Assembly (NCBI RefSeq): GCF_000337675.1
Contig: NZ_AOIB01000025.1
Coordinates: forward strand, 53,005 to 117,004
Reading direction: 5' to 3'
DNA length: 64,000 nucleotides
Source of the DNA: Natronococcus amylolyticus DSM 10524
GTDB lineage: Archaea; Halobacteriota; Halobacteria; Halobacteriales; Natrialbaceae
Positions within the stretch are counted from its first letter, which is position 1; each line of letters opens with the position of its first letter. The translations under genes were made by a program, and so were the position numbers. Positions 1-64,000 of this stretch are shown one piece after another. The notes below the pieces were generated by a model. That model saw only the letters and a program-made list of their open reading frames with translations, was not told the origin of the DNA and did no database searches.

Positions 1-2297
1 ATCGCGGTCTCGCCGGCCTCGAGGTCGGCCTCGTACCCCTGGGGGGTCGGCCAGTCGCGGACGTGGATGCTCGTTTCGGCGAGGTCTCCGCTCTCTCGCG
101 GCTCCGCCGCTCGATCTTCCGAGGCGCGTTGCGCCTCGCTGTAGCGCGCCTGCCAGATTTCCTCCGTGACGTGGGGGAGGAACGGCGCCCACAGCTCGAG
201 GAACGTGCGATGGGCGGTTCGCAGCGCGTACTGCGTCGAGGGGTTGTCCTCGCGCTCCTTCGCGATCTCGAGGTAGTCGTCGCAGAACGTGTTCCAGAAG
301 AAGGTTCTGAGACGGTCGCGAGCCTTTGCGAACTCGTAGGCCTCGAGGTGGTCGGTTAGCTCGTCAACGGCGTCGTCCAGCTCCGCAAGGAGCCAGCGGT
401 CAATCGCCTCGAGTTCGGCCGGCTCCTCGGGAGCTGCGGGTGCCAGATTGTCGACGAGCTTCGAGGCGTTCCAGAGCTTGCGTAGTAGTTTCTCGCCCGC
501 GGTGAGGTCCTTCTCCTGGTAGGGGAAGTCGTCACCGACTGCGGCGCTGGCCGCCCAGAACCGCACCGCGTCGACGGGATACTCCGCGAGCACCTCCTCG
601 GGGGCGACGACGTTGCCCTTCGATTTCGACATCTTCTCGCGGTTCTCGTCCAAGACGTGGCCGTTGATCAGCGTCGCGTCGAACGGCACCTCGCCGGTGT
701 GCTCGTAGCACTTGACGATCGTGTGGAACAGCCAGAACGAGATGATGTCGTGGCCCTGGGGACGCAGATCGAACGGGTAGAGTTCAGGGTTGTCCATCGT
801 GAACTCCTGGGCCTCTTCGTCCCAGTCCCAGCCCGCGTTGATCAGCGGCGTCAGCGAGGAGGTCGCCCACGTGTCGAAGACGTCCTCCTCGGGGTCGAAC
901 GTGTCGTTGCCGCACTCGGGACAGGTGTCGATCGGCGGCTCGTCGCTCAGTGGATCGACCGGCAGGTCCTTCCGACGAGCCATGACCTCGTGGTCGCACT
1001 CGCTGCAGTACCAGACCGGGAACGGGATCCCCGAGTCGCGCTGGCGGGAGATCAGCCAGTCCCACTCGAGGCCCTCGATCCAGTGTCGGTAGCGCGAGAA
1101 CATCTTCTCGGGGTACCAGTCCATCTCGCGGCCGGCCTCGAGGTACTCCTCCTTGTGGTCGAGAATCTCGACGTACCACTGCTTGGAGACGCGGTACTCG
1201 ACGGGCGTCTCGCAGCGTTCGTGGACCTGCACGGCGTGGGAGATCTCCCAGCGATCGCGCAGGGCGCCCTCGTCCTCGAGGTCCTCGACGATGGCTTCGC
1301 GGGCCTCCTCGGTCGACATGCCCTCGTAGTCGCCGGCCAGCTCGGTCATCGTCGCGGACTCGTCGATCGCCACTCGGAGCGGCAGGTCGTGGGCCTGGTA
1401 CCACTCGATGTCGTTCTGGTCGCCGAACGTACAGCACATGACGACGCCGCTGCCTTTCTCCATGTCGACGCGGTCGTCGGCGATGATCGGCACCTCGTGG
1501 CCGAAGATCGGCACTCGAGCGGTTTCGCCGACGAGGTCCTGGTTCGCCTCGTCGTCGGGGTGGACGAAGACGGAGACGCAGGCCGGGATCAGTTCTGGAC
1601 GGGTCGTCGAGATGACGAACTCCTCGCGGTCCGTGCCGTCGCTAGCAACGCCGAACGCGATGTCGTTGAAGTGCGAGCCGCGCTCGTCGTCCTCCATCTC
1701 GACCTGCGAGATCGCGGTCTCGCAGTCGGGACACCAGATCGCGGGCGCTTTCTTCCGATACTCGCGTCCCTTCTCGTAGAGATCGAGGAAGGAGAGCTGC
1801 GAGACGCGCCGAACGCGGGGTTCGATCGTCTTGTAGGTGTGACCCCAGTCGATCGAACAGCCAAGTCCCTGCATCTTGTCGGTAAACTCGGCCTCGTACT
1901 CCTCGCAGACCTCGCGACAGAGCTTCTGGAACTCGCGGCGTTCGTAATCCTGGTGGCGGATGTCCAGTTCTTTCTCGGTCAGCCGTTCGCTGGCGATCCC
2001 GTTGTCGTCGTAGCCGAACGGGAAGAGGACGTCGCCGTCGTGCATCCGCTGGAACCGGGCCGCGAAGTCCTGGATCGTGTGGCCGTAGAGGTGGCCCATG
2101 TGGAGGCTTCCGGAGACCGTCGGCGGCGGCGTGTCGATCGCGTAAGTGGTGTTGGGATCCTGTCCAGGGTCGCCGTCGTAGGCGTAGACCTCGGCGTCGA
2201 CCCAGCGATTCTGCCAGCGGTTTTCGACGGCTTCGGGGTCGTAGCCGCCTTCGAGGCTCGGCTCCTCTCGCTCGCGGGTTTCGGGGTCCGTACTCAT
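1..2297 (-). CDS. valS: Valyl-tRNA synthetase (C-terminus beyond window)
   Basis: Class I aminoacyl-tRNA synthetase that charges tRNA-Val in the cytoplasm. Read on the minus strand from ATG at 2297, the frame is open to base 1, so about 765 residues are present and roughly the last hundred (rest of the anticodon-binding region) lie outside. The class I signature appears as HMGH at residues 66-69 after TPPPTVSGSL, and the second signature as KMSKSKGN near residue 555. Zinc-ribbon-like cysteine pairs (WCPDC, YCSEC, TCPEC) interrupt the catalytic and editing domains, as is usual in archaeal ValRS. All plus-strand open frames over it are antisense shadows typical of GC-rich DNA. Identification is firm; only the 3' end is unseen. 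Confidence 0.96.
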   Translation of the reverse strand, partial: MSTDPETREREEPSLEGGYDPEAVENRWQNRWVDAEVYAYDGDPGQDPNTTYAIDTPPPTVSGSLHMGHLYGHTIQDFAARFQRMHDGDVLFPFGYDDNGIASERLTEKELDIRHQDYERREFQKLCREVCEEYEAEFTDKMQGLGCSIDWGHTYKTIEPRVRRVSQLSFLDLYEKGREYRKKAPAIWCPDCETAISQVEMEDDERGSHFNDIAFGVASDGTDREEFVISTTRPELIPACVSVFVHPDDEANQDLVGETARVPIFGHEVPIIADDRVDMEKGSGVVMCCTFGDQNDIEWYQAHDLPLRVAIDESATMTELAGDYEGMSTEEAREAIVEDLEDEGALRDRWEISHAVQVHERCETPVEYRVSKQWYVEILDHKEEYLEAGREMDWYPEKMFSRYRHWIEGLEWDWLISRQRDSGIPFPVWYCSECDHEVMARRKDLPVDPLSDEPPIDTCPECGNDTFDPEEDVFDTWATSSLTPLINAGWDWDEEAQEFTMDNPELYPFDLRPQGHDIISFWLFHTIVKCYEHTGEVPFDATLINGHVLDENREKMSKSKGNVVAPEEVLAEYPVDAVRFWAASAAVGDDFPYQEKDLTAGEKLLRKLWNASKLVDNLAPAAPEEPAELEAIDRWLLAELDDAVDELTDHLEAYEFAKARDRLRTFFWNTFCDDYLEIAKEREDNPSTQYALRTAHRTFLELWAPFLPHVTEEIWQARYSEAQRASEDRAAEPRESGDLAETSIHVRDWPTPQGYEADLEAGETA

Positions 2298-2538
2298 GCT
2301 CTCACCGCCCGAGGGGGGCGTCGTCGGTGCGTCGTCGTGGGGAGGATTCGATCGTACATACCGGTCGTTGTCGGTGAATGCTGGTCGGCTACAATACATC
2401 CGTCGATACGGGGTTGGCGTGTGGGGCTACGGAGCCCCTACGAAAACGACGTCGCGGAACGCGCCGGGTCCGACAGCGCGGATCATAGCACTACTTCCGC
2501 GCGGGCGCTGTTAGGTGTTTCGCGTCGCTCGAGTGGAG
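2298..2538. other. Intergenic region upstream of valS with a small hairpin
   Basis: No convincing gene. It holds the 5' flank of valS and the 3' flank of the next minus-strand gene. A perfect 6-base stem with a 4-base loop (GGGGCT acgg AGCCCC) lies at 2423-2438; without a T tract its role as terminator or leader structure is only a guess. Confidence 0.4.
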
Positions 2539-3177
2539 TTAGCCGGAAAGCCGAATCACGGCTCGAGACGGCGTCGGTCGGTGAAGCTCGCCCTCGAGGT
2601 AGGTCGCCAGCCGCTCGAGGAACTGGTCGTCGACGTCCGCCTCGCCGCCGACGGCGAGGTCGATTCGGTCGTGCTGTCCGGGATCGTGTTCACCCTGCAT
2701 CACGAGCGAGAACAGCTCCCGCGGGGTGACGGGGTCGCCGGCGTCGAGGCGTTCGGCGACGCCCTCGAGGGTCGATTCGACGCTGGTTTCGACCTCGAAC
2801 GTGACGTCGACGGAGACGTTCGCGCCGCGTCTCGAGGCGGCACAGGCCTCTTCGGAGTGGCGGACGGCCGGCACCAGCACGTCCGCGAAGTCGAGTCCTT
2901 GCTCGTCAGTCCCGACGTAGGCGAACGCGAGCATGGCCTTGAGCCCGTCCAGCGCGTCCGCGTCGCTCGTCAGTTCCTCGAAGACCTGCTGGCGATCCTT
3001 CGCCGAGAGCGTGTGCAACAGCAGGTCGAAATCGAGGATCGCGTCGACGACGCGTCGGCGGACGCGCGCCTCGGCGTTTCGCCGGGACTGCTCGTGGCCC
3101 ATTTCCCGTTCACCGAGCAGAAACGCCCGATCGGCCGGCGTCAACATCCCTCGGTCGCGGTCGATATCGGTGTTCAT
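2539..3177 (-). CDS. Conserved haloarchaeal protein of unknown function (LTPADRAFL motif)
   Basis: About 212 residues, acidic, soluble, no signal peptide. The N-terminus carries the motif IDRDRGMLTPADRAFLLGE followed by an Arg-rich helix, a pattern I recognise from haloarchaeal proteins annotated only as hypothetical. The middle is helical; the C-terminal part ends in a basic tail. I chose the ATG at 3177 because the family usually begins a few residues before IDRDRG; an upstream ATG at 3201 would add eight residues. It is divergent from the RND exporter and lies behind valS on the same strand with a 241-base gap. I cannot assign a function. Confidence 0.7.
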   Translation of the reverse strand: MNTDIDRDRGMLTPADRAFLLGEREMGHEQSRRNAEARVRRRVVDAILDFDLLLHTLSAKDRQQVFEELTSDADALDGLKAMLAFAYVGTDEQGLDFADVLVPAVRHSEEACAASRRGANVSVDVTFEVETSVESTLEGVAERLDAGDPVTPRELFSLVMQGEHDPGQHDRIDLAVGGEADVDDQFLERLATYLEGELHRPTPSRAVIRLSG

Positions 3178-3380
3178 AATCGGGTTCCGATTATACGACA
3201 TTGGCTTCTATGCGAACCGATATGAACGCTTGGGTTCGAGGGATGTACATGATCGCCAGCGAACGGTCGGGCGTCGACGTTTCGGACTCCTCTCTCGAGG
3301 ATCGAGCGTCGCCCGGCCCCCGACGAGCCGCTCGAAAGCCGGCTTCCGACGCATCAGTACACCGCAGGGGACGATAACGA

Positions 3381-5993
3381 ATGGGCGGGTCGATTGCCGA
3401 CCGCTACGCCGACCTGATCGTCTCCCACAGCAAGCTGGTCGTCCTGCTCGTGCTCGTGCTCACCGCCGTCGTCGCCGCCGGCGCCGCGATCGGCGAGAGC
3501 GAGGACGGCGAGATCGGCCAGTTCGAGACCGACTCCGAGGAGACCGAGGCCCTCGAGGAGATCGACGAGACCTACGGAACGGATGACCGGGTCGTGGCCC
3601 AACTCGTCGTCCGGGACGAAGGCGGCGACGTGCTCACGCGCGAGTCGTTGCTCGAGGGACTGTACCTGCAACAGGAGGTCCGCGAGAACGAGTCCCTGAA
3701 CGAGACGCTCGCCGACGAGGGGTTCGTCGCCCTCGAGAACGTCGTCGCGACCGGTGCCGTCTTCGAGGACCGCGCGGCCGAAGCCGAGGGCCCCCCTGAC
3801 ACCAGCGAGCCCACGCTCGAGGAGCAGATCGAGGTGCTCGAGGACCGCTCGGACGAAGAGGTCGAGGAGCTACTGGCCGACGTCCTCGACCCTGACGCGG
3901 ACAACCAGGGTGAGGACCCATACGAGTTCCTGCCGAGCGACTACGAGCCGGGGTCGACGACGGCCGAGTCACGGATCGCCTTCCTCTTCCAGGTCGACGA
4001 CAGCGGCGAGGACGACGATCCGGAGGCCGCCTACGCGGCCCAGGTCGAGATCGACGGCCTCGTCGAGGACCGCTTCGACGACGCCTTCCTCTTCGGCCAG
4101 GGCGTCACCGACGAGGCCTCGAGCAACGCCGTCGGCGACAGCTTCGCGATCATCACCCCCGTCGCGCTCGTGCTCGTGTTGTTCGCGCTCGGGGTCGCCT
4201 ACCGCGACGTCGTCGACGTGATGGTCAGTCTGTTCGGAATCGGCGTCGTGATGGCCTGGCTCGCCGGCATCCTCGGCTGGCTCGAGATTCCCACGAGCCA
4301 GCTGCTGATCGCGGTTCCGTTCCTGCTGATCGGGCTCAGCATCGACTACTCGTTACACGTTATCATGCGATCACGGGAGGCGAGGGCTGGCGTTCTCGAG
4401 CGCGACACGCGCGGAGGCGCCGATCCGGAAACGGTCGAAGAACCGGCCGCTGACGGAGGAAACGACGAGCGAACAGTCCGAAACGGAATGCGCCTCGGCC
4501 TGGCCGGCGTCGTCCTCGCGCTCGCGGCCGCGACGTTCTCGACTGGGGTCGGCTTCCTCTCGAACGTCGTCAGCCCCCTGCCCGCGATCCAGGACTTCGC
4601 GATCCTCTCGGCGGGCGGGATCCTCGCGACGTTCGTCGCCTTCGCCGTCCTCGTCCCCGCGCTGAAGGTCGAGGTGGACGACCTGCTCGAGGGACGGTTC
4701 GGAATCGATCGGCAGAAGGACCCCTTCGGACGGAGCGCAGGTCCGGTTAACCGCGCGCTCTCGGGGGTCGTCTCGCTGGTCCAGCGCGCGCCGCTGGCCG
4801 TCGTCGCCGTCGCGCTGCTGCTCGCGATCGGCGGGGCCTACGGCGCCACGGGGATCGACACCGAGTTCAACGAGGCCGACTTCCTGCCCGAGGACGCCCC
4901 TGACTGGGCGAAGTCGCTCCCGGGGCCGCTGGCGCCCGACACGTACACGATCAGCGACGACGCCGCCTACCTCGGCGACAACTTCCAGGAGCAAGGGGAG
5001 GGGAGTCAGGCCCAGATACTGATACGCGGGGACGTTACCGATCCCGCGACGCTGGCCGCGATTGAGAACGGAACGGCTGGAATCGACGGCGACTCGAGCG
5101 GCACGATCGCGACCGGGCCGGGCGGCGAACCCTCTATTGAAAGTCCGGTTTCGGTGATCCAGGAGGTCGCCGACGAGAACGAGTCCGTCGCCGCGGCTCT
5201 GGAGGAGCGCGACACGGACGGCGATGGACTGCCCGACGAGGACCTCGAGGGGCTGTACGACGAACTGTACGAGGCCGACGAGGACGCGGCCGCTACCGTG
5301 TTGTACCGCACCGACGACGGCGAGTACGAGACCGCGCGGATGCTCGTCGACGTCCGCGGCGACGCCTCCGCGCAGGCCGTCGCCGACGACACGCGCGCTC
5401 TCGCGAGCGTCATCGAGGCCGACGCCCCGGTGTCGGCGATCGCCACCGGCGGCCCCGTGACGAACGCCGTCGTCCAGGACGCGCTGCTCGAGACGCTCGT
5501 CCAGGCCTTCGCGGTCACGCTCGTCGTGATTCTGGTCTTCCTGACGGTGCTGTACTGGGTGCGCCACCGCGCGCTCACACTGGGGGCGATCACGCTCGCC
5601 CCGGTGGTCGCTGCGCTGGCGTGGCTGCTCGGGACGATGGCCCTGCTCGACGTCCCTTTCAACAGCGAGACGGCCGTCATCACGAGCCTCGCGATCGGGC
5701 TCGGCGTCGACTACAGCATCCACGTCGGCGAGCGATTTCAGGACGAGTCGAACCGTCGCGACTCCCTGCAGGATGCCCTCGCCGCGACGGTCACCGGTAC
5801 CGGCGGGGCGCTCTTGGGCAGCGCGCTGACCACGGCGGCCGGCTTCGGCGTGCTCGCGCTCGCGCTGGCGCCGCCGCTCCAGCGGTTCGGGCTCGTGACG
5901 GGGCTGAGCATCATCTTCGCCTTTATCGCCTGCCTCACCGTGTTGCCGTGTCTGCTCGTGGTTCGGGAACGCGTCCTCGAGCGAGTCGCCTGA
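3381..5993 (+). CDS. RND superfamily (MMPL/SSD-like) membrane exporter
   Basis: 870-residue membrane protein with the two-fold repeat of RND permeases. One membrane helix is at about 16-37, followed by a large acidic extracellular loop, a five-helix bundle at about 260-450 containing the sterol-sensing-like stretch with GLSIDYSLH, a second helix near 480, a second acidic loop, and a second bundle at about 715-865 containing GLGVDYSIH. The twin G-x-D-Y-S-x-H motifs mark the intramembrane proton-relay segments of the two halves. The loops are extremely acidic, as expected outside a halophile. Substrate is unknown; related archaeal proteins are annotated as MMPL or hydrophobe/amphiphile exporters. 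It stands alone, divergent from the upstream gene. Confidence 0.9.
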   Translation: MGGSIADRYADLIVSHSKLVVLLVLVLTAVVAAGAAIGESEDGEIGQFETDSEETEALEEIDETYGTDDRVVAQLVVRDEGGDVLTRESLLEGLYLQQEVRENESLNETLADEGFVALENVVATGAVFEDRAAEAEGPPDTSEPTLEEQIEVLEDRSDEEVEELLADVLDPDADNQGEDPYEFLPSDYEPGSTTAESRIAFLFQVDDSGEDDDPEAAYAAQVEIDGLVEDRFDDAFLFGQGVTDEASSNAVGDSFAIITPVALVLVLFALGVAYRDVVDVMVSLFGIGVVMAWLAGILGWLEIPTSQLLIAVPFLLIGLSIDYSLHVIMRSREARAGVLERDTRGGADPETVEEPAADGGNDERTVRNGMRLGLAGVVLALAAATFSTGVGFLSNVVSPLPAIQDFAILSAGGILATFVAFAVLVPALKVEVDDLLEGRFGIDRQKDPFGRSAGPVNRALSGVVSLVQRAPLAVVAVALLLAIGGAYGATGIDTEFNEADFLPEDAPDWAKSLPGPLAPDTYTISDDAAYLGDNFQEQGEGSQAQILIRGDVTDPATLAAIENGTAGIDGDSSGTIATGPGGEPSIESPVSVIQEVADENESVAAALEERDTDGDGLPDEDLEGLYDELYEADEDAAATVLYRTDDGEYETARMLVDVRGDASAQAVADDTRALASVIEADAPVSAIATGGPVTNAVVQDALLETLVQAFAVTLVVILVFLTVLYWVRHRALTLGAITLAPVVAALAWLLGTMALLDVPFNSETAVITSLAIGLGVDYSIHVGERFQDESNRRDSLQDALAATVTGTGGALLGSALTTAAGFGVLALALAPPLQRFGLVTGLSIIFAFIACLTVLPCLLVVRERVLERVA

Positions 5994-6190
5994 GACACGG
6001 CCGCGGACACCGCTTTCGATAGCTGCTCTCGGTCATCGTCGGCTGCGCCAGCAGTTCGAATGGTCTTGTTTGTAGAGCACAAATAACACCACTGACTGAA
6101 GTAGGTACAGGACGCACTGGTACGGTAAATGGTACTGTAGTCCAGAATCCGTCCAGGTTCAGATTCGTAGAATTGGGAAATTTGAGCAAT

Positions 6191-6198
6191 ACTTATTA
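6191..6198 (+). promoter_or_regulatory. TATA box of the VKOR-like gene
   Basis: ACTTATTA centred about 29 bases before the ATG at 6224, placing transcription start at or next to the start codon (leaderless mRNA). Confidence 0.6.
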
Positions 6199-6223
6199 CA
6201 CTGGACGACAGAGGTAGTATTGT

Positions 6224-6859
6224 ATGTCAATCGAAAACCCCCGGCGGCTGTCGTTCGACTACGAGTGGGAGTACTCCCCGCAGGTGACGTCTTTATTTAG
6301 TGTCTTCACGCTCGTTGCCGTACTCGGATGGCTGGTGACGGTCATGCTGACGGCGATCCACCTGTTCGCACTTCCAGCAATACCTCCTGACGCACCGGTC
6401 CAGGGAAGCATCGAAGTGATCACGAGTCCGTGGGCGTACGTCTTCGGCGTTCCGCTCGCGACGCTCGGCGGGTTCTACTACCTGACGACGATCGGACTCG
6501 CGCTCTGGTGGTTCGACACCCGCCATCCGCTGGTGATCAAGATCCTGACGCCGATCACCGCGAGCGGCGTGGTCTTCTCGTCGTACTTCGTCTACCTGCA
6601 GCTGGGCGTGATCGGCGAGATCTGCCCGTTCTGCATGGTGTCCGCCGGCGCGACCGTCGCCCTGTTCGGCCTCGAGCTGGCGATCCTGCGAACGAGTTCG
6701 ACGCCCTCGATCTCGAGTATGACCGGCGATTTCGGAAACCTGCTCGGACGAACGAACGTCGCGTTGATCGTGGTGACGGTCCTCGTCGGACTCGCCACGC
6801 TCGCCGGACTGTTCGCAGTTCCGCTCCTGCCGCTCCCGGACGCGGTTCCGTTCGTCTAA
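6224..6859 (+). CDS. Vitamin K epoxide reductase (VKOR)-like membrane thiol oxidoreductase
   Basis: 211 residues with about five membrane helices (near 25-50, 72-97, 104-128, 138-156, 178-200). VKOR homologues reoxidise DsbA-like thioredoxins using quinone. The redox motif C134-P-F-C137 sits at the start of the fourth helix, and the stretch V-x-x-S-P-W-A-Y-V-F-G-V-P (about 65-77) matches the conserved VKOR loop. However the cysteine expected just before V-x-x-S is serine (S62), and no other loop cysteine is present, so the electron shuttle pair is missing. No thioredoxin partner is adjacent. Best read as a VKOR-family protein working with an external thiol partner or with altered function. 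Confidence 0.8.
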   Translation: MSIENPRRLSFDYEWEYSPQVTSLFSVFTLVAVLGWLVTVMLTAIHLFALPAIPPDAPVQGSIEVITSPWAYVFGVPLATLGGFYYLTTIGLALWWFDTRHPLVIKILTPITASGVVFSSYFVYLQLGVIGEICPFCMVSAGATVALFGLELAILRTSSTPSISSMTGDFGNLLGRTNVALIVVTVLVGLATLAGLFAVPLLPLPDAVPFV

Positions 6860-6975
6860 CTCCCCGACCGATTCGTTCGTCGTCGTCTTCGAAGGATGCA
6901 CTCGATCGAGTCGAGGTCGAACCACCCGCCTGTGCCGTCCGATGAGTTATGATCGTTCACGTGGGTGTTTCGTGC

Positions 6976-8340
6976 ATGGAGACGGCACCGAACCTGGCCG
7001 ACTACGAGGGGCTCTCGAAGGTTTTCGAGTGGGACAGCATCTACGCCGACGCCGACTGGGACGCACCCGACGAGATCAACGTCGCCCACGAGGTCTGTGA
7101 CCGCTACCGGACCGACCGGGGCACCGTCGCGCTGTACTTCGTCGGGGACGACGGCGAGCGCGAGCGGATCACGTTCTGGGAGCTCGCACAGTGGTCGAAC
7201 GGCTTCGCGAACGTCCTCGAGACCCTCGGGGTCGAGCGCGGCGACCGCGTCTTCGGCTACACGCCCCGAATCCCCGAGCAGTACGTCGCGATGCTTGGCT
7301 CCCTGAAGGCCGGCTGCGTCTACGGCGGGATCGAGCCGCAGCTCGGCACCGACGAGGTCGCCTACCGGCTCGCGGACGCCGAAGCGAGCGTCGTCGTCAC
7401 GACGCCCGAGAACCGCGATACCCTCGAGACGGCCCTCGAGGACGTCCCCTCGGTCGAGCACGTGATCGTCGTCAGCGACGACGGCGTCGGCGTTCGCCGG
7501 GGCGACGTGAGCTACTACGAGGCGATGGACCGGGCCGACAACGAGTACGAGACCGTCCGGACCGAGGGCTCGGACCCCGCGTTGCTGTACTACACCAGCG
7601 GTGCCACGGGGTCGGCGAAGGGAATCGTCCACGGCCACCGCTGGATCGTCGGCGTCGCCGCGGCCCAGCTGTACGCTGCGGACCTCCAGCAACACGAGAC
7701 CGACCTCTACTGGGGGGCCGGCGACCGGGGATGGCTCACCGCGCCCGTCAACGCGCTGGGCGTCTGGTTCTGGGGCCACAGCATCCTCGCCTACGGCGGC
7801 GGGTTCGATCCCGACACCTGGACCGCCCTGCTCGAGGAGTTCCCCGTCACCGTGCTCTCGGGGGTTCCCGCCCACTACCGTCGGCTGCGCGAGGAGGCCG
7901 ACGACCTCGAGCCCGACGACCTGGATCTCCACCGCGCGATGAGCACCGGCGACCCCCTCGAGGCCGAACTGATCGAGTGGGGCGAGCAGGCGCTGGGAAC
8001 GCCGATCGCCGACAGCTACGGCCAGGCCGAGACGGGCAACATGCTGATCAACACCTACCCCTCTATCGAGACCAGACCGGGCAGCATGGGGAAACCGCTG
8101 CCCGGCGTCGAAGCCAGCGTGGTCGATCCCGACACCGGCGACGAACTCGAGGTCGGTGAAACCGGCGAGATAGCCGTCAAAGGGGAGTTCCCATCCTTTT
8201 TCCTGGGGTACTGGGAGGACCCCGAGCGCACCGACGAGGCGTTCGTCGGCGACTGGTACCTGACTGGCGACCTCGGACGGATCGACGAGGACGGCTACTT
8301 CTGGTTCGAGGGCCGGGCCGACGACGCCGGCGAACGGTAA
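6976..8340 (+). CDS. Acyl-CoA synthetase (AMP-forming), C-terminal domain missing
   Basis: ANL-superfamily adenylate-forming enzyme of the acetyl/propionyl-CoA synthetase type, about 454 residues from ATG 6976 (ATG 6949 is an alternative). It has the P-loop YYTSGATGSAKGIVH, the aromatic stretch DRGWLTAPVNALG, DSYGQAETGNM (motif A5) and WYLTGDLGR (A7). The protein stops at FEGRADDAGER: the family normally continues from GRADD through the hinge into a domain of more than 100 residues with the catalytic lysine (motif A10). That domain is absent and the next 100 bases do not encode it, so thioester formation should be lost. Probably a decaying gene, possibly still capable of adenylation. Confidence 0.85.
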   Translation: METAPNLADYEGLSKVFEWDSIYADADWDAPDEINVAHEVCDRYRTDRGTVALYFVGDDGERERITFWELAQWSNGFANVLETLGVERGDRVFGYTPRIPEQYVAMLGSLKAGCVYGGIEPQLGTDEVAYRLADAEASVVVTTPENRDTLETALEDVPSVEHVIVVSDDGVGVRRGDVSYYEAMDRADNEYETVRTEGSDPALLYYTSGATGSAKGIVHGHRWIVGVAAAQLYAADLQQHETDLYWGAGDRGWLTAPVNALGVWFWGHSILAYGGGFDPDTWTALLEEFPVTVLSGVPAHYRRLREEADDLEPDDLDLHRAMSTGDPLEAELIEWGEQALGTPIADSYGQAETGNMLINTYPSIETRPGSMGKPLPGVEASVVDPDTGDELEVGETGEIAVKGEFPSFFLGYWEDPERTDEAFVGDWYLTGDLGRIDEDGYFWFEGRADDAGER

Positions 8341-8440
8341 CGCATGTCGGCTGATTCGTAGGGGCCTACTCTCGGGAACGCGATCGCCAGCGTCGGCTCG
8401 CAAATCAGGTGGTTCCTCGCCGAACGTGCTACTGCGAGCG

Positions 8441-8686
8441 TCAGTTGGTTTCGAGAATCAGCAGATCGTCACCGGCGTCGACCTCCTGTTCGTTTTCTGC
8501 GACGCACTTCGTGACCGTTCCGTCAGCCGGTGCCGTGATATCCTGAAAGTTCTTCATAACGCCGACCAGCCCGACGACATCTCCCTCGGTAACTTCGTCG
8601 CCTTCGTCAACGAAGGTCTCCTCGTCCGGATCCGGACGCGTATAAAAAACGCCGGGCATCGGTGACTGGATGTGTTCTGTCGTCAT
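8441..8686 (-). CDS. accB: Biotin carboxyl carrier protein of the 5-oxoprolinase cluster
   Basis: 81-residue single biotinyl/lipoyl domain. It begins with SPMPGVFY and has the attachment turn G-V-M-K-N with the modifiable lysine at about residue 45, ending in VDAGDDLLILE. The V-M-K turn differs from the A-M-K-M of ordinary acetyl-CoA carboxylase carriers; such V-M-K carriers are typical of AccB-like proteins next to pxpB/pxpC in bacteria. It is divergent from pxpB, with a 185-base shared promoter region, and faces the truncated acyl-CoA synthetase at its 3' end. Inferred role: carry carboxybiotin between the AccC-like enzyme at 10739 and the PxpB/PxpC pair. Confidence 0.85.
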   Translation of the reverse strand: MTTEHIQSPMPGVFYTRPDPDEETFVDEGDEVTEGDVVGLVGVMKNFQDITAPADGTVTKCVAENEQEVDAGDDLLILETN

Positions 8687-8871
8687 CTACGAAATCTTAC
8701 GATGCAGTATAGGCTCCGTGCATATAGACTTTGACAAAGCCAACCCAGCGACAGTCGCCCGCAAATCTGGCTGTAGCGGGCCGTTGGCGAAATTAGTACC
8801 TCCAGTGATAGTTCTACAGCCGCACTATAGTCGGTATCTATACAGTGGTAACCGTTCTCTCACCGGGTGGG
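8687..8871. promoter_or_regulatory. Divergent promoter region between biotin carrier and pxpB
   Basis: AT-richer stretch with several TATA-like elements (for example CTATAGTCGG and ATCTATACAG at 8823-8845 towards pxpB). It must hold the promoters of both divergent transcripts. No clear operator repeat was found. Confidence 0.45.
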
Positions 8872-9774
8872 ATGAGTGACCGAACGATAGCGAAACAGGA
8901 GCTGCCGTCTCCGCGGTACGAGTACGGCGGAGACGACTGGGTGTTCGTCGAACTCGACGAGGCGATGAGTTTCGACGCGAACTTCAAGGTGCAGGCGATC
9001 ACACAGGAGATCCGACGGAACAGTCTCGAGGGGGTCGTCGAGGTCGCGCCCTCGAACGCTTCCTACCTGATTCAGTTCGATCCGGCGGTCCTCCACCCGG
9101 ACGAGTTGATCGACGAACTGAAATCGCTCGAGGACGAGATCGACGTCGCTGAGTACCAGTGGGAGGCTCGCGTATTCGATATTCCGGTCTTCTACGACGA
9201 TCCGTGGACTCACGAGACGGTGATGGACTTTCGAGAGCGCCACCAGGATCCGGACTCGACGGACCTCGAGTACTCCGCCGAGATCAACGGCTTCGACTCC
9301 GTCGAGGCGTTCGTCGACCATCACTCCGGCGCGCCACACCTGGTGACGATGATCGGCTTCGTCCCCGGGCTCCCGTTCTGTTTTCAGATGGTCCCTCGCG
9401 ACGAACAGATCGAAGTTCCGAAGTACGAACAGCCGCGGACGGCGACGCCGAGCCGAGCGATCGGGTTCGGTGGCGCGTTCACCGCGATCTATCCCGTCCC
9501 CGGGGCCGGCGGCTATCAGCTCTACGGTCGAACGCCCGTCGAGGTGTTGGACGTCGATCAGGAGCTCTCGGGCTTCGAGGAGTCGATGGTGCTCCCGAAC
9601 CCGGGCGATATTCTCAGCTTCCGACAGATCGACCGTGAGGAGTACGACGCGATCCGCGAGGCGATCGAGAACGGAACGTACGAGTACAACTACGAGCGAG
9701 TCGAGTTTGAACCGCAGGCGTTCTTCGAGGATCCACGCGACTACAACCAGCGGCTGCTAGAGGTGCTCGAGTGA
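8872..9774 (+). CDS. pxpB: 5-oxoprolinase subunit PxpB (allophanate hydrolase subunit 1 family)
   Basis: About 300 residues of the PxpB/KipI family (related to subunit 1 of allophanate hydrolase and the N-terminal part of urea-amidolyase carboxyltransferase). Typical features are the early G-G-D-x-x-V/F start, the R-x-N-S-L-x-G-V-V-E segment near 50, GFVPGLPF near 160 and PRTATPSRAIGFGG near 190, followed by GYQLYGRTP. With PxpA and PxpC it forms the ATP-dependent 5-oxoprolinase that opens pyroglutamate to glutamate. I chose ATG 8872 rather than the GTG 27 bases upstream because it follows GGTGGG. The stop overlaps the pxpC start (TGATG). Confidence 0.88.
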   Translation: MSDRTIAKQELPSPRYEYGGDDWVFVELDEAMSFDANFKVQAITQEIRRNSLEGVVEVAPSNASYLIQFDPAVLHPDELIDELKSLEDEIDVAEYQWEARVFDIPVFYDDPWTHETVMDFRERHQDPDSTDLEYSAEINGFDSVEAFVDHHSGAPHLVTMIGFVPGLPFCFQMVPRDEQIEVPKYEQPRTATPSRAIGFGGAFTAIYPVPGAGGYQLYGRTPVEVLDVDQELSGFEESMVLPNPGDILSFRQIDREEYDAIREAIENGTYEYNYERVEFEPQAFFEDPRDYNQRLLEVLE

Positions 9775-10739
9775 TGCGTATTCTCGACGGTGGACTCGTG
9801 ACGACCGTCCAGGACACCGGCCGGTACGGCCACTATCATATCGGCATGCCACCCTCGGGTGCGATGGATCAGTTCGCCCACACGGTTGCCAACTGGCTTG
9901 TCGGAAACGACGATTCCGAGGCGACGCTCGAGATGACGTACGTGGGCGCGGACGTCGAGTTCGAAGACGACGCCGTCTTCGCCGTCACCGGTGCGGACAT
10001 GGACCCCTCGCTCGAGGACGAACCGGTCCCGACTTGGACGGCCGTCCGGGCCGAGGCCGGCGACACGCTCAGTTTCGAGTTCGCGAAGGAAGGTACGCGC
10101 TCGTATATCGCAGTCGCCGGCGGGATCGATGTCGAACCGGTGATGGAGAGTCGGTCGACGTACACCTTGATCGGAATCGGCGGCCACGAGGGGCGATCGC
10201 TCGAAAACGGCGACGAACTGCCCATCGGCGAGCCGGCGGCGGATGCCGACGCGACGGTCGGCACCTCGATCGACGAGGAGAACCGACCGGACTACTCGAC
10301 GACTGAGATCAACGTCGTGATGGGACTCTGTGATTACCGGCTCACCGACGAGGGACGACGGCGGTTTCTCGACGCCGACTGGACGATTTCCGACGAGGCT
10401 GATCGGGTTGGTTACCGGTTCGAGGGGCCTGATATCACCGATATGTTCGAAGAGCGCGAGCAGCCGTTCGGTGCCGGACCGGACGTCACCAACGTCGTTG
10501 ACCTCGGCTATCCGGTTGGTTCCATCCAGATGGCCGGACAGCCGATTATTCTGATGCGAGACGCCGTGACGGGCGGCGGATACGTGACCATCGGGACCGT
10601 CGTGAGCCCCGAGCGCGACGCGCTCGCTCAGTGCCGAACCCACGATACCGTCGATTTCAACGCCGTCGGCGCCGAGGAAGCTCTCGAGATCGGTCGCGAG
10701 CGAGACGATCTTCTCGAGGAAATTCGGAGGTCGTTATAG
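9774..10739 (+). CDS. pxpC: 5-oxoprolinase subunit PxpC (biotin-dependent carboxyltransferase family)
   Basis: 321 residues of the PxpC/KipA family. Conserved pieces are [22 protein letters not shown] at the N-terminus, FAVTGADM near 65, [10 protein letters not shown] near 115, the P-F-G-A-G-P-D segment and the terminal [15 protein letters not shown]...TIG. It is homologous to the carboxyltransferase half of urea amidolyase and is the obligatory partner of PxpB. Start ATG overlaps the previous stop by one base; its own TAG stop shares one base with the GTG start of the biotin carboxylase, so the three plus-strand genes are probably one transcript with coupled translation. Confidence 0.88.
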
Positions 10740-12109
10740 TGGGAGCTCCCCGAAAGACGATCGACAAAGTACTCGTTGCGAACCGAGGCGAGATCGCGGT
10801 TCGCGTGATGCAAGCGGCGACCGAACTCGGAATCGAGACGGTCGCCGTCTATAGTGACGCCGACGAGACGGCAAAACACGTCTGCCGCGCCGACGAGGCC
10901 GCTCACGTGGGCTCGTCCGTTGCCAACAAGAGCTACCTCGATCAGGACTCGCTCATGGAAGCGGCGGCCGAGACCGGCGCCGACGCGATCCACCCGGGCT
11001 ACGGTTTTCTTGCGGAGAGCGAGTCGTTCGCTCGCCGCGTCGAGGACTCCGAGTTCATCTGGGTCGGACCGCCGGCGGACGCGATGACCGACTTCGGCGA
11101 GAAGACCAAGGCTCGAGCCATCATGGACGAGGCCGGCGTCCCGATCGTTCCCGGAACCGACGAACCGGTCGACGACCCGGAGCGGATCGAAGCGTTCGCC
11201 GACGACTACGGCTACCCGGTCGCGATCAAGGCCGACGGCGGTGGCGGCGGACGCGGGCTAAAGGTCGTTCGCGGACCCGAGGACGTCGACGAACAGTTCC
11301 GGAAGGCCAAACGCGAGGGGGAGGCGTACTTCGACAACGACGCCGTCTACGTCGAACGCTTCCTCGAGAACCCGCGTCACATCGAGGTGCAGGTGATCGG
11401 TGACACTCACGGGAACGTGCGACACCTCTACGAGCGCGACTGTTCGGTCCAGCGCCGCCAGCAGAAGCTCATCGAGGAGACGCCCTCTCCCACCATCGAC
11501 GAGGAAACTCGAGCGGAACTCTGCGAGGCCGCCCGAGCGGGCGTCGCCGAGGCCGGGTACAGCAGTGCCGGTACCGTGGAGTTCCTCTACGAGGACGGCG
11601 AGTTCTACTTCCTCGAGGTGAACGCTCGGATCCAGGTCGAACACACGATCACCGAGGCCGTAACGGGGATCGACGTCGTGAAAGAGCAGTTCCGAGTCGC
11701 CGCCGGTGAGACGCTGTCGTTCGAGCAGTCGGAGGTCGAACCACGGGGCGTCGCGATGGAGTTCCGAATCAACGCGGAAGATCCTTTCGACGAGTTCAAC
11801 CCGACGCCCGGTACCCTCGAGACGTATCGTCCGCCAACGGGAATGGGAATCCGCGTCGACGACGGCGTCAACGAAGGCGACAGGATAACCCCCTTCTACG
11901 ACTCGCTCGTCGGCAAATTCGTCGTCACTGCCCGGGACCGGACGGAGGTCCTCGAACGCAGCAAGCGCGCGCTCGAGGAGGCCGAGATCGAAGGGATCTC
12001 GACGACGATTCCGTTCCACCTCGCGGTGCTCGAGGACGAGGTGTTCGTCGGGAGCGACCACACGACGAAGTACCTCGATCGGCAGTTCGACGGGCTGGAC
12101 GACTCCTGA
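10739..12109 (+). CDS. accC: Biotin carboxylase (acetyl-CoA carboxylase AccC type) of the pxp cluster
   Basis: 456 residues. Biotin carboxylase N-terminal domain ([13 protein letters not shown]), ATP-grasp domain with glycine-rich [25 protein letters not shown], and the catalytic loop [14 protein letters not shown], then the C-terminal domain. It loads CO2 onto the biotin of a carrier using ATP. I chose GTG at 10739: GGAGG lies eight bases upstream and the G is shared with the pxpC stop; the longer open frame upstream is Arg-rich antisense-like sequence inside pxpC. No acetyl-CoA carboxyltransferase gene is near, so the partner is probably PxpB/PxpC. Confidence 0.9.
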
Positions 12110-12133
12110 TCGAACGGGGGGTGAACGATCTGT

Positions 12134-12895
12134 TCACACCAGCTCGTCGAGGCGAGCCAACTCGATCCCCTCCGCCTCGAGTCGATCGTGGATCGTCTCG
12201 AGCAACTCGACCGAATTCGGACCGTCACCGTGGATACAGATCGACGACGCGGGAACGTCGATCGTCGTTCCGTCGACGGCTTCGACCTCTCCACGTGTCG
12301 CGATGGAAACGACCCGATCCGCGACCAGGTCCGGATCTTTCGGCTTGACTTCCTTCTCGACGATGAGCGTTCGATCGGGGTTGTAGTCGAGGTCGACGTA
12401 GCCCTCGAAAACGGCGTCCAGCTCGTCGAACTCCTGGGCGACTTCGTAGATGTTCATGTCGGTTGCCAGGTAGACGAGGCCGGGGTCGACCTCCAGAATA
12501 CCCTCCATGACGGCACGACAGTGGACGTCGCTCTCGGAGAGCATCGAGTACATCGCGCCGTGCGGTTTGACGTGCTGGACCGACACGTCGTGGCGGCTCG
12601 CAAACGCCATCAGTGCGCCCAGCTGGTAGACGACGTAGTCACGAACCTCGTCGGGAGTCGCGTCGATCGTCCGGCGTCCGAACCCCATCCTGTCCGGGAG
12701 ACCGGGGTGGATACCGATCCCCACGTCGTGTTCTGCGGCCAGTTTGACGGTTTCGCGAAGGACGTGCGGATCGCCCGCGTGGTATCCGCCGGCGATGTTC
12801 GCGGAGGTGATGTACGGCATTACCTCCTCATCGCGACCAATCGTCCAGTTCCCGAAGCTCTCCCCCATGTCGCAGTTGATGTCGATTGCAGTCAT
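12134..12895 (-). CDS. pxpA: 5-oxoprolinase subunit PxpA (LamB/YcsF family)
   Basis: 253 residues, full length for the family. The N-terminus IDINCDMGESFGNW, the SANIAGGYHAGDP segment near 30-45, IHPGLPDRMGFGRR, QHVKPHGAMYS and the C-terminal ICIHGDGPNSVELL are hallmark PxpA sequences; the His and Asp residues in these lie in a TIM-barrel-like metal/active site. It supplies the catalytic subunit for pyroglutamate hydrolysis. It is transcribed towards pxpBC-accC (convergent, stops 24 bases apart), an unusual arrangement because in bacteria the three pxp genes are normally in one operon. Confidence 0.9.
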   Translation of the reverse strand: MTAIDINCDMGESFGNWTIGRDEEVMPYITSANIAGGYHAGDPHVLRETVKLAAEHDVGIGIHPGLPDRMGFGRRTIDATPDEVRDYVVYQLGALMAFASRHDVSVQHVKPHGAMYSMLSESDVHCRAVMEGILEVDPGLVYLATDMNIYEVAQEFDELDAVFEGYVDLDYNPDRTLIVEKEVKPKDPDLVADRVVSIATRGEVEAVDGTTIDVPASSICIHGDGPNSVELLETIHDRLEAEGIELARLDELV

Positions 12896-12924
12896 CGTTG
12901 ACGTTGGTGTGTCGTACGTTCGGT

Positions 12925-12942
12925 ACCCTCACACTTGAGGGT
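12925..12942. promoter_or_regulatory. Inverted repeat upstream of pxpA
   Basis: ACCCTC acactt GAGGGT, a perfect 6-base inverted repeat about 30-47 bases upstream of the pxpA start codon, in the position of a promoter-overlapping operator. Function not established. Confidence 0.35.
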
Positions 12943-13013
12943 CGCGAGAGCGACTACCGAACGGACTCCGATCGGCGCTGCCACGACCGTCGAAGCGCGC
13001 CGGCCCTACGGTG

Positions 13014-13916
13014 TTATCGCTCCGAGGCGTCGTTCGAGTGCGCTCGCACCCACAGCTCGCCGATTCGCGAGAGACGCGTCCGATACGATTTCCCGTGTTC
13101 CTCGCGCTCGATGTACCCCTTCCCGCCGGGACCGAGCCGATCGACGTTGTAGATCACCTTCGAGCGGAAGCTGTCGGTGTACTCCTCGTTGAGTTCGCGG
13201 GCGAGCGCCTCCGCCAGCTCGGAGACCGAGGCGAACTCGCCGTCCTCGCCGAGCTTGTACAGGATGAGCTCCTCGAACGGCTTGACGTTCGAGAAGGAGG
13301 CGACCGGCAGCTCGACGACGTGGTGGCCGTCGATCTCCTTGGCGCCGATCGTCGTCCCGCGTTCGTCGAACTCCGCGAGCAGCGAGCGGGCGCTCTCGAG
13401 TCGCCTCTCGATCCGTTCGTCCTCGAGGTCGCCCTCGCGCTCGAGGTCCCGGAGCAGGTCGATCCCCTCGCGCAGCTCCTCGGCGAGCTCGGTCTCCAGG
13501 TACTTCTCCGGGGCGGTGTAGTAGGTGTGGATCGACTCGCGATCCTCCTGGCGTTCGACCATCAGCGAGTTCGCCGCGGTCGCGAACGCGAAGCTGACGG
13601 TGCGGGGCATCGCGGCGACGTTGACCCAGACCTCGTGGCCTCGGTCGAGTTCGGCGCTGATGAGGTTGTACGCCTGCTCGAACGCCTCGTCGTAGTCGTA
13701 GACGTCCTCGAGGACGAACCGTTCGGTCTCGGCGCCCAGCAGGTTCCGGAAGTCGGTCTCGAGCTTCCCGGAGAGGTGTCTGGAGTACTCGACGTTTGCC
13801 TCGCTGCCGACGGCGCCCTCGAGCAAGACGACGCGGTCGACGTCGATCTGATCGCGAACCAGCGGCGCGATCAGCCGGTCGTAGTCGAAGCCGACCGGGA
13901 CGATGTGCGTTTGCAT
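13014..13916 (-). CDS. HFX_2341-family (DUF6293) transcriptional regulator, CARF-like plus winged helix
   Basis: 300 residues from ATG 13916. The N-terminal half (about 1-135) looks like a Rossmann-type CARF-like domain: it starts HIVPVGFDYDRLI, has alternating strands and helices, and a conserved VNVAAMPRTVSFAFATAA segment where Csa3-like proteins have their ligand-binding turn. The C-terminal third (about 205-300) is a winged-helix DNA-binding domain (ELILYKLGEDGEFASVSEL). This is the layout of the HFX_2341 family and resembles Csa3. No CRISPR or cas gene is in the window. The open frame continues 520 codons upstream but that part is antisense to the Bat-type regulator. Confidence 0.82.
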   Translation of the reverse strand: MQTHIVPVGFDYDRLIAPLVRDQIDVDRVVLLEGAVGSEANVEYSRHLSGKLETDFRNLLGAETERFVLEDVYDYDEAFEQAYNLISAELDRGHEVWVNVAAMPRTVSFAFATAANSLMVERQEDRESIHTYYTAPEKYLETELAEELREGIDLLRDLEREGDLEDERIERRLESARSLLAEFDERGTTIGAKEIDGHHVVELPVASFSNVKPFEELILYKLGEDGEFASVSELAEALARELNEEYTDSFRSKVIYNVDRLGPGGKGYIEREEHGKSYRTRLSRIGELWVRAHSNDASER

Positions 13917-13969
13917 GGCCGATACTTCGTCGGCGTCGTAATGAAACCAGTGAGAACTGTCGCGATCGA

Positions 13970-15607
13970 TCAGCTCGAGTCGTCCGTCGACGGGCGGGCG
14001 GATTCGACGTCGGTTCGCGTCGTGTCGGGTTCGTCGACGACCGCCGCGACGATCTTCTGCTGGGCCGAGCGGAGGTGTTCGTGGAAGGTCGCGGGCGTGA
14101 TACCGAGCGTCTCGGAGATGTCCTCGCCGGAGCTGTGTCGGGGCCACTCGAAGAAGCCGGCGTAGTAGGCCGTCTCGAGCACGGTGCGCTGGCGGTCGGT
14201 CAGGACGCCGTAGAGGTGGTCCTGGATCTGGGCGATCGACTCGTTCGTGGGCGTGACCTGCCGCCGGGCGACGTTCGTCGCGTCCGGGTACACGTCCTGG
14301 ATCGCCTCGGTCGCGGCCCGGACGTCCGCGCTCTCGGGCAGGTGGATCGTCATGCGGTAGTCGCCGCCGTCGATGGCCGCCGATTCGACGTAGCCGCCGT
14401 GGGAGGCGATGACCGAGAACAGCGGCGGCGACGTGATCGTGAGCTCGAAGGTAATTTCGCCGGCCGACTCGTCGAGGATCGCCACGTCGTCCCAGTGGGG
14501 AACTCGCTCGACCAGCGCCTCGACCTCCGGGAACGCCTCGACGCTCGTCACGCCGTACTCGAGAAACTGCTCGTCGTCGACCCGAACGACCCGTTCGAAC
14601 GAGACGTGTCGGTCGGTCATCTTCGGGCCGTCGAACATGTCGACCGCGTTCTTGATCTCGTACTCGAGTTCGATCAGCTGATCGCCCATCAGGGCGCGCT
14701 TGCGCTCGATGGCGGCGATCGCGTGGCCGAGGATCTCGCCGAGCTGGCCGATCCCCTCGCCGACCTCCTCGGTGAAGGCGTGTCGGTGTGCGCTCGTCAC
14801 GCCGAGGACGCCGTAGAGGCCGCCGCCGTGGACGATCGGAATCGCGGCGGCTGATCGGTAGCCGAGCTCGCGGGCGTCCTCGCGCCAGGGCTCGAAATCC
14901 GGGTCGGTGAGGACGTCGTTCGACACCTGTAGCCGCTGCGTTCGGATCGCCCGCCCGGCCGGTCCCCGACCCGACGGCTCGTCGGGATCGGTCGAGAGGG
15001 GAATGCGTTCGACGTAGCCCTCGATGCCGGCCTCGATCCGCTGGGTTATCTCCCCCGTCGCCGAGTCGACGCCGGCCACGAACGCGAACTCGTACCCCGG
15101 TGTGTCCGCCAGCGTCTCGCAGGTCGTCCGCTCGAGCTCCGCCCGGCTCGCGTCGGTGACGATCACGTCGTTGATCGCCCGCATGACCTCGTAGACGCCG
15201 TTCATCGCCTCCATTCGTTCGCGCTGGCGCTCGAAGCGCCGCTCGCGTTCCCTCCGTCTGCTCACGTCCCGGAGACAGCCCGTCAGACCCGAACCGGTGG
15301 GCTCGAGACGCACCTCGAGCCAGGTCTCGGCGGGCTCGTGGTAGGTGTCGGCCGTGACCGACTCCCCGTTCTCGAGCGCCCGTTCGTGTGCGTCGTCGAA
15401 CCGCGAACGAAGCCGTTCCGCGATCGGCGTCCCCGTTCGGTCGGTGTCGAGAAACTCGCCGACCCGATCGTTGGCGAAGACGCACTCGAGGTCGGCGTCG
15501 AGTACGTACACGCCGACCGGGAGCCGATCGAGAAGCACCCTGGCGGTTTCGACGTCGCCGCTTCCGGGCAACGCCGCGGTTTCGCTGGGATAGGGGTCCT
15601 CCTCCAT
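13970..15607 (-). CDS. PAS-GAF-Bat sensor regulator (bacterio-opsin activator family)
   Basis: 545 residues. Domains in order: PAS (about 18-118, PVGVYVLDADLECVFANDR), GAF (about 150-300, with FAFVAGVDSATGEI and AIPIVHGGGLYGVLGV), the Bat/HTH-linked domain (about 310-460) and an HTH_10 helix-turn-helix (about 470-525, LTDRQRTVLETAYYAGFFEWPR...ISETLGI). Haloarchaeal Bat relatives are cytoplasmic sensors of light, oxygen or redox that act as transcription factors. The start ATG at 15607 gives MEEDPYPSE. It sits 53 bases upstream of the HFX_2341-type regulator on the same strand. The target is unknown; no bacterio-opsin gene is present. Confidence 0.9.
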   Translation of the reverse strand: MEEDPYPSETAALPGSGDVETARVLLDRLPVGVYVLDADLECVFANDRVGEFLDTDRTGTPIAERLRSRFDDAHERALENGESVTADTYHEPAETWLEVRLEPTGSGLTGCLRDVSRRRERERRFERQRERMEAMNGVYEVMRAINDVIVTDASRAELERTTCETLADTPGYEFAFVAGVDSATGEITQRIEAGIEGYVERIPLSTDPDEPSGRGPAGRAIRTQRLQVSNDVLTDPDFEPWREDARELGYRSAAAIPIVHGGGLYGVLGVTSAHRHAFTEEVGEGIGQLGEILGHAIAAIERKRALMGDQLIELEYEIKNAVDMFDGPKMTDRHVSFERVVRVDDEQFLEYGVTSVEAFPEVEALVERVPHWDDVAILDESAGEITFELTITSPPLFSVIASHGGYVESAAIDGGDYRMTIHLPESADVRAATEAIQDVYPDATNVARRQVTPTNESIAQIQDHLYGVLTDRQRTVLETAYYAGFFEWPRHSSGEDISETLGITPATFHEHLRSAQQKIVAAVVDEPDTTRTDVESARPSTDDSS

Positions 15608-15701
15608 AACTACAGAGCGTCGCTCAGCGGTATAAGGATACTACATTATAAATGAGGGATGGTTGGCGAATACTACTCCGCTCGATCGGTGTGCTTTCCC
15701 A

Positions 15702-16304
15702 CTACTCGGAACTCTTATCGGGGTCGACCGAACGGATCAGCGACGCGATCGTCTCGCGGTCGCGCTCGGGATCGACCTCGAGTGCGTCGAGGCTGTCGGG
15801 TGCCTCGAGCGGGAGCGTCCCCCCGGCCATCCCGTAGGCGTCGTCGGTCGGCCAGATGGCGACGTTCGCCTCCGCCGCGAGCGACTCCCGGTCGGTCTCG
15901 AGGGCGGGCGATAGCGGATAGCTGGCGTCGAGGACGTACCACCGCCCTTCCGTCCCGTCGGGTCGTTCGAACGAGAGCGTCTCGCGGGTGTCCTCGACGG
16001 TCAGGCCGTCGTCCTCGACGAGGTCGACGAACTGCGACCTTGCCTTCGGGGCGGCCTTCGAGAGCACCGACGTGGGCGAGACGCCGACGGACGACAGCGA
16101 CGGCGAGAACCGCATATCGACGGTAAACAGCGAGCGAACGGGGATGTCGCTCGAGCCGAGTGCCGCGAGTGCCGAAGCCGTTTCGGCGGGCTCGTACACC
16201 GTCGTCTCGGCGGTGATCGACACGAGCAGGACCTTCGACTCCCCGGTACGGGTGCCGGCACGGTGCCACGTTCCGGCGACTGACTCCGGCAGCGCAGACG
16301 TCAT
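15702..16304 (-). CDS. Conserved haloarchaeal hypothetical protein
   Basis: 200 residues from ATG 16304. Acidic and soluble. The central part SKVLLVSITAETTVYEPAETA and LFTVDMRFSPSLSSVGVSP suggests an alpha/beta fold, with WYVLDASYPLS near 130 and an Asp/Glu-rich C-terminus. I recognise no domain. The open frame extends far upstream but overlaps the symporter in another frame; the start at 16304 leaves a 59-base gap to that gene on the same strand, so the two may be cotranscribed. Confidence 0.65.
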   Translation of the reverse strand: MTSALPESVAGTWHRAGTRTGESKVLLVSITAETTVYEPAETASALAALGSSDIPVRSLFTVDMRFSPSLSSVGVSPTSVLSKAAPKARSQFVDLVEDDGLTVEDTRETLSFERPDGTEGRWYVLDASYPLSPALETDRESLAAEANVAIWPTDDAYGMAGGTLPLEAPDSLDALEVDPERDRETIASLIRSVDPDKSSE

Positions 16305-16363
16305 CGACGACCAGTACGCGGTCGGCCCCTTTCGGTGTGTTGCTCTCGTGTGCCGCCGGTGGG

Positions 16364-17833
16364 TCAGTCCGCCTCGAGCCCGTCGAAGTAGATCGCCCGG
16401 CGCTCGTCGGGCGCCGGCGTCGTCAGCAGCGAGACGGCGACGGTGACGACGAGCCCGAGCCCCATCCCGACGAGGCCGGCGGTCCAGCCCGCGTACGTGC
16501 TCGGGACGATCGAGGTGAAGAGACTCGAGAGGTAGAACACCTGGCTGGCGAGGATTCCCGCCGTAATCCCGGCCCGAGTCGTCTTCCGCCAGTAGAGGGC
16601 GACCATCACGGGGAGGGCGAGCTGGGCGAAGCCGCTGAACGCCGCGTCGCCGAGTTCGAACAGCGTCGCGGGGTTCCAGAGGCTCGCGAGGAAGGAGGCA
16701 GTGGCGAAGCCGACGACGCCGATCCGGGCCAGCAGATCCTCGCGGCGCGCCGAGAGGTCCGTGTCGACGAACGGACGGTACAGATCCCGCGTGAAGTACG
16801 ACGAGCCCGACAGCAGCATCGAGTCCGAGGAGGACATCATCGCGGCCATCGCGCCGGCGATGACCAGTGCGGCGAACCAGACGGGCGTGTACTCGGCGAG
16901 GATCACGGGGAGGACGTTCTCGCCCTCCGGAATCGCGACGTCGAGCCCGCGGGCCCAGGCGCCGAGCAGGAACGAGGGGACGAACAACAACACGCACAGC
17001 AGCGGCCAGAGCGCGAACGAGCGCTTGAGCACTTTCTTCGAGCCCGCGGCGAAGAAGCGCTGGTTCACCTGCGGGAACATCGCGACGCCGAAGCCGATCG
17101 TGATCGCCGTCGAGAGCATCCACTGCACCGTGTAGAAGTCGCTGCCCAGCGCGAGATGGTGGGCCGCTTCAGCCTCGAGCGCGCTCGAGGCCGCGCTCGG
17201 GCCGCCGACGACGGCGAGCACCCAGACGAGCGCGATCCAGGTGGTGACGAGCATGAACGCGCCCTGGAGGGTGTCCGTCCAGGCGATCCCCCGGAAGCCG
17301 GCGACGACGACGTAGAGGATCATGAAGGCGGTGATCAGTCCGGCGCCGACGGCGTACGGGACCGTCCCCTCGGTCAGTGCCTGTAAGGCGGTGCCGGCGC
17401 CGACCTGCTGGAGCATCACGTACGGAAACAGCCAGAGCAGGCTGACGCCCGCGACGAGTCCCCTGAGTCGGCGGGAGGCGAACCGATCGCCGAGCATCTC
17501 GCCGAGGGTGACGTACTCGTACTGTCGGCCGAGCAGCCACTGTTTGTAGCCGATCACGTACCAGAGGATCGCGAAGATGATTCCGTCCATCAGCCCCATG
17601 ACCAGCACCCACTCGGGGCCCTGCTCGTAGGCGACGTTCGGTCCCGCGAAGAACGTAAACGCCGACAGCAGCGTCGCGAACGTCGTAAACAGCAGGACGA
17701 TCGTTCCGACGGTGCGGCTCGCGAGGTAGAAATCCTCGGCCGTCCGATCGGTCAGACGGTAGGCGACCAGCCCGATCGCGAGCGCCAGCAGGAGGTAGCC
17801 GACGATGATCCCGAGCTGGATCGCGACCGTCAC
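16364..17833 (-). CDS. Sodium:solute symporter family protein
   Basis: 489-residue integral membrane protein of the SSS family with about 13 helices. The N-terminus (VGYLLLALAIGLVAYRLTDRTAEDFYLASR) and the YEYVTLGEMLGDRF segment near 105 are characteristic, as is the helix with MAAMMSSSDSMLLSGSSYFTRDLY near 310, which includes sodium-ligand serines. It imports an unidentified solute with Na+. The start is GTG at 17833, overlapping the stop of the DUF3311 gene by four bases (GTGA), so the two are translationally coupled; this DUF3311-SSS pairing is common in archaea and bacteria. Confidence 0.92.
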   Translation of the reverse strand: MTVAIQLGIIVGYLLLALAIGLVAYRLTDRTAEDFYLASRTVGTIVLLFTTFATLLSAFTFFAGPNVAYEQGPEWVLVMGLMDGIIFAILWYVIGYKQWLLGRQYEYVTLGEMLGDRFASRRLRGLVAGVSLLWLFPYVMLQQVGAGTALQALTEGTVPYAVGAGLITAFMILYVVVAGFRGIAWTDTLQGAFMLVTTWIALVWVLAVVGGPSAASSALEAEAAHHLALGSDFYTVQWMLSTAITIGFGVAMFPQVNQRFFAAGSKKVLKRSFALWPLLCVLLFVPSFLLGAWARGLDVAIPEGENVLPVILAEYTPVWFAALVIAGAMAAMMSSSDSMLLSGSSYFTRDLYRPFVDTDLSARREDLLARIGVVGFATASFLASLWNPATLFELGDAAFSGFAQLALPVMVALYWRKTTRAGITAGILASQVFYLSSLFTSIVPSTYAGWTAGLVGMGLGLVVTVAVSLLTTPAPDERRAIYFDGLEAD

Positions 17834-18099
17834 CGCCGCTCACCCCCGGCGTCGACCCTCGAGCCCGAACCTGGAGAACCGCCGCTCGAGTCGCTATCGG
17901 ATTCGATCCCGAGCCCCCAGAATCGGCGGGCGAACAGCCAGAAGACGAGCGAGGCCAGCCCCATCCACCCGACGTGCCACCAGAGCCAGAGCGGAACCCC
18001 CGCGACGAGCGTCGCGTCGCCCCAGAGAAACCACGGGATCGTGAGCGCGCTCAGTCCGATCGCAACGGCGATCCATCCCCACAGCGCCGGGCGTGACAT
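17830..18099 (-). CDS. DUF3311 small membrane protein, partner of SSS symporter
   Basis: 89 residues with two membrane helices (about 7-26 and 37-62, PLWLWWHVGWMGLASLVFWLFA) and a polar Ser/Gly/Glu tail. DUF3311 proteins are normally encoded directly before SSS symporters and are thought to be accessory subunits. Here the stop overlaps the symporter start in GTGA. The function beyond that association is not known. Confidence 0.85.
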   Translation of the reverse strand: MSRPALWGWIAVAIGLSALTIPWFLWGDATLVAGVPLWLWWHVGWMGLASLVFWLFARRFWGLGIESDSDSSGGSPGSGSRVDAGGERR

Positions 18100-18238
18100 A
18101 CGTCGCCGTTCGTCTCTACGTGTGTAACTGTTTCTGTTCGATACCGACTATTGAATAACTTTTTCCATCGGTCGATCAGTTCCCGTCACGTCCGTCGACT
18201 GTCGTTGGGTGAAACCGGCGTTTCAACGAGGAAAAGGG

Positions 18239-18245
18239 GTATATG
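18239..18245 (+). promoter_or_regulatory. TATA box of the membrane HTH gene
   Basis: GTATATG about 30 bases before the ATG at 18272, the expected archaeal spacing. It supports the choice of that ATG over the open frame upstream. Confidence 0.5.
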
Positions 18246-18271
18246 TGTCGGGAATCGAATGGGTACAACAC

Positions 18272-19060
18272 ATGGCTCGGCTGTTTCCCTTCCGGTCGGA
18301 GCCGGAGTCCGAGGAGGGACAGCCCCGAATCGTCGACCTCGAAGGGGAGGACGCCGACGCGGTGTTCGGCGCCCTCTCGTCGACGACCGCCCGCCGGATC
18401 TACGCGCGGGTCGACGACGAACCGAGCACGCCAAGCGACATCGCGGAAGCGATCGATTCCTCGATTCAGAACGTCCGCTACCACCTCGAGAACCTCGAGG
18501 AAGCCGGGTTAGTGACGGTCGTCGACACCTGGTACTCCTCGCGGGGCAACGAGATGAGCGTGTACGCGACGACCGACGGTCCGCTGATCGTCACCAGCGA
18601 CGAGTCGAAAGCCTCGCAGCTTCGGGCAGCGCTCTCGCGGTTCGTCGGCGGCCTTGCCGGGCTGGCGGGTGCGAGTCTGCTCGTTCAGTACGGCGTCACC
18701 CGCTGGTTCGGCGGGGGAGCCGAAACGGCCCCGGGAGCGGCCGACGGCGGGGACGCAGCCGACACCGCGGAGGACGAGGCCGCGAGCGACGACGCGGAGA
18801 CCGAGGACGAGGAGGTGGGCATCGCCAGCGAGGACGCCGACGAGCCGGATCGAACGGACGACGCCGCGACGGACGACTCCGGAGCGAGCGAACCGAACGG
18901 TGATGGCGCCGAGGGGATCGACGCGATCCTCGAGGGTGGCGGCGAGACCGCGGAGGCGGTGTTCGTGACCGTCCCGCCGGGACTGCTGTTCTTTTTTGGC
19001 GGACTGGCGGTGTTGCTCGCGGTTACGTGCTACTGGTACTGGAGCCGACCCGCCTACTGA
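18272..19060 (+). CDS. ArsR-like winged-helix protein with two membrane segments
   Basis: 262 residues. A winged-helix domain occupies about 20-110 (VFGALSSTTARRIYARV ... SIQNVRYHLENLEEAGLV), of the ArsR-like type common in haloarchaea. It is followed by a hydrophobic segment at about 126-143, a long linker rich in Asp, Glu and Ala, and a C-terminal membrane helix (about 232-255) ending WYWSRPAY. Such membrane-anchored HTH proteins are inferred to couple envelope state to transcription; the acidic linker would lie outside the cell if both helices cross the membrane. It is divergent from the DUF3311 operon and upstream of dnaG on the same strand. Confidence 0.8.
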   Translation: MARLFPFRSEPESEEGQPRIVDLEGEDADAVFGALSSTTARRIYARVDDEPSTPSDIAEAIDSSIQNVRYHLENLEEAGLVTVVDTWYSSRGNEMSVYATTDGPLIVTSDESKASQLRAALSRFVGGLAGLAGASLLVQYGVTRWFGGGAETAPGAADGGDAADTAEDEAASDDAETEDEEVGIASEDADEPDRTDDAATDDSGASEPNGDGAEGIDAILEGGGETAEAVFVTVPPGLLFFFGGLAVLLAVTCYWYWSRPAY

Positions 19061-19189
19061 CATCGACTGCCACACCGCTCGGACGCCTCTAGGTCAACAG
19101 CTATTTGCGTCTCACCGCCCTCACTCTAGGTAACTTCCCGGACGCGCGGTCTCGTCTCGGCGTCCCCGGCCCGTCGGGGGCAGATCTCC

Positions 19190-20551
19190 ATGGAAGACAC
19201 CTCGAAATACCACATCCACGCGAACGTGACGGCTGACGGGGTGGTCGAGCGAAGCGACGTCGTCGGTGCGATCTTTGGCCAGACGGAGGGCCTGCTGGGC
19301 GACGAACTCGACCTCCGCGACCTTCGTCAGTCACAGAAAGTCGGCCGTATCGACGTCGAAATAACCAGCACCAAGGGTCAGTCACACGGAACCCTCACCA
19401 TCGCGACCAGCCTCGATAAGGTCGAGACGGCCACGCTTGCGGCCTCGCTCGAGACGATCACCCGAGTCGGTCCCTGCCGGGCCTCCCTCGAGGTGCGCGA
19501 GATCGAGGACGTCCGTACGGCCAAACGAAAGGAGGTCGTCGATCGGGCGAAGGAGCTACTCCGAACCGGGTTCGACGACTCGATGATGAGCTCCGAGGAG
19601 ATCCTCGCGGAGGTTCGCCAGCACGTCCGCGTCGAGGATATCACCGAGTACGAAGGGTTGCCCGCCGGTCCGCGAGTCACCGACAGCGACGCGATCATCG
19701 TCGTCGAGGGGCGCTCGGACGTGCTGACGCTGCTGAAGTACGGCGTCAAGAACGCCATCGCCGTCGAGGGGACGAACGTCCCCGACGCGGTCGCCGAGTT
19801 GACCCGCCACCGCACGGTCACCGTCTTCCTCGACGGCGACCGGGGCGGCGACCTGATCTTCGAGGAGCTCTCCCAGGTCGGCGACATTGACTACGTCGCC
19901 TTCGCCCCCGCGGGCGAGTCCGTCGAGGAACTCGACCACCACCAGCTGTTTGCCGCGCTGCGAAACAAGGTCCGCTACGACAGCGTCTCCGGACTCAGCG
20001 AACCCCGGGAGGCCGTCGCCGCAACGGATGGGAGCGCAACGCCGGCACCGCCGGCGTCGTCGCCCCGCACGATCGACGAGGAGTCCTCGAGCGACCCCCA
20101 GACCGGGTCGAACCGCCAGGCTGACGCGAACCGGTCGTCCGGGGCGGACTCGAGCGCTGCCGGAGAAACCGAGTCGACGACGGAGACGGATTCCTCGGAA
20201 GCCGAACCAGCGACAGCCGAATCGTCCGTCGACGAGGGACCACAGACCGTCTACGGCCACGGGACCGTCGTGATCGCCGGCGACACCGATCAGGTCCGGT
20301 TCCTCGACGCCGACGGTGACGTCCTCGAGGAGGCGCCCGCGGGCGACGTCTACGACGCGCTCGAGGCGGCCGAGACGGTGCCGACGACGATCGTCCTCGA
20401 CGAGATTCTCGACCAGCGGCTGCTGGATCTCGCTGCCGACCGGGGCGTCGACAGAATCGTCGCCCGCTCGCTGGGCCAGTTCACCAAGCGGCCGACCGCA
20501 GTGCAGGTCCACGCGGTCGACGATATCGCGGACACACCGCCGACAGAGTGA
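19190..20551 (+). CDS. dnaG: Archaeal DnaG primase-like protein
   Basis: 453 residues. The N-terminal archaeal DnaG domain (about 1-160, starting MEDTSKYHIHANVTADG) is followed by a TOPRIM domain at about 167-255 with VVEGRSDV (acidic metal ligand) and FLDGDRGGD, then a low-complexity linker of Ser, Glu, Ala and Asp at about 275-360, and a conserved C-terminal region QTVYGHGTVVIAGD. It lacks the bacterial zinc finger and helicase-binding domain, as all archaeal homologues do. The family makes primers in vitro in Sulfolobus and also associates with the archaeal exosome, so RNA turnover is an equally likely role. Start ATG at 19190. Confidence 0.95.
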   Translation: MEDTSKYHIHANVTADGVVERSDVVGAIFGQTEGLLGDELDLRDLRQSQKVGRIDVEITSTKGQSHGTLTIATSLDKVETATLAASLETITRVGPCRASLEVREIEDVRTAKRKEVVDRAKELLRTGFDDSMMSSEEILAEVRQHVRVEDITEYEGLPAGPRVTDSDAIIVVEGRSDVLTLLKYGVKNAIAVEGTNVPDAVAELTRHRTVTVFLDGDRGGDLIFEELSQVGDIDYVAFAPAGESVEELDHHQLFAALRNKVRYDSVSGLSEPREAVAATDGSATPAPPASSPRTIDEESSSDPQTGSNRQADANRSSGADSSAAGETESTTETDSSEAEPATAESSVDEGPQTVYGHGTVVIAGDTDQVRFLDADGDVLEEAPAGDVYDALEAAETVPTTIVLDEILDQRLLDLAADRGVDRIVARSLGQFTKRPTAVQVHAVDDIADTPPTE

Positions 20552-20639
20552 GCCGCGTTCTCACAGCGTTTGTGAGCCGCTCGCAGCGACCTCGTCGTCC
20601 GAGGAGTTGATAGCCGAGCGGAACCGAGCCCGGACGACC

Positions 20640-20798
20640 ATGTCCCCATCCGCGTTCGCCGCGATCGCCCTGCTCGGCGTCTGGGTGCTGATGATGTTCG
20701 CCGTCACCGCCGCCACCGGCGAGGATCAGCTCCGCGCCACGGCGTGGTTCGACGACTCGACCGCCGACCGTCGCGAGGGCTCGAGGCGGAAGGATTAG
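20640..20798 (+). CDS. Small single-span membrane protein between dnaG and DUF92
   Basis: 52 residues starting MSPSAFAAIALLGVWVLMMF: one N-terminal membrane helix (about 5-24) and a charged tail ending RREGSRRKD. It follows dnaG by 88 bases and its stop overlaps the stop of the convergent DUF92 gene (stop codons share two bases). I believe a short membrane ORF at this place is common in haloarchaeal genomes, but its function is unknown. Confidence 0.6.
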   Translation: MSPSAFAAIALLGVWVLMMFAVTAATGEDQLRATAWFDDSTADRREGSRRKD

Positions 20799-22120
20799 CC
20801 GAGAATCGCGAACGACAGTCCGAGCAGCGCACAGATGATCGCGCCCGACAGCGTCGCCAGAAAGTTGACGCCCTGGTTGCCCAGCAGCGGCCCCTCGAGG
20901 GTCGCCCCGAGGAGGCTGTCGACGGTCATCCCGACGAAGCCGGCCGTGACGATGATCGCCGCGCCCACGACGCCGACCTCGGCGAACAGCGCGTAGGAGA
21001 TGACCGCGACGATCGCCGCGCCGACGACGCCGGCGATCTCCCCCTGCCAGGTGACGCCGCCGTCGGTACCGGGCTCGACGGGCTCGAGCGTGGTGATCAG
21101 CCGCGGCTGTTCGAAGACGCTGCCGATCTCGCTCGAGAGGGTGTCGCTCATCGCAGTTGCGACCGAGCCGGCGAACGCGAACAGGAACAGCTCGGCGTCG
21201 ATCGGGAGGAAGGCGGCCTCGCTGGCTGCGTACCCGAGGACGGCGACGAGCCCGACGGCCGCGTTGCCGAGGACGTTGCCGGTGCCGCGGGCGCCGTTGT
21301 TGTCCTCGGCGACCCCCAGATCCTCCTTGCGGTCGTAACGGAACTTCGTCGAGAGCCCACCGATCGCGAAGAAGGAGATGAGGACGACGAACCAGCCGTA
21401 GCCGCCGAGGACGATCGTCAACAGCCCGAGCAGAACGCCGGTGAGCATGCCGGCGATCGACGCCGTCTCGAGGGCGTAGGAGGCGTAGCCGAGCGCGGCG
21501 GTGATCGCCAGCGCGATCGCGATCTCGGCGGCACCGAGGGCCGGATCGAGCTCCGCGAGCAGCCAGAGCAACAGTCCGACCGACAGCATGACGACGGGAT
21601 CGTCGTAGAGCAACAGAACGTCACGGAGGAGCGCGGCGAGCAAGGCGCCGCTGGCAGCGAGAAACAGGATCGTCGGCAGCGCGGACGGGATCGAGCCGCC
21701 GGTAACGGCGACCGTCGCCGCCTGGCCGACGACGGCCGCGACGGTCGCGATGAGACAGAACCCCGCGGCGTGGACGACGTCACTGTCGCTTCGCGTTCGG
21801 ACGAGACGCTCGCCGAAGTTCCCGTAGCCGATCAGAAACACCGTCCCGACGAATATCGCGCTCGTCATCGAGGACTGGACGGCGAGCAAGCCGAGCGCGA
21901 CGCCGGCGAGGACGAACGCGATGAGTCCGTAGAGGCGCCCGTCCTCGTAGTCGTCGGGATAGGCGAGTAGGTCGAAGATCGGTCCGTCCGTAACGGCGAC
22001 CGCTCCGAGCAGGACGACCGCGGCCAGCGCCGCCGCGATCTCGGGACCGAAGAGCGGAACGGCGAGCGAGAGCGTACACAGCAGCGCGAAGACGCCGGCT
22101 CGCCGGACGGGTTCTGTCAC
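20795..22120 (-). CDS. DUF92 membrane protein (polyprenol/phytyl-phosphate kinase-like)
   Basis: 441 residues with about eleven membrane helices. The C-terminal half is the conserved DUF92 domain: RGTGNVLGNAAVGLVA near 280, the SVATAMSDTLSSEIG segment near 320, GGVTWQGEIAG near 355 and MTVDSLLGATLEGPLLGNQGVNF near 400. The D-T-x-x-S-E-I-G and T-x-D-S-x-L-G-A-x-x-E pattern is shared with CTP-dependent dolichol and phytol kinase relatives; plant VTE6 (phytyl-phosphate kinase) belongs to this family. Inferred activity: phosphorylation of an isoprenoid alcohol or its monophosphate in the membrane. The adjacent cis-prenyltransferase genes fit that. Confidence 0.88.
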   Translation of the reverse strand: MTEPVRRAGVFALLCTLSLAVPLFGPEIAAALAAVVLLGAVAVTDGPIFDLLAYPDDYEDGRLYGLIAFVLAGVALGLLAVQSSMTSAIFVGTVFLIGYGNFGERLVRTRSDSDVVHAAGFCLIATVAAVVGQAATVAVTGGSIPSALPTILFLAASGALLAALLRDVLLLYDDPVVMLSVGLLLWLLAELDPALGAAEIAIALAITAALGYASYALETASIAGMLTGVLLGLLTIVLGGYGWFVVLISFFAIGGLSTKFRYDRKEDLGVAEDNNGARGTGNVLGNAAVGLVAVLGYAASEAAFLPIDAELFLFAFAGSVATAMSDTLSSEIGSVFEQPRLITTLEPVEPGTDGGVTWQGEIAGVVGAAIVAVISYALFAEVGVVGAAIIVTAGFVGMTVDSLLGATLEGPLLGNQGVNFLATLSGAIICALLGLSFAILG

Positions 22121-22241
22121 GGTAATCGGTCCTTTCTGTGGGGATTACTTGAACCTTCGTGAACCGGCTCGAGCCCGATTTGTGGCGGGTAGCGGGGCTG
22201 AAGCGGGCGTCTGACGGAGCCGAATCGAACCCGTAACCGGT

Positions 22242-22874
22242 ATGCCACCGGCCCGGAAACGGGAGGGCGTGGGTCTGTACGAGCGCTACCTCTCCGTTCG
22301 CATCGGTCGTCACGACGCCGACAGCCCCGACCACGTCGCGCTCGTGATCACCGAACGCGACCTGCTCGAGCGCGGGGCCTACGAGACGCTCTCGGCGTTT
22401 TTCGACTGGGCGTTCGAGTACGCTACCCGCGTGACGGTTTACGTCAGCGTCCTCGACGCCGCCGCCATCCCCGCCCTGCGGCGAGAGCTCGAGGCCGTCA
22501 ACGCCCCTCGAGAGGTCGCCGTTCGCACGCCTGACGATCCCAGCCGGGCCGACGCCGCGATCCAGATCGGGATCGGTCTCGGCGGGAAACACGAGTTTAC
22601 GAGCGCCGTGCGAACGCTGGCCGAGAGCGTCGACGCCGGCGAGCTCGAGCCCGCCGAGATCGACGACGAGCGCGTTGAGGACCACCTCGTCTTCCCCGCC
22701 GAACCCGACCTGGTGATCAAGACGGGCGCCGAACGGCTCTCGGATTTCATGATCTGGCAGTCCGTCTACTCCGAGCTCTACTTCACCGACGTCAACTGGC
22801 GGGACTTCCGCAAGCGGGACTTCCTGCGGGCGGTCCGGGAGTACTGTAACCGCTCGAGGCGGTTCGGGCGGTAG
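22242..22874 (+). CDS. Degenerate cis-prenyltransferase paralogue (UppS-like, NgBR-like layout)
   Basis: 210 residues. The C-terminal half is clearly undecaprenyl diphosphate synthase-like: PDLVIKTGAERLSDFMIWQ, SVYSELYFTDVNWRDF and RKRDFLRAVREY, ending NRSRRFGR with an RxG-type motif. The N-terminal half lacks the catalytic D-G-N-R segment and instead reads HVALVITERDLLERGAYE. This combination matches non-catalytic partner subunits such as eukaryotic NgBR. It is divergent from DUF92 and lies about 1.9 kb from a canonical UppS that has the catalytic motif but no RxG end. The start is probably ATG 22242, though a shorter N-terminus is possible. Confidence 0.82.
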   Translation: MPPARKREGVGLYERYLSVRIGRHDADSPDHVALVITERDLLERGAYETLSAFFDWAFEYATRVTVYVSVLDAAAIPALRRELEAVNAPREVAVRTPDDPSRADAAIQIGIGLGGKHEFTSAVRTLAESVDAGELEPAEIDDERVEDHLVFPAEPDLVIKTGAERLSDFMIWQSVYSELYFTDVNWRDFRKRDFLRAVREYCNRSRRFGR

Positions 22875-22896
22875 CTCGGACGGACTTCCGTCCGTC

Positions 22897-23721
22897 TCAC
22901 TCGTCGATCGCGTCGACGACCGCCTCGTCGAGCTGCTTCGCGTCGGTGAACACCCGACGGCTGAGCAGGACGGTGTTAGCGACGACGGTGAGCCCGCCGG
23001 CGGCGAACAGCATCAGCATGATTGCGAACTGGTACTGCGCGGCGTAGATCGGGTTCTCGCCGGCGATGATCATCCCCGCCATCAGCCCCGGAATCTTGAC
23101 GACGCCGAGGCTCTTGATCCCGTCGATCGTCGGGATCAGCGCCGCGTAGACGCTGGTCGAGACGTACTCGGTGACGGCCTCGTCAGGGGAGGCACCGACG
23201 CTCAACAGCGCCTCGATCTCCGCCCGGTTTGAGGCGATCTCTCCGGTGAACCGGTCGAGCGCGAGCGAGTTCGTCTGCATCGCGTTGGCGATGACCATGC
23301 TTCCGATGACCAGCAGATCCCGCATCGTCATCTCGATGGCGCCGGCGGCGGCCATCGCCACGATCGTCAGCCCCGCGCCGAACCCGATCGAGGCCAGCGA
23401 CGTCCCGAACACGCCCGGCAGCGCGGTTCCGCGCTTGTAGGAGATGTAGGCGGCGACGACGATCATAAAGGCGAGAACGACGGCCGCCCAGGCGAGATGC
23501 GCCGCCAGCAGGAGACTGATCACCGCGCCGGCGGCCACCACCTGAACCAGCCCGCGGACGGCCATTGCGACGATCTCTCGTTCGAACCCGAGCTGCCGGG
23601 CGTAGATGATCCCCAGGACGACCGCCGTCAGCGCCGCCGCGATCGCGATCTGGACGAACCCCGTGACGATAACGGGATCGGCCGCGTGTTCGAGGACCCG
23701 CTCGAGACCCGGATCGGTCAC
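22897..23721 (-). CDS. fetB: FetB/YbbM-family ABC permease (UPF0014)
   Basis: 274 residues, about six or seven membrane helices. Conserved UPF0014 features include AMAVRGLVQVVAAGAV near 50, MVIANAMQTNSLALDRF near 145, LLSVGASPDEA, and PTIDGIKSLGVVKIPGLMAGMIIAGENP near 205-235. In E. coli the FetAB pair exports iron and protects from oxidative stress; that role is only inferred here. It is the downstream partner of the ATPase at 23718, with GTGA overlap (GTG start). No substrate-binding protein is nearby, in line with an exporter. Confidence 0.88.
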   Translation of the reverse strand: MTDPGLERVLEHAADPVIVTGFVQIAIAAALTAVVLGIIYARQLGFEREIVAMAVRGLVQVVAAGAVISLLLAAHLAWAAVVLAFMIVVAAYISYKRGTALPGVFGTSLASIGFGAGLTIVAMAAAGAIEMTMRDLLVIGSMVIANAMQTNSLALDRFTGEIASNRAEIEALLSVGASPDEAVTEYVSTSVYAALIPTIDGIKSLGVVKIPGLMAGMIIAGENPIYAAQYQFAIMLMLFAAGGLTVVANTVLLSRRVFTDAKQLDEAVVDAIDE

Positions 23722-24389
23722 GCGAGGACCTCCTCGGGACGTCCCTCGGCGATCACCCGCCCGTCCTCGAACTCGGCGACGCGGTCGCCGAGGCGCTCGG
23801 CCTGGGCGGTATCGTGAGTGACCAAGACGCAGGTCAGCCCCTCCGTTCGGATCAGGTCGCCGAGGAGCTCCTCGACTCGCGCTTCCGTCTCCGAATCGAG
23901 GTGGGAGGTCGGCTCGTCGAGCAGGAGGACCTCGGGATCCACGTAGAGGGTCCGGGCGACCGCGACGCGCTGTTGCTGGCCGCCGGAGAGGTCCTCGACG
24001 TCCCGTTCTGCGGCGTTCGGTAGCTGCACCCGGTCGAGCAGCGCCGCGACGCGCTCTTCGTCGACCGGTTGGCCCCGAATCAGATCGCTCGCAGCGACGT
24101 TCTCCCGAACGGTCCCCGGCCGGAGCGCGGACTCCTGAGGAACGAGGCCGACCCGACGCCGCAGCTCCTGGGGATCGATCTCGTGGTAGTCGACGCCGTC
24201 GAGGTACACCGTTCCGTCGGTCGGTTCGTCCAGGCGGTTGAGCAGCCGCAAAAACGAGGACTTTCCAGCCCCCGAGGAGCCGACGACCGCGAGGACCGTC
24301 GACGCCGCGACGCGAAGCGAGACGTCCTCGAGGATCGGTTCACCGCCGACGACCCTCGTGAGCGACTCGGTCTCGAGCTTCGAATCCAT
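23718..24389 (-). CDS. fetA: ABC transporter ATPase (FetA-like)
   Basis: 223 residues, a single ATP-binding cassette. Walker A GSSGAGKSS at about 34-42, Q-loop LVPQESALRPG, signature LSGGQQQR, Walker B VLLLDEPTSHLD and the H-loop VLVTHDT are all present, so it should be an active ATPase. Start ATG at 24389 gives MDSKLETESL; the open frame begins nine codons earlier. It overlaps the permease start by four bases, so the two genes are coupled. It probably drives metal export. Confidence 0.9.
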   Translation of the reverse strand: MDSKLETESLTRVVGGEPILEDVSLRVAASTVLAVVGSSGAGKSSFLRLLNRLDEPTDGTVYLDGVDYHEIDPQELRRRVGLVPQESALRPGTVRENVAASDLIRGQPVDEERVAALLDRVQLPNAAERDVEDLSGGQQQRVAVARTLYVDPEVLLLDEPTSHLDSETEARVEELLGDLIRTEGLTCVLVTHDTAQAERLGDRVAEFEDGRVIAEGRPEEVLA

Positions 24390-24461
24390 CGTACGAGGAT
24401 CGCTCGGGGCGGGCAAAAGTCGCTGCGGTCGGACCGGGCGACCGGCCCGTTCGGGACGGGG

Positions 24462-24686
24462 CTACGGCTCGAGGTCGGGGTCCGGAAACTCGACGTAGGC
24501 GAACAGCGTCACGAGGATTCCGACGGTCAACAGGACGAAGCCGCCGCCGATCGCGAGAAACTCCGCGGGCTGGGTGTGGTCGGCGGCCGTCTGGGGGTGG
24601 CGAAGCACGCCGGCGCTCCCGAGGAGCAGGAACGACGCGAGCCCGATCCCCGTCGCGGCGAGTCCGACCGCGAGCTGGCGGTCCAT
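24462..24686 (-). CDS. Small two-helix membrane protein
   Basis: 74 residues from ATG 24686 (MDRQLAVGLAATGIG): membrane helices at about 4-23 and 45-65, and a short acidic tail PDPDLEP. It lies between uppS and the ABC exporter genes on the same strand, 49 bases after uppS, and may be cotranscribed. No family assigned. Confidence 0.6.
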   Translation of the reverse strand: MDRQLAVGLAATGIGLASFLLLGSAGVLRHPQTAADHTQPAEFLAIGGGFVLLTVGILVTLFAYVEFPDPDLEP

Positions 24687-24735
24687 ACCCGGCGTTGGGG
24701 CCCCGTCCGATTGTAGGTTTCGAGACACGGCGGAC

Positions 24736-25668
24736 TCAGTCCGCGGCGGGACCGCTCGAGTCGACTCCCTCGAGTTCGTCCTCGTCGGGCTGTTCGGCGG
24801 TCGGCAGCGAGTCGCGGAACCGGTCGACGATCGAGCGGGCCTCCGCGAGTTCGGGATCGCTCATCGCCCCGAGCAGGGCCAGCGCCCGGCGGGCGCGGGT
24901 TCGGCGCCAGGACTCCTGGCGGTGTTCGTACGTCCGGATCCCGCGCAGGAAGTCGGGCTTCGAGAACTCGGGCCAGTAGGGAGTACAGAAGAACACGGCG
25001 GCCTCGTTGCCGTTGGCGTGCCAGGGCAGGAAGTTCGAGGTCCGCTCGTCGCCTCCGGTTCGGATGATGAGGTCGACGTCCCGAACCGGCTCGTCGTACA
25101 GCCGGCGTTCGATCGCCTCGACGTCGATCTCCTCGGGGTCGACCTCGCCTTCCTCGACGTCTCTCGCGACCCCACGGGCTGCCTCGAGGAGCTCCGAGCG
25201 GCCGCCGTAGGCCAGCGCGATGTTGAGCACGAACCGATCGTAGTCGGCGGTTCGCTCCTCGGCGTAGTCGACGGTTTCCTGGACCCGATCGGGCAGTCGG
25301 TCGACCGCGCCGAGCGCGCGGATCTTGACGCCGTTGTCGTGGACGCGCTCGGCGTCGGCGAACTCCCGAAGCTTCTCACAGAGCAGGTCGTACAGCGCCT
25401 CGCGCTCCTCGGCCGGCCGATCGAAGTTCTCCGTCGAGAACGCGTAGAGGGTGAGTTCCTCGACGCCGACCTCCTGGCACCACTCGAGGACGTGCTCGGT
25501 CGTCTCGGCGCCCGCGCGGTGGCCGTCGGTCGCGTCCGCTCCCTGCCGGCGTGCGTACCGACGGTTCCCATCCTGAATCACGGCGACGTGGGTCGGCACA
25601 CCGTCGATCTCCCTCGAGAGGAGTTGCTCGTACGCCGCGTCCACGCGCTCACGGAGCCACCGATTCAT
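24736..25668 (-). CDS. uppS: Polyprenyl diphosphate synthase (cis-prenyltransferase, catalytic)
   Basis: 310 residues from ATG 25668. The catalytic motif HVAVIQDGNRRYARR is at about 28-42, with FSTENFDRP near 90, ALAYGGRSELLEA, and the C-terminal block DVDLIIRTGGDERTSNFLPW followed by WPEFSKPDFLRGIR. It condenses isopentenyl diphosphate in cis onto an allylic starter to make the carrier lipid for glycosylation. Unlike its partner paralogue at 22242 it has no RxG at the C-terminus, and it ends in an acidic tail. The upstream open frame lacks a convincing N-terminus. Confidence 0.93.
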   Translation of the reverse strand: MNRWLRERVDAAYEQLLSREIDGVPTHVAVIQDGNRRYARRQGADATDGHRAGAETTEHVLEWCQEVGVEELTLYAFSTENFDRPAEEREALYDLLCEKLREFADAERVHDNGVKIRALGAVDRLPDRVQETVDYAEERTADYDRFVLNIALAYGGRSELLEAARGVARDVEEGEVDPEEIDVEAIERRLYDEPVRDVDLIIRTGGDERTSNFLPWHANGNEAAVFFCTPYWPEFSKPDFLRGIRTYEHRQESWRRTRARRALALLGAMSDPELAEARSIVDRFRDSLPTAEQPDEDELEGVDSSGPAAD

Positions 25669-25788
25669 CACTCGACGTGACGAGGACCAGAAGTATGTGT
25701 CTTGTGTGTTACTCAGCGGTATCGATACGCACTGACACACAGAACGCAATCGTGACCGCTATCTGGTCGGAGGTTCTCGTCTCGGCCG

Positions 25789-26193
25789 ATGAGCGACACA
25801 CTCGACGACGATCTCTACCGGCGAACGAAGGCGTTGCTCGAGCCCGGCGAGGTCGAGCTCAACGGCGCGATCGTCCACACCGACTACGACGGCAGCGAGG
25901 ACGTCCGGATGATGCAGGCGACGATCGACGTCGGCGATATTATCGCCGAGCACTCGGGGTACGACCCGAAAGACTGCTACGTCTACTCGGGTAACGACGA
26001 CCCCGACTTCTCCTCGAACCAACACCAGGGACTTACGCTCGAGGACGAGGAGTTCGTCTGGGAGTGCCAGCAGCTGCTCCGGGAGGGTAGTTTCGACATC
26101 GTCATCTACTACGAGGCCAGCGCCGACCACGAGGCGATCCTCGAGGATATCCGGGAGCTGGGCCACGACGTCACCGGCGTCGAGGGCGAGTAG
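25789..26193 (+). CDS. DUF5778 family protein
   Basis: 134 residues, very acidic, soluble. It begins MSDTLDDDLYRRTKALLEPGEVEL and contains VHTDYDGSEDVRMMQATIDVGDIIAEHSG and CYVYSGNDDPDF, matching a haloarchaea-specific family listed as DUF5778. Divergent from uppS, upstream of the aldehyde dehydrogenase relic. Function unknown. Confidence 0.75.
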   Translation: MSDTLDDDLYRRTKALLEPGEVELNGAIVHTDYDGSEDVRMMQATIDVGDIIAEHSGYDPKDCYVYSGNDDPDFSSNQHQGLTLEDEEFVWECQQLLREGSFDIVIYYEASADHEAILEDIRELGHDVTGVEGE

Positions 26194-26273
26194 CGGGCGA
26201 ACGACGTCGAGGCCGGTGAGAAGCCGGCCCCGCCGCGGTCGCCGCAACCGACAGCCGGGTTCGCCGTCCGTGA

Positions 26274-26747
26274 CCGTTTTTTCTCGACGCGACCGAGCGC
26301 GCCGAGTCGCTGCCGGCCGGCAGCGCCCACGACGACGACACCGTCGTCAGCCCGATCGTCGGCGACTCCCTGGTCGTCGCGCCGACGGTTCTCTCCGGAG
26401 TGACGAACGACATGGCCGCCGCGTGCAACGAGCACTTCGGCCCCATCGCGCCCGTGATCCCGTTCTCGGATATCGACGAGGCCGTCGACCTCCACAACGC
26501 CGTCGAGTACGGCCTCTCGGGGTCGGTCCACGCGGGCGACGTCGGCGCGGGACGGCGGATCGCCGACCGCCTCGAGACGGGGATGGTCCACGTCAACGAT
26601 CAGCCGATCAACGACGAGGCCCACGTCCCGTTCGGCGGCACCGGCGCCTCCGGAACCGGCAGCTACAACGCCGAGGCGTTTCTGGAGGAAGTTACCGAGC
26701 GAAAGTGGCTCTCCCTGCAACACGACGCCCGGGAGTACCCGTTCTAG
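26274..26747 (+). pseudogene. Aldehyde dehydrogenase relic (C-terminal third only)
   Basis: About 157 codons after an in-frame TGA at 26271. From about 26376 the frame encodes the end of an aldehyde dehydrogenase: APTVLSGVTNDMA, EHFGPIAPVIPF, AVEYGLSGSVHAGD, GMVHVNDQPINDEAHVPFGG and the C-terminus SLQHDAREYPF. The NAD-binding domain, catalytic cysteine and general-base glutamate are missing, so it cannot be active. The part between 26274 and 26376 is only weakly like the family (reading LDATERAESLPAG). A full-length enzyme is about 480-510 residues. It is a truncated remnant rather than a short gene. Confidence 0.85.
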
Positions 26748-26876
26748 ACCCGCCGATTCGCTTATCCGGGACGCGACCCGACGGTCCCGTATGCGTCGAC
26801 CGTCGTTCCCGCGGTGACCGCGGCGGACGACAGCCGGATCGCCGTCGATTCGGCGATGCGATCGTTCGATACCACC

Positions 26877-27533
26877 ATGATTCCGCTACTTCACGACTTC
26901 ACGGGGGCGACGGTGCTCGTCTTCGGCGGCGGCCCGGTCGGTGCGCGAAAGGCCCGGCGGTTCGCCCGCGAGGCCGAGGTGATCGTCGTCAGTCCGGCGT
27001 TCGCCGACGAGCGCTTCGGCGATGCCGAGCTGGTCCGAGCCGCGCCCGGGCCCGGCGACGTCGGCGACTGGCTCGAGCGCTGCGAGCCCGCCCTGGTCGT
27101 TGCCGCAACCGACGACGAGGCGATCAACGAGGCGGCCGCGCGGGCCGCACGGGAGCGCGGCGTGCTCGTCAACCGAGCCGATCGCTCCGGCGAGCGAGAT
27201 CCCGGGAGCGTCGTCGTCCCCGCGACCGTCCGCGAGGACCCCGTCGTCGTCTCGATCGCGACGGGCGGAACCGCCCCGGCACTGAGCAAACACCTTCGCC
27301 GGGAGCTCGAGGACCAGCTATCGGGCGCCAGCGAGATGGCCCGGGTCTGTGCAGCGCTGCGGACGGAGCTCAGATCGCGGGACGTCGATCCGGTCCGTCG
27401 GCGCGAACTCGTCGGCGATGTCGTCAAATCACCGGATGTTTGGACAGATTTACGTACCGGAGCCTCCAAGCCATCCCAAGTGATCGAGGACGTGCTGAGT
27501 GAGGAACGGGCGACGGAGGGTGATCTGCCATGA
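26877..27533 (+). CDS. Precorrin-2 dehydrogenase / sirohydrochlorin ferrochelatase
   Basis: 218 residues from ATG 26877. The Rossmann NAD-binding motif LVFGGGPVGARKARR is at about 14-28, followed by VVAATDDEAIN, VNRADRSGERDPGSVVVPA and VVVSIATGGTAPALSKHLRREL, all characteristic of the CysG-N/Met8/SirC family. It oxidises precorrin-2 to sirohydrochlorin and may insert iron to make siroheme (or lead to heme by the archaeal alternative route). Stop overlaps the hemA start in ATGA, so it forms an operon with the first enzyme of tetrapyrrole synthesis. Confidence 0.9.
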   Translation: MIPLLHDFTGATVLVFGGGPVGARKARRFAREAEVIVVSPAFADERFGDAELVRAAPGPGDVGDWLERCEPALVVAATDDEAINEAAARAARERGVLVNRADRSGERDPGSVVVPATVREDPVVVSIATGGTAPALSKHLRRELEDQLSGASEMARVCAALRTELRSRDVDPVRRRELVGDVVKSPDVWTDLRTGASKPSQVIEDVLSEERATEGDLP

Positions 27534-28843
27534 GTGGGGTTATCACGGCCGCACGCGTCACACACGACAGCGGGAGCGTCGACGATCTCGCGGCCGCGAG
27601 CCCCGACAGCCAGCGAGCAGCCGTCAAAGCACTCTGTAGCGTTCCCGAAATCGAGGAGGCGTACGTCGTCTCGACGTGTAATCGGGTCGAGGCCTACGTC
27701 GTCTCGAGCGACGCGACGCTCGGCCGGGCCACGCTCGAGGAGTTCTTCGCGACGACCGACGACGACGCGCTGGTCGTCACCGGCCACGACGAGAGCCTGC
27801 GCCACCTGCTCCGGGTCGCCACGGGACTCGAGTCCGTCGTGCTCGGCGAGGACCAGATCATCGGTCAGGTCCGGACCGCCTACGAGGACGCCCGCAGCGG
27901 CGGCGGCATCGGGCCGATGCTCGAGGCCGCCGTCACGAAGTCGATTCACGTCGGCGAGCGCGCCCGAACGGAGACCGCGATCAACGAGGGCGTCGTCTCG
28001 CTGGGATCGGCCGCAACCCGGCTCGTCGCCGACGACGTCACCCTCGAGGGGGCGACAGGCCTGATCGTCGGGGCCGGCGAGATGGGCCAGCTGGCGGCCC
28101 GGAGCCTCGTCAACGCCGACGTTTCGGAGCTGCTCGTCGCGAACCGTACCGTTGACCGTGCCGTCCACCTCGCGGACGAGCTCGCCGTCGACGCCGACGC
28201 CGTCCCGCTCGGGGCGCTTGCTACCGTCGCCGACGACGCCGACGTCGTGATCGCGGCGACGGGCAGCGACGAGCCCGTAGTCGAGCCACACCACCTCGCG
28301 GATGAGAGCGAACAGGTCGTCGTCGATCTGGGCCAGCCACGCGACGTCGCGCCCGCAGTCGGCGGCCTCGAGTCGGTGACGGTGTACGATCTCGACGACC
28401 TCGAGTCGATCACCGACGAGACCCGCGAACAGCGCGCTGACGCCGCGAGCGAGGTCGAGGCGATGATCGACCGCGAGTTCGAGCTGCTGTGCGATCAGTA
28501 CAAGCGGGCCCGCGCCGACGAGGTTATCGCCGCAATGTACGAGTCGGCCGACCGGATCAAGGAGCGCGAACTCGAGCGGGCGATCGCCGAACTCGAGAAG
28601 GGGAACGGCTCCCAGCGCGAGGTGCTCGAGGCGATGGCCGACTCGATGGTCAACCAGCTGCTGGCTCCGCCGACGAAGAGTCTGCGGGAGGCCGCCGCGG
28701 AGGACGACTGGAGCACGATCAACACCGCCCTGCAGCTGTTCGACCCCGACTTCGGCGGCGAACCGCCGCGGTCGCCCTCGATCGCCGCGATGGCCGAACT
28801 CGATCCCGCCGACGTTCAGGTCGGCGTCACCGACGACGACTGA
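27530..28843 (+). CDS. hemA: Glutamyl-tRNA reductase
   Basis: 437 residues. It reduces glutamyl-tRNA to glutamate-1-semialdehyde, the first committed step of tetrapyrrole synthesis. The catalytic cysteine lies in VVSTCNRVEAYV near residue 46, GEDQIIGQVRTAYEDAR near 104, the NADPH-binding GAGEMGQLAARSL near 180, and the C-terminal dimerisation helices end in a haloarchaeal tail. Start ATG overlaps the previous stop by four bases. Confidence 0.95.
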   Translation: MSGVITAARVTHDSGSVDDLAAASPDSQRAAVKALCSVPEIEEAYVVSTCNRVEAYVVSSDATLGRATLEEFFATTDDDALVVTGHDESLRHLLRVATGLESVVLGEDQIIGQVRTAYEDARSGGGIGPMLEAAVTKSIHVGERARTETAINEGVVSLGSAATRLVADDVTLEGATGLIVGAGEMGQLAARSLVNADVSELLVANRTVDRAVHLADELAVDADAVPLGALATVADDADVVIAATGSDEPVVEPHHLADESEQVVVDLGQPRDVAPAVGGLESVTVYDLDDLESITDETREQRADAASEVEAMIDREFELLCDQYKRARADEVIAAMYESADRIKERELERAIAELEKGNGSQREVLEAMADSMVNQLLAPPTKSLREAAAEDDWSTINTALQLFDPDFGGEPPRSPSIAAMAELDPADVQVGVTDDD

Positions 28844-28894
28844 CCACGATCCAGACGGCACAACCGTTATTTTCGTCCCTTCCGTTCGTCCGCT

Positions 28895-29176
28895 ATGGCA
28901 GACCTGCTTTCGGACGACGAGATCGACGCACAGTTGCCCGACGGCTGGGAGCGCGAGGACGACGAGATCGTCCGCACCTACGAGTTCGACGACTACCTGC
29001 AGGGCGTGAGCTTCGCCGGAGACGTCGGCGAGGTCGCCGAGGAGCAGTTCCACCACCCCGAGATCCGCATCCGCTACGAGGAGGTCGAGGTGCGGCTGAC
29101 CTCCCACGAGGAGGGCGGGATCACCGACGCCGACATCGAGATGGCGGAGCTGGCCGACGAGGAGTACGGCGGCTGA
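28895..29176 (+). CDS. 4a-hydroxytetrahydrobiopterin dehydratase (PCD/DCoH family)
   Basis: 93 residues. The active-site motif E-E-Q-F-H-H-P-E at about 50-57, followed by VRLTSHEEGGITDADIEMA, is diagnostic of pterin-4a-carbinolamine dehydratase. It recycles oxidised pterin cofactor; archaea with this gene may use it with tetrahydropterin- or molybdopterin-related chemistry. TTATTTT lies about 28 bases before the ATG, suggesting a leaderless transcript. Its stop overlaps the next start (TGATG). Confidence 0.9.
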   Translation: MADLLSDDEIDAQLPDGWEREDDEIVRTYEFDDYLQGVSFAGDVGEVAEEQFHHPEIRIRYEEVEVRLTSHEEGGITDADIEMAELADEEYGG

Positions 29177-29568
29177 TGGACGCCGCCTACGTCTTCCGCG
29201 TTCAGCTTCGGCTCGAGCCGGCTACGGGAGGCGTTCGGGTCGACGGCGACTCCGGCGAGACGACGGTGACGGTCTCGCGGGACGCGCCGGAGCCGGGCAC
29301 CGAGGGATGGCTATTCTTCCGGAATACGCTCTGGCGGGGCGAGGTCGGCGACGAGGAACACGCCAGGCGCCTGGCCGCCGACTGGCTCGGCGAGCCCCTC
29401 GGCGCGATCGAGACCGTCTCCTTTCGGGAGCTGCGAACCGACGAGGCCTACCTCGAGGCGCTGAAGGCCGAGATCGCCGACGACCTCGAGGCGTTCAACG
29501 CCGACGACGTCTCCGAGGTGCTCTCGAAGTATCTGGGCTCGAGCATCCACGTCGTCGACCGGGCGTAG
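29176..29568 (+). CDS. LWR-salt protein (haloarchaeal family)
   Basis: 130 residues starting MDAAYVFRVQL. It carries the motif FRNTLWRGEVGDEEHARR near 50, the L-W-R signature after which this family of halophilic archaeal proteins is named, and an acidic helical C-terminus ending SIHVVDRA. Function is unknown. The ATG shares a base with the stop of the pterin dehydratase gene, so translation is probably coupled. Confidence 0.8.
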   Translation: MDAAYVFRVQLRLEPATGGVRVDGDSGETTVTVSRDAPEPGTEGWLFFRNTLWRGEVGDEEHARRLAADWLGEPLGAIETVSFRELRTDEAYLEALKAEIADDLEAFNADDVSEVLSKYLGSSIHVVDRA

Positions 29569-29624
29569 CGCGGTCCGCTCGAGCGACACACATTTACTCG
29601 CGAATCGCGTAGGTAGTCGTCCGA

Positions 29625-30296
29625 ATGGTCTCCGAATACGACTACTGGCTGCTCGACCTCGACGGCACCCTCATCGACGTCGAGTGGTCCTACACCCGGG
29701 AGGTGTTCGACCGGGTCGGCGACCGCCTCGGTCGCGAGTTCACCGACCAGGAGGCGGACATCATCTGGAGCGGACTCACCGGCTCCCGCGACCGCCAGCT
29801 CGAGGCGTGGGGGATCGACCCCCACGAGTTCTGGGAGGCGTTCCACGCCGAGGAGGATCCGATGGTGCGGGCCGAACAGACGTACCTCCACGACGACGCC
29901 GCCTTCGTCGCCGACCTCGACGTCCCCGTCGGACTCGTCACCCACTGCCAGGAGTTCCTCTGTGAACCCGTACTGGACAACGTCGGGATCCGCGACTGGT
30001 TCGACGCCCGCCTCTGCTGTACCGAGGAGACGGGCTGGAAGCCCGATCCCGAACCCGTCGAGTCCGTCCTGCGGGAGCTCGGCGTCGCACACAACGGCCA
30101 CCGAGGCGTGCTGGCCGGCGACGGCGCGAACGACGTCGGCGCAGCCTGGAACGCCGGGCTCGACGCCATCCACGTCGAACGGGTCGGCCACGAGCGCCGC
30201 GGCCAGTGCGTCCTCGGGGATTACCGCGTCGAGTCGTTCGACGAACTCCCCGGCATCAGGTCTCCGACTCGCCGACCGGCTGGATCTCCTCGTTGA
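29625..30296 (+). CDS. HAD-superfamily hydrolase
   Basis: 223 residues. Motif I DLDGTLID (nucleophile Asp about 11, acid Asp about 13), motif II VTHC near 107, the lysine in WKPDPEP and motif IV GDGANDVGAAWNAGLDAI are complete, so it is a working phosphatase-type hydrolase with a helical cap (about 20-80). The closest types are phosphoglycolate phosphatase-like enzymes; substrate unknown. A TATA-like CATTTACT lies 28 bases before the ATG. Its last 41 bases overlap the end of the convergent regulator gene, and the tail RSPTRRPAGSPR looks like recent read-on sequence. Confidence 0.85.
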   Translation: MVSEYDYWLLDLDGTLIDVEWSYTREVFDRVGDRLGREFTDQEADIIWSGLTGSRDRQLEAWGIDPHEFWEAFHAEEDPMVRAEQTYLHDDAAFVADLDVPVGLVTHCQEFLCEPVLDNVGIRDWFDARLCCTEETGWKPDPEPVESVLRELGVAHNGHRGVLAGDGANDVGAAWNAGLDAIHVERVGHERRGQCVLGDYRVESFDELPGIRSPTRRPAGSPR

Positions 30297-30900
30297 CGAG
30301 CGTCTCGTAGGCGCGACGCAGCCGTTCGGACAGCGCCTGATGAGAGATCCCCAGCTCGTCGGCCAGCTCCTCCATCGAAATCTCCCGCGGGATCTCGAAG
30401 TAGCCCTGCTCGAGGGCGGCCTCGAGCGCCTCCTCCTGTTCGCCGGTGAGCCTCGTCGTCGAGGGCGCCCCCGGCGTAACGTCCGTTACGCGCCGGAGGT
30501 CGACGCCGATGCCGCGGTCGACGAGTCGATCGTGGGCCCGACAGAGCGCCTCGCGGTCCCGATACCGAACGCGAGCCTGCCACCAGCCATCGGTTCCCCA
30601 GCCCTCGAGCAGCGAGCCGCCGTCTGCGAGCAGCCGATCGCAGACCGTTCGTCCCTCGACGAACGTCACGTCGTACAGCAGCCGCTCGCTCGTCTCGACG
30701 AGCAGGTCGTAGGTTCCGACCGACGGGTCGTCGGCGAGGGCGGCGTCGACCGCCGTCCGTTCGGCGTCGGCGATCCAGAGACAGGGCTGTGAGCGCGAGA
30801 CGGCTGCCTCGAGTTCGACTCGTAGTTCTGGAAGTCGATCGAACGTGGCCTCGAGCGTCGTGTCCGCGGCCGGGATCCGAAACTCGGCGATGGTCGACAT
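30256..30900 (-). CDS. Bacterio-opsin activator-type HTH regulator
   Basis: 214 residues. The N-terminal part (about 1-150) is the Bat-associated sensor domain seen in many haloarchaeal regulators, beginning IAEFRIPAADTTLEATF. The C-terminal 55 residues are an HTH_10 domain: LTGEQEEALEAALEQGYFEIPREISMEELADELGIS, the typical G-Y-F-E-x-P-R signature. It is a cytoplasmic transcription factor; no PAS or GAF domain is attached. It lies just downstream of moeA-PBP on the same strand, but the target is unknown. Confidence 0.88.
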   Translation of the reverse strand: MSTIAEFRIPAADTTLEATFDRLPELRVELEAAVSRSQPCLWIADAERTAVDAALADDPSVGTYDLLVETSERLLYDVTFVEGRTVCDRLLADGGSLLEGWGTDGWWQARVRYRDREALCRAHDRLVDRGIGVDLRRVTDVTPGAPSTTRLTGEQEEALEAALEQGYFEIPREISMEELADELGISHQALSERLRRAYETLVNEEIQPVGESET

Positions 30901-30963
30901 CGGGCTCCGTACACCGCGGGAGCGTAAAAATCGCTGTTCAGCCGGCGGTGACTCTCATCCTCG

Positions 30964-32820
30964 CTAACGCCCGTTCGCCACGTCGTCGAGGGCGGCCTCG
31001 AGTTCCTCGACGCCGGGCTTCTCGAGTCGGTCGGGGTTCGCGAGCACTCGAACCGGCTGGGTGCCCAGCGAGACGAACCCCAGGTTGAGACGGTCGGCGG
31101 TCTCTCGAAGCCCGAGGCCGGCGTCGGCCTCGTCCGCGATCACCTTTCGCGCGGGGCTCTCGTGGGCGCGCAACCCGAGGTCGAAGCCGACGATCGAGTC
31201 GACGATCGCGTGGCGCTCGACCTCGCGCTCCTCGGCGAGGTCGGCGACCGCGGCGCCCACACTCGAGCGCAGCCCGGAGTCGGTCGTCCGGTTGACGAAG
31301 CGGTGGTCCTCGTCGACCAGATCGGCCAGCCCGTCGATCCGATCGGGGTTGCCGGGTTTCACGAGCAGTCCCCACTCGCGTTCCCAGCTACCCAGCTCCT
31401 CGGCGTCGACGTCTCTCTCGGTCGGTCCCGCGACGACTGCGACGTCCGGAACGCCCTCTCGGAGCCGGCGGAGACCGGGCCGGGACCCTACGGAGAGATA
31501 TCGCGGGTTGTCCAGCCCGTCGAGCAGCCGCGACAGCGTCGGGTCGTCCTCGCCGACGCCGAGCAGCGTCGGCGGCCGAACGTCCGGCGAGAACAGCGAG
31601 ACCGTGACGGATTCACCGGTCTCGAGGTAGTCGGTTCCGGGATCGACCTCGACGACGCCGTCGGCCTCCGCGAGACTGGTCGTCGCGCCGCTGCCCTTGT
31701 CGACGGGGTAGACCAGCGTCTCGCCGTCGCCGTCGCGGACGACGCCGACCGGCATCAGCCGCAGCCGCCCCTCGTCGTAGCGCTCCTGTCTGGCCATCCG
31801 GCCCTCGAGGGTCGCCGTCTCGGTCTCGGGGAGGCCGGCCGCCTCGCGGATCGCGGGCGCGACGAACGTCCGGAAGACCATCATCGCGGAGACGGGGTAG
31901 CCCGGTAGCCCGACGTATGCCGAGTCTTCCAGTCGGCCTACGAGCATCGGCTTCCCGGGTTTGACGCCGACGCCGTGGAGCAGCAGTTCGCCCTGCTCTT
32001 CGATTACACGGTAGATGACGTCGACCGCGCTCGCGCTGGTCGAACCCGACGAGAGCACGAGGTCACACTCCGCTGCGGCCTCGCGGAGCACACGTTCCAT
32101 CTCGTCTTGTTCGTCGCCCGCGTGGGGGTAGAGCACCGCCTCGCCGCCGGCGTCCTCGACGCCGGCGGCGATCGTGTAGCTGTTGACGTCGTAGATCTCG
32201 CCGCGGTCGCTGTCGACCGCCTCGCCCGGGCGGACGAGTTCGTCGCCCGTCGAGACGATCCCCACCTTCGGCTTCGAGCGCACCGGAACGTCGTCGGCTC
32301 CGAGCGCCGACAGCAGCCCGATATCTCGCGGCGTGATCCGGGTTCCGGGACCGAGCGCGCGCTCGCCCGCGGCGACGTCGGCACCGGCGAACATGACGTT
32401 GTCGCCGGGCGCGACCGAGGTGCGGATCTGGACGGAGTCTCCTGCGGCGGTGGTTCTCTCCACGGGCACCATCGCGTCCGCGCCCGTCGGCATCACCGCG
32501 CCGGTCGAGATCTCGACGGCCTCGCCCTCGCCGACGGCGACGTCGGGCTCCTCGCCAGCGTGAACCTCGCCCGCGAGCTCGAGCTCCGCGGGGTCGGCCT
32601 CGTCGGCGCCGAACGTGTCCCGCGCGCGAAGCGCGTAGCCGTCGAGGCTCGCCCGGTCGAAGCCGGGGACGTCGAGTTCGGCGTCCAGTCGCGCCACGAG
32701 CACCCGTCCGCGAGCGTCGGCCAGCGAGACGTGGTCGATACCGCCCTCGAGCGAGAGCGAGCGGATCGCCTCGCGGGCCTCCTCGGGGGAGGCGAGATCG
32801 CGAAATTCCTTGCGGTCCAT
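30964..32820 (-). CDS. moeA: MoeA fused to a periplasmic-binding-protein-like domain
   Basis: 618 residues. About 1-400 is molybdopterin molybdotransferase MoeA with SLDGYALRARD, VMPTGADAM, VSTGDEL, SSGSTSASAVDVIY, GVGVKPGKPMLVG and GLPGYPVSAMM. About 405-618 is a substrate-binding (PBP-like/LysR-substrate-like) domain: TLSRLLDGL, EREWGLLVKPGNPDRI, FVNRTTDSGLRSSV and ADAGLGLRETADRLNLGFV. In bacteria and archaea such domains bind molybdate or tungstate, so the fusion probably feeds oxyanion to MoeA or regulates insertion. A second, unfused MoeA is encoded at 35829; haloarchaea and methanogens often carry the pair. Confidence 0.92.
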   Translation of the reverse strand: MDRKEFRDLASPEEAREAIRSLSLEGGIDHVSLADARGRVLVARLDAELDVPGFDRASLDGYALRARDTFGADEADPAELELAGEVHAGEEPDVAVGEGEAVEISTGAVMPTGADAMVPVERTTAAGDSVQIRTSVAPGDNVMFAGADVAAGERALGPGTRITPRDIGLLSALGADDVPVRSKPKVGIVSTGDELVRPGEAVDSDRGEIYDVNSYTIAAGVEDAGGEAVLYPHAGDEQDEMERVLREAAAECDLVLSSGSTSASAVDVIYRVIEEQGELLLHGVGVKPGKPMLVGRLEDSAYVGLPGYPVSAMMVFRTFVAPAIREAAGLPETETATLEGRMARQERYDEGRLRLMPVGVVRDGDGETLVYPVDKGSGATTSLAEADGVVEVDPGTDYLETGESVTVSLFSPDVRPPTLLGVGEDDPTLSRLLDGLDNPRYLSVGSRPGLRRLREGVPDVAVVAGPTERDVDAEELGSWEREWGLLVKPGNPDRIDGLADLVDEDHRFVNRTTDSGLRSSVGAAVADLAEEREVERHAIVDSIVGFDLGLRAHESPARKVIADEADAGLGLRETADRLNLGFVSLGTQPVRVLANPDRLEKPGVEELEAALDDVANGR

Positions 32821-32905
32821 ACCCGGAGTTATCGGGCCGGGGCTAAAAACGTCGGTCGATCGCCGCGGGGGAACGGTTACAAGACCGACGCCAGTTAGAC
32901 GGAGT

Positions 32906-34042
32906 ATGTCACGGCTCGAGCCAGCCGATCGGGATCGGATCGCGGCGCTGTTCGACCGCCACCTCGAGGTCGGTCTCCACCACGGCGCCCAGCTGGCCGT
33001 TTACGTCGATGGCGAACAGGTTCTCGACCTCGCGGGCGGGACGACGGGTCCCGACGGTCGGGAGACGACTCCCGAGACGCGCCACGTGCTGTTCTCCTGT
33101 ACGAAACCGTACGCCGCGGCCGCGCTGCACGCGCTCGTCGACGACAGCGCGCTCGCCTACGACGACCGGGTCGTCGACCACTGGCCCGAGTTCGCCGACC
33201 CTGGAAGCGAGAAGGCCGAGATCACCGTCCGGCAGGTGCTCAGCCACACGGCCGGACTCCCGGAGAGCGCGCTCGACGACCGTCCCGACCTGTGGCCCGA
33301 GTGGGGGCGCGTCGTGGAGGGACTCGAGGACGCCGACCTCGTCTCGACGCCCGGCGAGGAGCCGGCCTACCACGCGCTCACGTTCGGCTGGCTCGTCGGG
33401 GAACTCGTTCGTCGCGTCTCGGGCGCACGGATCGAGACGGTCGCCGCCGATCGCGTGTTCGATCCGCTCGGGATGGACGACACGGGGATCGGCCTGCGCG
33501 ACCACGAACCCGACGACGTCGCCACGCTCGCCGCCTTCGACGCCTTCGATCGCTGCCGGGACCCGGCGGAGGGGTTGGGCGACACCGCGTCGGTCGCCGC
33601 GCCGTTCAACACCGAGGCGATCCACCGGGCCGTGATCCCCGCGGGGAACGGGATCGGCACCGCCCGCGACATGGCCCGTTTTTACGCCTGCCTCGCGCAC
33701 GGAGGCGAACTCGAGGGCACCCGCATCCTCTCGGAGTCGACAGTCGACGCGATGACCAGGCTCGAGGCCGAGACCGACGACGACGGCACCCTCTCGAGGC
33801 CCCGACGGTACGGGCTCGGCGTCTACAAGGGCGGCACGCCCGCGAGTCCGTTCGGCTCGCTGGCGCCCGAGCGCGCCTTCGGCCACGCGGGCCTGGGCAG
33901 CAGCGTCGGCTGGGCCGATCCCGAAACGGAAGTTGCGTTCTCCTACGTCACTAACGGCGTCCGGGACGGTTCCTACGAGCACGTGGCCCGAGTGAACGCT
34001 CTCGCGGACGCGGTTCGGCTCGCGCTCTCCGGGGCGACGTAG
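32906..34042 (+). CDS. Serine hydrolase of the beta-lactamase (class C / esterase EstB) family
   Basis: 378 residues from ATG 32906 (MSRLEPADRDR). Nucleophile motif S-C-T-K near residue 63, a tyrosine motif around YHALTFGWL near 156, VLSHTAGLP near 110, and the third motif HAG in ERAFGHAGLGSSVG near 335 place it among beta-lactamase-related esterases and D-aminopeptidases. No signal peptide is visible, so it acts in the cytoplasm; substrate unknown. Its C-terminal region has a decayed copy 0.9 kb downstream (34908-35020), beyond the toxin-antitoxin pair. Confidence 0.9.
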   Translation: MSRLEPADRDRIAALFDRHLEVGLHHGAQLAVYVDGEQVLDLAGGTTGPDGRETTPETRHVLFSCTKPYAAAALHALVDDSALAYDDRVVDHWPEFADPGSEKAEITVRQVLSHTAGLPESALDDRPDLWPEWGRVVEGLEDADLVSTPGEEPAYHALTFGWLVGELVRRVSGARIETVAADRVFDPLGMDDTGIGLRDHEPDDVATLAAFDAFDRCRDPAEGLGDTASVAAPFNTEAIHRAVIPAGNGIGTARDMARFYACLAHGGELEGTRILSESTVDAMTRLEAETDDDGTLSRPRRYGLGVYKGGTPASPFGSLAPERAFGHAGLGSSVGWADPETEVAFSYVTNGVRDGSYEHVARVNALADAVRLALSGAT

Positions 34043-34099
34043 CGTCTGACGTATCAAGAGTAGCTACTTCTGGTCCGAAACGTGATATTGGTACGAACG

Positions 34100-34127
34100 C
34101 TTATTCCGTTGGCTACCTAACCAACGG
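34100..34127 (+). promoter_or_regulatory. Promoter and operator of the TumE/TumA-like pair
   Basis: CTTATT (34100-34105) is a TATA box 30-35 bases before the ATG at 34135. Directly after it lies a perfect 7-base inverted repeat, CCGTTGG (34106-34112) and CCAACGG (34121-34127), with an 8-base spacer, covering the expected transcription start. That is the position for autorepression by the HTH protein of the pair. Sequence seen directly; the role is inferred. Confidence 0.6.
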
Positions 34128-34134
34128 GTAGAGG

Positions 34135-34479
34135 ATGGGCCCTGACGAAGACGACCTCGATGGGTACGAACGGGCCAACGTATACGAAGATGGGACGGTG
34201 GTTCGGATCTCCATCCGCAGGACGAACGACCCCTCGTATCCGTCGGGATGGCGCTACACGTTCCACTACGGAGCGATCTCGGCGAGCGAAGCAACCCTCG
34301 AGGACGGAACCATCCGGAGATACGACAACGCACACGAGGAGACGAAGGGCCACGAACTGCATGTGGCTCCAGACCCTGATCCAGCGGGTATCGACTTTCC
34401 GGGAATCGAGGCGCTGTACGAGCGGTTCTGGCGGGAGATACCGAAGCCGGAATTCGACCAGCAAGGTGAAATTCGATGA
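34135..34479 (+). CDS. TumE-like toxin (DUF6516 family)
   Basis: 114 residues. The pattern of short strands YTFHYGAISASEATLEDGTIRRYDNAHE followed by KGHELHV and the C-terminal helix IEALYERFWREI is that of DUF6516/TumE proteins, toxins or toxin-like partners encoded before a HVO_A0114-type DNA-binding protein. It is less GC-rich than the neighbours, suggesting acquisition. Its stop overlaps the next start in ATGA. The toxic activity is known only by family association; I cannot identify catalytic residues. Confidence 0.78.
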   Translation: MGPDEDDLDGYERANVYEDGTVVRISIRRTNDPSYPSGWRYTFHYGAISASEATLEDGTIRRYDNAHEETKGHELHVAPDPDPAGIDFPGIEALYERFWREIPKPEFDQQGEIR

Positions 34480-34868
34480 CAAAAAACGTGCTGTTAGTAA
34501 CGATCGGCAGTGGTGACGAACTGTACGACGACGGCCTGAATGCGATTCAGGCACTCAAAGACGGGGAATCAATCGACGCGCCGGCGATCATTACGTTTCC
34601 GAACGAGAAGATGCTGAGTGACGTGTTCAACGACCGTACGTACACGCTGCTCCGAACAATCCGAGAGGAGCAACCGACGAGTATCCGCGAAACTGCGGCT
34701 CTCGTCGACCGAGACAAAAAGAACGTCCACGAAGAACTCACGACGCTGGAAGCGCTCGGTGCCATCTCCTTCGAGGACGATGGCTACGCAAAGAAACCGA
34801 CCTTCCCCTACAGCGACCTCATTATCAAACCCTTCCGAAGCGACGAAAACGCGTCCGTAGTCGCTTGA
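34476..34868 (+). CDS. TumA-like antitoxin (HVO_A0114-family DNA-binding protein)
   Basis: 130 residues. The N-terminal 45 residues are a short alpha/beta part, then a winged-helix domain from about 50: LLRTIREEQPTSIRETAALVDRDKKNVHEELTTLEALGAISF, with a basic recognition helix, and a tail KKPTFPYSDLIIKPF. It belongs to the HVO_A0114 putative DNA-binding family that pairs with DUF6516 proteins. It is the likely binder of the inverted repeat at 34106-34127 and thereby autoregulator. Coupled to the toxin gene by a four-base overlap. Confidence 0.8.
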   Translation: MTKNVLLVTIGSGDELYDDGLNAIQALKDGESIDAPAIITFPNEKMLSDVFNDRTYTLLRTIREEQPTSIRETAALVDRDKKNVHEELTTLEALGAISFEDDGYAKKPTFPYSDLIIKPFRSDENASVVA

Positions 34869-34907
34869 GTCACACGACTCGAGTGGACCCCGGGTTTTGG
34901 TACTCGT

Positions 34908-35020
34908 GTGCCCGATTCTGAGCGGCGTTCGTTCGTGGGGGCTGGTAGCTGCATCGACTGTACCGGCCCCGAAGCGAGAGTCGTGTCGTCCTACGTCACC
35001 AACGACATCCGGGGCGACGT
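34908..35020 (+). pseudogene. Relic of a serine hydrolase C-terminus
   Basis: The plus-strand frame here reads SERRSFVGAGSCID followed by CTGPEARVVSSYVTN, closely tracking the end of the intact hydrolase (ERAFGHAGLGSSVG, then ADPETEVAFSYVTN). Fifteen bases near 35006-35020 (TCCGGGGCGACGTAG) equal the last bases and stop codon of the intact gene at 34028-34042, but are out of frame and joined after a deletion. This is a decayed 3' fragment of the same family, on the far side of the toxin-antitoxin module. Confidence 0.65.
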
Positions 35021-35056
35021 AGAACCTATCTTGTTTCTCGAGGCCGAACGGCCGGC

Positions 35057-35278
35057 ATGGTACGACTCCGACGCCTGGCCGTCGTCGCGGCGCTGGCCTG
35101 GACCGCGACGGCGCTGGCCCAGTTCGTCGCCTGGACGACGACCGAGGAGAACGAACGGATCGAGTGGACCGAACGCCGGAACCTATTCCTGCTGTGCTCG
35201 AGCCTCTCGACGAACGCGCTGGTGTTTACGACGATCTACCGGTACGCGAGGAGGTGCCGGCGCGGTCGCGGCGAGTAG
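35057..35278 (+). CDS. Small membrane protein, two helices
   Basis: 73 residues: helix about 6-26 (AVVAALAWTATALAQFVAWTT), a charged loop NERIEWTERRN, a second helix about 43-60 (LFLLCSSLSTNALVFTTIY) and a basic tail RRCRRGRGE. No recognised family. It precedes the SHOCT protein by 49 bases and may share its transcript. Confidence 0.55.
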   Translation: MVRLRRLAVVAALAWTATALAQFVAWTTTEENERIEWTERRNLFLLCSSLSTNALVFTTIYRYARRCRRGRGE

Positions 35279-35327
35279 CGGCGGTCGGGGCGCAGTCGCT
35301 TTGTGGATGCCGCTCGATACGCACAGT

Positions 35328-35747
35328 ATGACGTTCGATGCCCGCGAGTTCGTCGCCGAGGACTGCTGGCTCCTGATCGGCGTCGTCACGTTCGCACTGC
35401 TCAGTCTCGTCGGGCTCGCCGGTCTCGAGGCACTGGCTGGCGTCATCGCGATCGTGGGCTGGTTCCTGCTCGTGCCGCTGTTCCTGTTCTGGGGCGAGGA
35501 GATCGCCGACATCGCCCTCGGCGACGACTCGAAGCCGGACCACACCGTCGACGACCCGTTCGAGGAGCTCAAACGCCGGTACGCCGTCGGCGAGATCGAC
35601 GACGAGGAGTTCGAGCGACGGATCGATCGCCTCGTCGGGATCGACGGTGCGTTCGAGGACGTGTTTTCCGAGGCCGAGACGGCCTCGAAGCCGTCGGAAA
35701 CGGAGACGTCCGCTCCGCGGGAGCGAGAACTCGACGAGAACCGGTGA
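35328..35747 (+). CDS. SHOCT-domain membrane protein
   Basis: 139 residues from ATG 35328. Two membrane helices (about 10-30 and 32-52) are followed by the SHOCT motif DPFEELKRRYAVGEIDDEEFERR at about 78-103 and an acidic disordered tail. SHOCT is a short amphipathic C-terminal oligomerisation motif found in bacterial and archaeal membrane proteins of unknown role. The open frame extends upstream to 34908 but that part is the hydrolase relic and antisense to nothing known; the ATG at 35328 is the sensible start. Confidence 0.8.
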   Translation: MTFDAREFVAEDCWLLIGVVTFALLSLVGLAGLEALAGVIAIVGWFLLVPLFLFWGEEIADIALGDDSKPDHTVDDPFEELKRRYAVGEIDDEEFERRIDRLVGIDGAFEDVFSEAETASKPSETETSAPRERELDENR

Positions 35748-35828
35748 GTCGGGACGTCTATCGGTTGTCGCGGACAGCGTGACCGTCGAGAGGGACGGCT
35801 GGTCACCTCGCGCTGGGGGGCGGTTTCG

Positions 35829-37097
35829 TCAGGGGTGCGATTCCCAATCCTGGACGGCGACCGTCTCCCCGGCGGGGATCCCCTCGAGCCCGTCGTCGAC
35901 GACGACCCAGCCGTCGGCCAGGGCGACGCTCGAGAGCACGCCCGACCCGCTGGCTCGCGTCGGCGTCGCCGCGAACGCGGGGCCGTCATCGTCCTCGCGC
36001 TCCTCAAGTTGGACCCGTGCGAACGTTCGGGTGCCGGGTTCGCTGGGGATCTTGCGCTCGAGGACGGCCGGCGTGGTCGGATGGGGATCGGGAGCCGTCC
36101 CCTCGAGCCGGCGCAGCGTCGGCCGGAGGAACTGGACGGCGTTGACGATGCAGGCGACGGGGTACCCCGGGAGCGCGAGAACGGGGGTGTCCTCGACGAT
36201 CCCGAGACAGACCGGATGGCCGGGTTTGAGCCCGACCCCGTGGACGAGCACCTCGCCGAGGTCGTCGATCACCTCGGGCAGCAGATCCCGCTCACCCACG
36301 GAGGAGCCGCCGGTGGTGACGACGACGTCCTTCGTCAGATCGCGCTGAATGGCCACGCGAAGGGACTCGGCGTCGTCGGTGACCACGTCCCGATAGGTCG
36401 CGTCGGCTCCCCAGCGCTCGACCATCCGCGAGACGGTGAGCCCGTTGGTCTCGATGACCTCGCCGGGCCCCGGTTCGCCGTCAACGAGCTCCTCGCCGGT
36501 CGGGATCACGCCGACGGTCGGCCGCTGTGCGACCTCGAGGCGGCCGTAGCCGACCGACCGCAACAGCCCGAGATCGGAGGGACGCAGCCGGTGGCCGGCC
36601 CCGTACAGCCCCTCGCCTTCCGTGACGTCCTCGCCGATCGGGGCGACGTTCTCCCCCTCGGCGACGGCGTCGCCGACCTCGAGCTCGCCGACGTCCGCGA
36701 GCTCCTCGACGTGTTCGATCATCACGACGGCGTCGGCCCCGTCGGGCAGCGCGCTTCCCGTGTGGACCCGGACGGCCGTCTCGGGATCGACCGGTCCGTC
36801 GCGGTCGCCGATCCGCAACACCTCGGGGGATCGATCGGACGCGCCGAAGGTGTCCCCCGCCCGGACGGCGTAGCCGTCCATCGCCGCCCGTTGGTAGTGT
36901 GGTACGTTTCTCGCGGCCGTGATCGGTGCCGCCAGTACCCGCCCGTCCGCTCGCTCGAGCGGTACTGTCTCGGTGCCCGTCGGCGGGTCGTCGACGTCGC
37001 TCTCGACGGCCGCCTCGGTGAGAATTCGGCGCGCCTCGTCGACGGGCGTTCGCTCCTTGAACCCCGCCTCCTTGCGCTCGCTGTCGGCTCCTTCCAT
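35829..37097 (-). CDS. moeA: Molybdopterin molybdotransferase MoeA
   Basis: 422 residues from ATG 37097 (MEGADSERKEAGF). Conserved MoeA segments: AMDGYAVRAGD near 85, GSALPDGADAVVMIEH, GVIPTGEELVDGEPG, TTGGSSVGERDLLPE near 270, VHGVGLKPGHPVCLG and LALPGYPVACIVNAVQFLRP near 330, then the C-terminal beta-barrel. It inserts molybdate into adenylylated molybdopterin. It is the unfused companion of the MoeA-PBP protein at 30964; the two probably form a pair with different metal handling. Confidence 0.93.
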   Translation of the reverse strand: MEGADSERKEAGFKERTPVDEARRILTEAAVESDVDDPPTGTETVPLERADGRVLAAPITAARNVPHYQRAAMDGYAVRAGDTFGASDRSPEVLRIGDRDGPVDPETAVRVHTGSALPDGADAVVMIEHVEELADVGELEVGDAVAEGENVAPIGEDVTEGEGLYGAGHRLRPSDLGLLRSVGYGRLEVAQRPTVGVIPTGEELVDGEPGPGEVIETNGLTVSRMVERWGADATYRDVVTDDAESLRVAIQRDLTKDVVVTTGGSSVGERDLLPEVIDDLGEVLVHGVGLKPGHPVCLGIVEDTPVLALPGYPVACIVNAVQFLRPTLRRLEGTAPDPHPTTPAVLERKIPSEPGTRTFARVQLEEREDDDGPAFAATPTRASGSGVLSSVALADGWVVVDDGLEGIPAGETVAVQDWESHP

Positions 37098-37216
37098 ACG
37101 CTGACTCGGGTCGGCGGGACCCAAAAGGGTACGGGACGCCACCTCGGGCTCCCGGCGCTCGCCCGGAATCGACCGCTACCGCGGGGTTTTTCGTACCCGC
37201 GTTCGAACCCACGGCC

Positions 37217-37585
37217 ATGTCAACGCTGCGCGACGCGTTGCGGGACCTCTCGGACGACGTTTTCTTCGATCTGCTCGAGAGTGACGACGCGTACCTCCTC
37301 GTATTGGACGTTCCCGGCGCCACGCCGGAGTCGGTCTCCGTCTCGGTCGCCGAGGAGACGATCGCCATCGAGGCGCGCCGCGAGAAGCTCGACGACGGGG
37401 AGTACCGGTACCTCGAGGAGAACCGGCCGCTCCTGCTCGACGTCGAGCTGCCGCTCCCCGACGACGCCGCGAGCGAGACGGCGACGGCCGTCGAACGCGG
37501 TGTCCTCGAGCTGACCGTTCCGAAGCGCCCGGCGGACGGCAGCGAGACACCACTGGATTCTGTCGAGCGCGAGAACGCGGGGTGA
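37217..37585 (+). CDS. Hsp20 / alpha-crystallin family small heat shock protein
   Basis: 122 residues. Short N-terminal arm with FFDLLESDDAYLLVLDVPGATPESVSVSV, then the alpha-crystallin beta sandwich, IEARREKLDDGEYRYLEENRPLLLDVELP and GVLELTVPK near the end. It is an ATP-independent holdase type chaperone; haloarchaeal members are often Hsp20-like or GvpH-like. Its TGA stop (37583-37585) is in the same frame as the following ABC1 kinase, which has no ATG start of its own. Confidence 0.85.
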   Translation: MSTLRDALRDLSDDVFFDLLESDDAYLLVLDVPGATPESVSVSVAEETIAIEARREKLDDGEYRYLEENRPLLLDVELPLPDDAASETATAVERGVLELTVPKRPADGSETPLDSVERENAG

Positions 37586-37591
37586 CCGAGG

Positions 37592-39259
37592 CTGGCAACA
37601 CTCCGCGCGTACCGCCGGTTCGTCGTCGTTGCCTGGCAGTTCCTCCCGCTGTTGATCGCGTACGCCCGTGACCGCCGCCGGTTCCTGCTGTTCGGCCGAC
37701 GGCGACGGGTCGACCCGGAGACGCGACGACGCCGCGCACAGACCCTGCTCGAGTCGCTTCTGACACTCGGCCCGACGTTCATCAAGCTCGGCCAGCTGCT
37801 CTCGACGCGTCCCGACGTCCTTCCCCCGGAGTACATCGAGGAGCTGGCGGCCCTGCAGGACGACGTGCCACCCGCCGACTGGTCCGAAGCGAAGACCGTC
37901 CTCGAGGACGAGCTCGGAACGCTCGAGGAGCGCTTCGCGGAGTTCGACACCGAGGCGATCAGCGGGGCGAGCCTTGGTCAGGTCTACCGCGCACGGGTCG
38001 ACGGCGACCCCGTCGCGGTGAAGATCCGACGTCCGGAGATCGAGTCACTGGTCGAGGCCGACCTGCGGGTCATCCGCTGGTCACTGCCGCTTCTGCTGTA
38101 CTTCGTCGACGAGTCCCGATCGTTCTCGCTCGAGAACCTCGCCGACGAGTTCGCGAAGACGATCCGCGAGGAGATGGACTACGAGCGGGAGGCGGCGATG
38201 CTGACCGAGATCCGCTCGAACTTCGCAAGCGACGATCGAATTCGTATTCCCGAGGTCCTCGAGAGCCACTCCGGGTCGCGCGTGCTCACGATGGAGTACG
38301 TGCCGGGGACGAAGATCAACGACGTCGAGGCGCTGGATCGAAAGGGGATCGACCGAAGCCAGGTCGCGGAGACCCTCCAGCGGGCGTACCTCCAGATGAT
38401 CATCGACGACGGCGTCTTTCACGCCGACCCCCATCCCGGTAACCTCGCGGTGACCGACGAGGGGGCGATCATCTTCTACGACTTCGGGATGTCCGGCCGG
38501 GTCGACGAGTTCGTCCAGGGGAAGATCGTCGACTTCTACATCGCGGTCGCCAACCAGGATATCGACGCCATCCTGGACGCGCTGATCGAGGTCGGCACCC
38601 TGAGTCCGGATGCGGATCGGGCGGTGATGGCCGAGGTGATGGAGCTCGCGATCCAGGACGCCCGCGGCCAGGAGATCGAGCAGTACCGCGTCCAGCAGAT
38701 CGTCGGCCAGATCGAGGACTCGATCTACGAGTTCCCGTTCCGGCTGCCGAAGAACCTCGCGCTCGTCCTGCGGGTCGCGACCGTCGTCGAGGGCGTCTGT
38801 GTCACGCTCGACGAGAACTTCGACTTCATTGACACCGCGACCGACTACCTGACCGAACAGGGCTACCGCGAGGAGTCCATCCGTCAGTACGCCGAACAGA
38901 CGGGTCGCCAGCTCCGCGAGTCCGGCGAGTCGCTGACCCGACTCGCGCCCAAAACCGAGCGCACGCTGGATCGGCTCGACCGGGACAACCTCTACGTCCG
39001 CATCGGTATCGAAGACGAAGAGGGGGTCCTCGACAAACTCGCAAAGCGGCTGGTCTACGGCCTGCTGCTGACGATGTCGCTGTTCTCGATGGGCGTACTG
39101 TACGCCTTGGAAGCGCCGGAGGCGTCGGTCGTCGCCGCCGTCCTTTCGGCCGTACTTATCGTCCAGCTTTACCGATCGTTCCGCGACAGGAGCAGCTCCT
39201 TGCAAGCGAAACCGCAGTTCACCCGCCAGAACCTCCGCCAGCGCCGTCGCGAGGAGTGA
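37592..39259 (+). CDS. ABC1/UbiB-family atypical protein kinase
   Basis: About 555 residues if it starts at CTG 37592, or 535 from TTG 37652. It has the family's FIKLGQLLSTRPDVLP (KxGQ motif) near 60, GASLGQVYRARV (Ala/Gly-rich loop), VAVKIRRPEIE (lysine), FHADPHPGNLAV and IIFYDFGMSGR (catalytic and metal sites), and two C-terminal membrane helices near 490-530. Members act in quinone or membrane lipid homeostasis. The region before TTG, LATLRAYRRFVVVAWQFLP, looks coding, and GGTGA lies seven bases before the CTG, so a CTG start or readthrough from Hsp20 is possible. Confidence 0.88.
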   Translation: MATLRAYRRFVVVAWQFLPLLIAYARDRRRFLLFGRRRRVDPETRRRRAQTLLESLLTLGPTFIKLGQLLSTRPDVLPPEYIEELAALQDDVPPADWSEAKTVLEDELGTLEERFAEFDTEAISGASLGQVYRARVDGDPVAVKIRRPEIESLVEADLRVIRWSLPLLLYFVDESRSFSLENLADEFAKTIREEMDYEREAAMLTEIRSNFASDDRIRIPEVLESHSGSRVLTMEYVPGTKINDVEALDRKGIDRSQVAETLQRAYLQMIIDDGVFHADPHPGNLAVTDEGAIIFYDFGMSGRVDEFVQGKIVDFYIAVANQDIDAILDALIEVGTLSPDADRAVMAEVMELAIQDARGQEIEQYRVQQIVGQIEDSIYEFPFRLPKNLALVLRVATVVEGVCVTLDENFDFIDTATDYLTEQGYREESIRQYAEQTGRQLRESGESLTRLAPKTERTLDRLDRDNLYVRIGIEDEEGVLDKLAKRLVYGLLLTMSLFSMGVLYALEAPEASVVAAVLSAVLIVQLYRSFRDRSSSLQAKPQFTRQNLRQRRREE

Positions 39260-39407
39260 ACGGTTTGGGATAACGATTTTCCGGAGCGACCGCGGGGCGG
39301 CTCGCGGTCTCCGGAACTTGCGTACAGGCAGGTGCCCGTACGAATCGAGAAGGGGACGAGGCCGCCGCCACTACAACCTTCTTTCCGCTGGCCGTTGAGA
39401 CCTATCC

Positions 39408-40463
39408 ATGAGTTACGATCGGATCGCTGACCTGTCGCTGACGATCGACGACGTCTCGAGGGAGCGCCTCGAGCGCGAGACCTCGAGCGGGTTCACCCGT
39501 GTCACCACCGAGTTCTCGCTCGAGGGTCCCGACGGCGTCGTCGGGAAGGGCGAGGACGTCACCTACGAGACCGAGGACCACGACGCGCTCGCCGAGAGCG
39601 GGTTGCCCGATCTCACGGGCGAGTACACGATCGACTCCTTCTCGAGCCGACTCGACGACCTCGATCTGTTCCCAGCGGGCGCGCCCGACCGCGAGGTATT
39701 CCGGAACTACCGCCGGTGGGGCCTCGAGGCCGCCGCGCTCGACCTCGCGCTTCGCCAGGCCGGGACGGATCTGGCGTCGCGACTCGAGACCGAGTACGAA
39801 CCCGTCCGCTTCGTCGCCAGCACGCGACTCGGCGACGACCCTTCCACTGATCGGGTCGAGGAACTGCGCGAGGCGGTTCCGGGTCTCGAGTTGAAGCTCG
39901 ATCCGACGCCCGAGTGGGACGCCGCGCTGGTCGAGGAGCTGGCGGCGATCGACGCCGTCCGCATCCTCGACCTGAAGGGCCAGTACAGCGGCACCGAGGT
40001 CGACGTCGAGGTCAGCCCCGAACTGTACGAACGGCTGATCGAGGGCTTTCCGGTGGCCGTGCTCGAGGACCCCGCGCTCGAGGCGAGCACCGAGGAGCTG
40101 TTCGAGGACGAGAACGTTCGCTCGCGGACCTCCTGGGACGCACCGATTCACGGCCTCGCGGACGTCGAGGAGCTGCCGTGGGAACCCGAGTGGCTCAACA
40201 TCAAACCCTCGCGCTTCGGCTCGCTCGAGTCGCTGCTCGAGACGATCGACTACTGTCAGGAACGCGGAATGACGCTGTACGGCGGCGGCCAGTTCGAACT
40301 CGGTGTCGGCCGGGGCCAGCTGCAGGCGCTGGCGTCGGTGTTCTATCCCGACACGCCCAACGACGTCGCGCCGGGTGCGTACAACGATCCCGAGGTGACT
40401 GGCGAGTTGCCGGCGAGTCCGCTCGAGCCGCCCGCCGATTCCGAGGGCTTTCGCTGGTCCTGA
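39408..40463 (+). CDS. Enolase-superfamily-like protein (haloarchaeal)
   Basis: 351 residues resembling mandelate racemase/muconate lactonising enzymes. An N-terminal alpha+beta part (1-115) is followed by a barrel with LELKLDPTPEW, RILDLKGQYSGTEVD, AVLEDPALEA, RTSWDAPIHGLAD and WLNIKPSRFGSLES, giving candidate metal ligands Asp, Glu, Asp and a lysine on the sixth strand. The usual D-x-N on the third strand is D-x-K here, and the K-x-K on the second is only one lysine. This argues for a divergent, perhaps non-racemase activity. Alone, plus strand. Confidence 0.75.
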   Translation: MSYDRIADLSLTIDDVSRERLERETSSGFTRVTTEFSLEGPDGVVGKGEDVTYETEDHDALAESGLPDLTGEYTIDSFSSRLDDLDLFPAGAPDREVFRNYRRWGLEAAALDLALRQAGTDLASRLETEYEPVRFVASTRLGDDPSTDRVEELREAVPGLELKLDPTPEWDAALVEELAAIDAVRILDLKGQYSGTEVDVEVSPELYERLIEGFPVAVLEDPALEASTEELFEDENVRSRTSWDAPIHGLADVEELPWEPEWLNIKPSRFGSLESLLETIDYCQERGMTLYGGGQFELGVGRGQLQALASVFYPDTPNDVAPGAYNDPEVTGELPASPLEPPADSEGFRWS

Positions 40464-40550
40464 GGCGACGAGGAAGGGCTGGGTTCGCCTGTTCTCCACC
40501 GGATTCCGTCCGGATCTGCTGAAATAGCCGATCTCCGAACAGCCGCTAGT

Positions 40551-40596
40551 TTTATTACCAGCTGTAAAGTATGCTTTACTGTAAAAGGTGCTTTAC
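40551..40596 (+). promoter_or_regulatory. Promoter with twin operators of the DUF2178/XRE pair
   Basis: TTTATTA (40551-40557) is a TATA-like element. Two 16-base inverted repeats follow in tandem: GTAAAGTATGCTTTAC (40564-40579) and GTAAAAGGTGCTTTAC (40581-40596), 17 bases apart start to start and ending two bases before the ATG at 40599. Both halves read GTAAA/TTTAC. They cover the predicted transcription start, so the XRE protein encoded downstream probably represses its own transcript here. Repeats are read directly; binding is inferred. Confidence 0.7.
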
Positions 40597-40598
40597 AC

Positions 40599-41018
40599 AT
40601 GAACATCACCCGCAACTCGGTCAGTATCGGCAAGCGGACGTACGAACGGACTGTCTGGATACTGGTGGGTCTCGGCTGTCTCGGCCTCTGGTCGGGTATC
40701 TACCTCGATGCACAACTCGCCGGAACGATCACCTACCTCGTGGCAGTCTGGGTCGCGATGGGGATCGCGTTCGGCTTACCGCGCGTTACCGAGACGAAAC
40801 TGTCCGACGAACGCGACGAAGCACATCACAACCGCGCCAGCGGTCTCATGTTCTCGATCGCGGCGATCGCAACGATCAGCGTCGTTCCAGCGCTCTACGT
40901 TCTCGACGCCGGCGGATACTTTACCATCACGTCGACGATGTGGGGCGGAATATACGTTCTGTCGGCTCTCGCGCTCCTCTACGGGCTCTGCTACGGAATC
41001 GTACTCTGGCGCAACTAA
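40599..41018 (+). CDS. DUF2178 family membrane protein
   Basis: 139 residues with four membrane helices (about 17-36, 41-61, 86-106, 112-135). The polar loop with TKLSDERDEAHHNRAS between helices two and three is typical of DUF2178 proteins, which archaea and some bacteria encode just before a short XRE-type HTH protein. Function is unknown. GC content is lower than in neighbouring genes, which suggests transfer. It starts two bases after the second operator. Confidence 0.82.
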   Translation: MNITRNSVSIGKRTYERTVWILVGLGCLGLWSGIYLDAQLAGTITYLVAVWVAMGIAFGLPRVTETKLSDERDEAHHNRASGLMFSIAAIATISVVPALYVLDAGGYFTITSTMWGGIYVLSALALLYGLCYGIVLWRN

Positions 41019-41024
41019 CAATCG

Positions 41025-41228
41025 ATGGATAATCAGGTCACAGAACGTCGGAACGAACGAGATCTGAGTCAAGGCGAACTCGCCGAAGCCGTCGACGTAA
41101 CCCGTCAGACGATCAATTCGATCGAGCGCGAACGGTACGATCCATCGCTGGAGCTGGCGTTCAAGCTGGCGGCGTACTTCGACTGTCGCGTCGACGATCT
41201 GTTCGATCCGGATCTCGACGGCGAGTGA
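41025..41228 (+). CDS. Short XRE-family HTH regulator
   Basis: 67 residues, just one Cro/CI-type HTH: RRNERDLSQGELAEAVDVTRQTINSIERERYDPSLELAFKLAAYF and a short acidic tail. It belongs to the YozG/PF12844-like regulators that partner DUF2178 proteins. The gap to the DUF2178 gene is six bases, so they are one transcript, and the twin repeats before that gene are the natural binding sites. The recognition helix includes RQTINSIER. Confidence 0.9.
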   Translation: MDNQVTERRNERDLSQGELAEAVDVTRQTINSIERERYDPSLELAFKLAAYFDCRVDDLFDPDLDGE

Positions 41229-41651
41229 CCCGATACGCCCCTCGTGAACCCCGGAGTCGCAGAGAGCGCTCCGGGGCCTCCGGCCCCGGGTCGACACCGG
41301 GTCGATTCGCTTCGTCCCGGTCGGCGGTACGAGCGAGGCTTGCCTCGGAATCCCTCGTTCTGGTGATCGAGGTGATCGAGCTGGGGCCCGAGCAGTTCGC
41401 ACACGAGCACGACGAAGGGATTGTTCGCTCCAGATCCCACGAGCGCCGTCTCTTCGGGTGAGGTACTCGCTGCCGGTGGTCTATCGAGGATGGAAGGCAT
41501 GACTTCGCGTTCGAGTGTGTACTCTTCGGGCGGACCCGCCTGTAGCTGCCCGATTCGTCGACGAAGACCGTCCAGTCGGACACGCCACCGGTTGCTTCGA
41601 CCGTCACGTCGACGGTCCGTGGGCTGTCCGCACCGTCCGAACGCCCACCGG
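41229..41651. other. Gene-poor stretch with hairpin and possible decayed small gene
   Basis: 423 bases without an intact gene. A perfect 8-base stem, CCGGGGCC and GGCCCCGG with a TCC loop, lies at 41271-41289 shortly after the XRE stop and may terminate that transcript. On the minus strand, upstream of nothing intact, two frames read VEATGGVSDWTVFVDESG and, after a shift, GQLQAGPPEEYTLEREVMPS (about 41490-41620), which look like parts of one frameshifted beta-rich protein. This is low-confidence. Confidence 0.35.
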
Positions 41652-43616
41652 TTACCCGCCGTGACTCTCGTGGGTGTGGTCGTCGCCGTCCTCGGTCGCC
41701 GATTCTGTCTCGCCGTCTGCCGACGTGTCGCCGCCGTCCCCCTCGTCACCGGCTGATCGGGGACCGACCTTAAGCGGACGCATCATGTCGTGATCTTCGT
41801 GCTCGAGCATGTGACAGTGCCACATGTACTCTCCCGTCTGATCGGTGAACAGCCCCTCGTACTCCCCGAAGTGGGCGATGATGTGAACGACTTCCGCAGG
41901 GTCGACGGTCACGACGTCGTTCCAGCCCAGTTCGTACGGCTCAGGGCTTTCGAGTGCGCCGAGATCGATCGTGTCCTCGTCCGGATCGTAGTCACCAACC
42001 GGCTGTCGCCCGAGCACTTGGAAGTGGACGAGGTGGAGGTGGACCGGGTGGGACATGCTGGTGTGGTTCGCCAGACTCCAGATTTCAGTGTCGCCGAGCG
42101 TCGGCGTCTCAGTAGCCGGGCCCATCATCGGGATGCCGGATGGTTCGTCCGCCGTGCCAAGCAAATGAAGCGCCCGGTCGTCCTCGTCGGTGTCGTGTGC
42201 GAGCGTCAGGTACCGCTCGGTATCGACCGACTCGACGGGAAGTTCGGGAACCTGGGTCAGTTCACTCGGGAGGAAGCCGACGTCCGCGTCGTCCTCCTCG
42301 GTGTCCGTACTGCCCTCGCCGTCCGTGTCGTTCGATTCGGAATCGGCAACCTCTACGAGCATCACTTCGTGGAGCGGGACGACGTCGTCGCTTTCGTCAC
42401 CGTCGTCATCGTCACCGCCGTCACCACGGTACATCGCAGGCGCGTCGTTGTGCAACAGCACCGTCTCGCCGGCGTAGTCGGAGAAATCGACGACGACGTC
42501 GGCCCGTTGGCTCGAACCGAGTTCGAGCCGGTCCTCGAGCTCGACCGGTTCCGGGAGTAGTCCTCCGTCGTTTCCGATCAGGACGAATGGAGGGCCGTCG
42601 GCTCCCGTTTCGTCCGCCGATTCGTCGTACTCGACGAGCTCGAGACGGTAGAACCGACTGTTCGACGCATTGAGGATCCGGAGTCGGTAGGGACGGGGTT
42701 CCACCGACAGCCGGGACCAGGCTTTTCCGTTGACGACCGGCGTATCGCCGTAGAACTCCGGTACGACAGTTGGGTCGGGGTGGGAGTCGTCGCTGCCGCC
42801 TTGCTCGTCCGCCACGGCCGCCGGGTAAAACAGCGAGCCGTCTTCTTCGAAGCTCCGATCCTGGATGGCGAGTGGAATCTCGTACTCGCTGTCCGGGAGG
42901 TCGAGCCCCCGTTCGTGGTCGTTTCGAAGGAGGTAGAACCCCGCCAAACCGGCGTAGGCGTTGAGACGCGTGATCCCCTTCGCGTGGTCGTGGTACCACA
43001 TCGTCGATGGGGGCTGCTCGTTGGCGTAGTAGTAATCCTTCTGCTCGAAGGCGGGCCCCGTCTCCTCGAAATCACGGGTAAACCAGGCCTGTGCGTTCCC
43101 GTCGCTCTCGGCCTCGACGTTGCCCCCGTGGAGGTGCGTTACGGTGTGGACGCCCGGCGTATCGTACGGAACCACGTCGGCGTGCAGAGTCGTATCGACA
43201 GGCAGGAGGTGTTCGTCCGGCAGGTCGTTTTTCCACCGAACGTAGATCGGTTCACCCTGTTCGGCCTCGATCGTCGGTCCGGGATACTGGCCGTCGTACC
43301 CCCAGACAGTCGTCGGCGGCAGGTCACTGTGGAGTCGCTGCTCTACCTCCCGCATCTCTACCTCGTAGTAGGGCTGTCCCTCCTTCGTCCCCGACGGCTC
43401 GAGAACCTCCGGTCGGGGAACCTCGTCCACCCACTTCTCGAGTTCGGGTGAGGAGTGGTCGGTGATCGTTGCTTCCGCCTCCGTTACGTCCTCCGACGAC
43501 GGCTCTGGATCGTCCATCGTACACCCCGCAAACGCTGAAACCCCCGCGACACCAGTTGCAAGGATCAGTTTGCGCCGCGATAGCTCCCGTTCGGGACGCC
43601 CGGTGGAAAGGGGCAT
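41652..43616 (-). CDS. Tat-exported multicopper oxidase (laccase-like lipoprotein)
   Basis: 654 residues from ATG 43616. The N-terminus ELSRRKLILATGVAG followed by SAFAGC is a twin-arginine signal with a lipobox cysteine near residue 31, so it should be exported folded and anchored by lipid. Copper ligands are all seen: THLHGG near 160, WYHDHAKG near 205, HPVHLHLVHF near 555 and WHCHMLEHEDHDMM near 615 (the HCHxxxH type 1/3 site). Two long acidic Asp/Glu insertions lie between domains. It resembles bacterial CotA and haloarchaeal laccases and may oxidise phenols, Cu(I) or Mn(II). The His/Asp-rich C-terminus is unusual. Confidence 0.92.
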   Translation of the reverse strand: MPLSTGRPERELSRRKLILATGVAGVSAFAGCTMDDPEPSSEDVTEAEATITDHSSPELEKWVDEVPRPEVLEPSGTKEGQPYYEVEMREVEQRLHSDLPPTTVWGYDGQYPGPTIEAEQGEPIYVRWKNDLPDEHLLPVDTTLHADVVPYDTPGVHTVTHLHGGNVEAESDGNAQAWFTRDFEETGPAFEQKDYYYANEQPPSTMWYHDHAKGITRLNAYAGLAGFYLLRNDHERGLDLPDSEYEIPLAIQDRSFEEDGSLFYPAAVADEQGGSDDSHPDPTVVPEFYGDTPVVNGKAWSRLSVEPRPYRLRILNASNSRFYRLELVEYDESADETGADGPPFVLIGNDGGLLPEPVELEDRLELGSSQRADVVVDFSDYAGETVLLHNDAPAMYRGDGGDDDDGDESDDVVPLHEVMLVEVADSESNDTDGEGSTDTEEDDADVGFLPSELTQVPELPVESVDTERYLTLAHDTDEDDRALHLLGTADEPSGIPMMGPATETPTLGDTEIWSLANHTSMSHPVHLHLVHFQVLGRQPVGDYDPDEDTIDLGALESPEPYELGWNDVVTVDPAEVVHIIAHFGEYEGLFTDQTGEYMWHCHMLEHEDHDMMRPLKVGPRSAGDEGDGGDTSADGETESATEDGDDHTHESHGG

Positions 43617-43642
43617 AGCATACGGTGGTAAGAAAGCCCCCA

Positions 43643-43648
43643 ATATAC
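43643..43648 (-). promoter_or_regulatory. TATA box of the multicopper oxidase gene
   Basis: Minus-strand GTATAT at 43643-43648, about 29 bases before the ATG at 43616. This points to a leaderless transcript and supports that start codon. Confidence 0.5.
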
Positions 43649-43898
43649 AGGGATTGACCGTTCCTACGGCGCTGGAATCGAAGCCGAACACGTTACCGGA
43701 TGATAATTCGACGTTCGTCCGAACCGAGGCTTCGACGAGCGACACGTGCCGAGCAACTGTACGGGTGGGAGAGAGACGAATCGGTGCTTCAGCCCCGTCG
43801 ATCGACACCCGCTTGGGCCTCGTCCGCGCCCGATTCTCGAGGCCGACGGTCCGGCCGAACCACCAACCCGTATTACCCGCTCCCGCCAACCACCGTGC

Positions 43899-45002
43899 AT
43901 GCAGATCGACACGTTCGGCCTCGAGCGCTGGTTCGCGGAGTACGAACACGACGCCGAGATCATGCTCGCCGAGAGCGGCGTCCGCAGCCTCTCGACGGAT
44001 CGCTTCGACACCGATCTCGGTGACCTTGGGTACGTGATCCCGACGAACGGCGATCCCGACCTCCGGGCTCGGATCGGGGATCGCTACGACCGCGAGGCCG
44101 ACGAGGTCCTCTGCACGTGTGGCACGCAGGAGGCGAACTTCCTGGCGTTTCTCTCGGTACTGCAGGAGCCGACGCTCGGCGCCGACGGCGCCTCGCCGTC
44201 CGGCTCCGCGTCGCGGAGCCCGCACGCCATCGTCGTCACCCCGACCTACCAGGCGCTCCACGCCGTCCCCGACGCCGTCGGCGAGGTGACTCGAGTCCCC
44301 CTCGAGCCCCCGACCTGGGAGCTCGACGTCGACGCGGTCGCCGACGCGATCCGCCCCGAAACGAAACTGATCGTTCTGAACAATCCGAACAACCCGACCG
44401 GAAGATACCACCCGCTCGAGACGGTCGAGGCGCTGTACGACCTCGCGGCCGACAACGACGCCTACCTGCTCTGTGACGAAGTCTACAGGCTGCTCGCCGA
44501 GGATCCGCTGCCGCCCGTCGCGAGCCTCGGCCCGCGTGGCCTCTCGACCGCCAGCCTGTCGAAATCGTACGGGCTCGCCGGCCTGCGCTTCGGCTGGCTG
44601 ATCGGAAACGAGGACCTGCTCGAGACGGCCTGGAACTGGAAGGACTACACCACCATTTCCCCCTCCACGTTCGGCCAGCACGTCGCGAAACAGGCTCTCG
44701 AGCAGGAGGACGAGATCCTCGCCGAAAACCGTGACCTCGTGGCCGATCACCGCAATCGAGTACAGGAATTTCTCGAGAAACACGGCCTCGAGTGGTACGA
44801 CCCCGTCGGCGTCAACGGCTTCGTGACCGTTCCCGACGGCTACGAGACGGGCAAGGAGTTCTGTCGAGCGGTCCTCGAGGAGGGCGTCGTGCTCGCTCCT
44901 GGAGAGTTCTTCGGCCACTCGGATCGGTTTCGGATCGGGTTCGGGTTGCCGACCGAGGAGCTCAAGGAAGGGTTGCGTCGGATCGAACGAGTGCTCGAGT
45001 AG
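43899..45002 (+). CDS. PLP-dependent aminotransferase, class I/II
   Basis: 367 residues from ATG 43899 (MQIDTFGLERWF). Fold-type I features: YVIPTNGDPDLRARI near 45, LCTCGTQEANF near 72, LNNPNNPTGRYHPLE near 160, LLCDEVYRLL near 190 and the PLP lysine in ASLSKSYGLAGLRFGW near 228, with a final FRIGFGLPTEELKEGLRRIE. The substrate is not clear; relatives act on alpha-amino acids with aromatic or aliphatic chains. It is divergent from the multicopper oxidase. The open frame before the ATG lies in the shared promoter region. Confidence 0.88.
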   Translation: MQIDTFGLERWFAEYEHDAEIMLAESGVRSLSTDRFDTDLGDLGYVIPTNGDPDLRARIGDRYDREADEVLCTCGTQEANFLAFLSVLQEPTLGADGASPSGSASRSPHAIVVTPTYQALHAVPDAVGEVTRVPLEPPTWELDVDAVADAIRPETKLIVLNNPNNPTGRYHPLETVEALYDLAADNDAYLLCDEVYRLLAEDPLPPVASLGPRGLSTASLSKSYGLAGLRFGWLIGNEDLLETAWNWKDYTTISPSTFGQHVAKQALEQEDEILAENRDLVADHRNRVQEFLEKHGLEWYDPVGVNGFVTVPDGYETGKEFCRAVLEEGVVLAPGEFFGHSDRFRIGFGLPTEELKEGLRRIERVLE

Positions 45003-45032
45003 CGACGGGTGGGTACGTCGATAGCCGTCCGA

Positions 45033-45578
45033 CTACGACCGACACGGCTGCCACAGCGCCGCGACGGACTCGGCGTCGCCGTCGGCACGCTCGACGTCTC
45101 GCCGGAGGTCGAACGCCCGGTAGCGGTCGTCCTCGAGCAATTTCTCGGCCAACTCCACTGGCACCGTCACTCGCCGACACTCGCCGTCGACCAGCAGCCC
45201 GTCGGGGCCGAACGTGAACTCGATATCGTACTGTGCGACGTGCTCGTCGTGCTCCTCGATCACTGGATGTATCGCCTCGAGTGCGCTCGCGACGTACTCG
45301 AAGGCCAGCTCCATCCCCGGCGCGTCGGTCGTCCCGAGCTCGATTCGGATTTGCGGCACGTACGCTGGTTCGCCCGACTCTTCCCCGAGGACCTCGAGCC
45401 GACGAACCCTCGGCGCGCGCTCGAGGTGCGAGCCCGTTTCCGGTCCCATCGAGTCAGCGAGTCGGTCGTCGATCGCCGCCTCGAGCGGGGAGCGACGCCG
45501 TGATCGACCGATTCGGACGATCAACACGGCGACAGCGAGGGCGACAACGAGCAGCGACGCCGCGAGCACGGTTCGCAT
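45033..45578 (-). CDS. Membrane-anchored hypothetical protein
   Basis: 181 residues from ATG 45578 (MRTVLAASLLVVALAVAVLIV), or 188 from ATG 45599. One N-terminal membrane helix is followed by a basic turn RIGRSRRRS and a soluble alpha/beta domain with VPQIRIELGTTDAPG, YDIEFTFGPDGLLVDG and a C-terminus ending WQPCRS. No family recognised. Convergent with the aminotransferase (stops 30 bases apart) and divergent from eIF5A. Confidence 0.65.
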   Translation of the reverse strand: MRTVLAASLLVVALAVAVLIVRIGRSRRRSPLEAAIDDRLADSMGPETGSHLERAPRVRRLEVLGEESGEPAYVPQIRIELGTTDAPGMELAFEYVASALEAIHPVIEEHDEHVAQYDIEFTFGPDGLLVDGECRRVTVPVELAEKLLEDDRYRAFDLRRDVERADGDAESVAALWQPCRS

Positions 45579-45694
45579 CGTCGGCCCGTTCGCCTCCATC
45601 CCCCGAGGCGTTTTCGCTCCGAATCGGATCGGACGAGCCCGCCCGAACGGGCCGTGGTATCGGGTTCCACCCCTTCGAGCGGGCATTCCAAACG

Positions 45695-45702
45695 GTTTAT
45701 GG
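45695..45702 (+). promoter_or_regulatory. TATA box of the eIF5A-agmatinase operon
   Basis: GTTTATGG centred about 28 bases before the ATG at 45726, giving a leaderless transcript for the operon. Confidence 0.6.
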
Positions 45703-45725
45703 CCGTCGGTTGATTATCCGGCGAC

Positions 45726-46100
45726 ATGGCGAAACAGCAGCAAGAAGTTCGTGACCTCCAGGAAGGAAGCTACGTCGTCATCGACGATGCGGCCTGCAAG
45801 ATCAACTCGTACTCGACGGCCAAGCCCGGTAAACACGGCAGCGCCAAGGCCCGAATCGAGGCCGAGGGCGTCTTCGACGGGAAGAAGCGCTCGCTGTCCC
45901 AGCCCGTCGACGCGAAGATCTGGGTCCCGATCGTCGAGCGAAAGCAGGGTCAGGTCGTCTCCGTCGACGGCTCGGACATGCAGGTAATGGACCTCGAGAC
46001 CTACGAGACGATGACGATGCGCGTTCCGGGCGACCAGGACGTCTCGCCCGACGAGAACATCGAGTTCCTCGAGATGGAAGATCAGCGAAAGATCATATAA
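45726..46100 (+). CDS. eif5a: Translation factor aIF5A (eIF5A homologue)
   Basis: 124 residues. N-terminal SH3-like domain with the modification loop [14 protein letters not shown]; the lysine expected to become (deoxy)hypusine is K36. The C-terminal OB-fold (about 65-124) ends EMEDQRKII. The factor helps ribosomes through difficult peptide bonds. Its TAA stop shares a base with the ATG of agmatinase, and deoxyhypusine synthase lies at 54911, so two later steps of its modification are encoded near it. In haloarchaea the loop lysine is known to be modified to deoxyhypusine via agmatine-derived intermediates. Confidence 0.95.
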
Positions 46101-46951
46101 TGTTCCCCGGGGCGGCCGACGAGCGCGAGCGAGCCGACGCGACGGGAGGGCCCGATCGCTCGGACGCGAACTTCGTGGTCGTCGGTGCGCCCCTGGACGC
46201 CTCGACGACCTTTCAGCCGGGGACCCGCTTCGGTCCCCGCCGCATCCGCCACTTTTCGGAGACGTTTGACGACTACGACCACCGGACGAACCAGTATTTT
46301 TCGGAGCTGGGCGTCCTCGACCACGGTGACGTCCGCCCGTGGGACGACGTCGGCGAGTACCTCGAGTGGCTCGAGGGAACGGTCCGGGACGTCGTCTGGG
46401 ACGACGCCGTTCCGCTCGTGCTGGGCGGTGAACACACCGTCACGCTCGCGGGTGCCCGCGCCGTCGAGCCCGAGGCGCTGGTCGTCCTCGACGCCCACCT
46501 CGACCTTCGCGAGGAGTACGATGGCAACCGGCTCTCTCACGCCTGCGTCACCCGACGCATTCTCGAGGACGTCGATGGCGTCGAGGAGGCGGTGATCCTC
46601 GGGGCCAGAACCGGCAGCGAGGCGGAGTGGGACCGAGCGAGTGAGACCGACGTCACCGTGATCCCGCCCGAGGACGTCGCCGACTGGGAGCCCGACCCGG
46701 CGCTGCTCGAGCGCGAGCTGTACTGTAGCGTCGATATCGACGCTGCAGATCCGGGCTACGCGCCGGGAACGGGAACCAAGGAGCCGTTCGGCCTCGAGCC
46801 CCGCGAGATGCGCGACGTCGTCCGCACCCTCGCACCCGCGGCGACGGGGTTCGACGTCGTGGAAGTCAACGACCGCGACGACGGACAGGCCGCGGCGCTG
46901 GCCGGGAAGCTCGTTCGCGAGTTCGTCTACGCCGGTTCGGGGTCCTCGTAG
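46100..46951 (+). CDS. speB: Agmatinase
   Basis: 283 residues of the ureohydrolase (arginase/agmatinase) family. The binuclear manganese site is complete: LGGEHTV near 115, VLDAHLDLREEY near 135 and SVDIDAADPGYAPGTGT near 215, and VVEVNDRDDG near 255. It releases urea from agmatine or an aminopropyl-/agmatine-type intermediate. The ATG shares one base with the eIF5A stop (TAATG); this pairing is conserved in haloarchaea, where agmatinase serves deoxyhypusine formation on eIF5A rather than bulk polyamine synthesis. Confidence 0.93.
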   Translation: MFPGAADERERADATGGPDRSDANFVVVGAPLDASTTFQPGTRFGPRRIRHFSETFDDYDHRTNQYFSELGVLDHGDVRPWDDVGEYLEWLEGTVRDVVWDDAVPLVLGGEHTVTLAGARAVEPEALVVLDAHLDLREEYDGNRLSHACVTRRILEDVDGVEEAVILGARTGSEAEWDRASETDVTVIPPEDVADWEPDPALLERELYCSVDIDAADPGYAPGTGTKEPFGLEPREMRDVVRTLAPAATGFDVVEVNDRDDGQAAALAGKLVREFVYAGSGSS

Positions 46952-47045
46952 CCAATCGACTCCACCCCCGTCGGTCACCGACCTGCGGGCACCATCCATA
47001 CTGGTAAGGGAGGAGGGTTGAACCGTTCGTCGCCTACTGTCGAGT

Positions 47046-47399
47046 ATGCCAGAGTCGGGAGCGAACGACGCGGACCTATCGGCTGTTTGGCACCTCCTCT
47101 CGGACCCACGACGTCGATGCGTCCTCGAGCAGGTGTACTCGACCGAGCGAACGACGCTCACGGCGCTCGCTCGCAGGATCGAATCGAGAACCGAGGTCGG
47201 TCGGTCCGACGGCGAGACGGGGACGGCGGCGAGTCGCCGCCGGATCGAGATTGCGCTCGCACACGACCACCTCCCGCGGCTCGCAGACCACGGCGTGATC
47301 GCGTACGATCCGTCGACCCTCGAGGTCGTTCTGACGGCCGACTTCGAGACCCGACGGCTACTCGAGGCGGTTCTCGAATCGGACGTGGCGGTTCGGTGA
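47046..47399 (+). CDS. DUF7344-type winged-helix protein
   Basis: 117 residues. AVWHLLSDPRRRCVLEQVYSTERTTLTALARRIE is a haloarchaeal winged-helix start, and HDHLPRLADHGVIAYDPSTLEVVLTADF is the wing and following strand; both are typical of the DUF7344 domain. Probably a DNA-binding regulator. It stands alone, convergent with the amidase gene across a hairpin. Confidence 0.72.
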   Translation: MPESGANDADLSAVWHLLSDPRRRCVLEQVYSTERTTLTALARRIESRTEVGRSDGETGTAASRRRIEIALAHDHLPRLADHGVIAYDPSTLEVVLTADFETRRLLEAVLESDVAVR

Positions 47400-47429
47400 G
47401 CGATAGTAACAACTGAAACTGTTTGCACA

Positions 47430-47456
47430 CCGATCGCACAGCCGTCGTGCGGTCGG
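47430..47456. terminator. Hairpin between convergent genes
   Basis: CCGATCGCAC (47430-47439) pairs with GTGCGGTCGG (47447-47456) with one mismatch and a 7-base loop. It lies between two converging genes and may end transcription from both sides, although no T tract follows. Confidence 0.45.
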
Positions 47457-47470
47457 GTGCGCACTGACTT

Positions 47471-48388
47471 TCAGTAGCTACTATAGAACGGCGACTCGAG
47501 GTACGCCTTCGGCACCGCGTTGCGTGCGGTCACCAGCGGATCGACGACCTGGCTGATCTCGAGGCCGCCGACCAGACTCGAGAGCATGTAGGCGTCGGTC
47601 GCGTCCCAGCCGTGTTCGGCCGCGAGCAGTTCGACTGCATCGCGGTTTGCTAGCTTACAGGCCTCCTGCAGCGTCTCGGCGCTGGCGATCGTCTTCCAGG
47701 CCTCGGCGGTCTCGACCAGCGGCCGCTCGAGACCCGGTTCCGGATCGGAGATCACCTCGAGGGTGACGTCGATCTCGGTGGCGATCTCCGCGCCGGTACC
47801 ACACATCTCGCCGTCGGCCATCGCCGCCTTGCAGTCGCCCATCGCGAGCATCGCGCCCTCCTGGAACACCGGGAAGTAGGCAACGGAGCCCGCGGTCATG
47901 TCGGTCGTGTCGAGGTTCCCGCCGTGGTCGTGGGGAACGAGCGTCGTGTACGACTCCGAGTCGGTCGCGACCCCGATCGTTCCGATCACGGGCGCGACGT
48001 CGACCTCGAGGTCGCCGAACGCGAGGGTGTCGCCCTCGACCGACAGCAATCGAGTTCTCGGCGACTCGATCCCCTCCTCGCCGTCGAGCAGGCCGAACCC
48101 GCCGATGGTGATCACGCGGCCCTGCTCCTCGGTGAGACGGATCTCCTCGATCTCGACCCGGAGGACGTCGCCGGGCTCGGCTCCCTCGACCGCGATCGGT
48201 CCCGTCGCGGCGTTGACCTGCGAGGGGATCGACTCGATGACGTCCGCTTCGGTCCGGATCGTGCCGTCCAGGCTGTCCCTCGTCTCGATCGTCAGCTCGG
48301 CACCGGGTTCGACGGTCGTTACCGCCTCGAGGTCGGGGCTGAACTCGTACACTACGCCGTCGTCGTACGTCACCTGTTCACGTTGCAT
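47471..48388 (-). CDS. Acetamidase/formamidase family hydrolase
   Basis: 305 residues. N-terminal beta domain starting VTYDDGVVYEFSPDLEAVTTVEPG, then GAEPGDVLRVEIEEI, the metal/active-site stretch VPHDHGGNLDTTDMTAG near 150 and FQEGAMLAMGDCKAAMADGEMCGTG near 180. These match the FmdA/AmdA family, which releases ammonia from formamide or acetamide. The C-terminal part DATDAYMLSSLVGGLEISQVVDP is also conserved. The start at ATG 48388 gives MQREQVTYDDG. Confidence 0.92.
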   Translation of the reverse strand: MQREQVTYDDGVVYEFSPDLEAVTTVEPGAELTIETRDSLDGTIRTEADVIESIPSQVNAATGPIAVEGAEPGDVLRVEIEEIRLTEEQGRVITIGGFGLLDGEEGIESPRTRLLSVEGDTLAFGDLEVDVAPVIGTIGVATDSESYTTLVPHDHGGNLDTTDMTAGSVAYFPVFQEGAMLAMGDCKAAMADGEMCGTGAEIATEIDVTLEVISDPEPGLERPLVETAEAWKTIASAETLQEACKLANRDAVELLAAEHGWDATDAYMLSSLVGGLEISQVVDPLVTARNAVPKAYLESPFYSSY

Positions 48389-48458
48389 ACACTACCTGTT
48401 CGAACGGGGAGGTCGTAAAACGGTCCCTCGGGTCGACCGGCGGGGGAACACCCCTCGG

Positions 48459-48466
48459 ATATATAT
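48459..48466 (+). promoter_or_regulatory. TATA box of the cold-shock protein gene
   Basis: ATATATAT 25-32 bases before the ATG at 48491; a strong leaderless promoter fitting a highly expressed small protein. Confidence 0.65.
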
Positions 48467-48490
48467 GGTCGGGGGCCGGAGTCAGAGCTA

Positions 48491-48685
48491 ATGCCAACCG
48501 GAACGGTCGACTTCTTCAACGACACTGGCGGCTACGGCTTCATCGAGACCGACGAGATCGACGACGACGTCTTCTTCCACATGGAGGACGTCGGCGGCCC
48601 CGACCTCGAGGAGGGACAGGAGGTCGAGTTCGAGATCGAACAGGCGGACAAGGGTCCGCGCGCGAAGAACCTCACGCGCCTCTGA
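48491..48685 (+). CDS. Cold-shock domain protein (CspA family)
   Basis: 64 residues, a single cold-shock OB-fold with the RNA-binding motifs GYGFIETD (RNP1-like) and DVFFHMEDV (RNP2-like), ending KGPRAKNLTRL. It binds single-stranded nucleic acid and acts as an RNA chaperone. It is more acidic than bacterial CspA, a halophile adaptation. Strong TATA box upstream, no neighbour in operon. Confidence 0.93.
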   Translation: MPTGTVDFFNDTGGYGFIETDEIDDDVFFHMEDVGGPDLEEGQEVEFEIEQADKGPRAKNLTRL

Positions 48686-48779
48686 TCGGATTCGATCGAG
48701 AGTTTCGATCCGCGACGGCGAGACGAACGAACAGCGGACGGCGAGCGACGCGGTTTCGGCGGTTCACGGGCTTTCTTTG

Positions 48780-49424
48780 ATGAATTCCGACGACATTCAC
48801 GACCGATGGGCGGAGCGAACGGGCGCGTACTCGCCGGCGTACTACGCCCACTACGGTCCCAACGAGACGAGCGAACTGCTCGAGGCGATCATCAACCGCG
48901 TCGTCGGTCCCGACGCCGCCGTCCTCGAACTGGGCTGTAGCTCGGGGCGCCACCTCGCTCACCTTCACGACCACGGGTACGACGACCTCCACGGCGTCGA
49001 CATCAACGAGTCGGCGTTCGAGGTGATGGAACGGGTCTACCCCGACCTCGCCGCGGCGGGGGCGTTCACCCACGGCTCGCTCGAGGAGTTCGTCTGCGAC
49101 CACGGACGGGATCGGTTCGACGTCGTCTACGCGGTCCAGACCCTCCAGCACCTCCCGCCCGAAGCCGAGTGGGTGTTCGACGAGCTGGTTCGGCTGACCG
49201 ACTCGCTGCTCGTCACGGCCGAGACCGATGCCGACGAATCGACGGCCGACGCCGTCGACGACCCCGACTCGAGCGTAACCGACGTCCGCGACGTCGACGG
49301 CGTCCCCCTGTACGTCCGCGACTGGTCGCAGGTATTCGCCGACCGCGGCTGGGTCGAACTCGAGGACGAGGCGACCGTCCTCGACTATCACACGTTCAGG
49401 GCGTTTTGCCCGCCGACGAAGTAG
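48780..49424 (+). CDS. Class I SAM-dependent methyltransferase
   Basis: 214 residues from ATG 48780. Motif I VLELGCSSGRHLAHL near 47-61 and the acidic loop GVDINESAFEVM near 75, with FDVVYAVQTLQHLP near 115 as motif II/III, place it among class I methyltransferases. The substrate is unknown; the C-terminal VRDWSQVFADRGW is typical of small-molecule or tRNA-type enzymes. It lies upstream of the cytochrome oxidase gene but a TATA box separates them. Confidence 0.85.
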   Translation: MNSDDIHDRWAERTGAYSPAYYAHYGPNETSELLEAIINRVVGPDAAVLELGCSSGRHLAHLHDHGYDDLHGVDINESAFEVMERVYPDLAAAGAFTHGSLEEFVCDHGRDRFDVVYAVQTLQHLPPEAEWVFDELVRLTDSLLVTAETDADESTADAVDDPDSSVTDVRDVDGVPLYVRDWSQVFADRGWVELEDEATVLDYHTFRAFCPPTK

Positions 49425-49457
49425 CCCGCCGAGCGGGAGCGAGGGAACGAGCCACCC

Positions 49458-49465
49458 GTATAAAA
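49458..49465 (+). promoter_or_regulatory. TATA-like element upstream of the oxidase gene
   Basis: GTATAAAA, about 230 bases before the GTG at 49692. If used, it would give a leader of roughly 200 bases, long for this genome. No other clear element was seen between the methyltransferase stop and the oxidase start, a 267-base stretch without a convincing gene. Confidence 0.4.
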
Positions 49466-49691
49466 GCGGCCTTGCGAGCGCACTGGATAGCTTCATACCC
49501 GCGACGGTCGAGAGCGTTCCCTTGCCTATGGTTCTCGCGTCCCGAGTTCGAGCGGAGGGGGATCGCCGCAGTTCGACCACGACGGTACACTCGCCCGGAG
49601 GCGGTCGACAGATCGGCTCGAGCCGTCCGAGCGGGCGACGGCGCGACCGGGAACGAGAATCGACGAGCGGCCGTTTCGGAGGTGGGCTCGA

Positions 49692-52169
49692 GTGAGCGAC
49701 CTTCCGCCACAGACGAGCGTCAGGCGGTGGCTCGTCACGACCAACCACAAGGACGTCGGGATCCTCTACCTGGTGACGGCGCTGTTCTTTCTGGTAGTGG
49801 GCGGCGTCCTGGCGCTGCTGTTCCGAGCGCACCTCTGGGAGAGCGGCGGCACCGGGCTGCTGACGGAGAACCAGTTCAACCAGGCGGTCTCGACGCACGG
49901 GCTGTTGATGGTGTTCTGGTTCCTCTCGCCAATCGCATCCGGCTTCGCGAACTACTTCGTCCCGCTACAGATCGGCGCGAAGGACCTCGCGTTTCCGCGC
50001 CTGAACGCGCTGAGCTACTGGTTTTACCTGTTCTCGGGAATCCTGTTCGGGATCTCGTTCTTCCAGGGAAGTTCCTTCTCGGGGGGATGGACGATGTACG
50101 CGCCGCTGAACGTCCCGATGTACACGCCCGCACTCGAGGCGACGACCGGCGGCAACGGCGCCGTGCTCGCGCTGATCCTGTTCGTGCTCTCGATCACGCT
50201 CGGTTCGGTGAACTTCATCACGACGATCCATCGTTCGCGGGCGGAGGGGCTCGGCCTGTGGAACATGCCGATGTTCACCTGGACGTGGCTGCTGACCGTC
50301 TGGATGATGCTCTTCGCGTTCGCGGCGCTGCTGGCCGCGTTGCTGTTGCAGACGTCCGATCGGATCCTGTTGACCCAGTACTTCGCGACCGATCAGGGGT
50401 CGGGGCTGCTGTGGGCGCACCTGTTCTGGTTCTTCGGGCACCCGGAGGTGTACATCGTCTTCTTCCCCGCGCTGGGGATCATGCTCGAGGTGTTCCAGAC
50501 CTTCACCGGACGCCGGCTCGTCGGCCGCAAGTGGGTCATCATCGCGATGGTCCTCGTTGCCGTCCAGTCGTTTTTGGTCTGGATGCACCACATGTTCCTG
50601 ACGACGATCAACCTGGAGATCAAGACGCTGATGATGGCGACGACGATCGGCATTTCGCTTCCCTTTGACCTGATCGTCTTCGCGCTGATCTACACGATGG
50701 TCAAGGGTCGCGTGCGGATGACGACGCCGTTTCTGTTCGCGCTGGGGGCGCTCGTCCTCTTTATCCTCGGGGGCATTACTGGGGTGTTCCTGGGCGCCGT
50801 CGTGCTCGACTACGAGTTCCGGGGCACCTACTGGGTCGTCGCGCACTTCCACTACGTGATGGCCTCCGGGGTCACCGCGCTGGTCGGCGGCCTCTACTAC
50901 TGGTGGCCGAAGCTCACCGGGCGAATGTACTCCGAGACGCTGGGCAAGCTCAACTTCGCGGTCTACTTCGTCGGCTTCAACCTGCTTTACTTCCCGCAGT
51001 TTCTCGCCTGGGAGACGCCCCGTCGTGTCTTTCACTACGCCGAGGGTGCCCAGTTCTACCATCAGCTCTCGACGGTCGGCGCGTTCGTTTTCGGCGCGTC
51101 GTTCCTGATCCTTTTCGGGGCGCTCGCCCACAGCCTCGTCGCGGGTCCCCGTGCGCCCGAGAACCCCTGGGAGTTCTCCCGCACCGCCGAGTGGGCGATC
51201 CCCTCACCCCCGCCGCTCGAGAACTGGGACGGCCGCCCCAGCTACGCCACGGGCTCCCTCGAGTTCGTCGAGGACTCGGCTGCCCAGGCCGATGGCGGCG
51301 TGGCACACGAGAACCGAACCGCTTCCGGGGCCGGCGCGGGAGAGGGACACGCTGATCACGCCAGCATCTGGCCGCTCGGTGTCGGAATCGGAACGTTCGT
51401 CTTTTTCCTCGGACTGACGGGGATCACGCCGTACACGATCGGCTTCGCCGAGGGAACCGGCGTTCCGCCCGAGGCGCTCGTCGGGACGGCAGCCGAGCAG
51501 AGCATCCTGTACCCGATACTGACCGTGCTGGGCGTGGTGATCATGGGATACACGCTGTTCGAGTTCGGCCGCGAGCGCTTCGTCGTCCCCGAGATGGCCA
51601 TCGCCGAGCGCTGGCCGTTCGAGGGCGTCGGTAACACGAAGTTCGGCGTCTGGGTGTTCCTGGCGTCCGACGTCGTCGTCTTCGGCGCGATCATCGGCGC
51701 CTACGTCTTCATGCGCCTCCACGCGGGCTGGGGCGAGTGGACGACCGTTCCGTTCGCCTCCTGGCCCGGCCTGCTGAACACGTACATCCTGTTGACCTCG
51801 AGTTTTACCGTCGTGCTCGCGCTCGTGATGGCCGAGCGAAAGAACAAGCGGGGCCTGCTCGCGACGCTGGGTGCGACCCTCGGTCTCGGGCTGGCGTTCA
51901 TGGGCGTCAAAGGCTACGAGTACAGCGTGAAGTTCGCCGATGGCGAGTACTGGTGGTACGGGCTCGAGTACTCGATCTACTACGTGACCACGGGGATGCA
52001 CGCCCTGCACGTCATCTTCGGGCTGTTGATCGCCGGCTTCATGATCTACCGCGTCTGGTCGATCGACGCCTACCTCGAGGACCATCGGCCGGTGGAGTTC
52101 TTCGGGCTCTACTGGCACTTCGTCGACATCGTCTGGGTCATCCTCTTCCCACTGTTCTACCTGCTCTAG
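49692..52169 (+). CDS. Cytochrome c oxidase-type subunit I fused to subunit III
   Basis: 825 residues, a heme-copper oxidase. About 1-500 is subunit I, with TTNHKDVGILYLV, the heme ligand HGLLMVFW, FFGHPEVYIVFFPALG (CuB His, Glu278 and Tyr280 type of the A1 class), WMHHMF and HFHYVMASG. About 555-825 is subunit III (seven-helix region) ending FFGLYWHFVDIVWVILFPLFYLL. A His/Ala-rich linker joins them. Terminal electron transport reduces O2 and pumps protons. I and III are known to be fused in some Archaea and in Thermus. The start is GTG. No subunit II is in the window. Confidence 0.94.
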   Translation: MSDLPPQTSVRRWLVTTNHKDVGILYLVTALFFLVVGGVLALLFRAHLWESGGTGLLTENQFNQAVSTHGLLMVFWFLSPIASGFANYFVPLQIGAKDLAFPRLNALSYWFYLFSGILFGISFFQGSSFSGGWTMYAPLNVPMYTPALEATTGGNGAVLALILFVLSITLGSVNFITTIHRSRAEGLGLWNMPMFTWTWLLTVWMMLFAFAALLAALLLQTSDRILLTQYFATDQGSGLLWAHLFWFFGHPEVYIVFFPALGIMLEVFQTFTGRRLVGRKWVIIAMVLVAVQSFLVWMHHMFLTTINLEIKTLMMATTIGISLPFDLIVFALIYTMVKGRVRMTTPFLFALGALVLFILGGITGVFLGAVVLDYEFRGTYWVVAHFHYVMASGVTALVGGLYYWWPKLTGRMYSETLGKLNFAVYFVGFNLLYFPQFLAWETPRRVFHYAEGAQFYHQLSTVGAFVFGASFLILFGALAHSLVAGPRAPENPWEFSRTAEWAIPSPPPLENWDGRPSYATGSLEFVEDSAAQADGGVAHENRTASGAGAGEGHADHASIWPLGVGIGTFVFFLGLTGITPYTIGFAEGTGVPPEALVGTAAEQSILYPILTVLGVVIMGYTLFEFGRERFVVPEMAIAERWPFEGVGNTKFGVWVFLASDVVVFGAIIGAYVFMRLHAGWGEWTTVPFASWPGLLNTYILLTSSFTVVLALVMAERKNKRGLLATLGATLGLGLAFMGVKGYEYSVKFADGEYWWYGLEYSIYYVTTGMHALHVIFGLLIAGFMIYRVWSIDAYLEDHRPVEFFGLYWHFVDIVWVILFPLFYLL

Positions 52170-52218
52170 ACCCGTCCGTCCGGTCGCGCTCGCCCGATTC
52201 GGCGATTGAACCCGGGAC

Positions 52219-52240
52219 GTTCGTTTCTTTCGTAACGAAC
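52219..52240. repeat. Inverted repeat upstream of the universal stress protein gene
   Basis: GTTCGTT (52219-52225) and AACGAAC (52234-52240) with an 8-base spacer. A second repeat, TTCGAA cgtatg TTCGAA (52286-52303), spans the start codon at 52295. They could be regulatory or, for the first, the end of the oxidase transcript. Confidence 0.4.
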
Positions 52241-52294
52241 ACGTTCCTCGCATTGCCATAGTGATTTGCTAACTCGGAGCATACCTTCGAACGT

Positions 52295-52789
52295 ATGTTC
52301 GAAACGATCCTCCTCCCGACGGACGGCAGCGACAGGGCGGAGACGGCGGCGCCGTACGCCGTCGAGCTGGCCGAGCGGTTCGACGCGACGCTGCACCCGA
52401 TGTACGTCGTCGATACGGACGCGATGAGCCACGCGCTCGGTCCCGAACAGGTCGATCGGATCGGTGCCGGACAGTTCGCCGAGATGACCGAACTCCACGA
52501 GCGGGCCGCTGCCGCCGTCGACGGGGTCCGCGAGTACGTCGGCTCGGCCGACGTCACGGTCGACCCCGTGATCGAGGCAGGGATCCCCCGAACGGTGATT
52601 ACCCGGTTCGCCGAGGAGAACGACGTCGACCTTATCGTGATGACGTCGCAAGGTCGCGGCGGCGTCCGGCGCGCCCTGTTCGGAAGCGTCACCGAGGACG
52701 TCGCCCGCGAGACGAACGTGCCTGTACTGGTGATCGACCCGGACGACGAGCGCCGGGACCGGGCGGAGCCGGAACGCGAACTCGCCTGA
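52295..52789 (+). CDS. Universal stress protein (UspA family)
   Basis: 164 residues. The N-terminus ILLPTDGSDRAETAAPYAVELAERF, the VDVDLIVMTSQGRGGVRRALFGSVTEDVA stretch with the ATP-binding G-x-x-x-x-x-G-S turn near 128-140 and PVLVIDPDDE mark an ATP-binding USP. Its role is stress adaptation in the cytoplasm. It follows the oxidase gene by 125 bases with inverted repeats between. Confidence 0.93.
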   Translation: MFETILLPTDGSDRAETAAPYAVELAERFDATLHPMYVVDTDAMSHALGPEQVDRIGAGQFAEMTELHERAAAAVDGVREYVGSADVTVDPVIEAGIPRTVITRFAEENDVDLIVMTSQGRGGVRRALFGSVTEDVARETNVPVLVIDPDDERRDRAEPERELA

Positions 52790-52834
52790 GCGGGATCGCA
52801 AGGTTACAAGCAGTCGGCGGCGTAACGGCCGGCC

Positions 52835-53608
52835 ATGTCCCTCGAGCTCTCGACGTTCGCCGGCCGACTCGACGAACGACTGTGTACCGACGACTACGCC
52901 GACATCGACGCTAGCGCGAACGGCCTGCAGGTCGGCCCCAGCGAGGGGACCGTCGAGCACGTCGCGTTCGCCGTCGACGGCGCCGTCGAAACGTTCGAGC
53001 GTGCGGCCGCGGCCGACGCGGACGCGCTCGTCGTCCACCACGGACTCTCCTGGGGCGGGTTCGACCGGGTAACGGGGCGAACCTACGATCGGCTCGAGCC
53101 CCTGTTCGAGCACGACCTCGCACTGTACGTCTCCCACCTTCCGCTGGACGGCCACCAGGAGCTGGGCAACGCCGCGGGCGTCGCCGACGTCCTCGGACTC
53201 GAGGACCGGGAGCCGTTCGGCGAGCTCGGACCCGAGCACATCGGGCAGCGTGGCATCGCTCCGGACACCTACGCGCCCGACGAGCTCGCGGAGCGACTCG
53301 AGTCGGAACTCGAGACCGACGACCGATCCGTTCGGCTGCTCGAGTTCGGCCCAGATGAGATCGAGGACGTCGCGGTCATCACCGGCAGCGGCGTCGACTG
53401 GCTCGACGAGGCGGTCGAGGCCGGCGCGGACGCGCTCGTCACGGGCGAGGGGAAACAGCAGGTCTACCACGAGGCCAGGGAAGCGGGGATCCACGTCGCG
53501 CTCGCCGGCCACTACGCCACCGAGACGTTCGGCGTTCGGGCGCTGCAGGACCTCGTCGAGGAGTGGGGACTCGAGACGACGTTCCTCGAGTCGCCGACCG
53601 GGCTGTAG
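52835..53608 (+). CDS. Nif3-like dinuclear-metal protein (GTP cyclohydrolase I type 2 family)
   Basis: 257 residues of the Nif3/YbgI hexamer family. The metal-binding site includes LVVHHGLSWGG near 66-76 and the C-terminal GHYATETFGV near 225, with an LPLDGHQELGNA motif near 105-115. The family is found in all domains but its reaction remains unsettled; GTP cyclohydrolase-type activity has been described for some members. It lies 45 bases after the stress-protein gene, so they may share a transcript. Confidence 0.9.
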   Translation: MSLELSTFAGRLDERLCTDDYADIDASANGLQVGPSEGTVEHVAFAVDGAVETFERAAAADADALVVHHGLSWGGFDRVTGRTYDRLEPLFEHDLALYVSHLPLDGHQELGNAAGVADVLGLEDREPFGELGPEHIGQRGIAPDTYAPDELAERLESELETDDRSVRLLEFGPDEIEDVAVITGSGVDWLDEAVEAGADALVTGEGKQQVYHEAREAGIHVALAGHYATETFGVRALQDLVEEWGLETTFLESPTGL

Positions 53609-53907
53609 GCTGTCGTTGACGACGGATACGGGTGCGTACGCTACCGGCACGAGACGTAACGGCGCCGTACTGATGCTCGTCGACCGAACTGAGGCCGTCG
53701 ATGCTCGACCGTTCGCGGCGCTCGACCGTCTCGTTCGTTTCGACCGCGCCCTTGGAGAGGGGTGAGAGACCAGCCCGTGACGGCGGTCGAATCGGTCGCT
53801 CGAGCCGCGCTGTTGGCTCCCGTGAACTGCCCTGCAGCCCGTCGATAACAATGGTCGTTGCGCAGGAAGGGGCTCTTACTCTCGGGATTGACCCGGGGAA
53901 CTAACCA
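53609..53907. other. Stretch without a convincing gene
   Basis: About 300 bases between nif3 and the next secreted protein. Short open frames on both strands are Arg-rich shadows without halophile character. I see nothing recognisable beyond a possible 5' flank of the following gene. Confidence 0.4.
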
Positions 53908-54777
53908 ATGACACAAGAGCTCCCTTCCAGACGAGAGTGGTTGCGAAGGGTCACCGTTACCGCTGCGGTGATCGGTGGCGCATCGGGTAGCGTGGTCACC
54001 AGTAGTAGCGCGGAGACGGCGACCGACGGGGGCGTCGACCCCGCGTGTACAGAGTCGGGTCCCGCCGACGTTCGGCTCGTCCCCGCCTGTACGGACGACG
54101 ATCTGGCCGTCTTCTGCGTGACCAACGACGGGACGCGTCCGGCCTCCCTCGAGTGGCGGCCCGTCGAGCCGCCCGAGGAGCGCATCGAGTTCGTCGACTG
54201 CCAGACCGTACGCGTCGTCGGCGAGTTCGTCGACGTGATCGTCGGCGCGACGTTCGTCGCCGCGGACGGCCAGATCGGCAACCTCTTCGAACCGTTCGGC
54301 GGCGTCGACGGCGTCCGAACGTTCGACGTCCGCGAACTCGAGGGTGTCCCCGACGACGCGATCATCGACGGCATCGAGGCGTTCCGCGACGATCCCGTGC
54401 TTCCGGGGGCGGGAGATCTCGCGGCCACGAACCCCGAGTTCGACGCCTGCCAGGAGGAGTTCTTCGGCGAGGTGCTCGTCGAGAGCGGCTCGGACGGCGA
54501 GGACGAAGATCCCGAGGACGGGGCGGACGCCGAAGCGGTCGAAGACGTTCCGGCGGACGAGCTCGAGACGCTGACGATCGATGCCGGGGAGACGACGTGT
54601 TTCGCCGTCGAGGCGCCGAACGGTCCCGTCGCCGTACAGCTTCTCCGGGACGGGGAGGTGCTCGCCGAGCGGACCAGCGCCGCCGACGTCGACTGTTCGC
54701 GTCCGATCTCGGCCGACGAGGTGGGAGCGGTCGTCGGGTCACCCGACGAGTTCGTCGACGACCGCGACCGTTCGTGA
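53908..54777 (+). CDS. Secreted protein with Tat signal, function unknown
   Basis: 289 residues. The N-terminus LPSRREWLRRVTVTAAVIGGASG has a twin-arginine motif (RRxWLRR) and a hydrophobic core, so export by Tat is likely. The mature part has Cys at CTESGPADVRLVPACTDD, a beta-rich domain with FCVTNDGTRPASLEWRPV and a second such strand set after an acidic linker DGEDEDPEDGADAEA. The repeated T-x-x-F-x-V (twice) suggests two domains of similar kind. No family recognised. Confidence 0.65.
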   Translation: MTQELPSRREWLRRVTVTAAVIGGASGSVVTSSSAETATDGGVDPACTESGPADVRLVPACTDDDLAVFCVTNDGTRPASLEWRPVEPPEERIEFVDCQTVRVVGEFVDVIVGATFVAADGQIGNLFEPFGGVDGVRTFDVRELEGVPDDAIIDGIEAFRDDPVLPGAGDLAATNPEFDACQEEFFGEVLVESGSDGEDEDPEDGADAEAVEDVPADELETLTIDAGETTCFAVEAPNGPVAVQLLRDGEVLAERTSAADVDCSRPISADEVGAVVGSPDEFVDDRDRS

Positions 54778-54781
54778 GCGG

Positions 54782-54901
54782 GTGCACGTCGCCGACGGTG
54801 ACGATTCCAGCGAAGGCGGGTCGTCGGAGTCGGGCGGTTTCGATTCGGCCGGCCGAGTCGACCCCGCCGAGACCGCGGCGTTGAAAGCGCTGGCCCGCTG
54901 A
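54782..54901 (+). CDS. Possible 39-residue acidic protein
   Basis: GTG start four bases after the preceding stop and a stop nine bases before deoxyhypusine synthase. The product is acidic at first (VADGDDSSEGGSSESGGFDS) and ends AGRVDPAETAALKALAR, with codon usage like real genes here. Compact placement inside a run of genes and composition favour coding, but it may be only read-through sequence. Confidence 0.35.
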   Translation: MHVADGDDSSEGGSSESGGFDSAGRVDPAETAALKALAR

Positions 54902-54910
54902 CTCGAGGAC

Positions 54911-55954
54911 ATGACAGACGAACACGACAGCGACGAGGATCACGACCACGAGCCCGAGCGCGAGACGTTCCAGCACGACCCCGTCGGCCACGCCGAGGCC
55001 CGCGCGGGAATGACCGTCGGCGAACTCGCAGACGAGTACGGCAACGCGGGCGTCGGCGCGGCGAGCCTCCACGAGGCCGTCGACGTCACCGAGGCGATGT
55101 TCGACGACGACGTAACCGTCTTCTTCGGCCTGGCGGGTGCGATGGTACCCACAGGGATGCGTCGGATCGTCGCCGACCTGATCCGGGACGGCTACATCGA
55201 CGCGCTGATCACGACCGGGGCGAACCTCACCCACGACTCGATCGAGGCCATCGGCGGGAAACACCACCACGGCTGCGTGCAGGCCGAGGGCAAAACGGAG
55301 CGCGAGCACGACGAGACGCTGCGCGACGAGGGGGTGGACCGGATCTACAACGTTTATCTCCCTCAGGAGTTCTTTGCGACGTTCGAGTCGCACCTCCGCG
55401 AGGAGGTCTTTCCGGTGCTCGAGGAGGAGGCCGAGGAGTCGGGTCCTGTCTCGATCGAACGTCTGACCCGCGAACTGGGACGGGCCAACGCCGAGATCAA
55501 CGAACGAGAGGACGTCGAGGAGGGGCCGGGCATCGCCGCCGCGGCCTTCGAGAACGACGTCCCGATCTACTGTCCCGCCGTCCAGGACTCCGTGCTCGGG
55601 CTGCAGGCCTGGATGTACTCCCAGACGTCGCCGTTCTCGCTGGACGCCCTCGCGGACATGACCGCGCTGACCGACCTCGCGTTCGAGGCCGAGGAGGCCG
55701 GCGCGTTCGTCGTCGGCGGCGGGGTGCCGAAGAACTTCACGCTCCAGACGATGCTCGTCGCGCCTGGCGCCTACGACTACGCCGTCCAGCTGACGATGGA
55801 TCCCAAACAGACGGGCGGGCTCTCGGGGGCAACGCTCGAGGAGGCCCGCTCGTGGGGCAAACTCGAGAAGAATGCGGAGAACGTCTCGGTGTACGCCGAC
55901 GCGACGATCACGCTGCCGCTGGTCGTGGCGGCGGCCCGGGAGCGCCTCGAGTAG
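54911..55954 (+). CDS. dys: Deoxyhypusine synthase
   Basis: 347 residues. It transfers an aminobutyl group to the eIF5A lysine (K36 of the 45726 protein). Conserved parts include FFGLAGAMVPTGMRRIVADLIRDG, LITTGANLTHDSIEAIGGKHHHG, DVPIYCPAVQDSVLGLQ and the active-site loop with the catalytic lysine in ARSWGKLEKNAENVSVYADATI. The acidic N-terminal extension (about 1-25) is a halophile trait. It lies about 8 kb from eIF5A-speB, in the same window but not in their operon. Start ATG 54911. Confidence 0.95.
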   Translation: MTDEHDSDEDHDHEPERETFQHDPVGHAEARAGMTVGELADEYGNAGVGAASLHEAVDVTEAMFDDDVTVFFGLAGAMVPTGMRRIVADLIRDGYIDALITTGANLTHDSIEAIGGKHHHGCVQAEGKTEREHDETLRDEGVDRIYNVYLPQEFFATFESHLREEVFPVLEEEAEESGPVSIERLTRELGRANAEINEREDVEEGPGIAAAAFENDVPIYCPAVQDSVLGLQAWMYSQTSPFSLDALADMTALTDLAFEAEEAGAFVVGGGVPKNFTLQTMLVAPGAYDYAVQLTMDPKQTGGLSGATLEEARSWGKLEKNAENVSVYADATITLPLVVAAARERLE

Positions 55955-55984
55955 CGAGCGAGTCGGCGGTTCGGCTGCGATCGG

Positions 55985-56371
55985 TCAGTACGTCCGGTAG
56001 CTCGCCGTGCCGACGTCGATCCGCACCAGTTCGTTCTCCTCGTAGGCGTCGCTGGGGGCGCCGTACTTCTCGTTGATCCGGCGTCTGGCTTCGTCGGTCT
56101 CCGCTTCGTCCTCGACGATCGTCGCGGTGCCGAGCAGCGTCACCATCCACTGCGTGTCGCCGCCGTCGTCGGCCTGGATCGACAGCGCGACCTTCGGGTT
56201 CTCGCGGACGTTCTCGAGCTTTCGGCCCGTCGTGACGATCTCGACGGTATCGTCCTCGTAGCGAAACCAGACGGGCGCGGCGTGGGGGCGGCCGTCGGCG
56301 CAGGTGGCGAAGTGGGCCATCACCGGTTCGTTCTCGAGCAGTCGTTCGGCTTCGGGTGGAACCGTCGTCAC
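55985..56371 (-). CDS. Pyridoxamine 5'-phosphate oxidase-fold flavin protein
   Basis: 128 residues from GTG 56371. AHFATCADGRPHAAPVWFRYEDD is the split-barrel flavin/F420-binding start, VTTGRKLENVRENPKVALSI the second strand pair, and WMVTLLGTATIVEDEAE the third. The family covers PPOX and F420-dependent reductases; cofactor is not determined. The longer frame above the start is antisense to the next gene and has no family support. Convergent with dys. Confidence 0.82.
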   Translation of the reverse strand: MTTVPPEAERLLENEPVMAHFATCADGRPHAAPVWFRYEDDTVEIVTTGRKLENVRENPKVALSIQADDGGDTQWMVTLLGTATIVEDEAETDEARRRINEKYGAPSDAYEENELVRIDVGTASYRTY

Positions 56372-56424
56372 GGCTCGACGTTGAGCGCGGATCCGCAAAA
56401 GCGACCGCCGCGCGGCTGCCGGAC

Positions 56425-57090
56425 TCAGACCGACGCCCGGAGCCGACCCGCGTCGAGAGAGACGTAGTGAAACAGCGTCCCAGTCAGCCCGCTGTCGGCG
56501 ATCCGCCGACCGGAGCTGTCGACGAGCACCGAGTCGTGGTAGCCCGTCGGCAGTCGGCGACCGAGCGCGCGGCTGAAGGCCGTGTCCTCGTTCGGCACTT
56601 CCGGGAAGCCGCCCGTCTCGAGGAAGGCCTCGCGGTGGACGAAGAAGTTGAACCCGGGGAGAATTGGACGCTCGAGGCGGGGAAAGACGTGGTTGATCGT
56701 CCCCTCCATCAGCTTCGCCCGCAGGGGCCCGGTCATCCGGCAGGCCGAGCTGCCGGCCGCGAGGTTCTCGCGCTCGACGAAACCGAGGAGTTCGGTCAGG
56801 TAGTTCGGCCGAACGCGGGTGTCGGCGTCGATAAAGGCTAGCCACTCGCCTTCGGCCGCCTTGCCGCCGAGATTTCGGCCCGCGGCGATGCTCGAGCCTG
56901 CCCCCTCGAGCACGGTCGTGCCGTGCGCTCGGGCGATGTCGGCGGTAGCATCACTCGAGGCGCCGTCGACGACGATCACCTCGTACTCGTAGTCGGTCTC
57001 GAGGGCCGCGATGCTCTCGAGGCAGTCGGAAAGGTAGTCGGCCTCGTCTCTCGCAGGTACGACGAAACTCACGTCCGGTGTGGCAGCCAT
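56425..57090 (-). CDS. Glycosyltransferase family 2 protein
   Basis: 221 residues. The GT-A fold begins VSFVVPARDEADYLSDCLESIAAL, then VVDGASSDATADIARAHG, AGRNLGGKAAEGEWLAFIDADTRV (with the D-x-D-type nucleotide-sugar metal site) and FNFFVHREAFLETGGFPEVPNEDTAFSRALG (acceptor site, typical of cell-surface glycan synthases). No membrane segment is visible in the protein. Sugar donor and acceptor are unknown. It starts at ATG 57090, head to head with a TATA box at about 57187. Confidence 0.9.
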   Translation of the reverse strand: MAATPDVSFVVPARDEADYLSDCLESIAALETDYEYEVIVVDGASSDATADIARAHGTTVLEGAGSSIAAGRNLGGKAAEGEWLAFIDADTRVRPNYLTELLGFVERENLAAGSSACRMTGPLRAKLMEGTINHVFPRLERPILPGFNFFVHREAFLETGGFPEVPNEDTAFSRALGRRLPTGYHDSVLVDSSGRRIADSGLTGTLFHYVSLDAGRLRASV

Positions 57091-57305
57091 CCGTGTTTTC
57101 GAGTGCGCTACCCTCGAGTATAACAGGCGGGCGGGCAGGTGCCGACAGTCGAGTCGCAGATCGCGGCGATACTCGGTAGATCATGAACGTTTATTATGGT
57201 TCGGTCTGAAGGGTGGCGTACAGATGTCGGTCGTACCCGTACACCCCCTCGCCTGATTCTTCGACGACAGCATCGCCTTCCGACGACGCGACCCTTCGAC
57301 CGACA

Positions 57306-57518
57306 ATGAGCACGCACCCACACTACGCCCGACCCGAACCGACTCCCGACCAGCCGACGACCGAGACGCCGTCGACGCGCTCGACGGCCGAGCCCTCCTC
57401 GTCCGCGGCGAGCGACCGCGCCCCGGCGACGTTCTCGAGGACGCATACCGATCGCCTGCAAAATCTCATCGACGAGTGGAACACCGCCTTCGCGGCGGAC
57501 GGCTCGAGCGCCGAGTGA
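57306..57518 (+). CDS. Small Ser/Thr/Pro-rich hypothetical protein
   Basis: 70 residues, unstructured for most of its length (many Pro, Thr, Ser), with a final helix RTHTDRLQNLIDEWNTAFAADGS. Codon usage is ordinary here. An upstream ATG region with a TATA-like TTTATTATG at 57188 would give a longer leader. No family recognised. Confidence 0.5.
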   Translation: MSTHPHYARPEPTPDQPTTETPSTRSTAEPSSSAASDRAPATFSRTHTDRLQNLIDEWNTAFAADGSSAE

Positions 57519-57745
57519 GGACCGCTCGGTAGGATCCAAACCGTCTTCTGGCTCTCGAGCGTAGGCCCGCACGGCCGATGACGACCCACTCGCTCCGAGC
57601 CGGACTCGGCACCCGGTCGTGACGAGCCCTATGAGTGCCGAGGCCAGCGATTTACACGCACGCTCTTCAATCTACAACGGCACTCGAGAGATTCAACGCG
57701 TGACGAACCCGCGTTGTCACCGGACAGTCCCCGATCCGACGTTCT

Positions 57746-58012
57746 TCACTCGTGGGTTCCGTCTTCGTCCCTCATCTCGAGCACGTTCAGGTGCATGATG
57801 TGGAGGTGTGTGCCGACGCCGTACAGAAGCAGTCCGAGTCCGACGAACAGCGCGGGCATGACGATCACCTCGTAGGTCGGACGCAAGTCCGGAACCGCGA
57901 GCGCCAGAAGCCCAGCCAGGAACGTGAGGACGATAATGCTGAACCCGGCCTGGAGGTATCGGTAGCACGTCTTCGTATCCGGTAGCAGTTCGATCTTGTA
58001 CTTCGATGTCAT
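57746..58012 (-). CDS. Small membrane protein with two helices
   Basis: 88 residues. Starts MTSKYKIELLPDTKTCYRYLQAGF; helices at about 22-42 (IIVLTFLAGLLALAV) and 48-70 (VIVMPALFVGLGLLLYGVG), and a His/Asp tail HLHIMHLNVLEMRDED. Some histidines suggest metal contact but this is speculative. Next to the P-type ATPase relic; it may be a surviving companion of the lost pump. Confidence 0.6.
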   Translation of the reverse strand: MTSKYKIELLPDTKTCYRYLQAGFSIIVLTFLAGLLALAVPDLRPTYEVIVMPALFVGLGLLLYGVGTHLHIMHLNVLEMRDEDGTHE

Positions 58013-58078
58013 CTGTCTGTATTCTCACCCCTACAGTACGTTTAGGTTACGTACTCGTGAGATCTTCTCATAAGCCGT

Positions 58079-58198
58079 TCAGACGGTAAGATCAGCCCGG
58101 CAGAGCAGTTGGGCATTGACCGCGACGACAACCGTACTGGCGGACATGAGGACGGCGGGCGACAGCAGGATCCCGATCGGTGCGAGGAGGCCAGAACC
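58079..58198 (-). pseudogene. Relic of a P1B-type metal ATPase C-terminus
   Basis: The minus strand reads GLLAPIGILLSPAVLMSAS then TVVVAVNAQLLCRADLTV before TGA, which is the last two membrane helices of a CopB-like P1B-ATPase (typically ...MSxSTIVVAxNAQLLRRLDL). The remaining 600-plus residues are gone; upstream the promoter of the 58246 gene begins. The relic differs from the C-terminus of the intact CopA at 62588, so it derives from a different pump. Confidence 0.75.
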
Positions 58199-58214
58199 CC
58201 CAGAATGTGTGCTA

Positions 58215-58222
58215 AATTTATT
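58215..58222 (+). promoter_or_regulatory. TATA box of the membrane wHTH operon
   Basis: AATTTATT, about 28 bases before the ATG at 58246, for a leaderless two-gene transcript. Confidence 0.6.
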
Positions 58223-58245
58223 GGCCCTCCGTCGATAGGGGGGAT

Positions 58246-58554
58246 ATGGACCATCCGTTATTCTATTTGAGCATTCCGTTCGCCATCATTGCCGGCACTG
58301 GAGCCGGATTGCTCGCACTTTTGTCGTGGCGAATCTTCCGGGAATCCCCGTTCGGGATGACCATCGGGCTGCTGGCGATCGTGATGTCTGCAGCAACGAT
58401 CTATCATACGGTTCTACTTACGGTAGGGACGGAATCGACGGGGTTGCGGGCCTTTCGAGCGGCGATCTATACGATTTTGGCGCTCACGATTTGGGTAGTA
58501 ATCCTTCAAAACAACACCATCCAGAGTAGAGTGAGCCGGAACGAAGAGCTATGA
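58246..58554 (+). CDS. Three-helix membrane protein (DUF7521-like) paired with a wHTH
   Basis: 102 residues with three membrane helices at about 5-29, 36-58 and 69-90. It resembles the small haloarchaeal family DUF7521, which sits before a membrane-linked winged-helix gene; the family name is given with some reserve. GC content is clearly lower than in the flanks. Stop overlaps the next start in ATGA. Function unknown, probably with the following protein. Confidence 0.7.
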   Translation: MDHPLFYLSIPFAIIAGTGAGLLALLSWRIFRESPFGMTIGLLAIVMSAATIYHTVLLTVGTESTGLRAFRAAIYTILALTIWVVILQNNTIQSRVSRNEEL

Positions 58555-59105
58555 TCGAGATAGATCTTTTCACCGGATACATCCTCTTAATGGGGATCGT
58601 CGCCGGTTCCGGGTTACTCTACCTACTGTATGCAGAGCAGTATGCCATCGAATACGATCCCTTCTTCATCGTCACTATGAGCGGTCTGTTCCTGTTCATA
58701 ATCGGTGGCCCGCTATCCGAGGTCGTGTACCCGAACCTCGTGCACTGGATCCACGGGCTTGCCGCGTGTCTCGTCCTGTTTGGACTCTACAGTCCCGTGC
58801 AGAACGACCTTCGGAGGGAGCAGTGGACGGAACTTCTCCTGGCGGAACCCGCTCAAATTCGAGCCAGTACGGAGTGGATGGTCCCGATGGACGATGCAAT
58901 TCTTAGCCTGTTCCATTCTTCGGATTTGGTTCTCACTCCTGCGATCATCGCGTACAACATCGATCACAGTCGAGAAGAGGTGAATCGACGCCTCCGAAAA
59001 CTCGAAGAGGCCGATCTGGTCGAGAAGGTCGACCGAGGCAAGTACCGGATGACACCCAACGGTGAAGCATATCTCTCCGGGGAGTTCAACCCGACCCTCC
59101 CGTGA
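58551..59105 (+). CDS. Membrane-anchored winged-helix protein
   Basis: 184 residues. About three helices (8-26, 38-58, 63-80) and then a soluble C-terminal half with a winged helix: LVLTPAIIAYNIDHSREEVNRRLRKLEEADLVEKVDRG and KYRMTPNGEAYL (about 127-175). It is the second gene of an overlapping pair. Presumably a membrane-linked transcription factor; the three-helix neighbour may be its sensor. Low GC content suggests transfer. Confidence 0.75.
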   Translation: MIEIDLFTGYILLMGIVAGSGLLYLLYAEQYAIEYDPFFIVTMSGLFLFIIGGPLSEVVYPNLVHWIHGLAACLVLFGLYSPVQNDLRREQWTELLLAEPAQIRASTEWMVPMDDAILSLFHSSDLVLTPAIIAYNIDHSREEVNRRLRKLEEADLVEKVDRGKYRMTPNGEAYLSGEFNPTLP

Positions 59106-59229
59106 CCTGCCCCCTACTCCGTTCGTCAGCAACCCGGCCTCGAGGGTCGGGACAGCCGCCTTGACCGCCTGTAAAAATACCGGTCCGAAGTCGGTACTCG
59201 CTCGAAGAGACGAGATGTAACCTCCCGCT

Positions 59230-59883
59230 TTAGCAGTTCCACCGGTCTTTCCAGCACTCCATCATCTCGATCTCCTCTTGCTGAACGTCGATGATTTCGT
59301 CCGCGAGATCGGCCACGCGCTCGGACGCTCCCTCCTCGAGGACGTGTTCGGACATCATGATCGCGCCGTCGTGGTGAACGATCATGTGTTCTGCGAACAG
59401 GCAGTCGAACTCCTGTCCCTCGGATTCGCGGAGCTCCTGGAAGTCCTCCTCGGTTAGCATGCCGTCCATCTCCTCGTGATCCATCTCGTGCTCTTCGGGG
59501 TCGTCGACTCCGGCTTCGCGCAGCCACTCGTGTAGCTGTTCGATCTCCGCTTGCTGGACGTCGATGATCTCCGGACCGAGCTCACACAGCTCTCGGCTGT
59601 CCGACCGGCCGGGAATGAGCTCGGCCATTTCGATCGCTTGTTCGTGGTGGGGGATCATCCCCTGCATGAACATCACGTCCGCTTCGTTGAACTCGGAGTC
59701 TTCGTCGAAGTCGATGTGTTCTCCGTGTTCTTCGTGATGATCGTGGTCGTCGTCGTGGTGCTCTCCGTGATCCGTTCCATCGTGTTCGTCCTCGTCTTCG
59801 CTGGCGGTCGCGAAGCCTGTCAGACCGATTGCGCCCGTCGCTCCCGTGGCGTACAGGATACGGCGTCGTGTTACTCGTCGCAT
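59230..59883 (-). CDS. DUF305 protein with Tat signal, His-rich (copper-linked)
   Basis: 217 residues from ATG 59883. VTRRRILYATGATGAIG is a twin-arginine signal. A His/Asp/Glu-rich segment (HHDDDHDHHEEHGEH at about 42-58) could bind metal. Two DUF305 halves follow: MIPHHEQAIEMAE with DVQQAEIEQLHEWL, and MIVHHDGAIMMSEH with DVQQEEIEMMECWKDRW; each has an HH motif. DUF305 proteins are ferritin-like bundles often next to copper genes. It is divergent from the copA gene. Confidence 0.88.
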   Translation of the reverse strand: MRRVTRRRILYATGATGAIGLTGFATASEDEDEHDGTDHGEHHDDDHDHHEEHGEHIDFDEDSEFNEADVMFMQGMIPHHEQAIEMAELIPGRSDSRELCELGPEIIDVQQAEIEQLHEWLREAGVDDPEEHEMDHEEMDGMLTEEDFQELRESEGQEFDCLFAEHMIVHHDGAIMMSEHVLEEGASERVADLADEIIDVQQEEIEMMECWKDRWNC

Positions 59884-60287
59884 TGTAAGCGGATCCACGG
59901 ATACGTCCCGCTTCAATGGTGAATATCGTTCCAGTTCCGAAATCGTAAGTAGCTGTTTTCGGCCGGTAGAGGCGCTCGTGAGTAACTAGTGAGGTGGTGG
60001 TTTCGAGTGCGAACTACGCCCGAACAACTAGTGAGTTCCGGCGAGGGTCCCCCGCAGACGATCGATCCCACCGCATTCAGACATTCTCGCTCGAGGCGTT
60101 TTTGAGGAGGTCCCCTCCTCTCGCGCCCGGCTGCAAAGAACGGTGACGCGAATCAGTACGGCAAGAAGTGAATCCACCTCGAGCGCTTTCTTTGGATTCG
60201 AAGATCGGCCCCCGTCGAGAGTCGAATACTGTTAACGACAACTCGCTTAAAAATGGATCTCGTAGGTTAGCACGAGGTGGACAGACC
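59884..60287. promoter_or_regulatory. Divergent regulatory region between DUF305 and copA with direct repeat
   Basis: 404 bases between the two divergent copper-linked genes. A 10-base direct repeat AACTAGTGAG occurs at 59984-59993 and 60026-60035 (42 bases apart); its core ACTAGT is palindromic. CTTAAAAA at 60246-60253 is a TATA-like element about 35-40 bases before the copA start at 60288. I see no intact gene in this stretch. Repeats are read directly; regulation by copper is a guess. Confidence 0.5.
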
Positions 60288-62588
60288 ATGCAAACCGACC
60301 AATCGAATCTCGAACGTACCGATCTCTCCCTTTCGGGGATGTCGTGTACGACGTGCGCCTCGACCATCGAAGAGAGCCTGCAAGACGTCGAGGGGGTCGC
60401 TGACGCGTCCGTAAACTTCGCAACCGAGCGAGCGAACGTCCACCACGATGCGGACGTCGACGTCGACACGCTCGTTTCCGCCGTCGACGCTGCCGGCTAC
60501 GGAGTCCGCGACGAACTCCTCGAGGACGAACAGGAGATGGAAGACGAGGCGGAGCTGCGGGACATGCGCCGGAGAGCGATTCGTGCGTGGATCGTCACGT
60601 CGCCGATCGTTCTCCTGATGGTCTTCATGTGGACGCCGCTGGAGGTCTTAACCGGCTTCCAGATCGACGTTGCGATGTTGGTCTTCGCCACGATCGTCGT
60701 CTTCTACTACGGCCGGACGACCCACGAATCCGCGTACAGGGGAGTTCGAAACGGGACGTTCAACATGGATTCGCTGATTTCGATCGGGACCCTCGTCGCG
60801 TGGGCGACCGGCGTCATGGTCTTCGCGATGCCGATGGAGAACTACGCCGGCGTCGGTGCGATGATCATGGCCTCGCACAAAGTGGGGACCTACCTCGAGC
60901 ACCGAGCGAAGGGCCGAGCGAGCGCAGCGATCGAGGGACTGGTCTCGATGCAGGCGGAAACGGCGGCGGTCGAACGGGATGGCGAAGAGGTTGAGGTCCC
61001 CATCGACGAGGTCGAAGTCGGCGATGTGATGATCGTTCGCCCCGGCGAAAAAGTGCCCGTCGACGGAACGGTCATCGACGGACGGAGCAACGTCGACGAG
61101 TCGATGGTGACGGGCGAGTCCGATCCCGTCACGAAGGAAGCGGGTGACGAAGTGATCGGAGCGACCGTGAATCAGGCGGGGCTACTCAAAGTTCGTGCGG
61201 AGAAGGTCGGTGACGACACCTTCCTCTCGCAGGTTGTCGACCTGGTCGAGGAAGCGCAGGGGACGAAGGTTCCGATTCAGGCGCTTACGGATCGAGTGAC
61301 CAACTACTTCGTGCCGACCGTCCTGATCCTCGCCGCACTCTCGTTCGTGCTGTGGGTCCTGTTTCCGGACGGGATGGCGGTCATCGCAGGTCTCGGCGAG
61401 GCGTCTCTCCCCTGGGTCGACCTCGCACTGGATCCCCTGACGCTGGGAATCTTCGCGGCCGTCGCAGTCCTGGTGATCTCCTGTCCGTGTGCGCTCGGAC
61501 TGGCAACGCCGACGGCCCTCATGGCCGGAACCGGGAAAGCCGCGGAGAACGGCATCCTCTTCCGCGATGGAGAGGCCATCCAGACGATGAAAGACCTGGA
61601 TGTCGTGGTGCTCGACAAAACGGGAACGATCACGGAGGGCAACCACTCCGTTACGGACGTCGTCACGGAATCTAGCCGGCAGCCACGCAGCGACGGTGGG
61701 AGCACCGTGGCCGATGAGTCGGCGGCCGAATTCGACGAGCGAGACATCGTGAGGCTCGCAGCCTCCGCCGAGCGAGGGAGCGAACACCCCATCGGACAGG
61801 CAATTATCGACTACGCTGAGGAACGGGATATCGAACTGGCCGAACCGGACGAGTTCGATAGCGTCCCCGGAAAAGGGATTACGGCGACGATCGACGGACA
61901 AACCGTCTCCGTCGGGAATACAACGTTCTTCGAGGAGGTCGGCATCCCGCTCGCCTTCGAAGCGGAGCTGAACGCCCTCGAGGAGGAGGGCAAGACGACC
62001 GTGCTCGTCGGAGTCGAGGACGAGGTCGTCGGCGTCGTCAGTACGGCCGATACGATCAAGGAAGAATCATACGACGCGATCCAGGAACTCCACGACCGCG
62101 GGCTCGAGACCTGGATGATCACCGGCGACAACGAGCGGACGGCCCGCGCGATCGCCGACGAGGTCGACATCGATCCCGATCGCGTCATGGCCGGCGTCCT
62201 CCCGGAGGACAAGATCGACAAAGTCCGCGAGCTACAGGACGCAGGGTACGAGGTTGCGATGGTCGGCGACGGCATCAACGACGCCCCGGCGCTGAAGCAG
62301 GCGAACGTCGGCGTCGCCATCGGGACCGGGACCGATATTGCCATCCAGTCCAGCGACGTCAGCCTCGTTCGAGGCTCGCTCGATGCGCTCGTGAACTCGT
62401 TTACCCTCTCGGAACGGATCTTCTCGAAGATCAAGCAGAACCTCTTCTGGGCGTTCGTCTACAATACGGTGGCGATCCCGATCGCGTTCTTCGGGCTTCT
62501 CCACCCGGTCATCGCCGTCGTTGCGATGTTCACCTCCAGTCTGTCGGTTATCACGAACTCGGCCCGTCTGCGGAATCTCGAACTGTAG
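60288..62588 (+). CDS. copA: Copper-translocating P-type ATPase (CopA-type, P1B)
   Basis: 766 residues from ATG 60288. One heavy-metal-associated domain with GMSCTTCAS near 17-25; eight membrane helices; actuator [12 protein letters not shown]; metal-transport helix [12 protein letters not shown]; phosphorylation DKTGTITEG; nucleotide site [10 protein letters not shown]; hinge [22 protein letters not shown]. All catalytic motifs are intact, so it should export Cu(I). The ATG is preferred over the upstream frame because the HMA domain follows it directly. The divergent DUF305 protein and the SHOCT protein flank it. Confidence 0.95.
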
Positions 62589-62738
62589 CCGGCTTCTCTC
62601 TCACTTTGCGGTCTCGTAAGTCGTCGAGCGCGGTGATCGGATCGGATCGTCGGGGGAGACGCCCTTGGCAGCAGTTGCCGTTCCCAGCGCCTGTGACGTG
62701 ACTTCTTTCCGGTAGCGCTGACACGGTACTTGTGAACG

Positions 62739-63095
62739 CTACTCCGTACGCTCGAGACGTTTCCGACGTTCTTCGAACTCCTCGTCCGAAATTTCACCTC
62801 GAGCGTAGGCAATCCGCAACTCCTCGAGCGCCGGATCGGACCGTCGAGCGGCAGGTCGCCGAAGGAGACGGTACAGCAAGTACCCAACTACGAGAACGGT
62901 AGCCACCGGAACGATCGCCATGAGGAGCCACATCCACGCCGCCCCGGTTCCGTTCCACGCACCGCCATCCCACATGTGACCCCACCCCCACAACCCCATT
63001 ACCGGCATCGCCAGAATCATCATAACAAGCGGTAGCAACAGGATCACGGCGACGAGTATCAGAACCGTCCGAACTAGAGAGTCGTCGGTTGACAT
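62739..63095 (-). CDS. SHOCT-domain membrane protein
   Basis: 118 residues. Two membrane helices (about 9-33 and 55-77), with an aromatic loop GLWGWGHMWDGGAWNGTGAAWMW between them, and the SHOCT motif DPALEELRIAYARGEISDEEFEERRKRLE at about 87-115. Genes like this often accompany copper pumps in haloarchaea, but the role is unknown. Convergent with copA. Confidence 0.82.
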   Translation of the reverse strand: MSTDDSLVRTVLILVAVILLLPLVMMILAMPVMGLWGWGHMWDGGAWNGTGAAWMWLLMAIVPVATVLVVGYLLYRLLRRPAARRSDPALEELRIAYARGEISDEEFEERRKRLERTE

Positions 63096-63392
63096 ACCCG
63101 GAGCTACGCTGGTCGAAGTACTCTATCTACCCCTCGAGTCCCACGCAATGAGAAATGCAGATCGGGGGAACGTTCCACCTTCGGAAGGCGATCGTTTGTA
63201 CGGAACCGTCTAGTTAGCGGGGTTTGAGAAGCGAGCAAGTCCTCGAGCTGCTTTGGAACGATGCTCGCAGACCTGTTCGGCGAGTACTACGCGTCGAAAT
63301 TCGATCCAAGATACAAGCTGTTCTGAGCCCCGTGCGACCATAAGACACTGATCTGACGGTAATCCCCCAGTTGACTGACCTTCATTGATCGC
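63096..63392. other. Stretch without a convincing gene
   Basis: About 300 bases between the SHOCT gene and the nitroreductase. A short plus-strand frame near 63268-63327 reads MLADLFGEYYASKFDPRYKLF before a stop; it may be a fragment of an inactivated gene, but I could not recognise it. Confidence 0.35.
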
Positions 63393-64000
63393 CTACCCTA
63401 GAGGATCGGTCCGTTCCCAGCGGTCGTAGAACGCGACCTCTTCCAGCGGACGTCGGTTCCCTCGTCTGAAGTCTTCACCCTTGAAGTAGGCGACCGGGAT
63501 CAACCCAGCCTGCGAAACGCCGTCGGGGACCTCGAGCAGTTCGGCCACCGTCGGTTCCTCCGCCAGGTGTATCATGGTGAGTGACGACCCCAGTCCGCGG
63601 CTTCGCAGGGCGAGCATGAAGCTCCACGCGGCGGGCCACACCTCTCCGTAGACGGACGAGGCGGCCATGTTCAAGGGGTCCGATTCGTACTCCATGCGAT
63701 CCCACAGCTCGCGTTCCCCACTGACCGAAAGGGTAGTACAGGGGATCACGTGAACCGGCACTTCGTGCAGGTGTTCGGCCAGGTACAGCGACGACGCGGC
63801 GACCCTCCGGGTCTGCTCGTCCTCGGGGAGTTCGTCGTCCATCAGCTCGACGAAGGGCTCGAGCGACCGTCGGTAGATCTCCGCCAGTTCCCGGCGGGTT
63901 TCCTCGTCGGTGATCACCAGCCAGCGCCAGTTCTGCAGGTTGTATCCGGTCGGGGCCTGGAGTCCGATCTCCAGACATTCGTTTACGACCTCGAGGGGGA
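63393..64000 (-). CDS. Nitroreductase family protein (N-terminus beyond window)
   Basis: The frame is open from base 64000 to the stop at 63393, so the beginning is outside the window. The visible part reads LQAPTGYNLQNWRWLVITDEE (FMN-binding N-terminal motif of the NfsA/NfnB-type fold), MAASSVYGEVWPAAWSFMLALRSRGLGSSLTM (the middle helix) and AGLIPVAYFKGEDFRRGNRRPLEEV (C-terminal). It is an FMN-dependent NAD(P)H reductase of unknown substrate. The length visible is about 202 residues. Confidence 0.88.
   Translation of the reverse strand, partial: PLEVVNECLEIGLQAPTGYNLQNWRWLVITDEETRRELAEIYRRSLEPFVELMDDELPEDEQTRRVAASSLYLAEHLHEVPVHVIPCTTLSVSGERELWDRMEYESDPLNMAASSVYGEVWPAAWSFMLALRSRGLGSSLTMIHLAEEPTVAELLEVPDGVSQAGLIPVAYFKGEDFRRGNRRPLEEVAFYDRWERTDPLG

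Follow-up and report, generated by a model that had tools for sequence, protein, structure and literature searches.

A probable two-subunit cis-prenyltransferase and its DUF92 neighbor in haloarchaea

Gene content of the locus

The window, the whole 64,000-nucleotide stretch of the Natronococcus amylolyticus DSM 10524 genome that was analyzed, contains two convergent genes that match the cis-prenyltransferase (cis-PT) family PF01255, here called A and B, and a gene for a DUF92 membrane protein. Gene A (positions 22242 to 22874, forward strand) encodes a 210-aa protein that is probably a non-catalytic cis-PT subunit of the NgBR/Nus1 type, as judged from a partial PF01255 match, a NUS1 profile match, and an AlphaFold model with a cis-PT fold (pLDDT 82). 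A GTG at codon 10 (22269) may be the correct start, giving 201 aa, because most orthologues are 201 to 202 aa long. PF01255 aligns with A only over profile positions 113 to 219, which correspond to the C-terminal half, at 93.6 bits (curated cut-off, 27). Of the catalytic loop, only the remnant LVITERDLL is left (22341 to 22367, forward strand), with DGNRR and the next helix deleted (about 11 residues). In all 81 haloarchaeal A proteins the H-to-W spacing is 25, and in most A proteins generally it is 23 to 25; NUS1 has 23, whereas B, DHDDS, and UppS all have 36. Farther along the same strand are an IPP-site remnant, IKTGAERLSDF (22716 to 22748), and a C-terminal RxG motif, RFG (22860 to 22868), that ends one residue ahead of the stop.

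Gene B (24736 to 25668, reverse strand) encodes a 310-aa protein, probably the catalytic (DHDDS-type) subunit, whose likely start is the ATG at 25668; the TTG of the longest open reading frame is disfavored. PF01255 aligns over profile positions 1 to 216 with 234 bits, and the top Foldseek match of the B model is human DHDDS (7pax_A, E = 4e-20). On the reverse strand, B carries a DGNRR catalytic loop (25558 to 25572), an IPP site with the sequence RTGGDERTSNF (25030 to 25062), and a C-terminal long helix plus helix-turn-helix that replaces the RxG tail (24811 to 24960; AlphaFold helices 237-268 and 272-286, moderate confidence). The original prediction had described IKTGAERLSDF, ELYFTDVNWRDF, and an RRFG end in A, which lacks DGNR, and VIQDGNRRYARR and IIRTGGDERTSNF in B, which has no RxG end. 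All of these descriptions agree with the two proteins, A having the C terminus RRFGR.

The DUF92 gene (PF01940, 203 bits; 20795 to 22120, reverse strand) is divergent from A, as had been noted. By the open reading frame coordinates, the two are separated by a 121-bp intergenic region (22121 to 22241) that presumably holds the predicted promoters of both.

Complementary motifs and co-occurrence of A and B

A and B are the only PF01255 genes in their own genome (99.8% complete), and each is without what the other has. Neither has both DGNR and RxG in one chain, the combination expected of a homodimeric UppS. In E. coli numbering, K194, R200, S202, E213, R242, and G244 are invariant among 86 haloarchaeal A proteins, all of which end in R[FY]G-X and have lost D26, G27, and N28. 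The 108 haloarchaeal B proteins invariably have D26, G27, N28, R30, S71, N74, R77, R194, R200, and S202, and in every one of them R242 is replaced and G244 is absent. The motif pattern is therefore not due to chance. A sample of the phylum gives a similar picture: the DGNRR loop is as invariant in the 50 B proteins (50/50) as in the haloarchaeal set (108/108) and RxG is missing, while the RxG positions of A have R in 50 proteins and K in 1, with G in 51 of 51.

The conserved core of A is made up of its dimer half plus the RxG tail. The IPP site was rejected as a universal feature of A, since K/R194, R200, and S202 are invariant in haloarchaea only. A swap of E213 between the two proteins was likewise dropped because the alignment is ambiguous at this position.

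The two genes also occur together. PF01255 matches are present in 393 of 394 haloarchaeal genomes, nearly always two per genome, and the A profile likewise matches in 393 of 394, only a few of which fall short of a strong A-type score. In the phylum sample, 55 of 60 genomes have some PF01255 match, and nearly all of these 55 have both A and B; neither gene was detected in the other five of the 60 genomes searched, all from one family. Absence of A from most genomes with its partner, which had been named as grounds for abandoning the original prediction, was not what we found, as A is present in essentially all genomes with B.

These data, taken with the invariant complementary motifs, the NgBR- and DHDDS-like anatomy of the two proteins, and the heteromer reported from Methanosarcina mazei (Emi 2019, as cited in PMC8131916), strongly support the two-subunit enzyme that had been predicted. 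On this evidence, together with the conserved order of the genes and the folds of the subunits, A and B very probably constitute an obligate two-subunit cis-PT of the DHDDS/NgBR type, as reported for M. mazei. B would supply the only complete active site, comprising the D26 loop, the allylic diphosphate site, and the IPP site, but not the C-terminal RxG needed to close this site. In A, the active site would have been lost and the C-terminal half, which forms the dimer, kept; the RxG-X-COOH tail of A would cross the interface to complete the active site of B. In the human enzyme, NgBR completes the active site of DHDDS with its RxG tail and C-terminal carboxylate (PMC7573591). The product would be a long polyprenyl diphosphate that leads to a (dolichyl) phosphate glycan carrier, the lipid on which sugars reach the cell surface.

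We also considered that B might be active alone as a homodimer despite having no RxG, with A a diverged paralogue that serves, for example, in regulation or in binding another phosphate. A precedent is M. mazei MM_0014, an alcohol-prenylating enzyme that has TLGG in place of RxG and is active on its own (PMC8131916). Furthermore, haloarchaeal A may still bind a phosphate group, given that three IPP-site residues, K194, R200, and S202, are invariant in it. However, conservation in A centers on its dimer half and RxG tail, and nearly every genome has kept A alongside B. In B, moreover, C-terminal helices replace RxG as they do in DHDDS, and this pattern reportedly does not permit the tail exchange of homodimers (PMC7573591). 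We therefore regard activity of B alone as very improbable.

Several observations were counted against a heteromer. Not every cis-PT strictly requires RxG, as MM_0014 illustrates. One genome (G072, 99% complete) has A with no B detected, perhaps owing to a gap in its 120-contig assembly, and A and B are non-adjacent in some lineages, such as that of G006. A coevolution test by inter-protein MI-APC on 123 A/B pairs found no excess of signal where the interface should lie; the sequences were too few and too closely related for it to be informative (Neff about 49).

The M. mazei proteins provide the nearest archaeal comparison. MM_0618 and MM_1083 form a heteromeric cis-PT with reported C45-50 products for glycan carriers (Emi 2019, as cited in PMC8131916). 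Like A and B, they are an archaeal two-paralogue cis-PT from the same phylum, whereas the pair in the window is haloarchaeal, convergent, and adjoins DUF92. One genome with an MM_0014 orthologue otherwise has only one A and two B genes, so MM_0618/MM_1083 should be orthologous to A and B, by exclusion rather than by direct sequence comparison. MM_0014 is also a PF01255 paralogue from this phylum, but it is found only as an extra copy.

Relationship to DHDDS and NgBR/NUS1

In a tree across all lineages of the phylum, A and B each form one clade (SH-aLRT 96 and 89, respectively). Because both occur phylum-wide as separate clades, their duplication predates the phylum. Bacterial homodimeric UppS shares its fold and catalytic residues with B and its RxG with A, but holds in one chain all the motifs that are split here over two genes. 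B resembles human DHDDS and yeast Rer2 in having DGNR without RxG, an N-terminal helix, and C-terminal helices. Its Foldseek alignment with DHDDS includes these helices and extends over 311 columns, compared with about 225 to 235 for UppS, and DHDDS is the best PDB match of the phylum-wide B profile (245 bits, versus 230 for UppS).

A, for its part, resembles human NgBR: each is an inactive partner that ends in an RxG-X-COOH tail and whose catalytic loop is deleted, with the same 11 to 13 residues around the loop missing from both. Unlike the human and yeast (Rer2/Nus1) systems, A shows no N-terminal membrane anchor in its 210 aa, and haloarchaeal A retains the K/R/S of the IPP site. The alignment of the phylum-wide A profile with human NUS1 runs from end to end and includes the last residue (47 bits, E = 4e-11), positions 20-212 of the A3 profile corresponding to NUS1 24-213 of 213. 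The phylum-wide B profile matches NUS1 only in the C-terminal half and is outscored by A. When the N-terminal half of A is used alone, DHDDS and NUS1 are found first (NUS1, E = 0.0015). The top Foldseek matches of the A model are UppS and DHDDS, and NUS1 is not among the top 50; the likeness of A to NgBR thus derives from sequence profiles and the common deletion.

The shared loop deletion, the same RxG-X-COOH end, and the end-to-end similarity are the basis for a possible descent of NgBR/Nus1 from A-type proteins, which would give NgBR-type subunits an archaeal origin. Alternatively, A and B may form one enzyme in which A was inactivated independently of NgBR, so that the likeness would reflect only a common cis-PT fold and a mechanical solution reached twice. 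This alternative concerns only the evolutionary reading, and we give it slightly less than an even chance. Consistent with such convergence, the score of A against NUS1 is low in absolute terms (47 bits), haloarchaeal profiles place B ahead of A against NUS1 (39 versus 21 bits), and NUS1 is missing from the best structural matches of A. Common descent is instead favored by the phylum-wide profiles, in which A exceeds B and covers NUS1 fully, by the searches with the N-terminal half of A, and by the matching deletion with its shortened H-to-W spacing.

The DUF92 neighbor and implications

Where DUF92 lies near A, it is upstream and divergent at 76 of 77 haloarchaeal loci and at 27 of 27 others. 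On this conserved linkage, DUF92 is a candidate for a downstream polyprenol or polyprenyl-phosphate kinase, an assignment we offer tentatively. The adjacency could instead be inherited gene order without functional meaning, with DUF92 outside the pathway, and we consider the chances of this to be even. DUF92 is found in 60 of 60 phylum genomes, almost always in single copy, and persists in the five without a detectable cis-PT, such that no co-loss with the cis-PT genes was found. Several families do not have it beside A, and a Pfam search of the protein (E ≤ 10) returned no kinase family or domain. Against a meaningless adjacency, the divergent arrangement persists not only in haloarchaea but also in several separate families elsewhere in the phylum. 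Furthermore, the plant DUF92 protein VTE6 is a phytyl-phosphate kinase. Whether most prokaryotes have functional orthologues of dolichol kinase has been questioned (PMC5088576).

A broader proposal would make the two-subunit dolichol/polyprenol synthase of eukaryotes an archaeal inheritance and would have NgBR/Nus1 descend from the A type and DHDDS from the B type, with the archaeal pair working with the adjacent DUF92 polyprenol(-phosphate) kinase. Taken jointly, these parts are possible but somewhat less than evenly probable.

The literature treats heteromeric cis-PTs as typical of eukaryotes and of the synthesis of long chains (PMC7839719, PMC7573591). A split enzyme is already known from humans and from one methanogen, the reported archaeal case. 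We found no description of the haloarchaeal A/B pair in the open-access literature searched. What appears to be new is the phylum-wide reach of the split enzyme, its conserved DUF92 linkage, and evidence that NgBR-type subunits are possibly archaeal. If nearly all genomes of the phylum encode a split enzyme with an NgBR-like subunit, the origin of the human DHDDS/NgBR complex becomes testable. A and B also provide a named gene pair with which to study how glycan carriers are made in Haloferax volcanii and other model haloarchaea, and the conserved DUF92 neighbor is a concrete candidate for the kinase step.

Complementary motifs of A and B

The genome that contains the window (99.8% complete) carries exactly two PF01255 genes. 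Gene A (22242-22874, plus strand), a non-catalytic cis-prenyltransferase (cis-PT) homologue, matches the profile over its C-terminal half only (profile positions 113-219, 93.6 bits). Gene B (24736-25668, minus strand), the catalytic homologue, matches across the entire domain (234 bits). The original prediction described motifs split between these proteins, with the D-G-N-R motif missing and RxG kept in A, and DGNR kept and RxG missing in B. This observation was right. Using E. coli UppS numbering, residues D26, G27, N28, F70, S71, and R77 are gone from all 86 haloarchaeal A proteins, whereas K194, R200, S202, E213, R242, and G244 are present in all 86, and each ends with R[FY]G plus one residue. 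All 108 haloarchaeal B proteins have D26, G27, N28, R30, F70, S71, N74, R77, R194, R200, and S202, and all carry substitutions at G244 and R242 (Ser in 106 at the latter). Throughout the phylum-wide sample, the RxG positions of A hold R (50) or K (1) and G (51/51), and every B (50/50) has DGNRR and lacks RxG.

The equivalent of E. coli R39 is missing from haloarchaeal B proteins, where it is mostly Ala; this loss may reflect a different allylic substrate. Many genomes of one genus (g30; loci L200, L201, and L199) have an insertion near A profile positions 92-97 that splits the profile match and leaves the RxG end unbroken.

Distribution, age, and gene order

The expected co-occurrence of A and B across haloarchaea was borne out. 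PF01255 was matched in 393 of 394 genomes, almost always as two copies, and the haloarchaeal A profile likewise matches 393, with A-type scores in all except a handful. Exceptions to the pair are mostly incomplete genomes: G384 (88% complete) has B only, and neither gene was found in G392 (82% complete). Genome G072 (99% complete, 120 contigs) has A with B not detected, through a gap in the assembly or a genuine loss. PF01255 matches are present in 55 of the 60 phylum-sample genomes, nearly all with both types. Five genomes of a single family (f18: G400, G409, G418, G427, and G434; 75-91% complete) yielded no PF01255 gene with the family or B profile.

In a tree of the C-terminal half common to both proteins (about 109 columns, reliable for the A/B split alone), A and B each form one clade (SH-aLRT 96 and 89, respectively). 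Because each clade includes all sampled lineages, the duplication predates the phylum.

B is convergent and downstream of A in 76/76 haloarchaeal loci where it was found, and a DUF92 gene is divergent and upstream in 76/77. Among 50 A loci of the phylum sample, partners near A keep these orientations (B, 23/23; DUF92, 27/27). The stop-to-stop distance is frequently <100 bp, and the two genes are directly convergent in many relatives; in the window, a FetAB/YbbLM-like UPF0014 permease and ABC ATPase pair (22897-24416, minus strand) lies between them.

The DUF92 gene of the window (20795-22120, minus strand) is divergent from A. Plant VTE6, a DUF92 member, is a phytyl-phosphate kinase, and the conserved linkage suggests DUF92 as a candidate polyprenol or polyprenyl-phosphate kinase. 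Against this role, the five f18 genomes retain DUF92 despite having no detectable cis-PT gene, and the DUF92 protein matched no kinase family in a Pfam search. Orthologues for the kinase step on polyprenol are doubtful in most prokaryotes (PMC5088576).

Third paralogues also occur. Haloarchaeon G002 has a 622-residue open frame (L192 2914-4779, minus strand) with a divergent third cis-PT-like sequence (RTGDNPRRECLSGF). Two families of the phylum have third paralogues (L176 2991-3647, plus strand, and L190) ending in TLGG like Methanosarcina mazei MM_0014, and L176 is an MM_0014 orthologue by PDB match (272-277 bits).

Likeness to DHDDS and NgBR

The AlphaFold model of A (pLDDT 82) has the cis-PT fold and matches UppS and DHDDS chains. 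For B (pLDDT 74), human DHDDS is the top-ranked structure match, and the alignment takes in the N-terminal helix and C-terminal helices that bacterial UppS lacks. The phylum-wide B profile also matches DHDDS best in the PDB (245 bits, above UppS at 230).

The phylum-wide A profile spans NgBR (NUS1) from residue 24 to the final residue (E 4e-11), whereas the B profile matches only its C-terminal half (E 1e-6). A single A sequence from a genome with an MM_0014 orthologue matches NUS1 end to end (E 2e-5); B from the same genome does not. When the N-terminal half of A is the sole query, DHDDS and NUS1 rank before every bacterial enzyme. Moreover, B, DHDDS, and UppS share a conserved His-to-Trp spacing of 36. 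The spacing is shorter at 25 in every haloarchaeal A, 23-25 in most of the remaining A sequences, and 23 in NUS1, so A and NUS1 lack the same catalytic segment. Convergence could also explain this likeness, and the NUS1 ranking is reversed (B above A) with haloarchaeal profiles; given the end-to-end coverage and the shared missing segment, we rate convergence at slightly below an even chance. These sequence comparisons favor common descent of A and NgBR.

A proposed two-subunit enzyme

On the basis of complementary motifs, co-occurrence, and the DHDDS/NgBR likeness, A and B very probably form a two-subunit cis-PT, as originally predicted. We infer both their interaction and their activity. B would bind the allylic diphosphate and IPP, the conserved C-terminal half of A would dock onto B, and the RxG-COOH tail of A would thread into the active site of B. 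In the human enzyme, the RxG of NgBR binds the IPP-site phosphate through backbone atoms. A single residue follows the motif, and its carboxylate contacts two arginines in DHDDS that bind FPP (PMC7573591). The RxG plus one-residue end of A resembles the NgBR tail.

M. mazei MM_0618 and MM_1083 are reported to form a heteromeric cis-PT with C45-50 products (PMC8131916). A genome with an MM_0014 orthologue otherwise holds one A and two B, and therefore the M. mazei pair should be A plus B. MM_0014 is active without RxG (PMC8131916), so the motif is not an absolute requirement in the superfamily. The enzyme type itself is already known, and the interest of the A/B pair is raised by its reach across the phylum and its link to NgBR.
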